Assembly (NCBI RefSeq): GCF_001426885.1
Contig: NZ_LMFP01000003.1
Location: 503,306-567,305 of the forward strand
Length of the DNA stretch: 64,000 nucleotides
Reading direction: 5' to 3'
From: Pelomonas sp. Root1444
GTDB taxonomy: Bacteria > Pseudomonadota > Gammaproteobacteria > Burkholderiales > Burkholderiaceae_C
This document shows positions 1 to 64,000 of this stretch, piece after piece. The notes beneath the pieces are model-generated. The model saw nothing but the letters and a program-made list of their open reading frames with translations. It was not told the DNA's origin and did no database searches. Made by a program: the position numbers and the translations under genes. How positions within the stretch are numbered: the first letter of the stretch is position 1; the number at the start of each line of letters is the position of its first letter.

Positions 1-623
1 CCGACGCACAGCACGTCCTCTTCGGCCGATTCGCGCACCGCGCGGCGTGTCACGGCGTTGTAGTCGACGGTGGCCGGGAAGACCTCCTGCGCCACTTCCA
101 GGCCGATCAGCCGCACCTTGTCGCCCGCGTCGATGACGAGGCTGGTGGCCTGCAGGTCGCGGTGGGCATGGCCGGCCTCGTGCGCGAAGGCCAGGCCTTC
201 GAGCAGCTGGGCCACCCAGCCGGCGGCGTCCAGCGGCAGCGGCGCGGGCTGGCGCGCCAGGCGCTCGTCCAGCGTCTCGCCGAGGCTGCGGTCATAGGCC
301 ACGTACGGCCAGCTTTCGACCTGGCCGACCTCGAACACCGGCGCAAGGTTGGGATGCTGCACCCGCGCGCCGGCCTGCGCCATGCGCAGCCAGTGCTCCA
401 GCGCCGGCGCGCTGTTGGGCTTGTCGCGCGGCATGCACAGCATCAGCTCCTGGCCATGGCGCGCATCGAAAACGCGCCAGATCAGGCTGCGTGCGCTCTT
501 GGACAGCAGCGAGCGCAGCTCGAAGCGGCCGAAGCTTCTCAGCGGCGTGGCGGTGGGCGGGGTTTCGGGCACGGTGCGGGCGAGGTCGGCGCAGTTACAG
601 ATGTAATCCGCATTGGACTCCAC
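1..623 (-). CDS. Protein-kinase-fold protein, likely pseudokinase (partial)
   Basis: The gene reads leftward from a GTG at 621-623, preceded by a GGGGTG ribosome-site-like stretch, and leaves the window at base 1 after about 207 residues. The order of elements is that of a Ser/Thr kinase: N-lobe from about residue 31 (FGRFELRSLL), a hinge near 103-110, the catalytic loop HRDLQATS at 154-161 and the activation-segment start LIGLEVA at 172-178. Active kinases of this family need Lys in the VAIK strand, Asn after HRD (HRDLKxxN) and Asp of DFG. Here these read LMLCMP, Ser161 and GLE, while Asp156 of HRD remains. I infer a non-catalytic, binding or scaffolding kinase fold. In related bacteria such domains can be fused to HDOD or other signalling domains, but the C-terminus lies outside the window. 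It follows hrpA on the same strand after 124 bases. Confidence 0.72.
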   Translation of the reverse strand, partial: MESNADYICNCADLARTVPETPPTATPLRSFGRFELRSLLSKSARSLIWRVFDARHGQELMLCMPRDKPNSAPALEHWLRMAQAGARVQHPNLAPVFEVGQVESWPYVAYDRSLGETLDERLARQPAPLPLDAAGWVAQLLEGLAFAHEAGHAHRDLQATSLVIDAGDKVRLIGLEVAQEVFPATVDYNAVTRRAVRESAEEDVLCV

Positions 624-747
624 GCCGGCACCCCGCAAAGGGCGGTGCAGACCCTTAATTGCGAGGGATTTCGCCGCAATCCAGGTCTTGCGTGGAGCAG
701 CTCACGGTCTGGCCGGTGTCAGCCGGGCCGGTTGGCCCTGGACGGCT

Positions 748-3700
748 TCAACCCGTCAGCTGACTCCACACTTTGTCGAGCCGCTTCACGCTCACCGGCT
801 GCGGCGTGCGCAGCTCCTGGGCGAACAGGCTGACCCGCAACTCCTCGAGCTGCCACCGGAAGTCGTCCAGCCGGGCATCCCGCACCCCCTTGAGCTCGGC
901 CAGCCGGCGTGTGTAACGCTGCTCCAGCGGCCTGATCTCGCCCATCAGCTTGGCGTCGCGGGCCGGGTCGGCGCGCAGCTTGTCCAGCCGCGCGGTGACG
1001 GCCTTCAGGTAGCGCGGCAGGTGTTGCAACTGGGCCCAGGGCGTGTCGAGCGCGAAGCGCTTGGGCACCAGGCGTTGCAGCTGCGCGGCGATGTCGTCGG
1101 ACACGTCCTTGGCCGGGCGCGCGTCCTTCAGCTTGCGGGTCGCATGCGCCAGTTCCTGCAGCACGGCGTGCACCGCACGGGCCACCTCCTGCGCGATGAG
1201 GTTGAGCCGGCTGCGGCCTTCCTCGATGCGCTTCCTGAAGGAGATCGGGTCGGTCGGCAGCGGGTCGCCCAGGAAGGCACGCTCCAGGGCCACGCCGATG
1301 ATCTGGTCGCGCAGGTCCTCGGCCGTGCCCAGCGCCATGAACAGCACCGACATGCGCTGCAGGTCGGGGATGTTCTTCTCCAGGAACTTGAGCGGCTCCT
1401 TGAGCTGCAACGCGATCAGCCGGCGCAGGCCGGCGCGGTGCTTGGCGGCGGCCACCTCGGGCTCGTCGAACACCTCGATCTCGACATGCGCGCCCTTGTC
1501 GATCAGCGCGGGGAAGCCGATCAGCGTCTGGCCGCCCTTGCGCACTTCCAGCAGCTCGGGCAGTTCGCCGAAGGTCCAGTCGGTGTAGGCCTGGCTGGCG
1601 TCGCGCGCCGGCTCGGGCTTCTTGACGACCTCGGCCCGCACACCCTTCCCTGCCACCGGCGCGGGTCCCGGCTGGGGTGCTTCGGCGGCCGGCAGCTTCA
1701 GCGCCGAGTCATTGGCAGTTGGCAGCCTGAGGGCTGCCAAGGCCTGGAAGGCCGAGCGCGCCTGCCCGCCCAGCTCCGCCTTCAGTGCCGCGAGCTGCCG
1801 GCCCTGGCCCAGCTGGCGGCCATGCTCGTCGACGACGCGGAAGTTCATGAACAGGTGCGGCGGCAGCTGCTCCAGCTTGAAGTCGTTGCGCTGCACGGCA
1901 AGCTGGCTGCGGTCCTTCACGGCCCTGAGCAGCGTGTCCACCAGCCCCCCCTGGCAGAACGGCTGCAGCTCGACGAACTCGGCGACGAAGTCCGGCAGCG
2001 GCGTCAGCCGGGCGCGCGGCTTCTGGTGCAGGCTCTTCAGCAGCGCCGTCACCTTGGCCGCCAGCATGCCGGGCACCAGCCACTCGGCGCGTTCCTCGCT
2101 GACCTGGTTGAGCGCAAAGATCGGCACGGTCACCGTCAGGCCGTCGCGCGCGTCGCCGGGCTGGTGCAGGTAGGTCGCAGCGCAGTCCACGCCGCCCAGG
2201 CGGATGACCTTGGGAAAGGCCTCGCTGGTGACGCCCGACGCCTCGTGGCGCATCAGCTCGTCCTGGCTGAGCTGCAGCAACTTGTCGTCGCTCTTGCTGG
2301 CCTCGCGCCACCACTTCAACAACGTGGCGCCGGAGAACACGTGCGCCGGCAGCTTGTCGTCGTAGAAGGCGTAGATCAGCTCGTCGTCCACCAGCACGTC
2401 CTGGCGGCGCGACTTGTGCTCCAGCGCCTCGACCTTGGCGATCTGGCGGCGGTTGTGGCCGATGAAGGGCAGCTGTCTGACGAGGTCTTCCGGCAGCTCG
2501 TCGTCGACCAGGCCCTCGCGGATGAAGATCTCGCGCGCCGCCTTCGGGTCCACGCGACCGAAGTTCACGCGCTTGTTGCTGTACAGCACGATGCCGTACA
2601 GCGTCGCGCGCTCCAGCGCCACGACCTCGGCGGCCTTCTTCTCCCAGTGCGGCTCCAGCAGCTGGGTCTTGATCAGGTGGCCGGCGATCGGCGGCAGCCA
2701 CTGCGGCTCGATGTTGGCGATGCCGCGGCCGTACAGGCGCGAGGTGTCCACCAGCTCGGCCGCGACGATCCAGCGGCCCGGCTTCTTGCTCAGGTGTGCG
2801 CCGGGGTGGCGGTAGAACTTGATGCCGCGCGCGCCGAGGTACCAGTCCTCGTCGTCGCTCTTCTGGCCAATGTTGCCCAGCAGGCCGGCGAGCATGGAGA
2901 GGTGGATCTGCTCGTAGGTCGCGTCGCTCTGGTTCAGACGCCAGCCCAGCTCCGCCACCACCGTGTGCAGCTGCGAATGCACGTCGCGCCACTCGCGCAC
3001 GCGGCGAGGGCTGACGAAGTTCTCACGCAGCAACTGCTCGTGCTTGCGGCTCGAAATCTTGTGTTCACCGTCACCGCCCCGGCTCTCGCCCAGCCACTTC
3101 CACAGCTTCAGGTAGCCCATGAACTCCGACTTCTCGTCGTCGAACTTCTTGTGCTTTTCGTCGGCGGCCTGTGCCTGCTCCTGCGGGCGGTCGCGCACGT
3201 CCTGGCCGCTCAGCGCCGATGCGATCACCAGCACCTCCGTCAGCGCGTCGCGAGTGCGCGCCTCCAGGATCATGCGGCCCACGCGCGGGTCCAGCGGCAG
3301 CCGCGACAGCTCGCGGCCCAACGGTGTCAGTTCGTTGTTGTCGTCGGTCGCGCCAAGCTCGGCCAGCAGCTGGTAGCCATCGGCGATCGCCTTGGGCCGG
3401 GGCGGCTCCAGGAAGGGAAAGCGCTCGACCTCGCCCAGGTGCAGCGCCTTCATGCGCAGGATCACACCCGCCAGCGACGACCGCAGGATCTCCGGGTCGG
3501 TGAACTTCGGGCGCTCGTTGAATTCCTTCTCGCTGAACAGGCGTATGCAGATGCCGTTGCTGACCCGCCCGCAGCGGCCCGCGCGCTGGTTGGACGCCGC
3601 CTGGCTGACGTTCTCGATCAGCAGCTGCTCGACCTTGTTGCGGTAGCTGTAGCGCTTCACGCGCGCCAGGCCGGGGTCGATGACGTAGCGGATGCCCGGC

Positions 3701-4620
3701 ACCGTCAGCGACGTCTCGGCCACGTTGGTCGCCAGCACGATGCGGCGCTGGCCATGCGGCTCGAACACCTTGTCCTGCTCGGCCTGCGACAGCCGCGCGA
3801 ACAGCGGCAGCACCTCCACGCCGGGTGGGTGGTGCTTGCGCAGCGCCTCGGCCGCCTCGCGGATCTCCCGTTCGCCAGGCAGGAAGACCAGCACGTCCCC
3901 GCCACCCTCGCGCCACAGCTCGTCCACCGCGTCGGTGATGGCGTTGTTCAGGTCGTACTCGCGGCTTTCCTCGAAGGGCCGGTAGCGCTGCTCGACCGGG
4001 TACAGCCGGCCGCTCACCATCAGCACCGGCGCCGGGCCCTTGGCCGACTCGAAGTGCTTGGCGAAGCGGTCCGCGTCGATGGTGGCCGACGTGACGACGA
4101 TCTTCAGATCGGGCCGGCGCGGCAGCAGCTCGCGCAGATAGCCGAGGAGGAAGTCGATGTTGAGGCTGCGCTCGTGGGCCTCGTCGATGATGATGGTGTC
4201 GTAGGCGCGCAGCAGCGGGTCGCTCTGCGTCTCGGCCAGCAGGATGCCGTCCGTCATCAGCTTGACCGACGCGGTCTTGGCCAGCCGGTCCTGGAAGCGA
4301 ACCTTGTAGCCCACCACATCACCCAGCGGCGTCTTCAGCTCCTCGGCGATGCGCTTGGCCACGCTGCTGGCGGCGATGCGCCGGGGCTGCGTGTGACCGA
4401 TCAGCCCGCCGCCATTGACGCGGCCACGGCCCATCGCCAGCGCGATCTTGGGCAGCTGGGTGGTCTTGCCGGAGCCGGTCTCGCCGCAGACGATGACGAC
4501 CTGATGCTCGGCCATCGCCTGCATGATTTCGTCACGGCGCGACGAGACCGGCAGCGATTCCGGAAAGGAAATGGAAAGAGCCGGCTGAACCGGCCGGCTC
4601 TCAAGGGATTCGGAATTCAT
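748..4620 (-). CDS. hrpA: ATP-dependent RNA helicase HrpA (DEAH box)
   Basis: This 1290-residue protein has the length and layout of HrpA. The P-loop GETGSGKT is at residues 46-53, the DEAH box (IIIDEAHERS) at 146-149, and motif III (VTSATI) follows. The second RecA domain carries the QRAGRCGR motif, and the winged-helix/HA2, OB-fold and long HrpA-specific C-terminal (DUF3418) regions come after. HrpA unwinds RNA and in E. coli helps rescue stalled or collided ribosomes and process some mRNAs in the cytoplasm. I chose the ATG at 4618-4620 because the residues before the helicase core (MNSESLESRP onward) fit the family, and because it leaves only 39 bases to the divergent argA start. That short spacer must hold both start regions. 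The opposite strand is open for thousands of bases, which is a GC-rich shadow. Confidence 0.97.
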   Translation of the reverse strand: MNSESLESRPVQPALSISFPESLPVSSRRDEIMQAMAEHQVVIVCGETGSGKTTQLPKIALAMGRGRVNGGGLIGHTQPRRIAASSVAKRIAEELKTPLGDVVGYKVRFQDRLAKTASVKLMTDGILLAETQSDPLLRAYDTIIIDEAHERSLNIDFLLGYLRELLPRRPDLKIVVTSATIDADRFAKHFESAKGPAPVLMVSGRLYPVEQRYRPFEESREYDLNNAITDAVDELWREGGGDVLVFLPGEREIREAAEALRKHHPPGVEVLPLFARLSQAEQDKVFEPHGQRRIVLATNVAETSLTVPGIRYVIDPGLARVKRYSYRNKVEQLLIENVSQAASNQRAGRCGRVSNGICIRLFSEKEFNERPKFTDPEILRSSLAGVILRMKALHLGEVERFPFLEPPRPKAIADGYQLLAELGATDDNNELTPLGRELSRLPLDPRVGRMILEARTRDALTEVLVIASALSGQDVRDRPQEQAQAADEKHKKFDDEKSEFMGYLKLWKWLGESRGGDGEHKISSRKHEQLLRENFVSPRRVREWRDVHSQLHTVVAELGWRLNQSDATYEQIHLSMLAGLLGNIGQKSDDEDWYLGARGIKFYRHPGAHLSKKPGRWIVAAELVDTSRLYGRGIANIEPQWLPPIAGHLIKTQLLEPHWEKKAAEVVALERATLYGIVLYSNKRVNFGRVDPKAAREIFIREGLVDDELPEDLVRQLPFIGHNRRQIAKVEALEHKSRRQDVLVDDELIYAFYDDKLPAHVFSGATLLKWWREASKSDDKLLQLSQDELMRHEASGVTSEAFPKVIRLGGVDCAATYLHQPGDARDGLTVTVPIFALNQVSEERAEWLVPGMLAAKVTALLKSLHQKPRARLTPLPDFVAEFVELQPFCQGGLVDTLLRAVKDRSQLAVQRNDFKLEQLPPHLFMNFRVVDEHGRQLGQGRQLAALKAELGGQARSAFQALAALRLPTANDSALKLPAAEAPQPGPAPVAGKGVRAEVVKKPEPARDASQAYTDWTFGELPELLEVRKGGQTLIGFPALIDKGAHVEIEVFDEPEVAAAKHRAGLRRLIALQLKEPLKFLEKNIPDLQRMSVLFMALGTAEDLRDQIIGVALERAFLGDPLPTDPISFRKRIEEGRSRLNLIAQEVARAVHAVLQELAHATRKLKDARPAKDVSDDIAAQLQRLVPKRFALDTPWAQLQHLPRYLKAVTARLDKLRADPARDAKLMGEIRPLEQRYTRRLAELKGVRDARLDDFRWQLEELRVSLFAQELRTPQPVSVKRLDKVWSQLTG

Positions 4621-4659
4621 TGGGGCTGGATTGTCCCGCAGCCATGGACAATCCGTTCC

Positions 4660-6003
4660 ATGACCGGCCTCGTCTTCCCACACACCTTCGTGCCCTGGTT
4701 CCGCTCGGTGGCGCCGTACATCCACGCCTACCGGGGCGAGACCTTCGTCGTCGGCATGCCGGGCGAGCTGGTTGCCGCCGGCAAGCTGAACGCCTTCGTG
4801 CAGGACCTGGCCATCCTGCACGCGATGGGCATCAAGATCGTGCTGGTCCACGGCTTCCGCCCGCAAGTCAACGAGCAGCTCATCGCCAAGGGCCAGACGC
4901 CCCGCTACAGCCATGGCCGTCGCATCACCGATGCCGTCGCACTCGACTGCGCCCAGGAAGCCGCCGGCCAGCTGCGCTTCGAGATCGAGGCCGCGTTCAG
5001 CCAGGGCCTGCCCAACACGCCGATGGCCAACGCGACGGTGCGCGTGTTCTCCGGCAACTTCTTGACCGCCCGCCCGGTCGGCATCGTCGACGGTGTGGAC
5101 TTCCAGCACTCGGGCCTGGTGCGCAAGGTCGATGCGGCCGCCATCCAGCGCGCCATCGACATCGGCGCCATCGTGCTGCTGTCGCCCTTCGGCTTCTCCC
5201 CCACCGGCGAGGCCTTCAACCTGAGCATGGAAGACGTCGCCACGTCGACCGCCATCGCGCTGCAGGCCGACAAGCTGCTGTTCGTCTGCGAAGTGCCCGG
5301 CGTGCCCGAAGACCCGACCGACCCGGAAAGCCCCATCGACACCGAGCTGGCGCTGGCAGACGCCGACCGCATGCTCGCCAAGGCGGGCCCGGCGCCCGAG
5401 CCGACCGACGTGGCCTTCTACCTGCGCCACTGCGCCGAAGCCTGCCGCGCCGGCGTCGAGCGCACGCACATCATCCCGTTCGCGGTCGACGGCGCGCTGC
5501 TGCAGGAGGTCTACACCCACGACGGCATCGGCACCATGGTCGTCGACGAGAAGCTGGAGAGCCTGCGCGAGGCCAGCTCGGACGACGTGGCCGGCATCAT
5601 CCAGCTCATCGAGCCCTTCGAGCGCGACGGCACGCTGGTCAAGCGCAGCCGCACCGAGATCGAACGCGACATCGAGGCTTACACGGTCATCGAACACGAC
5701 GGCGTCATCTTCGGCTGCGTGGCCCTGTACCCGTATGTCGAGGCCCGCACTGCCGAAATGGCGGCGCTGACCGTCTCCGCGGAGGTGCAGGGCCAGGGCG
5801 ATGGCGACCGGCTTCTGAAGAGAATCGAACAACGCGCCAAGGCCATGGGGCTGGACAGCATCTTCGTGCTGACGACGCGCACCATGCACTGGTTCATCAA
5901 GCGCGGTTTCCAGCAGGTCGACCCGGAATGGCTGCCGGAGGAACGCAAGCGCAAATACAACTGGGACCGCCGCTCGCAAGTGCTGGTCAAGAGATTCAAT
6001 TGA
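4660..6003 (+). CDS. argA: Amino-acid N-acetyltransferase (N-acetylglutamate synthase)
   Basis: This 447-residue protein joins an N-terminal amino-acid kinase fold (about residues 20-285, with VLVHGFRPQVN and the GEAFNLSMEDVA segment) to a C-terminal GNAT acetyltransferase domain (about 295-440, acetyl-CoA loop VQGQGDGDRLL). That is the classical ArgA form. It makes N-acetylglutamate from acetyl-CoA and glutamate, the first step of arginine synthesis, and the kinase-like domain is where arginine feedback inhibition acts in known ArgA proteins. The ATG at 4660 gives the expected N-terminus and lies 39 bases from divergent hrpA. No ARG-box could be recognised by eye in that spacer. Confidence 0.96.
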   Translation: MTGLVFPHTFVPWFRSVAPYIHAYRGETFVVGMPGELVAAGKLNAFVQDLAILHAMGIKIVLVHGFRPQVNEQLIAKGQTPRYSHGRRITDAVALDCAQEAAGQLRFEIEAAFSQGLPNTPMANATVRVFSGNFLTARPVGIVDGVDFQHSGLVRKVDAAAIQRAIDIGAIVLLSPFGFSPTGEAFNLSMEDVATSTAIALQADKLLFVCEVPGVPEDPTDPESPIDTELALADADRMLAKAGPAPEPTDVAFYLRHCAEACRAGVERTHIIPFAVDGALLQEVYTHDGIGTMVVDEKLESLREASSDDVAGIIQLIEPFERDGTLVKRSRTEIERDIEAYTVIEHDGVIFGCVALYPYVEARTAEMAALTVSAEVQGQGDGDRLLKRIEQRAKAMGLDSIFVLTTRTMHWFIKRGFQQVDPEWLPEERKRKYNWDRRSQVLVKRFN

Positions 6004-6068
6004 GCCGATACCCCCGCCGCGCTAAAGTGCCGGCCGATTTTTCGTTTTTGTGATCCAGGAGAGCCGTC

Positions 6069-6347
6069 ATGCCCCGCATCGTCCAATGCGCCTATCTGAA
6101 GAAGGAAGCCGAAGGGCTGGACTTCCCCCCCTACCCGGTGCATACCGAACTCGGCAAACGAGTCTGGGAAAACGTCAGCAAGGAAGCCTGGGCTGCCTGG
6201 ATGAAGCACCAAACCATGCTGGTCAACGAAAACCGCCTCAACCTCGCCGACCAGCGCGCCCGCCAATACCTGATGCGCCAGGCCGAACAGTTTTTCTTCG
6301 GCACGGGTGCCGAAGCGGTGGCGGGCTACGTCCCGCCGGCGAACTGA
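6069..6347 (+). CDS. yggX: Probable Fe(2+)-trafficking / Fe-S oxidative damage protection protein
   Basis: This 92-residue protein matches the YggX family over its full length: an N-terminal [20 protein letters not shown] containing the conserved Cys7, a helical middle ([20 protein letters not shown]) and the C-terminal [16 protein letters not shown]. YggX proteins protect Fe-S clusters from oxidative damage and may pass iron, in the cytoplasm. A CAGGAG ribosome site precedes the ATG. The last 60 bases or so are partly duplicated downstream at 6400-6471. Confidence 0.96.
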
Positions 6348-6399
6348 GCGGAGCTCGGTGAAAAACTTGGGGAGCGCTCATTTGCGCACAGCGCAAGTG

Positions 6400-6471
6400 A
6401 TGCGATCACAACAATTCTTCTTCGGCACCAGCGCCGAAGCGGTGGCGGGCTACGCCCCACCACCGGCCTGA
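6400..6471 (+). pseudogene. Decayed duplicate of the 3' end of yggX
   Basis: Starting about 50 bases after the yggX stop, the bases from roughly 6400 to 6471 repeat the yggX 3' end with few changes. Read in frame they give MRSQQFFFGTSAEAVAGYAP ending in PPA and a stop, against [19 protein letters not shown] in yggX. Only about 70 bases are copied, so this is a remnant and not a working gene. It could be a partial tandem duplication or the scar of a second yggX-like copy that was lost. A short palindrome (6382-6396, TTGCGC-ACA-GCGCAA) sits at the junction. Confidence 0.75.
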
Positions 6472-6503
6472 AATAACGCCGCCGCCAGCACGTTTCGCGC
6501 TGA

Positions 6504-6546
6504 ATACTGCAAGGGCCGGGACGTGCGTCGCCGGCCCTTGCAGTAT
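6504..6546. repeat. Perfect 16-bp inverted repeat (strong hairpin)
   Basis: ATACTGCAAGGGCCGG at 6504-6519 is perfectly complementary to CCGGCCCTTGCAGTAT at 6531-6546, with an 11-base loop that can itself pair a little (GACG/CGTC). No T-run follows on either strand, so it is not a standard intrinsic terminator. It could end yggX transcripts, be the remnant of a mobile element end, or act as a protein-binding palindrome. Confidence 0.8.
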
Positions 6547-6654
6547 CTGCACGCCGCAGCGCGCCGTGCGCCGGGCAAGCGCGAAGGCAGCGGGCCGAAT
6601 AGTCAAATGGCCGCAGCCCAAAGGAAACTCGTCGCAGCCGGCCAACGAAAACTC

Positions 6655-6684
6655 TTGCATTTACCCCCTCCGTCGCGATTTAAT
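6655..6684 (+). promoter_or_regulatory. Sigma-70-like promoter for the H-NS gene
   Basis: TTGCAT (6655-6660) and TTTAAT (6679-6684) are separated by 18 bases, in a locally AT-rich stretch that stands out from the surrounding DNA. It would give a leader of about 90 bases before the ATG at 6784. Such AT-rich upstream regions are typical of autoregulated H-NS genes. Confidence 0.5.
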
Positions 6685-6783
6685 TCAGCCACGGAGATAT
6701 TCGAGGCATCCCGCCCGAAGCCTCCAAGGCCGCGGCGGCAATGCCGCGCGTCTCCCAGCTCAAATCGCACGAGGAATCGCAGC

Positions 6784-7080
6784 ATGTCCAATCTCAAGGA
6801 ACTTCTGGCCCAACGCGCCGCGCTGGATGAACAGATCAATCAAACCAAGGAGAGGGAACGCAGCGAGGCCATTGCCAAGGTCAAAACCCTGATGAGCGAA
6901 TATGGCCTGTCGGTCGCCGACCTCAGCGTGCGCACACCCAAGCCGGCCAAGGTCTCCAAGGTTGCTGCCAAGTATCGCAACCAGGCCACCGGTGAAACCT
7001 GGAGCGGCCGCGGCCTGCAACCCAAATGGCTGAAGGCGGCGATCGCCGGCGGTGCCAAGCTGACCGATTTCTCGGTCTAA
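6784..7080 (+). CDS. H-NS family nucleoid protein
   Basis: This 98-residue protein has the two-part layout of beta-proteobacterial H-NS/BpH3-like proteins. A helical, charged oligomerisation segment covers about residues 1-45 (MSNLKELLAQRAALDEQI), and a Lys-rich linker (TPKPAKVSKVAAKY) leads into the DNA-binding domain with the signature TGETWSGRGLQPKWL. The SGRG loop is the part that enters the minor groove of AT-rich DNA in known members. It acts as a nucleoid-associated silencer in the cytoplasm. A GAGG ribosome site lies about 8 bases before the ATG. Its own promoter region is AT-rich, which fits autoregulation. Confidence 0.93.
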   Translation: MSNLKELLAQRAALDEQINQTKERERSEAIAKVKTLMSEYGLSVADLSVRTPKPAKVSKVAAKYRNQATGETWSGRGLQPKWLKAAIAGGAKLTDFSV

Positions 7081-7130
7081 TCCTTCCGCTCAAATCGGCG
7101 CGCGTTTCGGCGGGCGCCCCCCACAAATCA

Positions 7131-7160
7131 GGGCCATCTTCGGGATGGCCCCTTTCGTTT
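7131..7160 (+). terminator. Intrinsic terminator of the H-NS gene
   Basis: GGGCCATC (7131-7138) pairs with GATGGCCC (7144-7151) around a TTCGG loop, and a T-rich CTTTCGTTT follows. It lies 51 bases after the H-NS stop. Confidence 0.8.
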
Positions 7161-7346
7161 CTGGCGAGGCCGCCGCCTAAACTCGGCCGCATGCCTTTCG
7201 TCATGCCGTCCGAACCGCTCGCCGCCGAGTTTTGCGGGGATCGGGTTGCGCGCAAGGGAGACGAAATTCCGGCCGTGGCGACCCGCTTCGCCCGTCCGCC
7301 GCAGCCGTGCCGCGTGTCGTTCAATGCACACGGGCTCGGCTGAGCG

Positions 7347-10300
7347 ATGGATCTGCACTCCAGCATCGGCGACACGCCGGAAGCCCGCACCTCCACCAGC
7401 CTGGTCGCCGGTCCGCCGCCGTCGACAACGCTGCCGCCCGGCCCGCGGCGCATCCGGCACCGCCAGCAGTGGCGCCGGCTGCGCCGTGTCGGCCTGGGGG
7501 CGCTGGCTGGGCTTGGCAGTGGGCTGGTCGCCGCCTGGACGCTGGCGGCCGACGCCCTGCCGCCCACATGGCGGCTGCCCCAACCCCTTAGCGCGGCGCC
7601 GGCGACCGATCTGTTCGTTCCGCTGCTGCTGGCCGCCCTGGGCCTGCTCGCGTTGTGGCGGCTCAGCACCTGGGTGCTGCCGCTCGTCATGGCCGGCATG
7701 CTGCTGGGCTGCGGGATCGCGCTGGTGGTCGACGCCCGCCTCGGCGCACTGGATCTGCTGGCGTCCGCCCCGCTGCTGAGCGCCCTGGCGCTGCCGCTGC
7801 TGGGCGGCGTGCTGAATCGCGGCCTGCTGCGCCGCCTCGCATTGAGCGGGCGGCTCGCCAACCGGCGCGAGATCGCCGGCTTCGCCCTGCTTGCCGGCCT
7901 GGTGGCGCCGTTGCTCGCCGGCCTGAGCGCGTTCGCCGTTCTGCTGGCCATCGGCTCCACCCCGGCCGGTGCATGGGCCGGCGCGCTGGGGCTGGCCGGC
8001 GCCTGGGCCCTGGGCCTGGTCAGCGCCGGCACCGCCTTGCAAGCCAGCTCGCAGCGCCCACGCCGCGGCGAGCGCTGGGCCGCCCGCATGCTGGCGGTGG
8101 CGGCCCTGGCAGCCCAGGCGGGCCTGACCTGGATGCCAGACGCCGCGGCCGCGCTGCTGGCGCCGCACCTGTTGCTCTGCCTTCACGCGCTGCAAGCCTC
8201 ACCGCGCCACAACGCCCGCCTGGGCGTGGGCCTGCTGGCGCTGTGGGCGCTGTGCACGCCAGCCACGCTTCAGGGTTACGCCGTGGGTGCGCTGCTGGCG
8301 CTGCTGCCGCTGGCCGTCATCGCGCTGAGCCGCCATCGGCTGCGCGACCGCGACGGCTGGCGCAGCGCCGTCGACGCGCAAGGCCTGGCCCTGGCCGAGT
8401 GGCGCCTGCCCGAGGGCCGCATCCATGCCTCGGCCCGCTGGGTGGCACTGACGACGCCCATCGACCCGCATGCCGAAGCCGGCAGCGGCCCGCTGGACTG
8501 GCTGCGCTTGGCCCACCCGCGCGACCGCGAGGCCGCACGGCGCACGCTGCGCGAGTTCCTCGGCGCGCCGGGGCGCAGCCAGCTCGGCCTGTCGCTGCGC
8601 CTGGCGGCCGACGGCGGCGACTGGCGCTGGCACGAGCTGCAAGCCCATGTGCCGCAGCGCGACCGCAAGGGCCGCGCGCGTGTCCTCATCACGACGTTGG
8701 CCGACATCAGCTGGCGCCACATGGCCGAGGAACGCGAGCGCATGTCGGCCACGCTCTTCCAGCAGGCCATCGAGGGCCTGGCCGTGGTCGACGTGCAATG
8801 GCGCATCGTCGAGGTCAACCCGGCCTATTGCGAGATCCTGCACACGTCGCGCGAGAGCCTCATCGGCCGACTGGCCGCGCCGCTCAGCGTCGCCAACCTG
8901 CAGCGCAGCGGGCATGACCCGGCCGCGCTGCAGGCCGACGTCAATGCCGGCCTGGCCTGGAGCGGCGAGTTGCAGGCCGAACTGGAGGACGGCGGCCGCC
9001 ACGTCTTCGCCGCCCGGCTCAGCCCCGTGCCGGAACCCGACGGCGCCGCCCCGCGCTGGCGGCTGCTGGGCATCACCGACCTGGGCGAGAGCCTGCGCCA
9101 GCAGGAGCTGCTGCGGCGCAGCCTGCGCTACGACGCCGCGACCGGCCTGCCCAACCGCGACGAGTTCATGCGCCAGATGCCCCATGCCCTCGGCGCCGCC
9201 AACCGCGATGGCTTCAAGCTGGTCGTCGCCGTCATCGACCTGGACGATTTCGCGCGCGTCAACGCCGAGCACGGCCAGCTCGTGGCCGATGCCGTGCTGC
9301 TGCAGCTCAGCGGCCGGCTGCAGGCCACGCTGCGCGGCGCCCGCGGCGCGTGGCCCGACACCGCCGACCACCTCGCCCGCCTGCACGGCGACGAGTTCGC
9401 CGTGCTGATGCGGGTGCAGACGCCTGCGGAGGCCCAGCGCGCGGTCGACCGCCTGCTGTCCGTGCTGTCCATGCCCGTGGCCGTGCGCGAGAGCCGCATC
9501 GGCGACGGCCTGGCGCTGGAGATCAGCGCCAGCATGGGCGCCACGCTCTACCCCCAGGACGACGCCGACCCGGAGACGCTGCTGCGCCATGCCGGCCACG
9601 CGCTCTACCGCGCCAAGCACGCCGGCCGCGGCCGCATCCAGTTCCACGACCCGACGCTGGACCAGCGCGACGAGGCCGGCCTGATCGCGCTGGCGCGCCT
9701 GCAGCAGGCCCTGGACGGCGATGAGCTGCTGCTGCATTACCAGCCGCAGATCGACCTGCGCACCGGTCAGGTCATGGGCGTGGAGGCCTTGCTGCGCTGG
9801 CAGCATCCCGAGCGCGGCCTGCTGGCGCCCGCGCACTTCCTGCCGCTGATCGAGAACAGCGGGCTGGCGGTGCAGATCGGCGACTGGGTCATCGAGCGCA
9901 CGCTGGCGCAGGCCGCGGCGTGGCGGCGCGAGGGCCTCAACGGCGGCCGCGGGCTGCCGGTCAGCGTCAACGTCGGCGCGCGCCAGCTGAGCCGCCACGA
10001 TTTCCCGCAACGCCTGCAGGAACTCATCCAGCGCCAGCCGCCCGAGATCGCGCACCTGCTGCACCTGGACGTGCTCGAAGCCGATGCGCTGGTCGAGACC
10101 GCCGCCACGCAGTCGTTGATCCAGCGCTGCCTGTTCCTCGGCGTCGGCATCGCGCTGGATGACTTCGGCGCCGGCTATTCGCGGCTGTCGTCGCTGAAGC
10201 GGCTGCAGGTCGACACCCTCAAGCTGGACCGCAGCTACGTGCAAGGCATGCTGGGCGACGCGCAGGATCTGTCGCTGGTCGAGAGCGTCATCGGCCTGGC

Positions 10301-10505
10301 CCGCAACATCGGCTGCGCCGTGCTGGCCAAGGGCGTCGAAAGCCGCGCCCACGCCCGCGAGCTGTTGCGCCTGGGCTGCCGCCTCGGCCAGGGCAACGGC
10401 ATCGCCGCGGCCATGCACCCGATGGCCCTGCCGGGCTGGGCGGAAACCTTCGCCCACAGCGACTGGGTGGGCCAGTTGCGCAGCCCCTCACAGGCGCCTC
10501 TTTAA
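7347..10505 (+). CDS. Membrane PAS-GGDEF-EAL signalling protein with degenerate catalytic motifs
   Basis: This 1052-residue protein starts with a Pro-rich cytoplasmic lead, then several hydrophobic helices (about residues 45-340), one or two PAS-like regions (about 350-590), a GGDEF domain (about 595-765) and an EAL domain (about 775-1030). The GGDEF signature reads HGDEF (680-684), and the GHxxGD element reads GQLVADAV, so diguanylate cyclase activity is doubtful. In the EAL domain the EAL motif (813-815), DDFGAGYS and LKLD are kept. However, the metal-binding Glu in LELExxE is Asp908, and the first Glu of the AEGVE motif is Lys995, so phosphodiesterase activity is also doubtful. It may sense c-di-GMP or act by protein contact. 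The ATG at 7347 is the first start after an in-frame stop at 7341-7343. dnaG follows after only 9 bases and may be co-transcribed. Confidence 0.9.
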   Translation: MDLHSSIGDTPEARTSTSLVAGPPPSTTLPPGPRRIRHRQQWRRLRRVGLGALAGLGSGLVAAWTLAADALPPTWRLPQPLSAAPATDLFVPLLLAALGLLALWRLSTWVLPLVMAGMLLGCGIALVVDARLGALDLLASAPLLSALALPLLGGVLNRGLLRRLALSGRLANRREIAGFALLAGLVAPLLAGLSAFAVLLAIGSTPAGAWAGALGLAGAWALGLVSAGTALQASSQRPRRGERWAARMLAVAALAAQAGLTWMPDAAAALLAPHLLLCLHALQASPRHNARLGVGLLALWALCTPATLQGYAVGALLALLPLAVIALSRHRLRDRDGWRSAVDAQGLALAEWRLPEGRIHASARWVALTTPIDPHAEAGSGPLDWLRLAHPRDREAARRTLREFLGAPGRSQLGLSLRLAADGGDWRWHELQAHVPQRDRKGRARVLITTLADISWRHMAEERERMSATLFQQAIEGLAVVDVQWRIVEVNPAYCEILHTSRESLIGRLAAPLSVANLQRSGHDPAALQADVNAGLAWSGELQAELEDGGRHVFAARLSPVPEPDGAAPRWRLLGITDLGESLRQQELLRRSLRYDAATGLPNRDEFMRQMPHALGAANRDGFKLVVAVIDLDDFARVNAEHGQLVADAVLLQLSGRLQATLRGARGAWPDTADHLARLHGDEFAVLMRVQTPAEAQRAVDRLLSVLSMPVAVRESRIGDGLALEISASMGATLYPQDDADPETLLRHAGHALYRAKHAGRGRIQFHDPTLDQRDEAGLIALARLQQALDGDELLLHYQPQIDLRTGQVMGVEALLRWQHPERGLLAPAHFLPLIENSGLAVQIGDWVIERTLAQAAAWRREGLNGGRGLPVSVNVGARQLSRHDFPQRLQELIQRQPPEIAHLLHLDVLEADALVETAATQSLIQRCLFLGVGIALDDFGAGYSRLSSLKRLQVDTLKLDRSYVQGMLGDAQDLSLVESVIGLARNIGCAVLAKGVESRAHARELLRLGCRLGQGNGIAAAMHPMALPGWAETFAHSDWVGQLRSPSQAPL

Positions 10506-10514
10506 ACTGCGCGG

Positions 10515-12401
10515 GTGATCCCACCCGGCTTTATCCATGACCTGCTCGCCCGCGTCGACATCGTCGAGGTGGTCGGCCGCCATGTCGAGCTGAAGAAGGC
10601 GGGCATCAACCACAAGGGGCTGTGCCCCTTCCACGGCGAGAAATCGCCCAGCTTCATCGTCAGCCCCAGCCGCCAGACCTACCACTGCTTCGGCTGCGGC
10701 GTGCACGGCAACGCCATCGGCTTCCTGATGGAGCACACCGCGGCGACCTTCGTGGAGGCGGTCGAGGACCTGGCCCAGCAGGTCGGCATGCAGGTGCCTC
10801 AAGACGAACGCAGCCCCGAGCAGCGCGAGCGCGCCAAGGCCGAGAAGCAAAAACAGCAGAGCCTGACCGACGTGCTGGCACGCGCGGCGGACTTCTACAA
10901 GGCCCAGCTGCGCAAATCACCGCGCGCGGTCGAGTACCTGAAGGGCCGCGGCCTGACGGGGCAGATCGCCGCCCGTTTCGGCCTGGGCTATGCACCGGAA
11001 GGCTGGCGGTCGCTGGCCAGCGGTTTCCCGTCCTACGACGACCCGCAGCTGGTCGAGTCGGGCCTGGTCATCACGCCCGACGTCGAGCCGGGCGAGGATG
11101 CGAAGCGATATGACCGCTTTCGCGACCGGATCATGTTCCCGATCCGCAACGTGCAGGGCGAGGTCATCGGCTTCGGCGGCCGCGTGCTCGACAAGGGCGA
11201 GCCCAAGTACCTGAACTCACCCGAGACACCGGTCTTCAGCAAGGGCCGGGAGCTGTACGGGCTGTTCGAGGGCCGCCAGGCGATGCGCCAGCGCGGCTAT
11301 GCGCTGGTCGTCGAGGGCTACATGGACGTCGTCGCACTGGCCCAGCATGGCTTCGGCAATGCCGTCGCGACGCTGGGCACGGCCTGCACCGCCGAGCATG
11401 TGCACAAGCTGTTCCGCTTCACCGAATCGGTCGTCTTCAGCTTCGACGGCGATGCCGCCGGCCGCCGCGCCGCCGTGCGTGCGCTGGAAGCCGCCCTGCC
11501 CCATGCCACCGAGACGCGCACCGTCAAGTTCCTCTTCCTGCCGACCGAGCACGACCCGGACTCCTACGTCCGCGAGCTGGGCGCCGACGCCTTCGAGCGC
11601 TGCGTCGAAACCGCCGTGCCGCTGTCGCGCCAGCTGACCAACGTGGCCGCCGACGGCTGCGACCTCGGCACCCCGGAAGGCCGGGCTCGCATGCTCAACC
11701 AGGCCCGGCCGTTGTGGGCGCTGCTGCCCGAGGGCCTGCTGCGCCGCCAGCTGCTGGGCGAGATCGCGCGCCAGGGGCAATTGCCCGAGGCCGAACTGCA
11801 GTCGCTGTGGCTGGGCGAGCCCGCCGCCGCACCGGCCGCGGCTGCGCCCGCCGCACCCAAAGAGCGGCCGCGCTGGCAGCCCAAGGCCGAATGGAAGGGC
11901 AGCAAGGGCGACTGGAAAGGCAAGCGGCGCGACGAGGAGCCCCGCCCTGTCGGCCCGCGGGCGGCGCCGTCGACGCCCACCGACAATGCCGTGCGCCTGC
12001 TGCTTCAGCACAACGAGCTGTGGGAAACGCTCACCGACGAGGATCGGGGCTTGTTGCACGAATTGCCCGGCGTGCACGGCGAACTGGTCCACTGGCTGGA
12101 ACGCCAGCTGACCCATCACGGCGTGACGCCCTGGGCCGCAGTGGAAGCCGGGCTGGCCGCGGCAGGGCTGGCCGGCGCCGCTGCGCAGGTCATGCGCTCG
12201 GCCCGCGAGCTGGGCGCCGAGGCCGACCCCGCCCAGGAGCTTGCCGCGCTGCTGGTGAATCTTTGGATCGCCCAGATCGAGGCCGAGATCGCGGCGCTTC
12301 TGGCCCAGTCGCCGCTGAACGATGCCGATTTGCTCCGCTACCGCCAGCTGCGCACCCGGGCCGACGCCCTCAAGGGACGACCGGGCGCCAAAGCAGCCTG
12401 A
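10515..12401 (+). CDS. dnaG: DNA primase DnaG
   Basis: This 628-residue protein is complete. It has an N-terminal CHC2 zinc ribbon (Cys37, His40, Cys58, Cys61), the RNA-polymerase-like core with TOPRIM acidic motifs (VVEGYMDVVAL and FSFDGDAAGRRAA), a Pro/Ala/Lys-rich linker and the C-terminal DnaB-binding helical domain. It makes RNA primers at the replication fork. The start is a GTG, chosen because IPPGFIHDLLARVDIVEVV is the standard N-terminus. It sits between the GGDEF-EAL gene and rpoD, and the dnaG-rpoD pair is the conserved core of the macromolecular synthesis operon (rpsU is absent here). Confidence 0.97.
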   Translation: MIPPGFIHDLLARVDIVEVVGRHVELKKAGINHKGLCPFHGEKSPSFIVSPSRQTYHCFGCGVHGNAIGFLMEHTAATFVEAVEDLAQQVGMQVPQDERSPEQRERAKAEKQKQQSLTDVLARAADFYKAQLRKSPRAVEYLKGRGLTGQIAARFGLGYAPEGWRSLASGFPSYDDPQLVESGLVITPDVEPGEDAKRYDRFRDRIMFPIRNVQGEVIGFGGRVLDKGEPKYLNSPETPVFSKGRELYGLFEGRQAMRQRGYALVVEGYMDVVALAQHGFGNAVATLGTACTAEHVHKLFRFTESVVFSFDGDAAGRRAAVRALEAALPHATETRTVKFLFLPTEHDPDSYVRELGADAFERCVETAVPLSRQLTNVAADGCDLGTPEGRARMLNQARPLWALLPEGLLRRQLLGEIARQGQLPEAELQSLWLGEPAAAPAAAAPAAPKERPRWQPKAEWKGSKGDWKGKRRDEEPRPVGPRAAPSTPTDNAVRLLLQHNELWETLTDEDRGLLHELPGVHGELVHWLERQLTHHGVTPWAAVEAGLAAAGLAGAAAQVMRSARELGAEADPAQELAALLVNLWIAQIEAEIAALLAQSPLNDADLLRYRQLRTRADALKGRPGAKAA

Positions 12402-12423
12402 AGGGATTTCCTGAAGCCGATTT

Positions 12424-12452
12424 TTGACCTCTCGATGAAACTGGCAGATAAT
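12424..12452 (+). promoter_or_regulatory. Sigma-70-type promoter upstream of rpoD
   Basis: TTGACC (12424-12429) and GATAAT (12447-12452) are spaced 17 bases apart, matching the consensus at five of six positions in each box. It lies just after the dnaG stop and would start a transcript near 12459, some 294 bases before rpoD. The -10 box lies inside a short palindrome (GGCAGA-TAA-TCTGCC, 12443-12457, followed by TTTT), so the same bases could form a weak dnaG terminator. Confidence 0.6.
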
Positions 12453-12752
12453 CTGCCGTTTTCCGCGCGCGTCAACAAGAGTGACGGCAGAGAGATGCCG
12501 GACCCGGCCACCCAGCGACACTGGGCAACTCGTTCAAGAGTTTTGATGGCCAAAACATCCGCCAGCTCTGCATACCAAACGATCACGCCAGCTTGTTCGC
12601 GCCACGCCAGGGTCCCTCGCTCGAATTTGGAGTGATACCCGGTGACGAAAGCCACCGCCCCCAAGCCCCGCCGGTTTTTGCAATCGAGCCCGGGCTGGCC
12701 GCGGTGGCTGCTGCATTTCTGAATTGACCGCGCAAACCCTCGAAGGACCTGC
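12453..12752 (+). other. Long rpoD leader, no supported gene
   Basis: About 300 bases lie between the predicted start of transcription and the rpoD ATG. A 66-codon open frame begins at 12435, but it starts upstream of the predicted transcript start, has no ribosome site and resembles no family. I treat the stretch as untranslated leader with possible regulatory structure. Confidence 0.4.
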
Positions 12753-15005
<2,253 letters not shown>

Positions 15006-15038
15006 AGGTTGGACAAGGACGTGGCCGCCGAAGGCGGT

Positions 15039-15097
15039 GCGGGCTGCACTGCAGCCCGCACGGAGTTTGCGCCATGGCTCGCGCAGCGAGGCGTGGC
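15039..15097 (+). repeat. Two tandem hairpins downstream of rpoD
   Basis: The first is a perfect 10-base inverted repeat, GCGGGCTGCA (15039-15048) with TGCAGCCCGC (15050-15059). The second pairs GCCATGGCTCGC (15071-15082) with GCGAGGCGTGGC (15086-15097) at 10 of 12 positions. Neither has a T-run. Together with the terminator that follows they form an array that may protect the rpoD mRNA 3' end. Confidence 0.65.
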
Positions 15098-15122
15098 ACA
15101 AGCTGCGCGCGAACCGATACAG

Positions 15123-15147
15123 AGGCCGGCTCAACCCGGCCTTTTTT
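15123..15147 (+). terminator. Intrinsic terminator of rpoD
   Basis: AGGCCGG (15123-15129) pairs with CCGGCCT (15136-15142) around CTCAAC, followed by six T residues (15142-15147). It lies between rpoD and the cyclase-FHA gene. Confidence 0.85.
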
Positions 15148-15166
15148 ACGCCGATAAACTTCTGAC

Positions 15167-16135
15167 ATGACCGCGATCCGCGAGCGCACCGTCCTCTTTG
15201 CCGACCTGCGCGGCAGCACCGGCCTCTACGAGTCCCTCGGCAATGCCGAGGCCAGCGCCATGGTCACGCAGACCGTCGGGCAGATCAGCGAGGCCGTGCT
15301 GGAAGGCGGCGGCCAGCTCATCAAGACGCTGGGCGACGGCCTGATGGCCGCCTTCGAGGCGCCGCGCGACGGCGTGCGCGCCGCGCAGCGCATGCAGGAG
15401 ATGCTGGAACGCACCGTGCAGCGAGCCCGCCGCCAGAGCAACCCGGCCATGCTGGCCCTGCGCCTGCAGGTGGCGCTGGCGCGTGGCGAGGTGGTGGAAC
15501 TCAACGGCGATTGCTTCGGCGACGCCGTCAATGTCGCGGCCCGCTTGATCGACCATGCCGGCGACGGCGAGATCCTCATCACCGCCGAGGTGCTGGCCGG
15601 GCTGCACCACGCGTCCAAGGGGCGCTTTCGCAGCCTGGACCGCATCTCCGTGCGCGGCCGCGTCGAGCCGGTGCATGTCTACCGCATGGACGCCGCGCCG
15701 CTCGTCGGCGCGGACGCCACGGCGACGCAGTTCGGCGAGCCGATGCGCTCGGTCGAACCCGACGGCATGCGCCTGATCTGGCAAGACCTGGACCGCGTGT
15801 TCGACATCGACGCCATGCCCATCGTGCTGGGCCGCAGCGTGCAGGCCACCTACTGCATCACCGACGCTCGCGTATCGCGCTCGCATGCCCGCATCGACTG
15901 GCAAGGCAGCAGCTTCGAGCTGACGGACCTCTCATACAACGGCACCTATGTGCGCTTCGGCGATTCGGGCGAGTTGCTGAGCCTCAAGCGCGGCAGTTGC
16001 ACGCTGCATGGCTCGGGCGTCATTGGCCTGGGCGGGCTGCCGACGGACGAGCAATCGCCGATCGTGCGGTTCGAGGTGCTGCACTTCGCCGACACCGAGC
16101 CGCAGCCCTTCGGCGGCCCGCGCTCCCGCCGCTAG
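15167..16135 (+). CDS. Class III adenylate/guanylate cyclase with C-terminal FHA domain
   Basis: In this 322-residue protein, residues 1 to about 185 form a class III nucleotide cyclase domain. The metal-binding aspartates are Asp13 (LFADLRGSTGL) and Asp57 (TLGDGLMAAF), and GDCFGDAVNVAARL is the usual dimer-interface motif. Residues from about 210 form an FHA phosphothreonine-binding domain (VLGRS, then SRSHARI and DLSYNGTYVRF). No membrane segment is visible, so it should be cytosolic. It likely makes cAMP (or cGMP), with output or placement set by binding a phosphorylated partner, which implies a Ser/Thr kinase elsewhere in the genome. The only kinase-like gene in the window (1-623) looks inactive. 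The ATG at 15167 directly follows the rpoD terminator. Confidence 0.88.
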   Translation: MTAIRERTVLFADLRGSTGLYESLGNAEASAMVTQTVGQISEAVLEGGGQLIKTLGDGLMAAFEAPRDGVRAAQRMQEMLERTVQRARRQSNPAMLALRLQVALARGEVVELNGDCFGDAVNVAARLIDHAGDGEILITAEVLAGLHHASKGRFRSLDRISVRGRVEPVHVYRMDAAPLVGADATATQFGEPMRSVEPDGMRLIWQDLDRVFDIDAMPIVLGRSVQATYCITDARVSRSHARIDWQGSSFELTDLSYNGTYVRFGDSGELLSLKRGSCTLHGSGVIGLGGLPTDEQSPIVRFEVLHFADTEPQPFGGPRSRR

Positions 16136-16151
16136 GAATGGAGCCCCTCGT

Positions 16152-16285
16152 CCAAGGAGTACCTTGGCCGGTCCCCGACAGGGACGGCAATGCCGGCCAG
16201 GTTGACTGGCAAGCACATCGCCATCCCGGGCCGGCTTGGGAGCAGCCCGGCGCTCGGCCCGCAAATCTCAGGCACCGCCGCTGAC
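16152..16285 (+). repeat. Dispersed upstream element, copy A (before hemH)
   Basis: A hairpin (CCAAGG-AGTA-CCTTGG, 16152-16167) is followed by a conserved block at 16181-16266. That block is nearly the same as 48785-48867 read on the other strand, including CAAGCACATCGCC and CGGCGCTCGGCCCGCAAAT. It ends 19 bases before the hemH ATG, the same distance as in copy B before hmuT, and the shared CGCCGCTGA extends the likeness up to the start codon. Confidence 0.75.
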
Positions 16286-17383
16286 ATGCCCTTTCTTCCC
16301 GAACCGCCGCATCGCCACGGCGCCGCGCCCGCTGGCCCGGACACCGCCGTGCTGCTGTGCAACCTCGGCACGCCCGACGCCCCCACGGCCGCGGCCTTGC
16401 GCCGCTACCTGGCCCAGTTCCTGGCCGACCCACGCGTCGTCGAGATCCCCAAGCTGGTCTGGCTGGCCATCCTGCACGGCATCATCCTGCGCGTGCGGCC
16501 GGCCAAGTCGGCCGCCAAGTACGCCACCGTCTGGACGCCCGACGGTTCGCCGCTGAAGGTGTGGACCGAGAAACAGGCCAAGCTGTTGCAGGGCTACCTC
16601 GGCGAGCGCGGGCTGCGCGTGCGCGTGGCCATGGCCATGCGCTATGGCCAGCCGGCCATAGCCGCGACGCTGGATGCGCTCAAGCGCGAAGGCGTGCGCC
16701 GCGTGCTGGTGCTGCCGGCCTACCCGCAGTACTCCGGCGCGACGACGGCCAGCGTCATCGACGACGTGGCGCGCTGGGCGCTCCAGACCCGCCACCTGCC
16801 GGAACTGCGCTTCATCAACCGCTATCACGACGACACGGGCCACATCGCCGCCCTCGCCCAGAGCGTGCGTGAACACTGGCAGCGCGAAGGGCGCGGCGAC
16901 AAGCTGGTCATGAGCTTCCACGGCATGCCCGAGCGCACGCTGCACCTGGGCGATCCCTATCACTGCGAATGTCTGAAGACCGGCCGCCTGCTGGCCGAGG
17001 CGCTGGGCCTGAAGGACGGCGAGTGGCTCGTCACCTTCCAGAGCCGCTTCGGCAAGGCCAAGTGGCTCACGCCCTATACCGAACCCAGCCTCGTCAAGCT
17101 CGCCCAGGGCGGCCTGAAGAGCGTCGACGTCATCTGCCCCGGCTTCGCGGCCGACTGCCTGGAGACGCTGGAAGAAATCAACCAGGAAGCGCGCGCCGCC
17201 TTCCTGGGTGCGGGCGGGCCGCGTTTCGGCTACATCCCCTGCCTGAACGACCACCCGGCTGGCATGCGCGCCCTCGCGGCCCTCGCCGAACGCCATCTGC
17301 AGGGCTGGCCGACGGACGCGCCCCACCCCGACACGCTGGCGCTGCAACGCCAGCGTGCCATGGCAGCGGGTGCGAAGGAATGA
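16286..17383 (+). CDS. hemH: Ferrochelatase
   Basis: This 365-residue protein matches HemH throughout: AVLLCNLGTPDAPT near the N-terminus, VLVLPAYPQYSGATTASV, the active-site LVMSFHGMPERTLHLGDPYH with the catalytic His, WLVTFQSRFGKAKWLTPYTE, and the acidic VDVICPGFAADCLETLEEI. It inserts Fe(II) into protoporphyrin IX, the last step of heme synthesis, at the cytoplasmic face. I chose the ATG at 16286 because upstream bases belong to the repeated element and do not resemble the family. Its stop overlaps the hslR start (ATGA). Confidence 0.97.
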   Translation: MPFLPEPPHRHGAAPAGPDTAVLLCNLGTPDAPTAAALRRYLAQFLADPRVVEIPKLVWLAILHGIILRVRPAKSAAKYATVWTPDGSPLKVWTEKQAKLLQGYLGERGLRVRVAMAMRYGQPAIAATLDALKREGVRRVLVLPAYPQYSGATTASVIDDVARWALQTRHLPELRFINRYHDDTGHIAALAQSVREHWQREGRGDKLVMSFHGMPERTLHLGDPYHCECLKTGRLLAEALGLKDGEWLVTFQSRFGKAKWLTPYTEPSLVKLAQGGLKSVDVICPGFAADCLETLEEINQEARAAFLGAGGPRFGYIPCLNDHPAGMRALAALAERHLQGWPTDAPHPDTLALQRQRAMAAGAKE

Positions 17384-17802
17384 GCGAGGCCCCGGCCAGC
17401 ATGCGGCTGGATAAATGGCTGTGGGCCGCGCGCTTCTACAAGACCCGCGCGCTGGCCGTCGAGGCGATCAACCTCGGCCGCGTTCGCGTCGGCGGCCAAC
17501 CGGTCAAGCCGGCGCGGGATGTGAAGGTGGGCGACGTGTTGAGCATTCGCGTCGGTACGCTGGCGCGCGAGGTCTCGGTCCTCGGCCTGTCCAACCAGCG
17601 CGGGCCGGCACCCCAGGCCCAGGCGCTCTATGCCGAGACCCAGGCCAGCATCACCGCCCGCGAGGCCGCCGCCGAGGCGCGCCGCCTGGCCCCGGAGCCG
17701 GCGGACAGCATCGAGCAGGGCCGCCCCACCAAGCAGGATCGCCGCCGTCTGGCCGAGTGGGACCGCTGGTCGGCGTCGCTCGACGATGAAGACCCGGGTT
17801 GA
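17380..17802 (+). CDS. hslR: Hsp15-type RNA-binding protein (S4 domain)
   Basis: This 140-residue protein has an N-terminal S4 RNA-binding domain (about residues 8-65: MRLDKWLWAARFYKTRALA, then GRVRVGGQPVKPARDVKVGD) and a basic tail. Hsp15 binds free 50S subunits carrying nascent chains and helps recycle them after heat shock. The start overlaps the hemH stop by four bases, so translation is probably coupled. Its place just before grpE-dnaK-dnaJ fits a heat-shock role. Confidence 0.93.
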   Translation: MSEAPASMRLDKWLWAARFYKTRALAVEAINLGRVRVGGQPVKPARDVKVGDVLSIRVGTLAREVSVLGLSNQRGPAPQAQALYAETQASITAREAAAEARRLAPEPADSIEQGRPTKQDRRRLAEWDRWSASLDDEDPG

Positions 17803-17830
17803 CCCGGATAATTCGTTTCCCAATCCCCCT

Positions 17831-17858
17831 CTTGAAACCGGGACATCGCGCCCCACGT
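17831..17858 (+). promoter_or_regulatory. Sigma-32 (heat-shock) promoter of grpE-dnaK-dnaJ
   Basis: CTTGAAA (17831-17837) and CCCCACGT (17851-17858) are 13 bases apart. This matches the RpoH consensus CTTGAAA-N11-16-CCCCATNT at all -35 positions and all but one specified -10 position. It lies 25 bases before the grpE ATG. Confidence 0.85.
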
Positions 17859-17883
17859 CGACGCGATCCTGCCCATTCATGCC

Positions 17884-18405
17884 ATGACGACCGAAAACTC
17901 CCTGCCCCCTGATGCGGCCGGCGCCACCGAGCCCACGGCCGCCGAACTGAACCCCGAAAACAAGATCGCCGAGCTGGAAGGCCGCCTTGCCGAGATGAGC
18001 GACGCCTACCTGCGCGCCAAGGCCGAGGTCGAGAACGTGCGCCGCCGTGCCGATGAAGACATCGCCAAGGCCCGCAAGTTCGCGGTCGAGAGCTTTGCCG
18101 AAGCCATGCTGCCGGTGATGGACAGCATGGAGGCGGCCATCGCGACGCCCGACGCCAAGGTCGAGACGGTGCTGGAAGGCGTGCACGCCACGCGCCGCCA
18201 GCTGGCCAGCGCGCTGGAGCGCAACAAGGTGGTCGAGATCAACCCGTCCGCCGGCACCAAGTTCGACCCGCACCAGCACCAGGCCATCTCCGTGGTGCCG
18301 GCCGAGCAGGACGCCAACACCGTGGTCACGGTGCTGCAGAAGGGCTTCCTGATCGCCGACCGCGTGCTGCGGCCCGCGCTCGTGACGGTTGCCGCGCCGA
18401 AGTAA
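17884..18405 (+). CDS. grpE: GrpE nucleotide exchange factor
   Basis: This 173-residue protein has an acidic, disordered N-terminus, a long coiled coil (about residues 25-80, with [19 protein letters not shown]) and the beta domain that contacts DnaK ([14 protein letters not shown] and [20 protein letters not shown]). It releases ADP from DnaK. It is preceded by a sigma-32 promoter and followed 80 bases later by dnaK. Confidence 0.97.
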
Positions 18406-18423
18406 TGCACATGGCGCCGCGCC

Positions 18424-18451
18424 CTTGAAACGGCGCCAGTTATCCACAACT
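18424..18451 (+). promoter_or_regulatory. Possible second sigma-32 promoter, with DnaA box, upstream of dnaK
   Basis: CTTGAAA (18424-18430) is a perfect sigma-32 -35 box. Thirteen bases on, CCACAACT (18444-18451) is only a partial -10 match. The perfect 9-base DnaA box TTATCCACA occupies 18440-18448 and overlaps this -10. It could let dnaK be expressed apart from grpE; whether DnaA binds is untested. Confidence 0.45.
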
Positions 18452-18485
18452 CGAACACATCCAACAAATTCTTCAGGAGTTCCAA

Positions 18486-20450
<1,965 letters not shown>

Positions 20451-20465
20451 GTCCTCCATGACCCC

Positions 20466-20498
20466 AGCCCGGGACCGCATCCGCGCGCCCGGGCTTTT
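20466..20498 (+). terminator. Hairpin between dnaK and dnaJ
   Basis: AGCCCGGG (20466-20473) pairs with CCCGGGCT (20488-20495), followed by TTTTCCC. It may act as a partial terminator that keeps dnaJ below dnaK, or stabilise the dnaK mRNA. Confidence 0.7.
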
Positions 20499-20514
20499 CC
20501 CTTGAAAGACGATC

Positions 20515-21663
20515 ATGGCTTCCACGAAGCGCGATTACTACGAAGTCCTCGGCGTCGCGAAGAACGCGTCCGACGAAGACATCAAGAAGGCCTACCGCAA
20601 GCTGGCCATGAAGCACCACCCCGACCGCAACCAGGGCGACGGGGCGAAGAAGGCTGAGGAAAGTTTCAAGGAGGCCAAGGAGGCCTACGAGATGCTGTCC
20701 GATGCGCAGAAGCGCGCGGCCTACGACCAGTACGGCCACGCCGGCGTCGACCCCAACATGGGCGCCGGCCGCGGCGCGGGCCCCGAGGGCTTCGGCGGCT
20801 TTGCCGAGGCCTTCGGCGACATCTTTGGCGACATCTTCGGCGGCCAGGGCGGGCAGCGCCGCGGCGGCGGCCAGCAGGTCTACCGCGGCAGCGACCTCAG
20901 CTACGCGATGGAGATCACGCTGGAAGAGGCCGCGCGCGGCAAGGAAACGCAGATCCGCATCCCGAGCTGGGAGAACTGCGAGACCTGCAGCGGCACCGGC
21001 GCCAAGCCCGGCACCAGTGCCAAGACCTGCGGGTCATGTGGCGGCTCGGGCACGGTGCACATGCGCCAGGGCTTCTTCAGCATCCAGCAGACCTGCCCGC
21101 ATTGCCACGGCAGCGGCAAGATCATTCCGGACCCCTGCATGACCTGCAACGGCCAGGGCAAGGTCAAGAAGCAGAAGACGCTGGAGGTCAAGATCCCCGC
21201 CGGCATCAACGAGGGCATGCGCATCCGCTCCGCGGGCAACGGCGAGCCTGGCGTGAACGGCGGCCCGGCGGGTGATCTCTACATCGAGATCCGCATCAAG
21301 CAGCACGACCTCTTCGAGCGCGACGGCGACGATCTGCATTGCACGATGCCGGTCTCCATGGTCACCGCCACGCTGGGCGGCAACATCGAGGTGCCCACGC
21401 TGGGCGGCAAGGCCGAGATCGAGCTGCCCGAGGGCACGCAGCACGGCAAGACCTTCCGCCTGCGCGGCAAGGGCATCAAGGGTGTGCGCTCCAGCTATCC
21501 CGGCGACCTGTACTGCCACATCGCGATCGAGACGCCGGTCAAGCTCACCGAGCATCAGAAGAAGCTGCTCAAGGAGTTGGACGAGTCGCTGAAGAAGGGC
21601 GGCGAGCGCCATTCGCCCAACGCGAAGAGCTGGACCGACCGGGTCAAGGACCTGTTCAAGTAA
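20515..21663 (+). CDS. dnaJ: Chaperone DnaJ (type I Hsp40)
   Basis: This 382-residue protein has the J-domain with HPD at 35-37, a Gly/Phe-rich linker, four CxxCxGxG zinc repeats ([32 protein letters not shown]) and the C-terminal substrate-binding domains. It delivers clients to DnaK and stimulates its ATPase. A strong terminator follows. Confidence 0.99.
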
Positions 21664-21685
21664 GGCCCTCCTCCGCTCACAGCCG

Positions 21686-21717
21686 AGCCGCGGCGCCCGC
21701 AAGGGGCCGCGGCTTTT
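21686..21717 (+). terminator. Intrinsic terminator of the dnaJ operon
   Basis: AGCCGCGGC (21686-21694) pairs perfectly with GCCGCGGCT (21706-21714), followed by TTTT. Confidence 0.85.
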
Positions 21718-21818
21718 CTGCGTTTGGCGTGCCCGGTAGGAAAGGCGCCTGCGTCACAAATCACGGAAAGCGTCGCCACCGCGCGTCAAACCGCGCACCA
21801 TTCTGGACTGTGCCGCCC

Positions 21819-21846
21819 TAAAGTCCGCCGACTGTCACACCGATGA
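21819..21846 (+). promoter_or_regulatory. Weak sigma-28-like promoter candidate
   Basis: TAAAGTCC (21819-21826), 12 bases, then ACCGATGA (21839-21846) resembles the FliA pattern TAAAGTTT-N11-GCCGATAA, with two changes in each box and one extra spacer base. It lies about 70 bases before the response-regulator gene. Confidence 0.25.
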
Positions 21847-21915
21847 CTCATAAGTGATTGACTCCATCAGCCTCCAGATCAGAGTTCACGACATCGCGTC
21901 GGAATGGGAGGCTGC

Positions 21916-23562
21916 ATGTACCTGATGGATCCCACCATCCAGGACGCGTCGGCGTTGATCATCGACTGCAATGCCACCTCGCGCAGCCTGATGTCTGCGC
22001 AGCTGCGCGACCTCGGCGTCGGCACGGTGCGCCAGACGCCGCGCGTGAAGGACGCGCGCGTGATGCTGGAGCACCAGACCTTCGACATCGTGCTGTGCGA
22101 CTACCACTTCGACGCCAGCGACAGCTCGGGCCAGGACCTGCTGGATGAGCTGCGCCGCGAAGGCCTGCTGCCCTACGCCACCGTGTTCGTCATGGTGACC
22201 AGCGAGGCCACCTACGCCAAGGTCGCCGAGGCCGCCGAGGCGGCGCTGGATGCCTACCTGGTCAAGCCCTACACCAGCGCCAGCCTGGCCGAGCGGCTGG
22301 CCAGCGCGCGCCAGCGCAAGCGCGTGCTGAAGGAGATCTTCGAGGCCATCGAGGCGCAGGATTTCGAGACCGCCGCCAACCTCTGCATGGCGCGCTTCGA
22401 GGCCAAGGACAGGTACTGGCTCTACGCCGCCCGCATCGGTGCCGAACTGCTGCTGCGCCTGAAGCGCTTCGGCGATGCCAAGGTGCTGTATGAAGCCATC
22501 ATCGCCGCCAAGACCGTGCCGTGGGCGCGGCTCGGCGTGGCCCGTACCGAGGTGGCCAGCGGCAACCTGCAGGGCGCGCGGCGCACGCTGGAGAACCTGA
22601 TCGGCGAGCTGCCCGACTACGCCGACTCGCACGATCTGATGGGCCATGTGCAGATGGAGCAGGGCGAGCTCCGCGAGGCCCTCAAGACCTACCAGACCGC
22701 CGCGACACTGACGCCCGGCTGCCTGCTGCGCCTGCAGCGCTGCGGGTCGCTGGGCTTTTACGCTGGCGAGCGGGCCGAGGCGCTGAAGATGCTGGAGCGC
22801 GCCATGTCGCAGGGGCTGCGCTCCAAGCTGTTCGACATGCTCAGCGTCGTGCTGATCGGCCTGATGCGCTTCGACAACAAGGACCACAAAGGCTTCAAGT
22901 ACGCGCACGACGCGCTCATCGCGACGCTGGAGCGCACGCCAGGGTCGATCCGGCTGCAGCGTTTCGACCTCGTCTTCCGCGGCCTGGCCTTCCTGCTGGA
23001 GCGGCGCGTCGGCCAGGCGCTCGTTGTGGCACGCGAGTTCACCGAGCACGCCGGCAGCGGCAGCTTCGACCTGGAAGCCGCCTCGCTGCTGACGGCGCTG
23101 TGGCTGCGCCTGTCCAGCCAGGAGGTCGAGCTCGACGAGATGATGCCCGTGCTGCGCGAGCTGGGCATGCGCCACTGTGCGACCAAGGCCAGCACCGAGA
23201 TCCTCGTCGCGATGACCGAAGGCCACGCCGGCGCGGCCGAGCAGTTCCGCGACTGCCATCAGCAGGTCTTCAGCGTGGCCGAGACGGCGATGCGCCACTC
23301 CATGCGCGGCAGCGCCAGGACCGCCGTGGAACTGCTGATCCAGCAGGGCGAGCGCACGCGCAACGCCAAGCTCATCGACATGGCCGGCCTGGTACTCAAA
23401 CGCCATGCGGAGAAGATCGACGGTGCCCAGGCGCTGGCCGAGCAGATCGAAGTGCTGCATGGCCGCTACGTGAAGCCGATGACGGGCGCACCGGGCAAGG
23501 CCCGCGCGACCGGTGGCGTCGCGCTGCGTGCCGCGGCACCGGCGGGCGCCGAAACCGCCTGA
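21916..23562 (+). CDS. Response regulator receiver protein with TPR-like region
   Basis: This 548-residue protein begins with a receiver domain (about residues 10-130). Asp62 (IVLCDYHF) is the likely phosphoacceptor, Thr/Ser lies at MVTSEATY, and Lys is at YLVKPYTS. The rest (about 140-510) is helical with tetratricopeptide-like repeats (FGDAKVLYEAII, LQGARRTLENLI, LREALKTYQTAATL) and no DNA-binding domain, so it should act by protein contact. The ATG at 21916 is preferred over one 12 bases upstream because GGGAGG sits 4 bases before it. No partner histidine kinase is adjacent. Proteins of this design occur in many beta- and gamma-proteobacteria; the output is not established. It is separated from dnaJ by a terminator and 200 bases. 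Confidence 0.85.
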   Translation: MYLMDPTIQDASALIIDCNATSRSLMSAQLRDLGVGTVRQTPRVKDARVMLEHQTFDIVLCDYHFDASDSSGQDLLDELRREGLLPYATVFVMVTSEATYAKVAEAAEAALDAYLVKPYTSASLAERLASARQRKRVLKEIFEAIEAQDFETAANLCMARFEAKDRYWLYAARIGAELLLRLKRFGDAKVLYEAIIAAKTVPWARLGVARTEVASGNLQGARRTLENLIGELPDYADSHDLMGHVQMEQGELREALKTYQTAATLTPGCLLRLQRCGSLGFYAGERAEALKMLERAMSQGLRSKLFDMLSVVLIGLMRFDNKDHKGFKYAHDALIATLERTPGSIRLQRFDLVFRGLAFLLERRVGQALVVAREFTEHAGSGSFDLEAASLLTALWLRLSSQEVELDEMMPVLRELGMRHCATKASTEILVAMTEGHAGAAEQFRDCHQQVFSVAETAMRHSMRGSARTAVELLIQQGERTRNAKLIDMAGLVLKRHAEKIDGAQALAEQIEVLHGRYVKPMTGAPGKARATGGVALRAAAPAGAETA

Positions 23563-23642
23563 GCGACTGCGCCACACCGCGCCGCGCCAGCGGCGCGACG
23601 ACAATGCGGGCCGCCGCCCTCGCCTCTTTTTTTCTCGATCCC

Positions 23643-25313
23643 ATGCCCCTGTTCAAGCGCTTGCTGGCCTGGTTCCAGCCCGACACCTCGCGGCCCCTGA
23701 CCCAGGCCTGGCTGGCCGCCTTGTGGATGGGCCTGCTGGCCAACTGGCCGCTGTGGAAGCAGCTGCACTCCCTGCCCGGCGTGGGCCTGGGCTTCATGCT
23801 GGCCTTCGCGGGCATGGTCACGGCGGCCACGGGAGCGGTCCTGAGCCTGCTGGCCTGGCCGCGCGTCATCAAGGGGGTGCTGGCCTTCCTGCTGATGGCC
23901 GGCGCCGCGCTGGCTTACTTCATCGGCACCTACGGCATCGTCTTCGACCCCACGATGGTCACGAACATGGTGCAGACCGACGTGCGCGAGACGCGCGACC
24001 TGCTGAGCTGGCGGCTGCTCGCCAGCCTGCTGCTGCTGGGCGCCTTGCCCGCCGGCTGGCTGCTGCGCCGGCCGCGGGCACCGGCCCAGGACGTCGCGAG
24101 GCGGCTGGGCGGCAACCTGGCGTCGTTCAGCCTTGCGGTCGTCGCGATGGTGTTGCTGGCGCTCAGTGTCTTCGCCACGCTGTCGTCGACGATGCGCAAC
24201 CAGAAAAGCCTGCGCTACATGGTCACGCCGTTGAACGCGGTCTACTCGGTCAGCGCCGTCGCCGCGCGCAGCCTCGCCGGGCCCAAGGGCCCGCCGGCCG
24301 TGCTGGGCGCAGACGCCCACCTGCTGCCGCGCGCCGACGGCGGCAAGCCGCCGCTGCTGCTGCTGGTCGTCGGCGAGACGGCGCGCGCGATGAACTTCAG
24401 CCTGAACGGTTATGCGCGGCCCACCAACCCGGAGTTGGCCAAGCTGCCCGTCACCAGCCTGTTCAGCCTGCGCCAGGTCACGTCCTGCGGCACCGCCACG
24501 GCGGCGTCGCTGCCCTGCATGTTCGCGCCCCAGGGCCGCTCCGCCTTCGACGCCGACAAGCCGCAGGAAAACCTGCTGGATGTGCTGCAGCGCGCCGGCC
24601 TGGCGGTGCTGTGGCTGGACAACCAGAGCGGTTGCAAGGGCTTGTGCGACCGCGTGCCCCACAGCTTCACGGCCAAGCTGCCCGAGGGCGCCGCGCCAAT
24701 GCCGGCAGGCCTGTGCAGCGGCGAGGAATGCTTCGACGAAGCGCTGCTGCATGAACTCGACAAGCGCATCGCCGCGCTCGACGCCCAGCGCCTCCAGCGC
24801 GGCCTGGTGCTGGTGATGCACCAGATGGGCAGCCATGGCCCGGCCTACTTCAAGCGCTCGCCGCCCGACCTGAAGCCCTTCCAGCCCGAATGCCGCAGCA
24901 ACGAGCTGCAGCAGTGCCCGCGCGAACAGGTCGTCAACGGCTACGACAACACCCTCGTGACGACCGACCGGCTGCTGGCGCGCAGCATCGCGTGGCTGCA
25001 GGCGCAGGCCACGCACTTCGACACCGGCATGCTTTATGTGTCGGACCATGGCGAATCGCTGGGCGAGAACGGCCTCTACCTCCACGGCATGCCCTATGCG
25101 CTGGCGCCGCGCGAGCAGACGCATGTGCCGATGATCCTGTGGCTGCCCGAGGGCGGTGCGCTCGCCGCGTCGCTGAAACCCGGTTGCCTGGCTGGATTGC
25201 GCGACAAGCCGGCGTCCCACGACAACCTCTTCCACACCGCGATGGGATGGGTGGGCGCACGGGCGGACGTCTACAGGCCTGAATGGGACCTGCTGGCGGG
25301 CTGCCGGCGCTAG
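23643..25313 (+). CDS. Lipid A phosphoethanolamine transferase (EptA-like)
   Basis: This 556-residue protein has five hydrophobic N-terminal helices (to about residue 185) and a periplasmic sulfatase-fold domain. Family metal and catalytic sites are present: Glu245 in VVGETARAMN, the nucleophile Thr284 in SCGTATAASLPCMF, and YVSDHGESLGENGLYLHGMP near the end. The paired cysteines typical of the family are also there. Members move phosphoethanolamine from phosphatidylethanolamine to lipid A and lower polymyxin sensitivity. The ATG at 23643 gives the usual N-terminus. An upstream in-frame ATG at 23604 looks more like part of a -10 sequence (GACAAT). No PmrAB-type regulator is next to it. Confidence 0.92.
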   Translation: MPLFKRLLAWFQPDTSRPLTQAWLAALWMGLLANWPLWKQLHSLPGVGLGFMLAFAGMVTAATGAVLSLLAWPRVIKGVLAFLLMAGAALAYFIGTYGIVFDPTMVTNMVQTDVRETRDLLSWRLLASLLLLGALPAGWLLRRPRAPAQDVARRLGGNLASFSLAVVAMVLLALSVFATLSSTMRNQKSLRYMVTPLNAVYSVSAVAARSLAGPKGPPAVLGADAHLLPRADGGKPPLLLLVVGETARAMNFSLNGYARPTNPELAKLPVTSLFSLRQVTSCGTATAASLPCMFAPQGRSAFDADKPQENLLDVLQRAGLAVLWLDNQSGCKGLCDRVPHSFTAKLPEGAAPMPAGLCSGEECFDEALLHELDKRIAALDAQRLQRGLVLVMHQMGSHGPAYFKRSPPDLKPFQPECRSNELQQCPREQVVNGYDNTLVTTDRLLARSIAWLQAQATHFDTGMLYVSDHGESLGENGLYLHGMPYALAPREQTHVPMILWLPEGGALAASLKPGCLAGLRDKPASHDNLFHTAMGWVGARADVYRPEWDLLAGCRR

Positions 25314-25486
25314 TTCCTGCGCCGCCTGTTTGCGCGCAGATGTCGGGTTATGGCGGGTTCCCACGTTTCAAAGGAAGGGGCATGGACCCGGGCAGACAGC
25401 CGCGGGCCGTGGCCCTCGCTGCCTTTCCATCCGCCGTGAGCACCCGACGCTGACCTCCTGGAGGGCGGCGCATCAGGAGAACTGAT
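25314..25486. other. Intergenic region before the accessory block
   Basis: This 173-base gap has no open frame or clear promoter that I can defend. A short CCTCC-T-GGAGG palindrome lies just before the CAGGAG ribosome site of the next gene. Confidence 0.4.
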
Positions 25487-25999
25487 ATGGACAGCACTTC
25501 CGATCACGCGTCATCGTCCTCCAGTGACAGCCGCCGTCTTGCGCAGGCGATGGGGCCCGCCTTCGGCCCCATGGACTCCCTCAACCCGGGCTCCCATGCT
25601 GACGGCCGGGTCACCCTGCCGAGGGGCCTGGACGCCAGCCGGTTCGGTGAACGGCTGATCGCCGCCATGCAGTTGCGCGGCAACTTCAAGGCCACGGCGC
25701 TTGCCTGTGCGCTGGCGGTGAACGAGGCCGCCATCAGCCGCTGGAAGCGGGGCGGCCCCATCACGCTGCACCATGCCATCCGCCTGTGCGACACGCTCGA
25801 CATCTCGATGGACTGGCTGATCCGGGGAATCGGCCACCCGGCGGTGCACCACCGGCCCGACGGCGGGCAACCGCCGCCGCTGGTCAGCGAGCGCACGGTC
25901 GACGAGGTGCGTGCGCTCCTGAGCTTCATCGAACGCCGCACGGAGATCCGGCTTGCACAGGATGCAAGTGGTCAGTCCTGCGGCGCAAGAGCCACCTGA
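25487..25999 (+). CDS. Small HTH protein (lambda-repressor/Cro-like)
   Basis: This 170-residue protein begins with a Ser-rich disordered stretch. A five-helix Cro/C1-type DNA-binding region follows (about residues 50-115: FGERLIAAMQLRGN, ALACALAVNEAAISRWKRGG, LCDTLDISMDWLIRG). The C-terminal helix has ERTVDEVRALLSFIERRTEI and there is no sensor domain. A CAGGAG ribosome site lies 6 bases before the ATG. It leads a block of four same-strand genes and is the natural candidate to regulate it. I know no specific family for it beyond the HTH. Confidence 0.75.
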   Translation: MDSTSDHASSSSSDSRRLAQAMGPAFGPMDSLNPGSHADGRVTLPRGLDASRFGERLIAAMQLRGNFKATALACALAVNEAAISRWKRGGPITLHHAIRLCDTLDISMDWLIRGIGHPAVHHRPDGGQPPPLVSERTVDEVRALLSFIERRTEIRLAQDASGQSCGARAT

Positions 26000-26091
26000 A
26001 CACCTGACGGGCGATCGCCGCCATGCTTGTGCAGCACCGATGGACGGTGCCACATCGCGGTCTTTTCCTTCACTTCAACAGGAGAGCGGTC

Positions 26092-27204
26092 ATGGCTGAA
26101 TCGAGCGAACAAGGTTTTCAAGTCCTCACCCAACCCAGCGGGCTTGCCGAAGACGGCGGCACCGCCTGGAACGTGCAGCTGACCCGGCTGCTGCGCAACA
26201 CGGATCGGTTCGCCTGGGGCAACTGGACGCTCGATCCGACCATCAGGGTCGGGGCGCTGGGCTGGTTCAATCCGACCGACAGCCAGTTCCAAGGGGCGCA
26301 GACGGGCATCGCCGTCCCCGCCCTGACCGCCGTCTCCGGCACCGACTGGCACATCGAGCAGGGCGACGTGAAGCAGACGACGGTCGGTGTGAAGTTCGAC
26401 GTGCCGTACAAGGACCCGACCACCGGCACCGAGGTCACCGTCGGCCTGCAGAGCAGCTGGGACTTCGGCACCAAGGGCTCTCTGACGTCGACGGGCTCGA
26501 CCTACGGCGTCGAGTTCGTCGAAGACCCCGCCAAGGTCATGCTGGAGCGGTACGACGAGATCCTTCAGGTGGCCAAGAAATACAACAAGGCCACGGGCGA
26601 CAAGATCGACCAAGGCTTCGGGATGATCACCAAGGTCTGGCTCACCGACGGCTGCGTGAACATCGGCTCGCGCCAGGACAAGGCCGAGTTCAGCATCACC
26701 GGCTCGGTCGACGGTGTCGCCGCGATGACGGGCAGCGACCAGTCCGCCTCGCTGAAGGGCTCCTACAAGAACACCTCCTCGACGGACAACATCGAGAAGC
26801 GGCTATTCCCCAGCAAGACGAATGTGGTCGATCGCGAGCCGGTGGCCTACGCCTACGAATTCACGTCCTTTGCGGGCCGGGTCATCATCCCTCGCTGGGT
26901 GGGCGACATCCCCTACCTCAACCTGTGGCTGGACAACGGCGGCTCCTACATCGTCAACGCCACGGTGACGTACTGGCTGAACGGCGACAAGGTGACCCGC
27001 ACGGCTCGCGTCTCGGGCGGGATGGACACCCAGATCACGGGCATCCCGCTGGAGGCGACCGACTTCGACATCCGCATGGATTTCACCGCAGGCGCCACGC
27101 AATTCCTGCGCGTTGCCAATCCGCTCAACACCTGGGAACTCGGCCGCGGGCACATCAAGCTGACTGGCTGGTGGCCGGGACGCTCCGGCGCGGCCTGGAT
27201 CTGA
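26092..27204 (+). CDS. Unrecognised Trp-rich, beta-rich protein
   Basis: This 370-residue protein has no signal peptide or membrane helix. I do not recognise it. It has 14 tryptophans, many spaced through alternating polar/hydrophobic stretches that look like beta strands, one long amphipathic helix in the middle (about 158-185, KVMLERYDEILQVAKKYN), and a Ser/Thr/Gly-rich stretch after it. The C-terminal third (IIPRWVGDIPYLNLWLDNGG onward) reads as a separate beta domain. Strand-helix-strand order with soluble export-free sequence is seen in some pore-forming or lipid-binding folds, but that is an impression only. An AGGAGAG ribosome site precedes the ATG at 26092, which I prefer over an earlier in-frame ATG at 26023. 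A lipoprotein gene follows 132 bases later. Confidence 0.7.
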   Translation: MAESSEQGFQVLTQPSGLAEDGGTAWNVQLTRLLRNTDRFAWGNWTLDPTIRVGALGWFNPTDSQFQGAQTGIAVPALTAVSGTDWHIEQGDVKQTTVGVKFDVPYKDPTTGTEVTVGLQSSWDFGTKGSLTSTGSTYGVEFVEDPAKVMLERYDEILQVAKKYNKATGDKIDQGFGMITKVWLTDGCVNIGSRQDKAEFSITGSVDGVAAMTGSDQSASLKGSYKNTSSTDNIEKRLFPSKTNVVDREPVAYAYEFTSFAGRVIIPRWVGDIPYLNLWLDNGGSYIVNATVTYWLNGDKVTRTARVSGGMDTQITGIPLEATDFDIRMDFTAGATQFLRVANPLNTWELGRGHIKLTGWWPGRSGAAWI

Positions 27205-27215
27205 CCTTCGCCAGC

Positions 27216-27238
27216 GACGCGGCCCGTCGAGCCGCGTC
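27216..27238 (+). repeat. Perfect 8-bp hairpin after the Trp-rich gene
   Basis: GACGCGGC (27216-27223) pairs with GCCGCGTC (27231-27238) around a 7-base loop, 11 bases after the stop. There is no T-run, so at most it is a weak terminator or an mRNA 3' stabiliser. Confidence 0.5.
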
Positions 27239-27336
27239 CGGTGCCGACGCAGGGCGTGGGGAAGGGCTGTCGCCGAGATTCGGTGGCGGCCAGCCTGCGC
27301 TCGATGTCATGCCTCTGAGTACAAGGATCCACCGCC

Positions 27337-27885
27337 ATGAGCAAAGCGCTTCTCACCCTCCTGTCGACGATGGTGCTCGCGTCCTGCGCGCAACTGCCAC
27401 CGACGCCGACACCTCAGCCCCAGCAGCCTCGGCAAACCGCCGATGTGGCCTGGTATCCCACCCATCTCTACCGCGGTTTGAGGGTCGTTGCGGGAACGGT
27501 GAACCAGATCGACTGGTCCCGGGCCAGCTTCGGCGTGTCGGGCAACCCCGCGACCTTGTCCCTGTTCAACAACATGGCCCACGCCGCCGCCTTTCCCTGC
27601 TGGTTGAGGATCTCGGTCGATGTGCCCGGCAATCCACCGCCGCCGCCTCTGGTCGTCGGAGACCTGACCATACCCAACCCGCCACCCGGCGGCGCCAACG
27701 CGGGGCCGTGGCCCGTGGTGTTCGACAATGTGCCGCCCGGTCATTGGTCCATCGCGAGGGCCACGATAGGCGGTGCCAGCAACAACGCGGCAAGCGACCG
27801 CGCCGCAGCCGTCTTCACGGCCATGGCGCATGCGCCGCTGCCCACTGCGCTGGTCAGGGACGGGAGCGCCGTGGGTTGCCATTGA
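27337..27885 (+). CDS. Putative lipoprotein of unknown function
   Basis: This 182-residue protein starts with a lipoprotein signal (MSKALLTLLSTMVLASCAQL, lipobox LASC with Cys19), followed by a Pro/Gln-rich tether and a beta-rich domain with two more Pro-rich loops. The residue after the Cys is Ala, so outer-membrane targeting is expected under the usual Lol rule. I do not recognise the mature domain. An AAGGAT ribosome-like site precedes the ATG. Its neighbours are the Trp-rich protein and another unrecognised protein, all on one strand. Confidence 0.72.
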   Translation: MSKALLTLLSTMVLASCAQLPPTPTPQPQQPRQTADVAWYPTHLYRGLRVVAGTVNQIDWSRASFGVSGNPATLSLFNNMAHAAAFPCWLRISVDVPGNPPPPPLVVGDLTIPNPPPGGANAGPWPVVFDNVPPGHWSIARATIGGASNNAASDRAAAVFTAMAHAPLPTALVRDGSAVGCH

Positions 27886-27932
27886 CGGGACGCAAACCGG
27901 GCCCACCGGCAGGGCTGCAACAGGAGCGCTGA

Positions 27933-28502
27933 GTGGCCTTCATGGTTCACTGTGGTCGATGCAGGCTGTCGCCAGTACGCTGCAGCTTGCTGCTCGCGCA
28001 ATGGCGGCTGGCCACAGGCGGTCAGGGCGCAAGCGCCCGTCAACAGGCCGTCGGCCGTCTGCATGCCTTGACGCCGCATCAACTGGCATGCCTCGGTCTG
28101 CAGGACGATGCCTATGCGCGCGGTTGGCTGGCGTCCGGCCCTGCCGGCATGAGCATGGCGCTGTCATTGCAGATGCTCGAATGGACCACGCTTGTACCTG
28201 CGCTGCCCCCACAGCTTTGGCATGCCATGTTCCACGATGCAAGCGCCTTGGCACTGCCCCGTGGCCTGGCTCGACGCGTGGCGGCAGGCGCCACGCTGGC
28301 GCATTGGCTGGGCGCGCTGACCGGCCGCCGCTTGTCCTCCCCACCGGATGCTCACCTGGGCCGCTGGGTGCCGGGCCGGACGGCGCTGCGGTTGCGGCGC
28401 TGCCTGCGAGCGCCCGGCGCGGATGCACACCACGACGCCATCCGCAGCACGCTGGACAGCCTGACGGCAGACGATTGGCTCCTCGTCAACACCCTCTGGT
28501 AG
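27933..28502 (+). CDS. Unrecognised 189-residue protein
   Basis: The GTG start at 27933 is supported by AGGAG six bases upstream. The protein has no signal peptide; it is largely helical by composition, rich in Ala, Leu, Arg and His, with a repeated LALPRGLARRV and LGRWVPGRTALRLRRCL character and the C-terminus DDWLLVNTLW. I recognise no family. It ends the four-gene block; a hairpin separates it from the convergent radical-SAM gene. Confidence 0.55.
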   Translation: MAFMVHCGRCRLSPVRCSLLLAQWRLATGGQGASARQQAVGRLHALTPHQLACLGLQDDAYARGWLASGPAGMSMALSLQMLEWTTLVPALPPQLWHAMFHDASALALPRGLARRVAAGATLAHWLGALTGRRLSSPPDAHLGRWVPGRTALRLRRCLRAPGADAHHDAIRSTLDSLTADDWLLVNTLW

Positions 28503-28518
28503 GCATTGGGGCGGCGCC

Positions 28519-28539
28519 CGCAGCGGTGGCCGCTGCGGC
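28519..28539. terminator. Possible bidirectional terminator hairpin
   Basis: CCGCAGCGG (28519-28527) pairs perfectly with CCGCTGCGG (28531-28539) around TGG. It lies between convergent genes. It lacks a T-run on either side. Confidence 0.5.
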
Positions 28540-28547
28540 CTTGATCG

Positions 28548-29672
28548 CTAGAACAAATCGCCCTGTGCCGACGGCTTGCGCGGCCGGTTGAACAGCGCCA
28601 GTTGCACCGGCCGCCGTTTGTTGCGCAGCCCCAGCTTCGCAACGGCCCGTTGGAAGCGCGCCTGCAGCAACTGGGCCCACACCCCCTCGCCGGTGAAACG
28701 CGTGCCGAAGCGCGGGTCGTTGTCCTTGCCACCGCGCATCTCGCGAATGCGCGCCATCACACGCTCTGCCCGGTCGGGAAAGTGGCGGTCCAGCCAGTCC
28801 TGGAACAGCGGGTTCACCTCCCAAGGCAGGCGCACCGGGATGCTGAAGGCGCTGCTGGCGCCCGCCTCTGCGGCGGCGGCCAAAATGCGCTCCAGCTCCG
28901 GTTCGTTGATGAAGGGAATGATGGGCGACACGCTGACGCCCACCGGCACGCCGGCGTCCGCCAACGCCTGGATCGTGCGCAGGCGCCGCGCCGGTGCCGC
29001 GGCGCGCGGTTCCAGGATGCGGGCGAGGTCGTTGTCCAGCGTCGTCACCGACAGGTAGACCGACACCAGCCCCTGCGCCGCCATCGGCGCGATCAGGTCC
29101 AGCTCGCGTTCGATGCCGCTGCTCTTGGTGACGACCGAGAACGGGTGGCTGCATTCCGCCAGCACCTCGACGATGCGCCGCGTGATGCCCAGCTTGCGCT
29201 CGACCGGCTGGTAAGCATCGGTGGCCGTGCCGAGCACCAGCGAGCGCGGCTCGTAGCGCGGCGAGGCCAGCGTCTCGCGCAGCCGCTCGGCCGCGTTGAC
29301 CTTGGCCACGATGCGCGTTTCGAAATCCAGCCCCGGCGAGAGGTTCAGGTAGCTGTGGGTCGGCCGCGCGAAGCAATAGATGCAGCCATGCTCGCAACCG
29401 CGGTACGGGTTGATCGAGTAGTCGAAGTTGATGTCGGGCGACTGGTTGGCCGTGACGATCTTCTTGGCCATCTCCTCGATGACCTGGGTCGCCGGCGGCA
29501 GATGCTCCTCGGCAGCTTCCTGGTCCAACGACCCCCAGCCGTCGTCGTACTGTTCGCGCTTACGCTGCTCGAAGCGATGCGGCATCGCGGTGGCCGTGCC
29601 GCGGCCCTTGATCGAGTCCAGCGGGACGAGTGCAGGTTGGGCGGCGGCGATGCGGGTGGGAGCGGAAGTCAT
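28548..29672 (-). CDS. PA0069-family radical SAM protein (SplB-like)
   Basis: This 374-residue protein has the radical-SAM cluster Cys93-x3-Cys97-x2-Cys100 in NPYRGCEHGCIYCFARPTHS, then LSPGLDFET, which is typical of the PA0069/Rv2578c family. The family belongs to COG1533, the same broad group as spore photoproduct lyase (a DNA repair enzyme), but its reaction is unknown. The N-terminal GRG and PHRFEQ motifs agree with an ATG at 29670-29672. A LexA-type box begins one base upstream of this codon, and no ribosome site is visible, so the message may be leaderless or the TATATT inside the box may be the -10. This places the gene in the DNA-damage response by inference. Confidence 0.92.
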   Translation of the reverse strand: MTSAPTRIAAAQPALVPLDSIKGRGTATAMPHRFEQRKREQYDDGWGSLDQEAAEEHLPPATQVIEEMAKKIVTANQSPDINFDYSINPYRGCEHGCIYCFARPTHSYLNLSPGLDFETRIVAKVNAAERLRETLASPRYEPRSLVLGTATDAYQPVERKLGITRRIVEVLAECSHPFSVVTKSSGIERELDLIAPMAAQGLVSVYLSVTTLDNDLARILEPRAAAPARRLRTIQALADAGVPVGVSVSPIIPFINEPELERILAAAAEAGASSAFSIPVRLPWEVNPLFQDWLDRHFPDRAERVMARIREMRGGKDNDPRFGTRFTGEGVWAQLLQARFQRAVAKLGLRNKRRPVQLALFNRPRKPSAQGDLF

Positions 29673-29673
29673 A

Positions 29674-29689
29674 CTGTGAATATATACAG
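29674..29689 (-). promoter_or_regulatory. LexA (SOS) box
   Basis: CTGTGAATATATACAG fits the LexA pattern CTGT-N8-ACAG used in beta- and gamma-proteobacteria, with an AT-only-like centre that is rare in this GC-rich DNA. It lies one base upstream of the start codon of the radical-SAM gene. A TATATT inside it (minus strand) could be the -10 element, so bound LexA would block RNA polymerase directly. Confidence 0.75.
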
Positions 29690-29771
29690 CTTTTGACCAC
29701 GCACCACGGCGAGAGTGTTTCAGGCCCGCAATGGCCGGGCACGTTGAACGCTGCCATGGCCCCGCGAAGAA

Positions 29772-29802
29772 AAGGCCACTGATGCGCTGCATCGGTGGCC
29801 TT
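29772..29802 (-). terminator. Intrinsic terminator of dnaB
   Basis: AAGGCCACTGATG (29772-29784) pairs with CATCGGTGGCCTT (29790-29802), one G-U pair, and on the minus strand a CCTTTTCTTC tail follows. It lies 24 bases after the dnaB stop. Confidence 0.8.
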
Positions 29803-29825
29803 CTGTAAATTGCGCCGGTGGACCG

Positions 29826-31250
29826 CTAGTACTCGTCCCGCTCCACGCCCACGTACCCCGGCGCGAGGTTCTCGAACTTGGTGTGCATGCGCTGGAACAT
29901 CAGCTTCACCGTGCCCACCGGGCCGTTACGCTGTTTCGCAATGATGATCTCCGCGACCCCAGGCTCCTTGCACTCGTCCTTCGTGTAGTACTCGTCCCGG
30001 TAGATGAACATGATGATGTCCGCGTCCTGCTCGATGGCGCCGGACTCGCGCAGGTCGGACATCATGGGCCGCTTGTCGGGCCGCTGCTCCACCGAGCGGT
30101 TCAGCTGCGACAGCGCGATGACGGGGCAGCGCAGTTCCTTGGCCAGCGCCTTCAGGCCGCGCGAGATCTCGCCCAGCACGGTGGCACGGTTCTCCTCGCT
30201 GCCACCGCCGCTGCCACTCATCAGCTGCAGGTAGTCGATGACGATGAGTCCGAGCTGGCCACTGATGCGGGCCTGTCGACGGGCACGGGCACGCACCTCG
30301 CTTGGCGACAAGCCGGGGCTCTCGTCAATATAGATGGCGGCTTTGCCAAGCTTGTCGACCGCCTCCGACAGCCGGCCCCACTCGTCGTCAGCCAGCTTGC
30401 CGGTACGCAGGTGGCTCTGGTCGATGCGGCCGATGGAGCCCACCATCCGCAGCGCCAGCTGCGCGGCGCCCATTTCCATCGAGTAGATGACGACCGGCAG
30501 GCCTTCGTTGATCGCGACGTTCTCGGCAATGTTGACGGCGAAGGCGGTCTTGCCCATGGATGGCCGCGCGGCCAGCACGATCAGGTCGCCGGGCTGCAGG
30601 CCGGCGGTCTGCTTGTCCAGGTCGTAGAAACCGGTGCGCACGCCGGTCACGTCCTGGGCGCCACTCTCGGCCAGTTCGTTGACGCGGTCGATCAGCGCGA
30701 CGACCAGGTTGTCCATGCTCTGGAAGCCCTGGCGGCTGCGCGAGCCCTCCTCGCCGATGCGGAAGATCTTGCCCTCGGCCTCGTCGAGGATCTGCGTGAC
30801 CGCGCGGCCCTGCGGGTTCATCGCCGCGGTGGCGATCTCGTCACTCGTGGCCACCAGCTTGCGCAGGATGGCGCGCTCCCGAACGATCTCGGCATAACGC
30901 CGCAAGTTGGCGGCACTCGGCACGCTCTGGGCGATCGAATTCAGGTAGGCCAGGCCACCGCATTCCTCGGCGCGGCCCAGCGACGTCAGGTCGTCGAAGA
31001 CGGTGACGACGTCGGCCGGCTTGCCCGCGTTGATGAGCTTGCCGATCGACGCAAAGATGTGCTTGTGCTCGAAGCGGTAGAAGTCGCTGTCGGTCAGCAG
31101 GTCGGCGGCGCGGTCCCAGGCCGAGTTGTCGATCAGCAGGCCGCCGAGCACGCTGTACTCGGCCTCGACCGAGTGCGGCGGCACGCGCAGGCGCGCGACC
31201 TCGTCGTCATGCGGCGCGGTGGAGGAGGAACCAGGAAAGATCGCGGACAT
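29826..31250 (-). CDS. dnaB: Replicative DNA helicase DnaB
   Basis: This 474-residue protein has the N-terminal DnaB domain (PPHSVEAEYSVLGGLLIDN onward) and the RecA-like helicase core with Walker A ARPSMGKTAF, Walker B LIVIDYLQLM, and the arginine finger region SDLRESGAIEQDAD. It unwinds DNA at the fork with DnaG, also encoded in this window. It follows the rpsF-priB-rpsR-rplI operon, but a strong terminator in the gap suggests it has its own promoter. A perfect DnaA box lies three bases before its start codon. Confidence 0.98.
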   Translation of the reverse strand: MSAIFPGSSSTAPHDDEVARLRVPPHSVEAEYSVLGGLLIDNSAWDRAADLLTDSDFYRFEHKHIFASIGKLINAGKPADVVTVFDDLTSLGRAEECGGLAYLNSIAQSVPSAANLRRYAEIVRERAILRKLVATSDEIATAAMNPQGRAVTQILDEAEGKIFRIGEEGSRSRQGFQSMDNLVVALIDRVNELAESGAQDVTGVRTGFYDLDKQTAGLQPGDLIVLAARPSMGKTAFAVNIAENVAINEGLPVVIYSMEMGAAQLALRMVGSIGRIDQSHLRTGKLADDEWGRLSEAVDKLGKAAIYIDESPGLSPSEVRARARRQARISGQLGLIVIDYLQLMSGSGGGSEENRATVLGEISRGLKALAKELRCPVIALSQLNRSVEQRPDKRPMMSDLRESGAIEQDADIIMFIYRDEYYTKDECKEPGVAEIIIAKQRNGPVGTVKLMFQRMHTKFENLAPGYVGVERDEY

Positions 31251-31253
31251 GCC

Positions 31254-31262
31254 TGTGGATAA
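31254..31262. promoter_or_regulatory. Perfect DnaA box in the dnaB leader
   Basis: TGTGGATAA (minus strand TTATCCACA) ends three bases before the dnaB ATG. It matches the high-affinity DnaA box at all nine positions. DnaA could repress or tune dnaB here. Confidence 0.5.
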
Positions 31263-31324
31263 AGCTGTGAACGACTTGGGAGCAGCCGGTGGACCGGGCG
31301 GGAAAACTCGGTCCTCAAAGACAG

Positions 31325-31352
31325 AAGGCCGAAACCCTGAGGTTTCGGCCTT
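31325..31352 (-). terminator. Intrinsic terminator of the rpsF-rplI operon
   Basis: AAGGCCGAAACC (31325-31336) pairs perfectly with GGTTTCGGCCTT (31341-31352) around CTGA. On the minus strand CTGTCTTT follows. It separates rplI from dnaB. Confidence 0.85.
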
Positions 31353-31397
31353 CGTTGTGTCGCAGCCCGGTGGGGCCGCTTCACCATTAGAGGGCGA

Positions 31398-31850
31398 TTA
31401 CTCGGCCTCGGCAACTACCTGAACGCTGATCTCGACGACGACGTCCGTGTGGGCAGCGACGCTGACCGGGAATTCGCCGACGGTCTTCAGCGGGCCGTTC
31501 GGCAGACGCACTTGCGACTTGGCGATCGGCGAGCCGGCCTTGGTCAGCGCATCGGCGATGTCGGCGTTGGTGACGGAGCCGAACAGGCGGCCGTCCACAC
31601 CGGCCTTCTGGGCGATGCGCACGGTCTTGCCGGCCAGGGCTTCACCCAGCTTCTGGGCTTCGGCCAGCTTGGCGGCGGCGGCCTTTTCGAGTTCGGCGCG
31701 CTTGGCTTCGAATTCCTTGATCGCGACTTCGGTGGCGCGGCGCGCCTGCTTGGTCGGGATCAGGAAGTTGCGGGCATAACCGTCCTTGACCTTGACGACG
31801 TCGCCGAGGTTGCCGAGGTTGGCCACTTTTTCGAGCAGGATCACTTGCAT
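31398..31850 (-). CDS. rplI: 50S ribosomal protein bL9
   Basis: This 150-residue protein begins [20 protein letters not shown] with [16 protein letters not shown], the conserved N-terminal domain of L9, followed by the long helix (about 45-75) and C-terminal domain. It binds the 23S rRNA at the base of the L1 stalk. It is the last gene of the rpsF operon, with a 12-base spacer after rpsR. Confidence 0.98.
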
Positions 31851-31862
31851 GTCGTCAGCTCC

Positions 31863-32153
31863 TTAGACCTTGTGCTGGTCGCTGTACGGCAGGAAGGCCA
31901 GGAAGCGCGCGCGCTTGATGGACACCGTCAGCTGACGCTGGAAGAAGGCACGCGTGCCGGTCAGGCGAGCGGGCGTGATCTTGCCGTTCTCGGAGATGAA
32001 ATCGCGCAGCGTGTCGATGTCCTTGTAGTCGATCTTTTCGACACCGGCGACGGTGAAGCGGCAGAAACGCTTGCGACGGAACAGCAACGATTGTTGGTTG
32101 CGCTTGGGCTTCTTGTCTTTGGAGAAGCGACCTTTACCACGTGGCGGGGGCAT
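31863..32153 (-). CDS. rpsR: 30S ribosomal protein bS18
   Basis: This 96-residue protein has a basic N-terminus and the conserved [20 protein letters not shown] and [11 protein letters not shown] segments of S18, which binds S6 on the 30S platform. It lies between priB and rplI. Confidence 0.98.
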
Positions 32154-32181
32154 AGAGGACCTCTGTTAAATCTATCCGGAT

Positions 32182-32490
32182 TCAAATATTTCCGGGTTCA
32201 GCAGCAGCGGGTTCGATCACGGTGACGTGGGCGATGAAGCCCCGGCCGTTGCGCTGGTGGGTCAGGAAACCGCGGAACACCGCGACGCCACCAACTCCCA
32301 GCGCCTGCAACTGCTTGGCCACCTCGCCCACCGCAACCGCCTTGATCTCCAGGGAGACCTTGCGCGGCTTGCCGGCTTCGATGACTTCGGACTCGGCCTT
32401 GAGGCTTGCGTCCAGGGCCATCAGCCCGGCGGGTGTGTAGCGAACTTGACCGAGTTGCTGGATCTGCGCCTTCAGGTGAAGCTGGTTCAC
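32182..32490 (-). CDS. priB: Primosomal replication protein N (PriB)
   Basis: This 102-residue OB-fold protein starts at a GTG (NQLHLKAQIQQLGQVRYTPA) and has the PriB-typical VSLEIKAVAVGEVA and FRGFLTHQRNGRGFIAHVT. PriB helps PriA restart stalled replication forks. The rpsF-priB-rpsR-rplI order is as in E. coli. Confidence 0.95.
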   Translation of the reverse strand: MNQLHLKAQIQQLGQVRYTPAGLMALDASLKAESEVIEAGKPRKVSLEIKAVAVGEVAKQLQALGVGGVAVFRGFLTHQRNGRGFIAHVTVIEPAAAEPGNI

Positions 32491-32540
32491 GCCGTCGGCA
32501 CGCTGCTTGAAAAACCTGGTTCTTTAGCGATGACCTGCGC

Positions 32541-32903
32541 TCAGGCCGCTTCTTGCTGCGGCGCCTTGCGGGCTTCTTCGCGCTCGACGGCCTTCATCAT
32601 GACCGAAGGGGTCGTGATGGCCTTGTCCTGGACCACGGTGAGGTGGCGCAGCACGGCGTCGTTGAAGCGGAAGCCGGTCTCGAGCTCACCCAGGATTTCC
32701 TTGGTGACTTCGATGTTCAGGCACAGGTAATGAGCCTTGCCGAGCTTCTGGATCTGGTACGCCAGTTGACGGCGACCCCAGTCTTCGACCCGGTGCACGA
32801 CACCACCACCGGCGGTGATCAGGCCCTTGTAGCGCTCCAGCATGGCCGGAACCTGTTCGCTTTGATCCGGATGGATCAGCAGAACGATTTCATAGTGACG
32901 CAT
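32541..32903 (-). CDS. rpsF: 30S ribosomal protein bS6
   Basis: This 120-residue protein begins [20 protein letters not shown] and has [20 protein letters not shown], the S6 signatures, with an Ala/Glu-rich tail. First gene of its operon; a strong sigma-70 promoter lies about 105 bases upstream. Confidence 0.98.
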
Positions 32904-33006
32904 GAATACTCCTTGTGGATTCCAGCGCCGGCTTGTCGGAATGACTCCCGGGCTGTGGAAGCCGCACCACGGCGTCTACTCGTGGCCCGGCAAGGGGGAA
33001 CCCGCA

Positions 33007-33035
33007 ATTCTAGCCTGCTGCGGCGGAATGTCCAA
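33007..33035 (-). promoter_or_regulatory. Sigma-70 promoter of the rpsF operon
   Basis: On the minus strand TTGGAC (33035-33030) and TAGAAT (33012-33007) are spaced 17 bases apart, a near-consensus promoter. It would start the transcript about 95-100 bases before rpsF, leaving room for the S6:S18 autoregulatory leader known from other bacteria. Confidence 0.8.
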
Positions 33036-33047
33036 AGCGGGTGGGTG

Positions 33048-35126
33048 TCAAGGCGCGGGCGGGGCACGCAGCGCGTCGACAAACTCACGCTGCCGCGCGT
33101 CCGGCGCAGGCGTCAGCAGGCTGACGAGAAAGAGCACGAGCGCGCCGGCCGGCACGCCGAAGATTCCTGCCGAGGCGGGTTGTATGCCCCAGAGCAGCGT
33201 CGCCGGCCCGGGCAGGCCGATGACCGCACGCAGCATCGGATGGGCGATGAAGAGATAGACCAGGCAGACCGCCAGCCCCGCCAGCATGCCGGCCAGCGCG
33301 CCGGCGCGGTTGGCGCGGCGCCAGAACACGCCGGCCACCAACGCGGGGAAGAAGGTCGAGCCGGCAATGGAGAACGCCGCCGTGACGACGGCCAGGATGT
33401 CCGCCGGCCGGCTGGAGGCCACGGCCGCCGCAGCGAGCGCCGCGGCCAGCAGCAGCGCCTTGGACAGCGTGACCCGCCGCGTGCGCGATGCCTCGGGATT
33501 GATGGCCTTGTAGTAGATGTCGTGCGACAGCGCGCTGGAGATGGCCAGCAGCAGCCCGTCGGCGGTCGACAGCGCCGCCGCCAGGCCGCCAGCCGCCACC
33601 ATGCCGGAGATGACATAAGGCAGGCCGCCCAGCTCGGGCATGACGAGCATGACCAGATCCGGATGCAGCCGCAGTTCGCCGAGCTGCAGCCGGCCGTCGC
33701 CGTTGAGGTCGACCGCCGACAGCAGGCCCGGGTCGACGCGCTGCCACTGGCGCATCCAGGCCGGCAACTGGTCGAAGGGGGTGCCGACGAGGCTGTTGAA
33801 GACCTCGGTCTTGACCATCACGGCCAGCGCCGGCGCCGTGAGGTAGAGCAAGCAGATGAAGACCAGCGACCAGGCCACGGACTCGCGCGCCTTGGCGACC
33901 GAGCTTGTCGTGTAGTAGCGCGTCAGCAGATGCGGCAGGCCCGCCGTGCCGACCATCAGGCACAGCGCCAGCGCGATGAAGTTGCGGCGCGCGGTGCCGG
34001 CCTGCTCGCGCTCGGCGGCGCTGCCGTCGGGGTTGCCGGCCGACATGGCGAAGGGCTGGGTGTGCGGCACCAGTCCGGACAGCGGCTGGGCGAGGCGGGC
34101 CTCGCTGGCCTGTTCGCGCCGCCATTGGTCCTCGGCCTCCGCGGCCGTGCGTGGCAGCGCGGCGCGCTGTTTCTCGGCCGCCTGGATCTGAGCCAGCGGC
34201 GCGTCCGCCGCCTTCAGCGCGCTGACGCTGGCCGCGGCCTTCGCCTGCTCATCGCTGAGCGCGGCGGGCACATCGGCCAGCCGGACGGTGGCGGCATCGG
34301 CGCGCTGCTGGTGGATGGCGCGCACCTGCAGTTCGGCCGGGTCGCGCATCAGCTCGCGCTCGCGCTCGGCCAGCTGGTGCAGTTGCTGGCCGTAGACCAG
34401 CTGCGGCAGCGGCCAGCCGGTCTGCTTGACGCTCAGCCAGATGACCGGCACCAGGTAGGCCAGGATCATGATGAGGTACTGGGCCACCTGCGTCCACGTG
34501 ACGGCGCGCATGCCGCCCAGGAAGGAGCAGACCAGCACGCCGCCCAGGCCGACGAAGACACCGACCTCGAAGCCCAGCCCGGTCAGCCGCGTGGTGATGA
34601 GGCCCACGCCGTAGATCTGCGCCACCAGGTAGACGAACGACACCAGGATGGCCGCGCCGGCGCCGACCAGGCGCAGCGCGCGGCTGTCGAAGCGCTCGGC
34701 GAGGAAGTCGGGCAGCGTGTATTGGCCGAAGCGGCGCAGGTAGGGCGCGATGCACAGCGCGACGAGGACGAAGCCGCCCGTCCAGCCCAGCACATAGGCC
34801 AGGCCCGCGTAGCCGCTGGCGTACAGCGTGCCGGCCAGGCCGATGAAGCTCGCGGCGCTCATCCAGTCCGCGCCGGCGGCCATGCCGTTGTACAGCGGCG
34901 GCACGCGGCGGCCGGCGACGAAGTACTCCGCCGGGTCGGTGGTGCGGCACAGGATGCCGATCACGGCATAGACGGCCACCGTGGCGCCGAGGAAGGTGTA
35001 GCCGATCCAGGCCTTGGGCAGACCGCGCTGTTCGCCCACGCCGAGCGCCAGCACGAGCGCGATGAAGCTCAGCGCGAACAGCGCATAACGGCGATGAAGG
35101 TGGCGGGCTGGCACGGCCGCCATCAT
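33048..35126 (-). CDS. Sodium:solute symporter (SSS family, VC_2705-like)
   Basis: This 692-residue protein has about 13 hydrophobic helices of the LeuT-type SSS fold, with the family stretch EYFVAGRRVPPLYNGMAAGA and YVISGMVAAGGLAAALSTAD. It most likely co-transports a small organic acid such as acetate or pyruvate with sodium. Two insertions are unusual against classical members: a charged, helical stretch of about 150 residues (about 240-390), and a perfect EF-hand-type loop DLNGDGRLQLGE (473-484) in a second hydrophilic segment, suggesting calcium binding. It follows ppsA after the ppsA terminator. No clear ribosome site precedes the ATGATG start. No DUF485 partner gene is next to it. Confidence 0.85.
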   Translation of the reverse strand: MMAAVPARHLHRRYALFALSFIALVLALGVGEQRGLPKAWIGYTFLGATVAVYAVIGILCRTTDPAEYFVAGRRVPPLYNGMAAGADWMSAASFIGLAGTLYASGYAGLAYVLGWTGGFVLVALCIAPYLRRFGQYTLPDFLAERFDSRALRLVGAGAAILVSFVYLVAQIYGVGLITTRLTGLGFEVGVFVGLGGVLVCSFLGGMRAVTWTQVAQYLIMILAYLVPVIWLSVKQTGWPLPQLVYGQQLHQLAERERELMRDPAELQVRAIHQQRADAATVRLADVPAALSDEQAKAAASVSALKAADAPLAQIQAAEKQRAALPRTAAEAEDQWRREQASEARLAQPLSGLVPHTQPFAMSAGNPDGSAAEREQAGTARRNFIALALCLMVGTAGLPHLLTRYYTTSSVAKARESVAWSLVFICLLYLTAPALAVMVKTEVFNSLVGTPFDQLPAWMRQWQRVDPGLLSAVDLNGDGRLQLGELRLHPDLVMLVMPELGGLPYVISGMVAAGGLAAALSTADGLLLAISSALSHDIYYKAINPEASRTRRVTLSKALLLAAALAAAAVASSRPADILAVVTAAFSIAGSTFFPALVAGVFWRRANRAGALAGMLAGLAVCLVYLFIAHPMLRAVIGLPGPATLLWGIQPASAGIFGVPAGALVLFLVSLLTPAPDARQREFVDALRAPPAP

Positions 35127-35134
35127 CGGGCAAC

Positions 35135-35169
35135 AAAAAGCCCGGGCTCCCCTCAGGAGAACCCGGGCT
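35135..35169 (-). terminator. Intrinsic terminator of ppsA
   Basis: AGCCCGGG (35139-35146) pairs with CCCGGGCT (35162-35169), with an inner CTCC/GGAG pairing, and a run of five T residues follows on the minus strand. It lies 20 bases after the ppsA stop and just before the symporter start. Confidence 0.85.
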
Positions 35170-35188
35170 GCACAGACGCGAAGGCGGC

Positions 35189-37585
35189 TTACTTGGCCGC
35201 GAGGCGCTGCCAGGTTTCGATGACAGTGTCCGGGTTCAGCGAGATCGACACGATGCCCTCCTCCGCCAGCCAGTCGGCGAAGTCCGGGTGGTCGCTGGGG
35301 CCCTGGCCGCAGATGCCGATGTACTTGCCGGTGGCGCGGCAGGCGCGGATGGCGCGCGAGATCATGGCCTTGACGGCCGGGTCGCGCTCGTCGAAGTCAC
35401 CGGCCAGTTGCTCCAGGCCCGAATCGCGGTCCAGGCCGAGTGTGAGCTGTGTCAGGTCGTTGGAGCCGATGGACATGCCGTCGAAATGCTCCAGGAACTG
35501 CTCGGCCAGGATGGCGTTGCTCGGCACCTCGCACATCATGATGATGCGCAGGCCGTCGACGCCGCGCTTCAGGCCGCGCTCGGCCAGCATCTCGACCACG
35601 CGCGAGGCCTGCTTCACGGTCCGCACGAAGGGCACCATGATCTCGATGTTGGTCAGGCCCATCTCCTTGCGCACGCGCTTGAGCGCCTCGCACTCCATCG
35701 CGAAGGCGTCCTGGAACTCGCCGCTGATGTAGCGCGACGCGCCGCGGAAGCCCAGCATCGGGTTCTCTTCGTCCGGCTCGTAGCGGCTACCGCCGATGAG
35801 CTTGCGGTACTCGTTGCTCTTGAAGTCCGAGAGGCGAACGATGACCGGGCGCGGGAAGAAGGCGGCGGCGATGGTCGCGATGCCTTCAGCCAGCTTGTCC
35901 ACGTAGAAGGCACGCGGCGAGGCGTGGCCACGGGCCACCGACTCAACGGCCTTCTTCAGGTCGGCGTCGATGTTCGGATAGTCCAGGATGGCCTTGGGAT
36001 GGACGCCGATGTTGTTGTTGATGATGAACTCGAGCCGCGCCAGGCCCACGCCACCCGACGGCATCTGCGCGAAGTTGAAGGCCAGTTGCGGGTTGCCGAC
36101 GTTCATCATGATCTTGATGGGGCAGTACGGCAGCTCGCCGCGGTGCACCTCGCTGACCTCGGTCTCCAGCAGGCCGTCGTAGATGTAGCCGGTGTCACCC
36201 TCGGAGCAGGCCACCGTGACCAGCTGGCCGTCCTTGAGCTTGTCCGTCGCGTCACCGCAGCCGACGACCGCCGGGATGCCCAGTTCGCGCGCAATGATGG
36301 CCGCGTGGCAGGTGCGGCCGCCGCGGTTCGTCACGATGGCGCTGGCGCGCTTCATGACCGGCTCCCAGTTCGGGTCGGTCATGTCGGTGACGAGCACGTC
36401 GCCCGGCTGCACCCGCTCCATCTCGGCGACGCTGTCGACCAGGCGGACCGGGCCGGTGCCGATCTTCTGGCCGATGGCGCGTCCCTCGGCCAGCACGGCG
36501 CTGTGCGCCTTGAGCTTGTAGTGGTGCTCGACCTGGCCGGCCATCTGGCTCTTCACCGTCTCGGGGCGTGCCTGCAGGATGTAGATCTTGCCGTCGACGC
36601 CGTCGCGGCCCCATTCGATGTCCATCGCGCGGCCGTAGTGCTGCTCGATGATCAGCGCGTACTGCGCCAGCTCGGTCACCTCGGCGTCGTTCAACGAGTA
36701 GCGGTTGCGGTGCTCGGGCACGGTGTCCACCGTCTTCACCAGCTTGCCGGACGCGGCCTTCTCCTCTGGCGACGCGAACTCCATGCGCAACAGCTTGGAG
36801 CCCAGGTTGCGGCGGATGATGGCCAGCTTGCCGGCCTTCAGCGCGGGCTTGTGGACGTAGAACTCGTCCGGGTTCACGGCGCCCTGCACCACCGTCTCGC
36901 CCAAGCCATAGCTGGACGTGATGAAAACGACTTCCTGGAAGCCGCTCTCGGTGTCGATGGTGAACATGACGCCGGCCGAGCCGAGGTCGCTGCGCACCAT
37001 GCGCTGCACGCCGGCGGACAGCGCCACATCGTTGTGGGCGAAGCCCTTGTGGACGCGGTAGCTGATGGCGCGGTCGTTGTAGAGCGACGCGAACACCTCG
37101 CGCATCTTGTGCAGCACCTCGTCGATGCCGTGCACGTTCAGGAAGGTTTCCTGCTGGCCGGCGAAAGACGCGTCGGGCAGGTCCTCGGCCGTGGCAGAGG
37201 AGCGCACGGCGAAGGTGGCGTCCGGGTTGTCGGCCGTCAGCTGGGCGTAGGCGGCGCGCACGCCGGCCTCCAAGTCGGCCGGGAAGGGTTGGTTCTCGAT
37301 CCAGCCGCGGATCTCCGCGCCGGCCTCGGCCAGTGCGCGCACGTCGTCGGTATTGAGCGAGCTCAACCGCGCCGCGATGCGCGCGTCCAGTCCCTCGTGC
37401 TTGAGGAACTGCCGGAAGGCATGCGCCGTGGTGGCGAACCCGCCGGGGACGCGCACGCCGCTGGCGGCGAGCTGCGAGATCATTTCGCCGAGGCTGGCGT
37501 TCTTGCCGCCAACTGCCTCGACATCGCTCATCCTCAGGTTCTCAAACGGTACGACCAGGGCGGTCGCCTCGAACAGGGTGGACAT
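35189..37585 (-). CDS. ppsA: Phosphoenolpyruvate synthase
   Basis: This 798-residue protein has the PEP/pyruvate-binding ATP-grasp domain ([40 protein letters not shown]), the swivelling domain with the phospho-accepting His in [20 protein letters not shown], and the TIM-barrel C-terminal domain ([23 protein letters not shown]). It converts pyruvate and ATP to phosphoenolpyruvate, AMP and phosphate in gluconeogenesis. Divergent ppsR, 283 bases away, encodes its regulatory kinase/pyrophosphorylase. Confidence 0.98.
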
Positions 37586-37752
37586 GGGGAAACTCCGGGA
37601 GGTTGAAAAACCGGTGTCGTCGCGTCGTCCGGGCCGTCCATGTGTGTCACCGCCGAGCAGAGGTGCTCAAGGCAGGCGCGGCTCCCTCCATTTCTGGATT
37701 CTTCTGGGAGGAAGGAGGCGCGCATGGGGCTGATCGCGAGGAATTGCGGCGG

Positions 37753-37782
37753 ATTCTAGGCGCTGCGTACCTGGCCTGTAAC
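37753..37782 (-). promoter_or_regulatory. Candidate ppsA promoter
   Basis: On the minus strand GTTACA (37782-37777) and TAGAAT (37758-37753) are separated by 18 bases. It lies in the 283-base divergent gap between ppsA and ppsR, which holds no other supported feature apart from a TATCAT (37832-37837) that might be the ppsR -10. Confidence 0.4.
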
Positions 37783-37868
37783 CGCCCGGCCTGCAGGGGT
37801 GCACGGCCACAGCCGCGCGCAAGGCGCTGGCTATCATGGCCGCGCCTTGAACTCCGCGAGCCACTGCC

Positions 37869-38690
37869 ATGACCGCCAGAACCGTCTACTTCGTCTCTGA
37901 CGGCACCGGCATCACCGCCGAGACCTTCGGCAATTCCATCCTGGCGCAGTTCTCGTTGAAGGCGCGCCACGTGCGCCGGCCCTTCGTCGACACGGCCGAG
38001 AAGGCCCATGCGGTCGTCGCCGAGATCAACGAGGTCGCCATGCGCGAGGGCCAGCGGCCCATCGTCTTCGCGACGCTGGTGGACCGCGACGTGCTCAAGG
38101 TCGTGCGCGAGCACTGCCAGGGCCGCGTCATGGACATGTTCGGCACCTTCATCGAGCCGCTGGAGGACGAGTTCGGCATCAAGAGCAACCACCGCGTCGG
38201 CCGTTTCTCCGACGTGGCCGAGAGCCAGGAATACCACGACCGCATCGAGGCGATCAACTTCTCGCTGGCGCACGACGACGGCCAGAGCAGCAAGAACCTC
38301 GACGTGGCCGACGTCATCCTGGTCGGTGTGTCGCGCTCAGGAAAAACGCCGACGTCCCTCTACCTCGCCATGCAGCACGGCATCAAGGCCGCCAACTACC
38401 CGCTCATCCCCGAGGACTTCGAGCGCCGCAAGCTGCCGCCGTCGCTGGTGCCGCACCGGCGCAAATGCTTCGGCCTGACCATCGACCCCGAGCGCCTGTC
38501 GTCCATCCGCAACGAGCGCCGGCCCGGCAGCAAGTACGCCGACCTGCTGAACTGCCGCTACGAGGTCAACGAGGCCGAAGCCATGATGAAGCGCGAGGGC
38601 ATCTCATGGCTGTCGTCCACGCACAAGTCCATCGAGGAGATCGCGACGACCATCCTGCGCGACATCCGGCCGGACCGGCTGATGTACTGA
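37869..38690 (+). CDS. ppsR: PEP synthase regulatory protein (kinase/pyrophosphorylase)
   Basis: This 273-residue DUF299-family protein starts TARTVYFVSDGTGITAETFG and has the P-loop GVSRSGKTPTSLYLA and the C-terminal SSTHKSIEEIATTIL. Such proteins use ADP to phosphorylate, and phosphate to dephosphorylate, a Thr next to the catalytic His of PEP synthase, switching it off and on. The divergent position next to ppsA supports the match. Its stop overlaps the next gene's ATG by one base. Confidence 0.96.
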   Translation: MTARTVYFVSDGTGITAETFGNSILAQFSLKARHVRRPFVDTAEKAHAVVAEINEVAMREGQRPIVFATLVDRDVLKVVREHCQGRVMDMFGTFIEPLEDEFGIKSNHRVGRFSDVAESQEYHDRIEAINFSLAHDDGQSSKNLDVADVILVGVSRSGKTPTSLYLAMQHGIKAANYPLIPEDFERRKLPPSLVPHRRKCFGLTIDPERLSSIRNERRPGSKYADLLNCRYEVNEAEAMMKREGISWLSSTHKSIEEIATTILRDIRPDRLMY

Positions 38691-39574
38691 TGCCCCTTCA
38701 CGCGCTCGCCCTCGTCCTCACCGCCGCCCTCCTCCACGCGCTCTGGAACCTCGCCGCCAAGAAATGGGGCGGCGGGCCGCATTTCGTGTTCGCCTGCGCC
38801 GTCGGCGTCGTGCTGTTCTGGTTGCCCGCGGTGCTCTGGATCGGCCTCGGGGAGCTGCCGGGCTGGACGCCGCTGGTCTGGGGCTTCGTCGTCGCCAGCG
38901 CCGTCGTCCACCTGCTGTACTTCAACTGCCTGATCGCGGGCTACAAGGCCAGCGACCTCACCGTCGTCTATCCCGTGGCGCGCGGCAGCGGGCCGCTGCT
39001 GTCGGCGACCGCGGCCGTGCTGCTGCTGGACGAGCACCTGGGCCTGCTCGGCATGCTGGGGCTGGCCGGCGTGGTGGGCGGCATCCTGCTGATCACGATG
39101 GGGCCGCGCCTGCTGGGCCGTGGCGTGGACCCGGAGGTCACCGCCACCCTGCGGCGGCGCCGCGGCGTGTACTGGGGCATGGCCACCGGTGCGCTGATCG
39201 CCGGCTACACGGTGCTGGACGGCTATGCGGTCAAGGTGCTGGCGGTGTCGCCGCTGCTGCTGGACTACTGCGGCAACGTGCTGCGCGTGCCGATGCAACT
39301 GCCCGTCGTGCTGCGCAACCGGCACAGCTTCAAGGCCGAGATGCGCCGCACCTGGAAGGGCGTGCTGGCGGTCGCCGTCATCAGCCCGCTGGCCTATGTG
39401 CTGGTGCTGCTGGCCGTGCGCGACGCGCCGCTGTCGCGCGTGGCGCCGGCGCGCGAGGTGTCCATGCTGTTCGCGGCGCTGCTGGGTGGGCAGTTGCTGG
39501 GCGAGGGCGAACGCGGCTGGCGGATCGCCGGCGCGGCGTTGATCGGGGCCGGCGTCATTGCGCTAGCGCTGTGA
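38690..39574 (+). CDS. EamA/DMT-family membrane transporter
   Basis: This 294-residue protein has ten hydrophobic helices in two EamA halves, with the conserved VVYPVARGSGPLLSATAAVL near the end of the first and SPLAYVLVLLAVRDAPLS in the second. The substrate is unknown. The start overlaps the ppsR stop (TGATG), so it is probably translated with ppsR. Its last 12 bases overlap the end of convergent glgA. Confidence 0.88.
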   Translation: MPLHALALVLTAALLHALWNLAAKKWGGGPHFVFACAVGVVLFWLPAVLWIGLGELPGWTPLVWGFVVASAVVHLLYFNCLIAGYKASDLTVVYPVARGSGPLLSATAAVLLLDEHLGLLGMLGLAGVVGGILLITMGPRLLGRGVDPEVTATLRRRRGVYWGMATGALIAGYTVLDGYAVKVLAVSPLLLDYCGNVLRVPMQLPVVLRNRHSFKAEMRRTWKGVLAVAVISPLAYVLVLLAVRDAPLSRVAPAREVSMLFAALLGGQLLGEGERGWRIAGAALIGAGVIALAL

Positions 39575-41019
39575 CAGTGCCTCGTAGATGTCGACGTAGC
39601 GCTTTGCCGCGGCATCCCAACCGAAGCACTGGCGCATCGCCGTGCCCCGCACGGCCGCCCAGTAATCCTGCCGGTTCCACAGCGCAAACGCCCGCCGCAG
39701 CGCCCGGCGGTAGGCGTCTGCCGTGAAGGCGTTGAAGACGAAGCCGGTCGCCGTTCCCGCTGCCAGGTCTTCCAACGAGCAGTCGACCACCGTGTCGGCC
39801 AGGCCGCCGACGCGGTGCACCAGCGGCAGCGCGCCGTAGCTCAGGCCGTAGAGCTGCGTCAGCCCGCAGGGCTCGAAGCGGCTGGGCACGAGCACGACGT
39901 CGCTGCCGGCATAGATGCGGTGGGCCAGGCCCTCGTCCATGCCGGTGCGGCGGGCGACCTGGGTGGGATGCCGTGTCGCAGCGGCGGCGAACTCGGCTTC
40001 GAGCCGGGCATCGCCGGCACCGAGGATGACCAGCTGGCCGCCGGCATCGATCAGGTCGTCCAGCGCCTCTAGCACCAGCGGCAAGCCCTTCTGCTCGGTC
40101 AAGCGGCTGACGATGCCGAAGAGCGGCGCGTCGGGCGTCACGGCCAGGCCGCACTCGCGCTGCAGCGCGGCCTTGCAGGCGGCTTTGCCGGACACGTCGC
40201 CGGCACCGTAGCGGGCCGCGATGGCGTCATCCTGCGCGGGTGACCAGACGCCGTAGTCCACGCCGTTCAGGATGCCGTGCAGCACATCCGCGCGGTGGCG
40301 CAGCAGGCCGTCGAGGCCGCAGCCCTGCTCGGGGGTCTGGATCTCCTTCGCATACGACGGGCTGACCGTCGTGATCGCGTCGGCGAAATGCAGGCCGGCC
40401 TTCATGAAGCTCAGCTGGCCGTAGAACTCGACGCCCTCCACGGCGTAATGCGGCGGCGGCAGGCCCAGGTCGCTGAAATGGTCGGCCGGGAACAGGCCCT
40501 GGTAGGCCAGGTTGTGGATGGTGAAGACGGTGCGCGCGTCGGTGCGTCGGCGCGAACGGCTGGCGGCGATGTGCGCGCAGGCCAGGCCCGCATGCCAGTC
40601 GTGCGCGTGCACGACCTGCGGCCGCCACGCGCCGTCCACACCCTCGGCCAGCCGCGCGGCGGCCAGGCCCAGCAGCGCGAAGCGGCGGTGGTTGTCGGCA
40701 TAGGCGATGCCGCCGGCATCCGCATACGGGTTGCCCGGCCGGTCGAACAGGCCGGGCGCGTCCAGCACATAGACGGGCATGTCGAAGCCCGGCAGCCGGC
40801 CGCGCAGCAACGCCGCCCTGCCCTCGCTCCACGGCAGCGCGACGGGCGCGACGGCGCATTCCTGGCTCAGTGCGTCGCGGATGGCCGGGAAGCCGGGCAC
40901 CAGCAGGCGGGGCTCGGCGCCGGCCGCGGCCAGCGCGGCAGGCAGCGCACCGGCCACATCAGCGAGGCCGCCGGTCTTCAGCAGCGGGAACAGCTCCGCG
41001 CTGACCTGCAGGACCCGCG

Positions 41020-41023
<4 letters not shown>
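39563..41023 (-). CDS. glgA: Glycogen synthase (ADP-glucose)
   Basis: This 486-residue GT5 enzyme has the N-terminal [20 protein letters not shown] motif that binds ADP-glucose, [11 protein letters not shown], and the C-terminal [20 protein letters not shown] with the catalytic Glu. It adds glucose from ADP-glucose to glycogen. The start is a GTG overlapping the glgC stop (GTGA), giving the standard N-terminus ([12 protein letters not shown]). The pair glgC-glgA forms the synthesis module; no branching enzyme is in the window. Confidence 0.96.
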
Positions 41024-42291
<1,268 letters not shown>

Positions 42292-42308
42292 GGCCAATCT
42301 CCGCAAGG

Positions 42309-42324
42309 CTGCAAACGCTTGCAG
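42309..42324. promoter_or_regulatory. LacI-family-type operator before glgC
   Basis: CTGCAAACGCTTGCAG is a 16-base palindrome with one mismatch in each half around the central CG. It matches the general TGCAA-N-CG-N-TTGCA form of LacI/GalR operators. It is nested in a larger imperfect hairpin (42301-42331: CCGCAA and TTGCGG outside), so a terminator of the upstream gene is the alternative. Confidence 0.5.
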
Positions 42325-42364
42325 TTTGCGGCCAGTGTCTCACCGCCTCGCTGCGGGCTTCCCC

Positions 42365-43534
42365 TCAGGCGGGCCGTGGCGCCAACGGCCACAGCGCGTT
42401 GACCGGGCGTTCCAGCACGCGCGCGGCGACCGGGTGGAACACCGCCGCGTCGAGCCGGCCGGCCGCAGTGGCCGCGGCGAGCCATCGCTCGAGCGAGCCG
42501 CCCGCCTCGGTCCAGCGGTCCTGGCGCAGCAGCCCGTACAGCCCGGCCGCAATGACGTGCATGCCGTCGTCCGCCTTGCGCCAGCGGTCCGCGGGGTTGC
42601 GGGCCACGCCCAGCGCCTCGCTGATCAACTGGTCCAGCGCCTGCACCAGGTCCTCGTCCACCAGGCCCTTCAGCGTCGTGTAGCCCCACTTGGGGTCGTG
42701 GTCGCGCACGATCTTCATGACCAGCGGGTCGCGCTCCAAAGCAGCGAGCGCCGCGGTCGCGGCCGGCCCGTCCATAGGCACGGGCGGGTGCAGCATCTCG
42801 TGGGCGGCGATGCGCACGGTCGTCGCGGTGTCGTAGTCGGCCGCCTGCAGGAAGGTCTGCCCCTGCACCTTGATGCCATGCGGCTTGGAGAACTGCAGCA
42901 GGACGACCTGGATCTCGGGGTCGAAGCTCCGGCCGGTCAGTTTCTCCTGCCAGGTGATCACGTCGAAGCCGGCCAGCGCGCGGCCCACCTCGGCGATGCG
43001 GCGGTCCAGGTCGCTGCCGATGCGGTCCTTGCGGAACGCGCTGAAGCCGGCGCGCTGCATGGCGCTGAAGATCGCGTCCAGCCGCGGCGCCGCCTTGTCG
43101 AACCAGGCCCAGTCGGCCTCGCTCCAATAGCTGCTGGCCTGGTAGCTCGGCAGGATGGCCGTCTGCCGCGAGCGCAGCGCGGCCAGCAGCGTGGCCAGCG
43201 TCGCGTCGTTGCCGTGGGCCGAGAACAGCACCTGCAGGTTGGGGCCCAACAGGCCGAAGCCGTCCTTGGTGGCGTCGGCCCACAGCCGCGCCACGTCGCT
43301 GCGCACCGCCTCGGGCAGGCGCGGCGCGAACGCGGCGGCATCCGCGGCATAGAAGTCGAGGTAAAGCGGCGTGCCCGACAGGGGGCCGAGGAAGGCGATC
43401 GCATCGAACCCCTCGGAGGCGCGCACCTGCCAGCGGGTGCGCGAGGGCCGCGCCTGCGCGACGGCCGGCCCCTGGGCAAGCAGGGTGGCCACCCCCGCGA
43501 TCAACGGGCCCGACATGAAGGTTCGGCGATGCAT
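42365..43534 (-). CDS. Putative exported HExxH protein, unrecognised
   Basis: This 389-residue protein starts with a signal of Tat type (HRRTFMSG, then a hydrophobic stretch ending AVAQA). It has one zincin-type motif HEMLH within RIAAHEMLHPPV (about residue 246), and a later Glu-rich EDLVQALDQLISEALG that could supply the third ligand. I do not recognise the family. If active it would be a periplasmic metallopeptidase, but with one motif only this is inference. It is upstream of glgC on the same strand after a hairpin, and downstream of the AraC gene. Confidence 0.65.
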   Translation of the reverse strand: MHRRTFMSGPLIAGVATLLAQGPAVAQARPSRTRWQVRASEGFDAIAFLGPLSGTPLYLDFYAADAAAFAPRLPEAVRSDVARLWADATKDGFGLLGPNLQVLFSAHGNDATLATLLAALRSRQTAILPSYQASSYWSEADWAWFDKAAPRLDAIFSAMQRAGFSAFRKDRIGSDLDRRIAEVGRALAGFDVITWQEKLTGRSFDPEIQVVLLQFSKPHGIKVQGQTFLQAADYDTATTVRIAAHEMLHPPVPMDGPAATAALAALERDPLVMKIVRDHDPKWGYTTLKGLVDEDLVQALDQLISEALGVARNPADRWRKADDGMHVIAAGLYGLLRQDRWTEAGGSLERWLAAATAAGRLDAAVFHPVAARVLERPVNALWPLAPRPA

Positions 43535-43577
43535 GCGCGGATGCTAGGTCGACGCCGACGCCACCTCTTGAACGGAC

Positions 43578-44228
43578 TTAACCCGTCAGGCGCTTCGGCG
43601 TGCGCCCCGTCAGCGCGACGATGGCGCGCGTCAGGTGGGCCTGGTCGGCAAAGCCCGTCTCCGCGGCCAGCATCGCCATCGACCCCGGCCAGGCCGGCAG
43701 CCGGCGCAGCGCCTGCAGCGCCCGCAGCTCCAACCGGTAGCGCTTGGGGCTCACGCCGTAGGCCTGGCGAAAACCGCGGCTGAGCGACTGCGGCGCGATG
43801 CCCATGGCGGCGGCCCATTCGGCCAGGCCGAGGTTAGGGTCCGCCGCCAGCGCGGCGGCCAGCAGGTCCGGCCAGTCGTTCAGCCGGGCGGCCGAAGGCC
43901 GGAACGTCTGCCGCAGCAGTTCTGCGGCCTGGCCCACATCGCGCTCGGCGAGGCGGGCGATCGCGTCGGCGTCATCGACATGCCCCAACGGCCCTCCGGC
44001 CGCGGCGCCGATCACCGGCAGGTTCAGCACCCGCGCACCGGCGCCGCTGAACGCGTTGCCATGCGATTCGTAGGCGCCATGGACGACCGCCTGGCCGGCC
44101 TCGACGCGCAGCCGGCCGCGGTCGCCCGCTTCCACATAACCGCCGGCGAGCACCAGCGCCACATAGCCTTCGCCATGGCGGTGGCGCGGCATGCGCTCGA
44201 ACGCGCGGTGAAGGGAGATCGCGGGCAT
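43578..44228 (-). CDS. AraC-family transcriptional regulator
   Basis: This 216-residue protein has a short cupin-like sensor (about residues 1-110: PRHRHGEGYVALVLAGGYVE, VVHGAYESHGNAFSG) and a C-terminal double HTH (LAEWAAAMGIAPQSLSRGFR, then LAAETGFADQAHLTRAIVAL). The YGVSP...RYRLELRAL link between the HTHs is typical. The target is unknown; the exported HExxH gene follows after 43 bases on the same strand and may be one. I chose the ATG at 44228; a GTG three bases earlier is possible. Confidence 0.9.
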   Translation of the reverse strand: MPAISLHRAFERMPRHRHGEGYVALVLAGGYVEAGDRGRLRVEAGQAVVHGAYESHGNAFSGAGARVLNLPVIGAAAGGPLGHVDDADAIARLAERDVGQAAELLRQTFRPSAARLNDWPDLLAAALAADPNLGLAEWAAAMGIAPQSLSRGFRQAYGVSPKRYRLELRALQALRRLPAWPGSMAMLAAETGFADQAHLTRAIVALTGRTPKRLTG

Positions 44229-44277
44229 CACCGGGCCGACTTTATCGCTGCGCCGATACAGGCCTGCAACTGCGTCG

Positions 44278-45492
44278 TTAGCCCGCAGGGCGCTGTGCGC
44301 CGTGAAGCGCCGGCTCCGCAGCCGCCTCTTCCCCTTCCAGCGACACCAGCGCCCTGCGCAGGCTGCTCGCACTCGGCTTGTCGACGAAGACGCAGCGTTT
44401 GTGATGGCGCTTGCAATGGTCCTTCACGCGCCAGTAGGCGTCGTGGCTGATGCAGCCGGTCTGGCAGATGACCAGGTCGGCCGCGGCGAGCTGGGGCTCC
44501 AGCTGGGCCGGCTTGTGCTCCTCGCCGCCGTCGTGGTGCAGGAACTGCGCGCCGCAGCCCTCCACCGCCTGGCGGTATTGCGGCACGCTGCCGCCCCGGC
44601 CGCCGACGCACAGCACGACGCGGTGCTCCAGCCTCGTCGGCAGGGCCGGCAACACCGCCGGGGCCGGCGGCGGCACCGGTTCGGCCGCAGCCTCGGTGGC
44701 CGGCGCGTTGCGCGACGCCAGCCGGTTGACCTCGCGTTGCAGCGCCTGGTTGCGCTCCACCTGCTCCGCGAGCCGCTCGCGCAGCTGCTCGCGCTCGGGC
44801 AGATCGGGCTGGGCCGCCCGCCAGTGCTGCAGCTGCTCCTGCGCCTGGGCCAGTTGGGTCTGCAGCGCGATCAACGCGGCGCGCTGCTGCATGCGCTCCC
44901 GCTCCCAGGCCTGCTGCTCGCGGGCGCGCTCCAGGCTCCAGGCCGTCACGCGCTGCTGCACCTCGGCGTAGTCGCGCGCCAGCGCCTGGTGCTCCGCCGC
45001 CAGCTCGCGGTGGGCAACCAAGTCCACGCGCTGCGCCGCGCCGACCTGGTGCTGCAGCATGTGCACCTGGCCCAGCACGCGCATTTCCAGCCACTCATCG
45101 CAGCGCGCGTGCGTCAGCGTGGCCCACAGCGCGCCGGCGATCTCGCCCTGCGCCGCGCGGCCGCGCCACCAGGCCATCAGGCTGTCGCGGCACTTGGCCT
45201 GGGCGGCCGCGCGGACATCCAGCGTGAAGCGCTGCTCCAGGTCCTTCTGCAGCGCCTCGGCCACCGCGTTGCGGCGCGCGGCCGCGGTGACGAGGCTGCA
45301 GTGCAGCGTGTAGTCGTCCTCGTCGCCCTGCAGCACCAGCAGCTTCTTCGCGAGCACGCGCACGCGCTCCAGCGGCACGCAGACGCCGATGACGGGGCAG
45401 TGCGCATGGCTGCCCAGCTCCCACAGGCGGCGGCGGCGCGAGCCGGTGGTGACGGGGGCGGCGGCATGCGCCGCGCAGCAGGCTTCAGCCAT
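44278..45492 (-). CDS. DUF2325 domain protein in the heme operon
   Basis: In this 404-residue protein an N-terminal Cys/Ala-rich part carries GSHAHCPVIGVCVPLERVR and a helical region with several Cys and His. A long coiled coil (about 195-290, with LERAREQQAWERERMQQRAA) leads to the C-terminal DUF2325 domain (VVLCVGGRGGSVPQYRQAVE, then QTGCISHDAYWRVKDHCKRH). No signal peptide, so it should be cytosolic. It overlaps tonB by 8 bases as the last gene of the heme-uptake operon. The paired Cys/His motifs suggest metal or heme binding, but this is inference; the role is unknown. Confidence 0.8.
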   Translation of the reverse strand: MAEACCAAHAAAPVTTGSRRRRLWELGSHAHCPVIGVCVPLERVRVLAKKLLVLQGDEDDYTLHCSLVTAAARRNAVAEALQKDLEQRFTLDVRAAAQAKCRDSLMAWWRGRAAQGEIAGALWATLTHARCDEWLEMRVLGQVHMLQHQVGAAQRVDLVAHRELAAEHQALARDYAEVQQRVTAWSLERAREQQAWERERMQQRAALIALQTQLAQAQEQLQHWRAAQPDLPEREQLRERLAEQVERNQALQREVNRLASRNAPATEAAAEPVPPPAPAVLPALPTRLEHRVVLCVGGRGGSVPQYRQAVEGCGAQFLHHDGGEEHKPAQLEPQLAAADLVICQTGCISHDAYWRVKDHCKRHHKRCVFVDKPSASSLRRALVSLEGEEAAAEPALHGAQRPAG

Positions 45493-46126
45493 TTGATGAA
45501 CTCTCCAAGGCAAAGCGGACAGGGAACTCCACCCAGCTGCCGACCGGCTCGCTGCCGCGCTGCGCGGGGTGGAAGGGGCAGCGGCGGGCCTGGGCCATCG
45601 CCGCGTCGTCGAGAAGCCGCCAGCCGCTGCTGGCGGCCAGCAAGACCTGGCCCGCGCGGCCCAGCTCGTCGACCCACACACGCAGGCGCACGACGCCTTC
45701 GATGCCACGGTCGCGCAGGGTCGGCGGATGGGGTGCGGGCGCGCAGGCGGCGCGGCGGGCGGATTGCAGCGACACCGGCTCGGCCGGTGGGGCCGGCGCG
45801 GCGATGGGCTGCGGGGCCGGCGCCGGTGCAGCCGCAACGAGGGCGGCAACCGCGGGTTCGGCCAGGCGGCGTGCCTCGGCCTGCACCACCTCGAAGGCCG
45901 GCGGAGCGATGACGGCGACGTCGGGCAGCCGCAAGGCCGGGGCCGCGGCATGCAGCGGCGCGGGCGCCACGGCGGGCCGTGGCTGCACGGACAGCAGCTT
46001 CACCGCGAGCTCGTGCCGCATCGCCGGGGTCGCCGGCATGGCCGCATGACGCGCCGTCCACACCGCCGCCAGCGCGACGCCGTGCAGCGCCACGACGGCG
46101 AGCAGCGCACCGATGCGCGACCTCAC
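45485..46126 (-). CDS. TonB-like energy-transducing protein
   Basis: This 213-residue protein has an N-terminal anchor helix (IGALLAVVALHGVALAAVW, with the SHG-like LHG motif), a long Pro/Ala-rich spacer, and a C-terminal TonB domain (GIEGVVRLRVWVDELGRAGQ, ASSGWRLLDDAAMAQARRC). It passes proton-motive energy from an ExbBD complex to outer-membrane receptors. No exbB/exbD lie in the window. It overlaps hmuV by 4 bases and probably serves the heme receptor of this operon. Confidence 0.9.
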   Translation of the reverse strand: MRSRIGALLAVVALHGVALAAVWTARHAAMPATPAMRHELAVKLLSVQPRPAVAPAPLHAAAPALRLPDVAVIAPPAFEVVQAEARRLAEPAVAALVAAAPAPAPQPIAAPAPPAEPVSLQSARRAACAPAPHPPTLRDRGIEGVVRLRVWVDELGRAGQVLLAASSGWRLLDDAAMAQARRCPFHPAQRGSEPVGSWVEFPVRFALESSSNG

Positions 46127-46899
46127 GCTGCGGCCTCCATGCGGCGCGCGGCCAGCGCCCAGTCGCCGTCCGGCGTTGCCAGCGCCCGCAGGCGCAGGCC
46201 AAACAGCGCCTCCAGCGCCGGCAGTGCCGCGGCGCCGGCGGGCACATCGGCCTGCACCTGGCCGCGGCGCACGAGGACCAGGCGCTCGAAGCCGTTCAGC
46301 GCCTGCTGGATGTCGTGCAACACGGCCACCAGCGCATGGCCACGCTCGCGGCAGAAGCCGCCCAGCGTGTCCAGCAGCTCCAGTTGCAGGCCCGGGTCCA
46401 GCGACGCGAGCGGCTCGTCCACCAGCAGCAGGCCGCGCTCGACGTCGGCGAGTTGCGCCAGCACGCGGGCCAGCTGCACGCGCGCCTGCTCGCCGCCGGA
46501 CAACTGGTCATAGCGCCGGCCGTACAGGTGGCCGGCGCTGGCCCAGGCGAGCGCCTGGCGCACCCAGCGGCCATCACCCTCACCGGCCCAGCGGCCCAGG
46601 CTGACGACCAGTTCCACCGGCAGGCCGAAGGCCACCTGGTGCGACTGCGGCAGCACCGCACGGCGGCGGGCGCGCTGGCGCGCGTCCATGGCGGCGACGG
46701 GCTCGCCGTCCAGCAGCACGTGGCCATCCGTCGGCGCAAGGTCGCCGGACATCAGCTTCAGCAGCGTCGACTTGCCCGCGCCGCTGGGGCCCAGCAGCGC
46801 CACGCGCTCGCCGGGGTCCACGCGCAGGCCGAAGGGGCCGAAGCGCTGGCCATGCCGGTCCAGCGTCGCGTCGTCCAACAGCAGCATGTGATGCGTCAC
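46123..46899 (-). CDS. hmuV: Heme ABC transporter ATP-binding protein
   Basis: This 258-residue protein has Walker A LLGPSGAGKST (37-45), the signature LSGGEQARVQLARVLAQ, Walker B LLLVDEPLASLDP, and the switch His in VAVLHDIQQAL. It powers heme import with HmuU. The GTG at 46899 overlaps the hmuU stop (GTGA); an ATG 12 bases later is an alternative. Confidence 0.93.
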   Translation of the reverse strand: MTHHMLLLDDATLDRHGQRFGPFGLRVDPGERVALLGPSGAGKSTLLKLMSGDLAPTDGHVLLDGEPVAAMDARQRARRRAVLPQSHQVAFGLPVELVVSLGRWAGEGDGRWVRQALAWASAGHLYGRRYDQLSGGEQARVQLARVLAQLADVERGLLLVDEPLASLDPGLQLELLDTLGGFCRERGHALVAVLHDIQQALNGFERLVLVRRGQVQADVPAGAAALPALEALFGLRLRALATPDGDWALAARRMEAAA

Positions 46900-47948
46900 C
46901 AGCCGCCCCCGATCTCGCGTTGCGCGCGCTTGAGCAGCACGAACAGCACCGGCGCGCCGAGCAGCGCGGTCAGGATGCCCACCGGCAGCTCGGCCGGCAC
47001 GGCCAGCGTGCGCGCGGCGGTGTCGGCCAGCAGCATCAGCAGCGCGCCGAACCAGGCGGCGAGCGGGAGCACGCGGCGCGCATCCGCACCGACGATGCCG
47101 CGCGCCGCATGCGGTGCCAGCAGGCCGATGAAGCCGATGAGCCCGCACCAGGCGACCGCCAGGCCGCTCAGCAACGCCAGGGCCAGCACCAGCACGCGCC
47201 GCAGCCGCGCCACCGGCACGCCGACCTGGGCGGCGACCGCCTCGCCCAGCGCCAGCGCATTGAGCGCCTGGCCCCAGCGGCGCGACAAGGCCAGCACGGC
47301 CGCCACCGCGACGCCCAGCACCGCGACGATGGGCCAGCTGGCCATCGCGAGCGAGCCGAGCTGCCAGAAGGTCAGGTTGCGCAGCTGCTCGTCGGTGGCG
47401 AGATAGGTGCACAGGCCGACGAGGGCCATGGCGAGCGCGTTCAGTGCCAGGCCGGCCAGCAGCAGGCCGGCCACCGCGCCAGGCACCAGCAGCCGCGCCA
47501 GGCCTTGCAGCAGGCCGCACATGACCCAGGCGCCAGCCAGGGCCGCCAGCGGCACCGCGAACGGCCGCCAGGCGGCGGGCAGGCCACCGGCCCAGGCCGC
47601 GAACACGGTCAGCATCAGCGCCACCGCGCAGACTGCGCCGCCCGGGATGCCCAGCAGCGAGGGCTCGGCCAGCGGGTTGCGGAACACGCCCTGCGACAGC
47701 GCACCGGCCAGGCCCAGCGCCGCACCGACGACCACGGCGAAGGCCACGCGCGGCAGGCGCAGCTGGGCCAGCACCATCGCGCCCTGCGTCGGCTCGCCGC
47801 GGATCAGCGCCCGCCAGTCGGCCAGCCCGAGGCTGAGGGCGCCGCTGTTGGCCGCGACGACGACGGCCGCGGCCAGCAGCGCGAACGCGAGCGGCCAGCC
47901 CGGCAGCGCGGGCCAGCGCAGGCCCATCCGCTCAAGCGGCGCGTCCAC
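46896..47948 (-). CDS. hmuU: Heme ABC transporter permease (FecCD family)
   Basis: This 350-residue protein has about ten hydrophobic helices, the family LRLPRVAFAVVVGAALGLAG and NPLAEPSLLGIPGGA stretches, and the cytoplasmic coupling part near GLIGFIGLLAPHAARGIVG. It forms the inner-membrane heme channel with HmuV. The GTG at 47948 has GGGAAAG just upstream and overlaps hmuT by 17 bases; an ATG at 47927 is also possible. Confidence 0.93.
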   Translation of the reverse strand: MDAPLERMGLRWPALPGWPLAFALLAAAVVVAANSGALSLGLADWRALIRGEPTQGAMVLAQLRLPRVAFAVVVGAALGLAGALSQGVFRNPLAEPSLLGIPGGAVCAVALMLTVFAAWAGGLPAAWRPFAVPLAALAGAWVMCGLLQGLARLLVPGAVAGLLLAGLALNALAMALVGLCTYLATDEQLRNLTFWQLGSLAMASWPIVAVLGVAVAAVLALSRRWGQALNALALGEAVAAQVGVPVARLRRVLVLALALLSGLAVAWCGLIGFIGLLAPHAARGIVGADARRVLPLAAWFGALLMLLADTAARTLAVPAELPVGILTALLGAPVLFVLLKRAQREIGGGW

Positions 47949-48765
47949 GCAGCTTTCCCGTCAGCTCGGTCACGGCCTGCGGCAGGCGCGGGCCGAAGCC
48001 CAGCAGCAGCAGCGCCTCCATGCTGGCCACGCGGCGCGCGCCGCCGGCGGGCGTCAGCGCCAGGCCGGGCGCCTTCAGCAGGCCGTCGGCGCCGCCCTGC
48101 GCCTGCAGGCCCTGGTCGGTGCACAGGATGACGTCCGGCGCGGCCTGCAACGCGGCCTCGGCCGTCAACGGCTTGTAACCCTGCACGCCCGCGAAGGCGT
48201 TGCGCGCGCCGGCCAGTGCCAGCATGGCGTCCGCGCCGGTGCCCTCGCCCGCCACGCGCAACTGGCCCGCGGCATGGGCCAGCACGAACAACACGCGCGG
48301 CACGCTGCCGGCCGGCGGCTTGGGACGCGCCGCCCAGTCCTGCTGCAGGCGGGCGACGAGCTGAGCCGCCTCACGCTCGCGGCCGCAGAGCTGGCCGATG
48401 CGGGTCGTGCGCGTGAGGATGCCGTCGAAGCGGTGCTGCTCGTCCAGCACCTCCACGCGCACGCCGGCGCGCTGCAGCTGCGCCAGCACCTGCGGCGGGC
48501 CGGCCTCGCCGCTGGCCAGCAGCAGCTGCGGCAGCAACGCGAGCACGCCCTCGGCCGACAACGTGCGGGCATAGCCCACCTGCGGCAGCCGGGTCGCGTC
48601 GGCGGGGAACAGCGAGGTCGTGTCGACGCCGACGAGCTGGCCTTGCGCGCCGAGCGCGAACACGGTCTCGGTGACTGCGCCGCCGACGCTGACGATGCGC
48701 GGCTGGGCCTGCGCTAAACCAAGACCAGGCAGGAGCCCCGCAAGCATCAGATTTCTGCGCTTCAT
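47932..48765 (-). CDS. hmuT: Periplasmic heme-binding protein
   Basis: This 277-residue protein has a signal peptide (MKRRNLMLAGLLPGLGLAQA) and the type III substrate-binding fold. Tyr65 in PQVGYARTLSAEGVLAL is at the position of the heme-ligating Tyr in known HmuT/ShuT proteins. It delivers heme to HmuUV. The gap upstream of it (247 bases to hmuS) holds copy B of the dispersed element. No clear ribosome site is seen; a five-codon frame (ATG at 48779) whose stop overlaps the hmuT start might help translation. Confidence 0.93.
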   Translation of the reverse strand: MKRRNLMLAGLLPGLGLAQAQPRIVSVGGAVTETVFALGAQGQLVGVDTTSLFPADATRLPQVGYARTLSAEGVLALLPQLLLASGEAGPPQVLAQLQRAGVRVEVLDEQHRFDGILTRTTRIGQLCGREREAAQLVARLQQDWAARPKPPAGSVPRVLFVLAHAAGQLRVAGEGTGADAMLALAGARNAFAGVQGYKPLTAEAALQAAPDVILCTDQGLQAQGGADGLLKAPGLALTPAGGARRVASMEALLLLGFGPRLPQAVTELTGKLRGRAA

Positions 48766-48911
48766 TTCAGCGGCGCCATCTTGAATTTGCGGGCCGAGCG
48801 CCGGGCCGCTCCCAAGCCGGACCGCGTTGGGCGATGTGCTTGGCGGTCAATCCGGCAAGCATCGCCGTCCCCCCGGGGGCTGAGGCCGGACACGGCAAGT
48901 CCAGTGGACTT
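48766..48911 (-). repeat. Dispersed upstream element, copy B (before hmuT)
   Basis: Read on the minus strand, a hairpin (AAGTCC-ACT-GGACTT, 48911-48897) is followed by the conserved block 48867-48785, nearly identical to 16181-16266. The block ends 19 bases before the hmuT ATG. The rest of the 247-base gap (to 49012) has no open frame I support and may belong to the same element. Confidence 0.75.
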
Positions 48912-49012
48912 GTCGTGCCTGCCGAAGAGCGGCCGCTCCGTCGGCTGCGCGGTCTGCAAGACCGACCGGGATGGCCCGCGTTCAGCGCGGCCAGACTGGG
49001 CGAGGGGCTCGT

Positions 49013-50083
49013 TCATGCCGCACACCCGGCGGTCTCTTCGCTCCACACGGGGTCGTCAACGAGGCCGTCCAGCAGCTGGCGCCACGCGCAGCGCTCGGGC
49101 TGGCCGGGCTTGCGCTGGCCGAAGAACTGCGCGATCAGCTCGCCGTCCGGCGCGTACAGCTCCAGCGAGCTGACCAGGCCGTCGACGGTCGGCTTGCGCA
49201 CCGCCCAGGCCTCCGCGATGGCGTCCTCCCGCAGGTGCAGGTTGAAGCGCGGGTCCAGCACGTTGAGCCAGGGGCCCAGCATGGCGACGCGCTTGATGGG
49301 GCCGCCGTGGATCTGGATGACGCCGGGGTTGCCGACGAAGACCATGATGGGCGTGCCGTTGGCCGCGGCGCCTTCGAGCAGCACGCGGGCGGCATGCCGG
49401 TCCACGCGCTGCGCGAACTGCGGTGCGGCCAGGTGCATCGCGGTGCGGCGCGTCAAACCGTGCCGGCGCAGCAGGCCGAAGAACTCGTGCGTGTCGCGCA
49501 GCGCGGCCCAGCCGGCGCGGAAGCCATGGGCGTCCACGTCCGGCGCATCGGTGGCCGCGGGCGGTGCTTCGGTCCGCCACCAGGGCGGCGCGGCGCCGGG
49601 GTCGGTCCAGCGCAGCCGCAGCGCCTGCCAGGCGGCGAACTGCGTGGCCGGCCGCGTGAAGACCTTGTGCACGGCCACGCCGCGCGCGTCGAAGAACTGC
49701 AGGCTCTGCTGCTCGCCCTCCCTCACCGCGTAGCCCTGCGCCCAGTGGCTGTAGAAGAGGCGCAGGTCGATGTCCTCGCCCAGCGCCATGCCCATCTCGC
49801 GGCCGGGCTCGCCCTGCACGCTCAGGTGCTCGTAGACGCCGGTGCGCTCGTGCACGCAATGCGCGTTGCGCGTCAGCGCCATCAGCTCGCCGGCGCGGCT
49901 CAGCTCGGACAGCAGGCGCGGGAAATCGCGCCGCAGCCGCTGGGCCTGCAGGCCGCCGTCGGGGGCGCCGACATGCGCATCGATCAGCATGCCTTCGGTG
50001 ACGCCCAGCGACAGGGCGATGTCGCGGTGGCGGGTGGCGCCGGCGGCGCGGGCGTCGGCATAGGCTTGGCGGAGATCCATCAT
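49013..50083 (-). CDS. hmuS: Heme-degrading/heme-transfer factor HmuS (HemS family)
   Basis: This 356-residue protein has the two repeated halves of the HemS/ChuX family (ALTRNAHCVHERTGVYEHLS in the first; IMVFVGNPGVIQIHGGPIKR and GPWLNVLDPRFNLHLRED in the second). Members bind incoming heme in the cytoplasm and degrade it or hand it on. The ATG at 50083 has AAGGAG 8 bases upstream. It follows the receptor gene after 13 bases. Confidence 0.93.
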   Translation of the reverse strand: MMDLRQAYADARAAGATRHRDIALSLGVTEGMLIDAHVGAPDGGLQAQRLRRDFPRLLSELSRAGELMALTRNAHCVHERTGVYEHLSVQGEPGREMGMALGEDIDLRLFYSHWAQGYAVREGEQQSLQFFDARGVAVHKVFTRPATQFAAWQALRLRWTDPGAAPPWWRTEAPPAATDAPDVDAHGFRAGWAALRDTHEFFGLLRRHGLTRRTAMHLAAPQFAQRVDRHAARVLLEGAAANGTPIMVFVGNPGVIQIHGGPIKRVAMLGPWLNVLDPRFNLHLREDAIAEAWAVRKPTVDGLVSSLELYAPDGELIAQFFGQRKPGQPERCAWRQLLDGLVDDPVWSEETAGCAA

Positions 50084-50096
50084 CAACAGCGCTCCT

Positions 50097-52220
50097 TCAG
50101 AGTTGGGCTTGCAGCACCAGGCCGAACTGACGGCCGGGCGCGGTGTAGGCGTCCAGCGCGGCGCTCGCCGTCGTCAGGCCGCGCACGTCGGTCCAGCGCC
50201 AGTACTTGCGGTCGGTCACGTTGTCGATGCGTGCGGACAGCGACCACACCGGCGTGATCTGCCAGCCGGCGGCCAGGTCCAGCACCGTGTAGCCGGCCGG
50301 CACGAAGGGGTTGGCCGCAAAGATGCGGCTGGGCTGCTTGCCCGAGGCGCGCAGCATCGTGGCCTCCCAGTGCCAGGCCGGCAGCTGCTGGCGCAGGCTG
50401 GCCGAGGCCTTGGTGGGCTCGACGGTGTCCAGCGGCCAGCGCACGCCGTTGCGTTCGGCGCTGCCGTGCGCGCGCGCATAGGCCAGGCCCAGGCGCCACT
50501 GCCGGTCGATCTGGCCGTTCAGCCTGACCTCGACGCCGCGGATGCGCGCCTCGTCGAGGTTGATGGACTTGAAGACGATCTTGCTGCCGGGCGCGCCGCC
50601 GGAGACGATCTCCTGGCTGATGAAGTCGTCGTAGCGGTTGTCGAACGCGGCCATCTGCCAGCGCCAGCCGCCCCACGCGCCGCGCAGGCCCAGCTCGATG
50701 CTGTCGGCGCGCTCGGCCTTCAGGTCGGGGTTGCCGATGGTCTCGTAGTTCTGCACCGGATTGGCAAAGCCGTTGTTCACCTGCGCGGGCGTCGGCGCCT
50801 TGAAACCCCTGGCCCATTGCGCATAGGACGTGAGGCCGGGCGCGGCCTGCCACAGCAGGCCCAGGCGCGGCGTCACGGCGCTGTCCCTGAGGTTGACGAT
50901 GGGTGCGCTGTAGCCGCTGGCCGAGGGCTTGAGCGAGAAGCGCTCGTAGCGCAGCGCCGGCACGAGCTGCCAGTCGCCCTGCGTGAACTCGCCCTGCACG
51001 AAGGCGCCGACGAGGCGGTAGTCGGCATCGGGGAAGGGCTTGGCCGGGAAGGTCTCGCCAGCGGCCGGCGTGACGCCGTCGCGCACGCCGCTGACCTGGT
51101 TGCGGCTGGCGTCCAGGCCCAGCGTGACGCGCTGCGCGCCCCAGCCGATCTGGCCTTGCGCGGCCAGGCCGGTCAGCGTCTCGTCGTAGTGGTTGTCGCG
51201 CACGCGGTCGGTCGTCGTGCGGTCCTCCGCGGCGAACTGGGCGATGCGTGAGTCCTGGTGGTAGAGCTGCACGCTGGCCTGCTGCAGCCATGCAGCGTTG
51301 GGGTCGTCCAGCGTCCACGCCAGCGAGGAACGCCAGCGGCGGCTCTCGTCGTCGGCGCGCAGGTCCAGCGTCGTCGCATTGCGGGCGGACAGCATGTCGT
51401 AGCGGTCGCGCTGCCTGACGCCCTCCAGCGTCAGCTCCAGGCGCTGCTGGCCGGACAGCGCCAGGCCGGCCTTGCCGAGCAGCGTGTGGCGTTCGCGGTC
51501 CAGCGGGTCGGGCTCGGTGCGGTTGACGCCGTCGCCGCCGACCGTGCCCTGGTTGGCCAGCTCGTGCGAGCGGCGCGTGGCGCCCTGCAGCAGCCAGTCC
51601 CAGGCACCGCCGCGCCACGCGCCGGCGAGGTTGAGGCCCACCCCGTCGTCACCGCTGTAGCCCGAGGCCTGGGCGCGCAGGGCGACGTCCTTGCCGGGCC
51701 TGAGCAGGTCGCTGGCGCGCAGCGTGCGCAGCGCCAGCGCGCCGGCCAGGCCGTCGCTGCCGAACTGCGTAGACGCCGGGCCGCGCAGCACTTCCAGCTG
51801 CTGGGCGCCCTCGAGGTTGAGCAGGCCGAGGCGGCCGGTCGTGAAGGGGCCAAAGCTGAAGCTCTGCGGCGCGCGGATGCCGTCAACCAGCACCAGCACC
51901 TGGTTGCCTTCAAGCCCACGGATGTTGAGGCCCTCGTTGCCGGCGCGGCCGGCGGTGGTGCTCGCAAGGCCGAAGCGCGGGTTCGGCGCCCGCACGGCGA
52001 GGTCCACCTCGTTCTTCAGCAGCTCGCGCAGGTCCCGCGCGCCTGGGGCGGGCTTGAACACGCTGACCGTCGCAGGCACCTCGTCGACGCGGCGGTCGGC
52101 GCGGGTGGCGGTGTTGGTCAGCTCGGGCAGCTCGGTGGCGGCGCCGGCGGAGGTCTGGGCCAGGGCAGGGTCGGCAAGGCAGGCGCAGGCGGCAGCCAGC
52201 GCAACGGCAGTCTTCAGCAC
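50097..52220 (-). CDS. hmuR: TonB-dependent heme/hemoglobin receptor
   Basis: This 707-residue protein has a signal peptide (to about residue 22, ending ALAQ), a TonB-box region, a plug (LNIRGLEGNQVLVLVDGIRA, LEVLRGPASTQFGSDGLAGA) and a 22-strand barrel with the FKAP (FRAP-like) and NPDLKAE (NPNL-like) motifs, ending in Leu. It imports heme across the outer membrane using TonB. In known heme receptors a plug His and a loop His between FRAP and NPNL bind heme; here the plug has no His, and the FKAP-to-NPDL segment has none. The start is a GTG with GGAG 6 bases before it. Confidence 0.9.
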   Translation of the reverse strand: MLKTAVALAAACACLADPALAQTSAGAATELPELTNTATRADRRVDEVPATVSVFKPAPGARDLRELLKNEVDLAVRAPNPRFGLASTTAGRAGNEGLNIRGLEGNQVLVLVDGIRAPQSFSFGPFTTGRLGLLNLEGAQQLEVLRGPASTQFGSDGLAGALALRTLRASDLLRPGKDVALRAQASGYSGDDGVGLNLAGAWRGGAWDWLLQGATRRSHELANQGTVGGDGVNRTEPDPLDRERHTLLGKAGLALSGQQRLELTLEGVRQRDRYDMLSARNATTLDLRADDESRRWRSSLAWTLDDPNAAWLQQASVQLYHQDSRIAQFAAEDRTTTDRVRDNHYDETLTGLAAQGQIGWGAQRVTLGLDASRNQVSGVRDGVTPAAGETFPAKPFPDADYRLVGAFVQGEFTQGDWQLVPALRYERFSLKPSASGYSAPIVNLRDSAVTPRLGLLWQAAPGLTSYAQWARGFKAPTPAQVNNGFANPVQNYETIGNPDLKAERADSIELGLRGAWGGWRWQMAAFDNRYDDFISQEIVSGGAPGSKIVFKSINLDEARIRGVEVRLNGQIDRQWRLGLAYARAHGSAERNGVRWPLDTVEPTKASASLRQQLPAWHWEATMLRASGKQPSRIFAANPFVPAGYTVLDLAAGWQITPVWSLSARIDNVTDRKYWRWTDVRGLTTASAALDAYTAPGRQFGLVLQAQL

Positions 52221-52292
52221 GGGAGCTCCGAAAAGGAAGCGCGGGCTGGCGACTGCTGGCTTGCGCGAAAGGTATCAACCGAGGAAAGGGGA

Positions 52293-52490
52293 CTACTTGG
52301 TCAGGATCAGCTTGCCCTGAGAGGTCAGCCGCAGCCGGTAGACCTGCTGCTGGTGATGGATGAACAGCTCGCCGCCAGGGCCGAGCAGCGTGACGCTGTC
52401 GATGCTGCGCTGGCCGGCGGCCGGTGCGGCTGCGGCGGCTTGCGCCGGCGGCCTCAGCGCGGTCTTGGGCGGAAGGGTCTCACCAAACAT
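52293..52490 (-). CDS. hemP: Hemin uptake protein HemP
   Basis: This 65-residue protein ends with the HemP signature ([20 protein letters not shown] then [15 protein letters not shown]). HemP acts as an activator of heme-receptor expression in Burkholderia relatives. It is the first gene of the operon. A Fur box and promoter sit directly upstream. Confidence 0.95.
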
Positions 52491-52496
52491 GCAGGC

Positions 52497-52525
52497 ACTG
52501 TAATGAGAATCATTCTCGATTGCAA
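52497..52525 (-). promoter_or_regulatory. Fur-controlled promoter of the heme operon
   Basis: On the minus strand TTGCAA (52525-52520) and TACAGT (52502-52497) are spaced 17 bases apart. Between them the plus strand reads TAATGAGAATCATTCTC (52501-52517), a close match to the Fur consensus GATAATGATAATCATTATC. Fur-Fe(II) would block the promoter when iron is plentiful. Confidence 0.85.
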
Positions 52526-52557
52526 GCCTGTGCTGTCCCGTTTGGACGCGACGGCGT

Positions 52558-53328
52558 TCAGCCGCGCTGGCGTTCGCTTTCGTAGAGGCAGATGGCTGCG
52601 GCCGCTGCGACGTTCAGCGATTCCTCGCCACCCGGCTGCGGGATGCCGACGGTGAGCGCACAGCGGGCCATCAGCTCGGGCGACACGCCCTGGCCCTCGT
52701 GGCCCATGACCCAGGCACAGGGCGACGGCAGCGCGACGCGATGCAGCACATGCTCGGTGTGCGAGCTGGTCGCGATCAGCGGCACGGTGAGCTGCGCCAA
52801 GTCGTCCGCCGCAAGTCCTTCGACCAGCCGCAGCCCGAAATGGGCGCCCTGCCCCGCGCGCAGCACCTTGGGCGACCACAGCGCCGCCGTGCCCTTGAGC
52901 GCCAGCACCTGCCGCACGCCGAAGGCCGCCGCGCTGCGCAGGATGGCGCCGACGTTGCCGGCGTCCTGCAGGCGGTCCAGCACGACGCTGGCAGCGGCGG
53001 GGTCGATGGCGGGCGCGGCCGGCAGCGTCAGCTCGGCGCCGATCTGCGCCGGCGATTCCAGCCCGCTCAGGCCCTTGAACAATGCCATCGGCACGACCAA
53101 TGCGCGCGGCGCCGATCCGGCCAGCGCGGCCAGCGCGGCGTCCTGCATCGCGCCCTCGGTCAGCACGACGAGCGCCGGCTGCCAACCGCGCTGCAGCGCC
53201 GCGCGCAGCAAGTGGTCGCCCTCGATCCACAGGCTGCCGGTCTTGCGGTAGCCGCCGGCATCCGCGGTCAGCTTGCGCAGCCGCACCAGCGCCGGGTTGT
53301 CGCGCGACGTGATGTGGTCGAGCTTCAT
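52558..53328 (-). CDS. SpoU-family RNA 2'-O-methyltransferase
   Basis: This 256-residue protein has an N-terminal substrate-binding part ([19 protein letters not shown]) and a SPOUT domain with [34 protein letters not shown], and [20 protein letters not shown], the SAM-knot motifs. It methylates rRNA or tRNA; the exact target (RlmB- or TrmH/TsnR-like) cannot be told by eye. Start overlaps the rnhB stop (ATGA). Confidence 0.92.
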
Positions 53329-53966
53329 GCCAGCGTGTTGGTCGTCACGTCGATGCAGACCTCGCGAACGGGCGCAAAGCTGCGGCGGTGCCAGGGGCTG
53401 GCGCCATGTTGCTTGAGCGCGGCCAGGTGCTCGGGCGTCGAGTAGCCTTTGTGCGTCGCGAAGCCGTACTGCGGATGGCTGTCGTGCATCTGCTCGCAGA
53501 ACAGGTCGCGCGCCACCTTGGCGAGGATGCTGGCGGCCGAGATGGCCTGCACGGTGGCGTCGCCCTTCACGATGGCCTCGGCCGGCACGGCCAGCACCGG
53601 CAGGCGGTTGCCGTCGACACGCACCAGCGCGGGCTTCAGGCGCAGCCCCGTCACCGCACGCTGCATGGCCAGCATCGTGGCCTGCAGGATGTTGATGCGG
53701 TCGATCTCCTCGTGCGTGGCATGCGCGATGCAGCAGCACAGCGCCTTGGCGCGGATCTCGTCGTACAGGCGTGCGCGCTTGGCCGGCGTCAGCACCTTGG
53801 AGTCGGCCAGGCCCTTGATGGGCTGCAGGTCGTCGAGGATGACGGCGGCCGCGAACACCGGTCCGGCCAGCGGCCCGCGGCCGGCCTCGTCCACGCCGGC
53901 GATGAGGCCGGGCGGCGTCCAGTCGAGCGCGACCTGCTCAGGCCTGGATGAGCGTCGCGATGGCAT
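53325..53966 (-). CDS. rnhB: Ribonuclease HII
   Basis: This 213-residue protein has the RNase HII acidic sites in [20 protein letters not shown] (DEAGRG), [10 protein letters not shown] and the SILAKVARD region. It removes RNA, including single ribonucleotides, from DNA. It overlaps the end of lpxB by 29 bases, which suggests strong translational coupling. Confidence 0.97.
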
Positions 53967-55062
53967 CGGCGGCCTGCTTGGCGGTGTCTTGCCGCAGCAG
54001 CTCGTGGAGTTGGACGAAGCGCTGATGCAGCGCGGCGCGCCGCGGCGTGTCGGCCAGCAGGCCTTCCGCCTCGCGCGCGAGGTTCTCGGGCGTGCAGGCG
54101 TGCTGGATCAGCTCCGGCACCAGGAACTCGCGCGCCAGGATGTTGGGCAGGCCCACCCAGGGCAGCAGGCCCTTGTCCTTCATGCGCCACCAGTTCAGGC
54201 GGTTCATGCGGTAGGCGATGACCATGGGGCGCTTGAACAGCGCCGCCTCCAGCGTGGCGGTGCCGCTGGCCACCAGCGTCAGGTCGCAGGCCGCCAGCGC
54301 GGCGTGCGACTGGCCATCGACGAGCTGGATGTCCACGCCGTCCAGCATCGGTTCGATGAGGCCGCGCAGCCCCGGCACGACCGGCATGACGAAGCGCCGG
54401 CCCGGCCTGGCCAGCAGCTTCGCGGCGCCGATCAAGGCCGGCGCGATGTAGTTGATCTCGCTCTTGCGGCTGCCGGGCAGCAGCGCGATGACGGTGTCGC
54501 CTTCAGGCAGCTTCAGGGCCTCGCGTGCCGAAGCACGCGGCGGCTCCATCGGGATGGCATCGGCCAGCGGATGGCCGACGTAGGTCGCGCCGATGCCGGC
54601 CTTGTGCAGGATCTCGGGCTCGAACGGGAACAGGCACAACACGTGGTCGGCCGCGCGCTTGATGGTCTGGACGCGCTCGGGCCGCCAGGCCCAGATGGAC
54701 GGGCAGACGAAATGGACCGTCTTGATGCCGGCCTCGCGCAAGCGCGTCTCCAGGCCGAAGTTGAAGTCGGGTGCATCGACGCCGATGAAGACGTCGGGCC
54801 GGTTCGAAATGAGGCGCGTGCCCAGCTGCTTGCGGATGGACAGCAGCTCGCGGATGTTCAGCAGCGCGTCCACGTAGCCGAAGATGGACAGCTTGCTGTG
54901 CGGCCACCAGGTCTCGAAGCCCTGGGCGCTCATCTTCGGGCCGCCGATGCCCTGCGAGGTCAGCCCCGGCCAGCGCGCGCGCAGGCCCTGCAGCAGCAGG
55001 CCGGCCAGCAGGTCGCCGCTGGCCTCGCCGGCCACCATGCCGAGGCGGGGCGCTGTCTGCAT
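53938..55062 (-). CDS. lpxB: Lipid-A-disaccharide synthase
   Basis: This 374-residue GT19 enzyme starts with [20 protein letters not shown] and has the conserved [20 protein letters not shown] and [17 protein letters not shown]. It joins UDP-diacylglucosamine and lipid X to lipid A disaccharide at the inner membrane. It lies 4 bases after lpxA. Confidence 0.98.
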
Positions 55063-55066
55063 CAGC

Positions 55067-55858
55067 TCAGCGCACGATGCCGCGCGTGGACGCGGCGAGG
55101 AAGTTCAGCATCAGGTCGATGTCGCCATCGGCCGCACCGCCTTCCGTGCCGCGCAGCGCTTCGATGCCGGCCTTGGCCTCGTCCAGCGTGTGGCCGCTGC
55201 GGTACAGCAGCTTGTAGATCTGGCGGATGACGCCGATGCGCTCGGCACTGAAATCGCGGCGCTTCAGGCCCACGACATTGACGGCGCGGGCCGCGAGCGG
55301 ATTGCCGTCCACCGTCATGAAGGGCGGCACGTCGTTCGCAACGTGAGCCTGGAAGCCGATCATCGCGTGGTCGCCGATGCGCATGCGTTGCAGGATGCCG
55401 GTCAGGCCGCCGATGGTGACGTGGTCGCCCACGCGCACATGGCCTGCAAGCGTGGCGTTATTGGCCAGCACGCATTCGTTGCCGATGACCACGTCGTGGG
55501 CCAGGTGGCAGTAGGCCATGATCCAGTTGTCGTTGCCCACCGTCGTCTCGCCGCGGTCCTGCACCGTGCCGACGTTCAGCGTGCAGAACTCGCGGATGGT
55601 GTTGCGGTCGCCGATGACCAGCGTGGTTGGTTCACCGGCGTACTTCTTGTCCTGGTTGGCCGCGCCGATGGAGCTGAACTGGAAGAAGGTGTTGTCGCGC
55701 CCGATGGTGGTGTGGCCTTCGATGACCACATGCGGGCCGACCTTGGTGCCCGCACCGATCTTCACGTGCGGGCCGATCAGAGAGTAGGCGCCGACCGCCA
55801 CCGACGAGTCCAGCTCGGCGGCCGGATCAATCAACGCTGTGGGATGAATCAAAGCCAT
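55067..55858 (-). CDS. lpxA: UDP-N-acetylglucosamine O-acyltransferase
   Basis: This 263-residue protein has the hexapeptide beta-helix ([20 protein letters not shown]) and the catalytic-His segment [20 protein letters not shown]. It does the first acylation of lipid A synthesis. A 127-base gap with a repeat lies between it and fabZ. Confidence 0.98.
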
Positions 55859-55907
55859 GCCTGCTCCAGAGAGGCACGCGCGAAACGCGTGCTCGACTTC
55901 TCCAGCT

Positions 55908-55985
55908 GCACCCGTGGAACTGGCTTTGCCAGGCCACTGGGTGCGCCCCCTTGAGGGGGAGCGCCGGAGGCGCTACGGGGGTGGG
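55908..55985. repeat. Hairpin-rich dispersed intergenic element (REP-like)
   Basis: Three hairpins in a row: CTGGC-TTT-GCCAG (55920-55932), CCCCC-TTGA-GGGGG (55946-55959) and AGCGCC-GGA-GGCGCT (55960-55974). From memory, such CCCCCTTGAGGGGG elements recur between genes in the Roseateles/Rubrivivax group; I cannot verify copy number here. It fills the only large gap in the lpx cluster. Confidence 0.6.
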
Positions 55986-56453
55986 TCATCCTTCGATGCG
56001 GCGCATCGTGCACATCAGCTCGGCTTCGGCGGCGAGGTTCTCGCCGACCAGGGCCCGCGCCGTGAACTTATAGATGCCGGCCTTGGCGCGCCCCAGCGTC
56101 ACCTCCAGCACGAGCTGGTCGCCCGGCTCGACGGGACGCTTGAAGCGCGCGCCGTCGATACCGGCGAAGTAGACGACCGACTTCTCGTCCAGTGTGATGC
56201 CCACGCTCTCGATGGCCAGCAGCGTCGCCGCCTGGGCCAGGGCTTCCAGGATGAGCACGCCCGGCATCACGGGCCGGTGCGGGAAGTGGCCGAGGAAGAA
56301 GGGCTCGTTGATGGAGACGTTCTTGATCGCGCGGATGCGCTCGCCCTTGACCAGCTCCACGACGCGGTCCACCAGCAGGATGGGGTAGCGGTGCGGCAGG
56401 CGCTTCAGGATGTCGTGGATGTCCATCGTGATCGGGGTCGTCGTCTCAGTCAT
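55986..56453 (-). CDS. fabZ: 3-hydroxyacyl-ACP dehydratase FabZ
   Basis: This 155-residue hot-dog-fold protein has the active-site [20 protein letters not shown] with His and Glu. It dehydrates 3-hydroxyacyl-ACP in fatty acid elongation and shares its substrate pool with LpxA and LpxD. Start overlaps lpxD stop by 4 bases. Confidence 0.98.
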
Positions 56454-57478
56454 TTCTTTTCCAGATCGCGCACGCGCTCGCGCAGGGTCGAGAGCTGGCG
56501 CAGCGTGGCCGCGTTCTTCTGCCAGCTCGAATTTTCTTCGAAGGGATAGGGGCCGCTGTACACGCCCGGCGCGCTGATGCTGCGCGTCACGGTCGTGGCA
56601 GCCGAGATGTGCACGCCGTCCACGATCGTCAGGTGGCCAACGATGTTGGCCGCACCACCGATGGTGCAGTTCGCACCGATGCGCGTGGAGCCGGCCACCG
56701 CCGCGCAGCCGGCCATCGCCGTGTTGCGGCCGATGTGCACGTTGTGGGCGATCTGGATCTGGTTGTCGAGCTTGACGCCGTCCTCGATGACGGTGTCGCT
56801 CAAGGCGCCGCGGTCGATGCAGGTGTTGGCGCCTATCTCGACGTCGTCGCCGATGGCGACTGCCCCGAGCTGCTCGATCTTCACGTAACCGTTCTTGCTC
56901 GGCGCAAAGCCGAAGCCGTCAGCGCCGATGACGACGCCGCTGTGCACGATGCCGCGCCTGCCGATGCGGCAGCCATGGCCCAGCACGACGCGCGGTGCCA
57001 GGCGGGTCTGGTCACCCACGACCGCATCGCGCTCGATGACGCAATGCGCGCCGATGCGGGCATGGTCGCCGATGACGGCGCCGGCCTCGACGACCGCCAG
57101 CGGGCCGATCTCGACACCCTGGCCCAGCTTCGCATCGTGCGACACGATGGCGCTGGCATGCACGCCGGCCACGGCGCGCGGCCGCACACGCGCCGCCCAC
57201 CATTGCGTGAGCCGCGCGAAATACAGGTAGGGGTCGGGCGTGACGATGGCCGCGCCGCGCGCGGCGGCGACCTCGGCCAGGGACGGCGCCACGATGACGC
57301 AGGCCGCCGCGGTCGTGCCAAGCTGCGCCTGGTAGCGCGGGTTGGCGAGGAAGCTGATGGCGTCGGCACCCGCCTCGTCCAGCGGCGCGATGCGTGCGAT
57401 ACGGATGTCGGGCTCACCAAGCAAATCGCCGCCCAAGGCGGCGATCAGTTCGGCGAGCGCGACGGGAGTCGGGCTCAT
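56450..57478 (-). CDS. lpxD: UDP-3-O-acylglucosamine N-acyltransferase
   Basis: This 342-residue protein has an N-terminal uridine-binding domain ([13 protein letters not shown]), the hexapeptide helix, and catalytic His in [20 protein letters not shown], with a C-terminal helix. It performs the third step of lipid A synthesis. Confidence 0.98.
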
Positions 57479-57490
57479 GGGGTGCCCGGT

Positions 57491-58000
57491 CTACTTCTGC
57501 GCGTTCAGCGCATCGATCACCTTCTTGGTGATGTCCACGCGAGGGCTGAAGTGGATCGCGTCCTGCAGGATCAGGTCGTACTTCTCGGCGTCGAAGATCT
57601 GCTTGATGACCTTGTTGGCCCTCTCGACCACCGAGGACAGTTCCTCGTTCTTGCGCTGCGTCAGGTCTTCCTGCCACTCGCGGCGCTTGCGCTGCAGGTC
57701 GCGTTCCTGCTCGACGACATCGCGCTGGCGACGGCCACGCTCGGCCTCGGACAGCGTGGGCGCGTCCTTCTCGAGTTTCTCGGCGGCGCCGCGCAGCTTG
57801 GTTTCCAGATCGCGCAGTTCCTTCTCGCGCTTGCCGAACTCGGCTTCCAGCTTGGACTGTGCGACCTTGGCCAGGTTGGCCTCGCGCAGCACGCGCTCGC
57901 TGTTGACGTAGCCGATCTTCAGTTCCTGGGCTTGCACGGCCGAGGCGGCCACCATCATCGACGTGGCCAGGGCCACCGATTGCAAGAGCTTGCTCATCAT
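57491..58000 (-). CDS. skp: Periplasmic chaperone Skp/OmpH
   Basis: This 169-residue protein has a signal peptide (cleavage after VQAQ/A near residue 24), the conserved LKIGYVNSERVLREA, and two long charged coiled-coil arms. It carries outer-membrane proteins to BamA. The start overlaps the bamA stop by one base. Confidence 0.96.
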   Translation of the reverse strand: MMSKLLQSVALATSMMVAASAVQAQELKIGYVNSERVLREANLAKVAQSKLEAEFGKREKELRDLETKLRGAAEKLEKDAPTLSEAERGRRQRDVVEQERDLQRKRREWQEDLTQRKNEELSSVVERANKVIKQIFDAEKYDLILQDAIHFSPRVDITKKVIDALNAQK

Positions 58001-60321
58001 CAGAATGCAGTCCCGATCTGGAATTGGAATTTCTCGATTCTATCCGTGCGTTCTTTGCGGATAGGTTTGCCGTAGCTGAGGCGCAGCGGGCCCATCGGCG
58101 AGATCCAGGACAGGCCCAGACCGACCGACGCACGCACGCTGTCGAGCTTGAGTTTCTCGTGCGAACCCCAGACGTTGCCGGCGTCGCCAAACAGGAAGAT
58201 GCGGAAGCTCTTGTCGTTGCCGCTGCCGGGCACCGGCAGGTAGAGCTCGGCATTGAGGTTGAAGCGGCGGTTGCCGCCGCTGTAGGAGCCGGTGTTGTCG
58301 ACCGGGCCCAGCGAGCCGGCCTCGAACACCCGCACCGAACCCAGGCCACCGCCGTAGAAGTTCTTGAAGATGGGATAGGGCTTGCTGCCCAGGCCCTCGC
58401 CCCAGCCGAGTTCGCTGTTCAGGCCCAGCGTGATCTTGTTGGTGATCTCGAAGTACTGCTGGTACTGCAGGTTCAGGCGCGCGAACTGCGCGTCGCCGAC
58501 CGGGCTGAGTTCGAAGTTGACGCGCTGGTAGCGGCCCTTCATCGGGGAGATGACGCTGTCGCGGCTGTCGCGCTGCCAGCCGATGGTCAGCGGCACGGAG
58601 TTGCTGCGCTGGCCGAACTGGTTGACGAAGAGCAGGTAGCTGTTGGGCAGGCCCTTGGACGTCGTGATGTCGGTCTGCTCGTAGCCGATGCCGAAGAAGA
58701 CGGTGTCGACCTCGGAGAACGGCACGCCGAAGCGGATCGCGCCGCCCTTGGTGACGTACTGGTACTCCTCGCCCAGCGTGTTGATCGGGCGGGTCGTCCG
58801 GTAGAACAGGTCGATGGCGCGCGACACGCCGTCGACCGTGAAATACGGGTCGACGGTGCTGATCTGCAGCTGGCGGCCGGTGCGGGCCGTGGCCACGTCG
58901 ATGCCCAGGTAGTTGCCCGAGCCGAAGACGTTGTCCTGCCGGATGGAGCCGGTGAAGGACAGCTTGGTCTGGCTGGAGTAGCCGGCGCCGACGGTGATGG
59001 CGCCGGTGGGGCGCTCGACGACGGTGAGGATGACGTCGACCTGGTCCTGGGCGCCCGGCACCTCCTGCGTGTCGATGCTGACTTCCTTGTCCTTGAAGTA
59101 GCCCAGGCGTTCAACGCGGTCGCGCGAGGCCTTGATCTTCTGGCCGTCGTACCACGCCGCCTCGAACTGGCGGAACTCGCGGCGGATGACCTCGTCGCGG
59201 GTGCGCGAGTTGCCGGAGATGATGACCTTGCGCACGTAGACGCGGCGCTGCGGCTCGGCCACGAAGGTGACGACCACCTGGCCGGTGGCGCGGTCGATGT
59301 CGGGCCGGCTGTCGACGCGGGCGAAAGCGTAGCCATAGGTGCCGAACAGGTCACTGAAGGCACGCGTCGTCTGCGCCACCGCTTCGCCCTGGTAGGCCTG
59401 GCCGGGCTTGAGGTAGACGAGGTGCTTGAAGTCCTCCTCGCGGCCGAGGAAGTCGCCTTCGAGCTTCACGCCGGTGACGGTGTAGGGCTGGCCCTCGCTG
59501 ACCGTGATGGCGATGCTGATGCTCTGCTTGTCCGGCGAGATCGTCACCTGCGTGGAGGTGACGTTGAACTCCAGGTAGCCACGGTTCAGGTAGTAGCTGC
59601 GGATGGTCTCCAGGTCCGCGTTCAGCTTGGCGCGCGAGTAGCGGTCGGTCTTGGTGTACCAGGTCAGCCAGCCGCTGCTCGTCTGTTCGAGCAGGCCCAG
59701 CAGCGTGCTCTCGGAGAACACCTTGGTGCCGAGGATGCGGATCTCGGCGATCTTGGCCGGCTCGCCCTCGGTCACGTTGAAGCTGACGTTGACGCGGTTG
59801 CGCTCGATCGGCGTGATGGTCGTCGTGACCTCGGCGCCGTACAGGCTGCGGGTCAGGTACTGGCGCTTGAGTTCCTGCTCGGCGCGGTCGGCCAGCGCCT
59901 TGTCGAAGGGCTTGCCCTCGCCGATGCCGACGTCCTTCAGCGACTTGGTCAGGGCCTCGTTGTCGAACTCCTTCAAGCCGACGAAGTTGACGTTGGCGAT
60001 GATGGGACGCTCGTCGATGATGACGACGACCGCGTCGCCCTCGATGCTGATGCGCACGTCCTTGAAGAGGCCTGTGGCGAACAGCGCGCGCAGTGCGGCG
60101 GCGCCCTTTTCATCGTTGTAGGTGTCGCCGATGCGAAAGGGCAGCGACGCGAACACGGTGCCGGGGTCGGTCCGCTGCAGGCCTTCGACGCGGATGTCCC
60201 GGAGCACGAAGGGATCGGCCGCCCAGGCCAGCCCCGACTGGAACATCCCCGTGACAGCCAGAGCCAGCAAGCCGAGGCGGAAGGGGCGACGCTTCGCTCC
60301 CGAACTGAAAGAAAAGGACAT
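58000..60321 (-). CDS. bamA: Outer membrane assembly factor BamA
   Basis: This 773-residue protein has a signal peptide (ending AWAA/D near residue 35), five POTRA domains (the first FVLRDIRVEGLQRTDPGTVF) and the 16-strand barrel ending in a C-terminal Phe (FQFQIGTAF). The lid motif VRA/VRG-type LGSVRVFEAGSLGPVD is present. It folds proteins into the outer membrane. The ATG at 60321 gives the signal peptide; earlier in-frame codons overlap rseP. Confidence 0.98.
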   Translation of the reverse strand: MSFSFSSGAKRRPFRLGLLALAVTGMFQSGLAWAADPFVLRDIRVEGLQRTDPGTVFASLPFRIGDTYNDEKGAAALRALFATGLFKDVRISIEGDAVVVIIDERPIIANVNFVGLKEFDNEALTKSLKDVGIGEGKPFDKALADRAEQELKRQYLTRSLYGAEVTTTITPIERNRVNVSFNVTEGEPAKIAEIRILGTKVFSESTLLGLLEQTSSGWLTWYTKTDRYSRAKLNADLETIRSYYLNRGYLEFNVTSTQVTISPDKQSISIAITVSEGQPYTVTGVKLEGDFLGREEDFKHLVYLKPGQAYQGEAVAQTTRAFSDLFGTYGYAFARVDSRPDIDRATGQVVVTFVAEPQRRVYVRKVIISGNSRTRDEVIRREFRQFEAAWYDGQKIKASRDRVERLGYFKDKEVSIDTQEVPGAQDQVDVILTVVERPTGAITVGAGYSSQTKLSFTGSIRQDNVFGSGNYLGIDVATARTGRQLQISTVDPYFTVDGVSRAIDLFYRTTRPINTLGEEYQYVTKGGAIRFGVPFSEVDTVFFGIGYEQTDITTSKGLPNSYLLFVNQFGQRSNSVPLTIGWQRDSRDSVISPMKGRYQRVNFELSPVGDAQFARLNLQYQQYFEITNKITLGLNSELGWGEGLGSKPYPIFKNFYGGGLGSVRVFEAGSLGPVDNTGSYSGGNRRFNLNAELYLPVPGSGNDKSFRIFLFGDAGNVWGSHEKLKLDSVRASVGLGLSWISPMGPLRLSYGKPIRKERTDRIEKFQFQIGTAF

Positions 60322-60335
60322 GGGGACCGGGGGGT

Positions 60336-61697
60336 TCAGTGCCAACCCGCGAGGCGGGAGACGTCGTTGGAAAGGGCCAAGGCCATCATCAGCATCAGGA
60401 TCAGCGCACCAGCGCGCTGCAGTTGCCGTTGCCACCATTCGGAGACGGGGCGGCCACTCAAACCCTCGAAAAGATGATACATGAGGTGCCCGCCATCGAG
60501 CATGGGCAGCGGCAGCAGGTTCAGCACCGCGAGGCTGAGGGAGATCTTGGCGAGGAAATCGAGATAGGGCGAGAGCCCGGCGCGCGCCGACTGGCCCGCG
60601 TAATCGGCGATGGTCAACGGGCCGCTGAGGTTCTTGGGCGAGGCCTGGCCGGTCACGATCTTGCCCATCAGGCGCACCGTCGTGACCGCCATGTCCCAGC
60701 TTTGCTCGACGCCGCGCCACAGGCCGTCGACGACGCCATGGCTGACGAAGACGCGCTCGGGTGGCGAGCCGACGCTGACCTGCAGCCGCGCGATGCGCTG
60801 GCCGCCCTCCTCGACGATGCGGGGCGTCGCATTCAACTCCACCGTCTGGCCGGCCCGCTCGACGCGCCAGACCATGGCGCGCGGCTGCTCGCCGTCACGG
60901 GCGCGGCGGATGGCGTCGCGCAGGAAGCCGGCATCGGGCACGGTCTGGCCGTCGATGCTCAGCACGCGGTCCCCGGCCATCACGCCGGCGGCCGCAGCGG
61001 CGCCGGCCGGGGTGACGTCGCGGATCAACGGCTCGGCCAGCGGCGCGAGGCCGATCTCGTTGAGCATCTGCACGTCGGGCGCACGCCCGGCAAGGCGCTC
61101 GGTCTCCAGCCGCAAGCTGCGGCGAGCGTGGCCCTGGGCGTCGCTGACGGACAGGTGCAGCGACTCGCCAAGCGCCTGGGCGCGCGCGATGGCACCCTGC
61201 AGGTCGGGCAGTGATTCGACGTCCTGCCACTGCTGGCCGTCGGACGAGACCGCCTTCACCCAGTCGCCCGCACGCACGCCGGCGCGTTCGGCGAGCGACC
61301 CGGCCGGCGGCGTGCCCAGCACGGCCTTGGGCACCTCGCTGCCCAGCCAGGCCACCATGGCGAACAGCAGCACCGCCAGCACCCAATTGGCCGCGGGGCC
61401 GGCCGCGACGATGGCAGCACGCTGGCGCAGCGGACGCTGGTTGAAGGCCTGCTCGCGCTCATGCGGCGCAACGACACCGTCGCGCTCGTCCAGCATGCGC
61501 ACATAGCCGCCGAGCGGCAGCGCGCTGAGCGTGAACTCGGTGCCGTCGCGGCCGACGCGGCGCCAGATCACGCGGCCGAAACCGATGGAGAAGCGCAGCA
61601 CCTTGACGCCGCAGGCGCGCGCGACGCGATAGTGGCCCCATTCATGGACCGCGATCAGCAGGGCCAGCGCGACGAGGAAGGCGACGAGGGTGGTCAC
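60336..61697 (-). CDS. rseP: RIP site-2 zinc metalloprotease RseP
   Basis: This 453-residue protein has HExxH at 18-22 (AVHEWGHY) in the first membrane helix, two PDZ domains in the middle, and the second metal motif NLLPLPMLDGGHLMY near the C-terminus. It cleaves anti-sigma factors such as RseA and leftover signal peptides. The start is a GTG overlapping the dxr stop. Confidence 0.97.
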   Translation of the reverse strand: MTTLVAFLVALALLIAVHEWGHYRVARACGVKVLRFSIGFGRVIWRRVGRDGTEFTLSALPLGGYVRMLDERDGVVAPHEREQAFNQRPLRQRAAIVAAGPAANWVLAVLLFAMVAWLGSEVPKAVLGTPPAGSLAERAGVRAGDWVKAVSSDGQQWQDVESLPDLQGAIARAQALGESLHLSVSDAQGHARRSLRLETERLAGRAPDVQMLNEIGLAPLAEPLIRDVTPAGAAAAAGVMAGDRVLSIDGQTVPDAGFLRDAIRRARDGEQPRAMVWRVERAGQTVELNATPRIVEEGGQRIARLQVSVGSPPERVFVSHGVVDGLWRGVEQSWDMAVTTVRLMGKIVTGQASPKNLSGPLTIADYAGQSARAGLSPYLDFLAKISLSLAVLNLLPLPMLDGGHLMYHLFEGLSGRPVSEWWQRQLQRAGALILMLMMALALSNDVSRLAGWH

Positions 61698-62872
61698 GGC
61701 AGTTGGCGGGCCAGTTCACGGGCATGCACGCGCACGCGGGCGTCGAGGTCGAGCAGCGCCTCGATGCTGGCGCAGTCGCCGGGCTGAACGTCGGCCAGGC
61801 ATTGCGAGTTGACCGCGTGGATGCGATCGAAGCGCAGCCGGCCGTTCAGGAAGGCGTCGACTGCGATCTCGTTGGCGGCGTTCAGCACGGTCGTGCTGCC
61901 CTCCGCGCCGCGCAGCGCCTGCCAGGACAGGTGCAGCCCGGGGAAGCGCGCGGCGTCCGCCTCCTCGAAGCTCAGGCTGGGCGTCGCCAGCAGGTCCAGC
62001 CGGCTGGCACCCGAGGTGATGCGCTCGGGGAAGGACAGGCCGTAGGCGATGGGCACGCGCATGTCGGGCGTGCCCAGCTGTGCCAGCACCGACTGGTCGC
62101 AGCAGACCACCATCGAATGGATGATGCTCTGCGGGTGGATCAGCACCTTGATCTGCTCCGGCGCGAGGTTGAACAGCCAGCGCGCCTCGATGACCTCGAG
62201 CGCCTTGTTCATCATGGTCGCCGAGTCGACCGAGATCTTGCGGCCCATCACCCAGTTCGGATGGGCGCAAGCCTGGTCCGGCGTCACGTCGGCGAGCGTC
62301 TTGGGGTCGCGGCTGCGGAAGGGGCCGCCCGACGCCGTCAGCACGATGTGATCGATGCGCTGCTGCCAGGTCGTGCGGTCCTCGGGCAGGCACTGGAAGA
62401 TGGCCGAGTGCTCGCTGTCGATGGGCAGCAGCGTGGCGCCGCCCTGCTCCACCGCGTGCATGAACAAGGCGCCGCCGACGACGATGGCCTCCTTGTTGGC
62501 CAGCAGCAGGCGCTTGCCGGCGCGCGCCGCCGCGATGGCGGGCGCCAGGCCGGCGGCGCCGACGATGGACGCCATGACGGTGTCGACATCCGGGTGGGCG
62601 GCGATGTCGGCCAGCGCCGGGGCGCCGTCCAGCACCTCGGTGCGGCTGCCGGCCTCGCGCAGGCGTTCGCGCAGGCGGGCGGCGGCGGCGCGCTCGGGCA
62701 TGACGGCAAAGCGCGGCTGCCAGGCCAGGCACTGCGCCAGCAGCTCGTCGACGCGGCTCATGGCGCTCAACGCGACGACCTCGTAGCGCTCGGGGTGGCG
62801 CGCAATGACGTCCAGCGTGTTGACGCCGATGGAGCCGGTGGAGCCGAGGACGCAGACGCGTTGGCGATTCAT
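61694..62872 (-). CDS. dxr: 1-deoxy-D-xylulose-5-phosphate reductoisomerase
   Basis: This 392-residue protein has the NADPH site LGSTGSIGVNTL (9-20), LLLANKEAIVVGG, IDSEHSAIFQCLP and ASGGPFRSR, the DXR hallmarks. It makes MEP in isoprenoid synthesis, feeding undecaprenyl phosphate and thus the neighbouring uppS step. Eight bases after cdsA. Confidence 0.98.
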   Translation of the reverse strand: MNRQRVCVLGSTGSIGVNTLDVIARHPERYEVVALSAMSRVDELLAQCLAWQPRFAVMPERAAAARLRERLREAGSRTEVLDGAPALADIAAHPDVDTVMASIVGAAGLAPAIAAARAGKRLLLANKEAIVVGGALFMHAVEQGGATLLPIDSEHSAIFQCLPEDRTTWQQRIDHIVLTASGGPFRSRDPKTLADVTPDQACAHPNWVMGRKISVDSATMMNKALEVIEARWLFNLAPEQIKVLIHPQSIIHSMVVCCDQSVLAQLGTPDMRVPIAYGLSFPERITSGASRLDLLATPSLSFEEADAARFPGLHLSWQALRGAEGSTTVLNAANEIAVDAFLNGRLRFDRIHAVNSQCLADVQPGDCASIEALLDLDARVRVHARELARQLP

Positions 62873-62880
62873 GGGGGCCT

Positions 62881-63717
62881 CTACAGACTGATCAACGCGA
62901 GCGCCAACGGGAACACCGGCAGCAGCGCGTCGATGCGGTCCAGCACGCCGCCATGGCCAGGCAGCAGGTTGCTGCTGTCCTTGGCACCGGTGGCGCGCTT
63001 GACGAGGGACTCGAACAGGTCGCCCACGACACTCATCGCGGCGAGGAAGACCAGCGCGAGCAGCGAGACGATGCCGTGTCGTTGCACCAGCAAGGTGTAG
63101 AGGCTGGGCGAGTCGACGCCGACGCGCACGTCGATGACATGCACCCACAGGAAGCCCAGCAGGATGACGCCGACGAGGCCGCTCCAGACGCCTTCCCAGC
63201 TCTTGCCCGGGCTGATGGCCGGCGCGAGCTTGCGCTTGCCGAAGGCGCGGCCACCGAAGTAGGCCGCGATGTCGGCCGCCCAGACCAGGCAGAACACCGA
63301 CAGGATGAAGTTGATGCCATGTACCTTGGCCTGAACGATGGCCAGCCAGGCGCCCCACAGCAGCAGCGCGCCCAGCGCCAGGCGGCCGCCGCGCGCGATG
63401 CGCGGCCAGCCTGTCGGACCGGCGCGCAAGGCGTAGGCCCCGCCCAGCACCCAGACGCCGGTCGCCAGCCACCAGACCCAGGGCGGCGGGGCATTCAGGC
63501 CGCCGATCAGCAGCGTCCACACGCAGACCAGCGCCAGCGCCACGCCGGCCGCGATCGCGCCCGTGCCGGGCAAGCCATTGAGCCGCGCCCATTCCCAGCC
63601 CGCCGCGCCGATCATCAGCACGCTGACCCAGGCAAACGGCCAAGGCGAGGCCTGGAACAGCACCGGCAGCAGGATGGCCAGCAGCACGACGGCGGTGATG
63701 ACGCGGGTCTTGAGCAT
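62881..63717 (-). CDS. cdsA: Phosphatidate cytidylyltransferase
   Basis: This 278-residue protein has about eight membrane helices and the CDP-DG synthase signature (SVVGDLFESLVKRATGAKDS then PGHGGVLDRIDALL). It makes CDP-diacylglycerol for phospholipids. Follows uppS after 14 bases. Confidence 0.97.
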   Translation of the reverse strand: MLKTRVITAVVLLAILLPVLFQASPWPFAWVSVLMIGAAGWEWARLNGLPGTGAIAAGVALALVCVWTLLIGGLNAPPPWVWWLATGVWVLGGAYALRAGPTGWPRIARGGRLALGALLLWGAWLAIVQAKVHGINFILSVFCLVWAADIAAYFGGRAFGKRKLAPAISPGKSWEGVWSGLVGVILLGFLWVHVIDVRVGVDSPSLYTLLVQRHGIVSLLALVFLAAMSVVGDLFESLVKRATGAKDSSNLLPGHGGVLDRIDALLPVFPLALALISL

Positions 63718-63731
63718 GGGGGTCTCCGACC

Positions 63732-64000
63732 TCAGGCGGTGGCGGGCGCTTCCTTGACACCGCCGAAGCGGCGGTCGCGCTCGTGGAAGGCGGCAATGGC
63801 CGCATCCAGTTCGCGCTCGCCGAACTCCGGCCACAGGCAGTCCGAGAACACGAACTCGGTATACGCCGCCTGCCAGAGCAGGAAGTTGCTGATACGCACT
63901 TCGCCGCCGGTGCGGATGAAGAGGTCGGGGTCGGGCGCATAGCTCATGGCCATGAACTCCGAAAGCCTGGCTTCGGTCAGTTCATGCGCCGGCACGCCGG
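63732..64000 (-). CDS. uppS: Undecaprenyl diphosphate synthase (C-terminal part)
   Basis: Only the last 89 residues are in the window; the start is to the right of base 64000. They include the signature [20 protein letters not shown] and [14 protein letters not shown] of cis-prenyltransferases. The enzyme makes the lipid carrier for peptidoglycan and O-antigen. First gene seen of the uppS-to-rnhB envelope cluster. Confidence 0.96.

Follow-up and report, generated by a model that had tools for sequence, protein, structure and literature searches.

Control of the gene splB by LexA has been predicted in alpha- and betaproteobacteria, with an argument drawn from the divergence of the LexA motif. 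In the passages of that study devoted to it, splB is called a homologue of the spore photoproduct lyase (SPL) of B. subtilis and is predicted to have LexA sites in two bacterial groups that do not share a LexA motif, and these passages describe for it neither a fusion to the start codon nor a leaderless mRNA (PMC3323433). This splB is probably the PA0069 family considered here. The relevant passage of a second paper states that COG1533/SplB is SOS-regulated in several species, citing Cirz et al. 2006 for Pseudomonas aeruginosa, and these genes resemble the one described below in coding for radical-SAM proteins under SOS control (PMC8565304). In Streptomyces venezuelae, the radical-SAM gene vnz_31145 is listed in a table of the LexA regulon with the values 19.97 and 1.31, which, going by the footnote of that table, are most likely the fold change under mitomycin C and the log2 change in LexA ChIP (PMC9380542). 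The likeness is that of a radical-SAM gene in a LexA regulon and does not imply membership in the family model NF033668; the box given for vnz_31145 in that table is of another type and has its first base at -61, and is thus farther from the start than the box of the PA0069-family gene (PMC9380542). A leaderless SOS mRNA is that of Mycobacterium tuberculosis lexA, as stated in the pertinent parts of two papers, although both gene and lineage differ from those studied here (PMC3062782, PMC2897130). As SOS control was predicted or stated in the cited parts of this earlier work (PMC3323433, PMC8565304 and, for Streptomyces, PMC9380542), membership in the SOS regulon is not new. The new element may be the fused, leaderless architecture of operator and start codon together with its recurrence; among the matches listed in a search of the open-licence literature, no paper was found on a LexA box fused to a start codon in this way.

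We consider it very probable that the PA0069-family gene analysed here is a LexA-repressed SOS gene that combines operator, core promoter and start codon in one fused element, and whose mRNA is leaderless. LexA bound to the box would cover both the -10 element and the transcription start. Upon DNA damage, RecA filaments would bring about the self-cleavage of LexA, sigma-70 RNA polymerase would then start at the A of the ATG, and the leaderless mRNA would be translated from its 5' AUG to give a radical-SAM enzyme for DNA repair or tolerance.

The PA0069-family gene and the box at its start codon

The features of the locus, from the 3' end of the gene to its upstream neighbour, are as follows ("window" denotes the whole 64-kb stretch of DNA that was analysed).

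28548..29672, minus strand: PA0069-family radical-SAM gene, 374 aa (NF033668, 467 bits against a cut-off of 360)
29670..29672, minus strand: start codon ATG, with transcription predicted to begin at its A (29672)
29674..29689, minus strand: predicted LexA operator (SOS box), reading CTGTATATATTCACAG on this strand and found in 77/80 close relatives
29679..29684, minus strand: TATATT at box positions 6-11, predicted to serve as the -10 hexamer
29702..29707, minus strand: predicted -35 position, here GTGGTG, 17 bp from the -10
29755..29815, minus strand: terminator-like hairpin stretch between dnaB and the PA0069-family gene, -25.9 kcal/mol
29826..31250, minus strand: dnaB replicative helicase, the upstream neighbour on the same strand (TIGR00665, 558.8 bits against a cut-off of 385.25)

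In a profile search the product passes the curated cut-off of NF033668 over residues 22-374 of its 374, and it also matches Pfam Radical_SAM with 59.2 bits, which upholds the family assignment made in the preliminary description. The P. aeruginosa LexA list of Cirz et al. 2006 reportedly includes PA0069. The hairpin stretch upstream is more stable than expected (z -4.06, with 0/200 shuffles equally low) and is absent from the output of a strict terminator scan. Past the 3' end of the gene, four plus-strand ORFs occupy 25487-28502; one is HTH-like (20.1 bits, just below the Pfam cut-off of 23), the other three have no Pfam match, and NCBIfam gave no match to any of them at E 0.001, the HTH-like one included.

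The plus strand at 29674-29689 reads CTGTGAATATATACAG, a perfect CTGT-N8-ACAG, and a single base (29673) separates it from the ATG at 29672-29670, just as the preliminary description had claimed. The order on the minus strand is accordingly GTCAAAAG, then CTGTATATATTCACAG, then T, ATG and ACT. This is the one exact match to CTGT-N8-ACAG in the 64-kb window, where 0.51 are expected and 40 of 100 shuffles contain at least one; such a number is at chance level, and taken by itself the match has no significance and proves nothing. It is on this count that the box might be taken for a chance AT-rich palindrome in front of a gene outside the SOS regulon. Conservation of the box in relatives rejects chance and indicates that the observation is real; together with the correlation with lexA and the switch to an alpha-type motif described below, it makes a chance palindrome extremely improbable. 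The whole genome contains 22 CTGT-N8-ACAG sites, whereas the reversed pattern occurs 10 times. When both strands are considered, an ATG stands exactly at +1, i.e. after one intervening base, at the PA0069-family box only, with an ATG directly after the box at one other site and two bases after it at two others.

Conservation of the box and the SOS regulon

Close relatives were taken as the best 80 of 543 candidates in species genomes, many of them Sphaerotilaceae (Roseateles, Pelomonas, Rubrivivax, Rhizobacter). The box lies upstream of the gene in 77 of these 80 related, and hence not independent, genomes, being perfect in 72 and matching 7 of 8 positions in five. No box was found in L048 and L061, where the contig extends 168 and 107 nt upstream, or in the 350 nt searched for L057. 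Across the order, the NF033668 family is above its cut-off in 154 of 399 Burkholderiales genomes, from which a sample of 110 was formed from the 30 best-scoring and 80 hand-chosen for family spread. Within this sample a perfect box is present in 38 and one with 7 of 8 in 12, which leaves 60 with neither; a scan for the reversed pattern gave 0/110. Counting perfect and 7-of-8 boxes alike, the distribution follows families, with 9/9 in the window's own family f1, 6/6 in f4, 4/4 in f8 and 8/9 in f30, as against 0/6 in f47 and 0/4 in f26. The proposed recurrence of the box in Burkholderiales orthologues thus holds for the close relatives and for 50 of the 110 others, and fails for the remaining 60, which lack a perfect or near-perfect box.

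Some of these 60 box-less loci bear related sites. The symmetric variant CTGG-N8-CCAG is present in seven, in four of which (L099, L111, L114 and L132) it stands exactly one base before the ATG, and an AT-rich site matching 6 of 8 positions is present in 12. A search for shared motifs in the box-less genomes recovered ACTGG-N8-CCAGT in three families, with shuffles reaching two or three. A direct GCCGC repeat in 4/30 box-less families was set aside as GC-rich noise, and a looser search returned mostly coding sequence, taken to be the segment encoding KGRG.

In a wider draw from the window's own class the box was seen in 1/30 best-scoring loci, and in 13 of 20 further hand-picked genomes, leaving seven without it; both of these results count against a fused SOS promoter. 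Eight of the 13 belong to f210, a family from another order of this class, where CTGT-N8-ACAG is present in 8/8, as well as in L294, whereas the passages on splB in the earlier study report the trait as not seen in gammaproteobacteria (PMC3323433). In another class of the same phylum a different box, GTTC-N7-GTTC, is found in 30/30 best-scoring loci and in 16/20 hand-picked genomes, and we infer that these genomes are Alphaproteobacteria. The control pattern CTTG-N7-CTTG matched 4/30 of these loci, three of the matches overlapping the GTTC box, and 1/20 of the hand-picked genomes, where the reversed CTGT pattern also occurred in 1/20. Likewise, GTTC-N7-GTTC is present in 4/4 named alphaproteobacterial plasmid records (Sinorhizobium meliloti, Paracoccus ferrooxidans, Sphingomonas parapaucimobilis and Methylobacterium aquaticum, from 67 records with a match), none of which has a control match. 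The PA0069-family gene hence carries the LexA box type of its host class, which makes a chance origin of the box very unlikely.

The presence of the box is also correlated with that of LexA, which is above its cut-off in 47/50 box-bearing as against 36/60 box-less genomes (p = 3.6e-5); the latter 36, with a full LexA and yet no box, speak against the fused SOS promoter. The window's genome encodes a canonical LexA (227.5 bits, cut-off 110.95), whose recognition segment resembles that of E. coli LexA, and its lexA gene has the 7-of-8 box CTGGACAAAAATACAG upstream. Among 59 lexA frames read by script from 60 loci, one of which gave none, 34 have a perfect box upstream and 10 one with 7 of 8, at least one frame (L215) having been misread. 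Taken together, the conserved box, the motif switch in the presumed Alphaproteobacteria, the correlation with lexA and the apparently E. coli-like LexA strongly support, at the level of sequence, control of the PA0069-family gene by LexA within the SOS response, as the preliminary description had proposed.

Several other boxes of the same genome lie at varied distances from their genes, and those at recA, imuA and an integron integrase, all with an acknowledged SOS connection, add to the case for SOS control. That of recA has a TTG at +1, with the likely ATG 37 nt downstream, and that of imuA lies 15 nt before the ATG. An integron integrase (L371; NF011946, 506.4 bits) has a box at C29:211286-211301, 8 or 74 nt away depending on the start codon, and the integron is likely to be SOS-controlled. 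A second radical-SAM gene of SOS type (L372) has a box 8 nt before its ATG at C32:110651-110666; its product matches TIGR03916 (532 bits, cut-off 343.5), i.e. rSAM_link_UDG, a putative DNA modification/repair radical-SAM protein. Two 91-aa ORFs, at C3:96338 (L003) and C28:65125 (L014), share one and the same box, CTGTATGCAATTACAG, upstream; they are alike by eye, have no NCBIfam match and are candidates for SOS proteins, and that of L014 is 91 or 104 aa long depending on the start codon. At C3:826569-826605 (L005/L006), two perfect boxes stand five bases apart in a double-operator arrangement.

Anatomy of the predicted promoter and leaderless mRNA

In 72 of the 77 box-bearing close relatives an in-frame ATG stands exactly one base past the box. 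Adding the window and 11 genomes from the order-level sample gives a +1 class of 84 loci. Box positions 6-11, where the -10 is predicted, most commonly read TATATT (34/84), with TAAATT in 15/84; they are followed by six bases that might act as a discriminator and then by the A of the ATG. Exactly 17 bp before these positions stands a -35-like T.G motif (T at -18, G at -16), found in 55/84 as against 1 to 12/84 at 19 other offsets, in counts that take no account of relatedness. Save for this region and the AT-rich flank of the box (-5 to -1), the upstream DNA of the 84 loci is near background. In the window itself, GTGGTG is one base off the T.G motif, the conserved T being absent, and no promoter was detected in the intergenic stretch by a strict sigma-70 scan; both observations weigh against the fused promoter.

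A Shine-Dalgarno-like tetramer is found in 0/84 of the +1 class, as compared with 8/28 leadered relatives, defined by a gap of 5-40 nt between the box and the first start codon. An in-frame stop within the box, in 34/84 of the class, rules out an earlier start in those loci. In 45/84 there is no alternative start codon ahead of the GRG core, and 17/84 combine this with the in-box stop. Across the 84 loci, anything from 9 to 45 codons separates the ATG from the conserved GRG core, with a constant spacing between box and ATG. When the boxes of lexA were used as a control, a start codon was found at +1 in 0/39. The -35-like motif at its exact spacing, the ATG at the predicted start point and the absence of Shine-Dalgarno-like tetramers support a leaderless message, and the PA0069-family mRNA is predicted to be leaderless in the majority of the close relatives as well as in certain distant families of Burkholderiales. 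The earlier suggestion that TATATT might serve as the -10 of a leaderless or nearly leaderless mRNA is thereby strengthened.

Alternatively, the gene could be SOS-controlled and have an ordinary leader, with transcription starting upstream of the box, which would either block the polymerase as a roadblock or simply be part of the leader, and with the ATG at +1 owing to close descent. The negative promoter scan would agree with this, as would eight box-bearing genomes of family f1 in which the nearest listed start codon is 2 to 84 nt away. However, the start codon of the +1 class would then have to function with no Shine-Dalgarno sequence, and the -35-like motif stands precisely where it would serve the -10 inside the box; close descent is further contradicted by the +1 spacing in the distant families f24, f30 and f39. 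An ordinary leader is thus unlikely, though less so than a chance palindrome, and the leaderless promoter fused to the operator is the preferred reading.

The history of this layout was traced on a tree built from 74 protein sequences by a quick method with no bootstrap; beside that of the window, it holds 38 from the 80 close relatives, 30 from the order-level sample and five others. The +1 class requires eight changes on this tree, six of them forced by well supported branches, against a shuffle mean of 21. Its members are scattered across the Sphaerotilaceae and, outside them, occur in f24 and f30, which well supported branches set apart from the Sphaerotilaceae; the +1 member of f39 is outside the tree. 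These changes, along with the CTGG-N8-CCAG sites at +1 in four loci scored as box-less, suggest either a repeated origin or losses, with the fused layout retained.

Relation of the enzyme to spore photoproduct lyase

The name splB implies that the product is a true SPL, repairing thymine dimers in a manner akin to photoreactivation. SOS control would fit such a function, as would the remote resemblance of its profile to those of SPL-family proteins (hhalign probability 95, E 3.9e-8). In contrast, the product falls far below the cut-offs of both curated SPL models (TIGR04070, 16.6 bits against 400; TIGR03886, 10.2 against 437.55). The kinship with SPL pointed out in the preliminary description therefore stands as a distant one and does not extend to membership in either model. 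Furthermore, G691, G798, G805 and G821 each hold a TIGR03886 gene beside a PA0069-family gene, which also argues against the two being the same enzyme.

In SPL a conserved cysteine, separate from those of the cluster motif, acts as hydrogen donor. In the PA0069 family the cluster motif CxxxCxxC occupies residues 93-100, and C93, C97 and C100 are invariant in 45/45 aligned sequences. Outside this motif no cysteine is present in more than 25 of the 45, the counts at residues 142, 174 and 344 being 21, 19 and 25. The SPL-like proteins L380 and L381 have a cysteine, presumably the catalytic hydrogen donor, within the two positions that precede the TD motif. Neither of these positions is a cysteine in any of the 45 relatives, and at the one matched by eye to the cysteine of L380 and L381 the residue is T, A, S, I or V in all 45. 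This absence speaks against a true SPL, with the qualification that the four TIGR03886 members L374-L377 share it and that L380 itself is below the TIGR04070 cut-off (278.4 of 400). A true SPL is on these grounds decidedly improbable. No solved structure was matched by phmmer; the best PDB match of the profile is SkfB, partial and with E 0.00046, and phage records gave five weak, partial matches. Given the predicted SOS control and the distant SPL kinship, a part in DNA repair or tolerance is the likeliest role of the product.

A wider proposal would combine these points, namely that Burkholderiales repeatedly evolved a leaderless SOS promoter, an element of about 40 bp with the -10 inside the operator and a flank that sets the transcription start at the ATG, and coupled it to a radical-SAM repair chemistry unlike that of SPL; we offer it tentatively, its chances being slightly short of even. 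If splB belongs to the PA0069 family, its label is open to question, in that the family fails the curated SPL models and has no conserved cysteine beyond the cluster motif, and splB would represent a widespread SOS-controlled radical-SAM enzyme distinct, by those models, from SPL. The locus also offers a clear instance in which leaderless SOS expression can be tested in Gram-negative bacteria, with one short element that would set repression and the starts of both transcription and translation.
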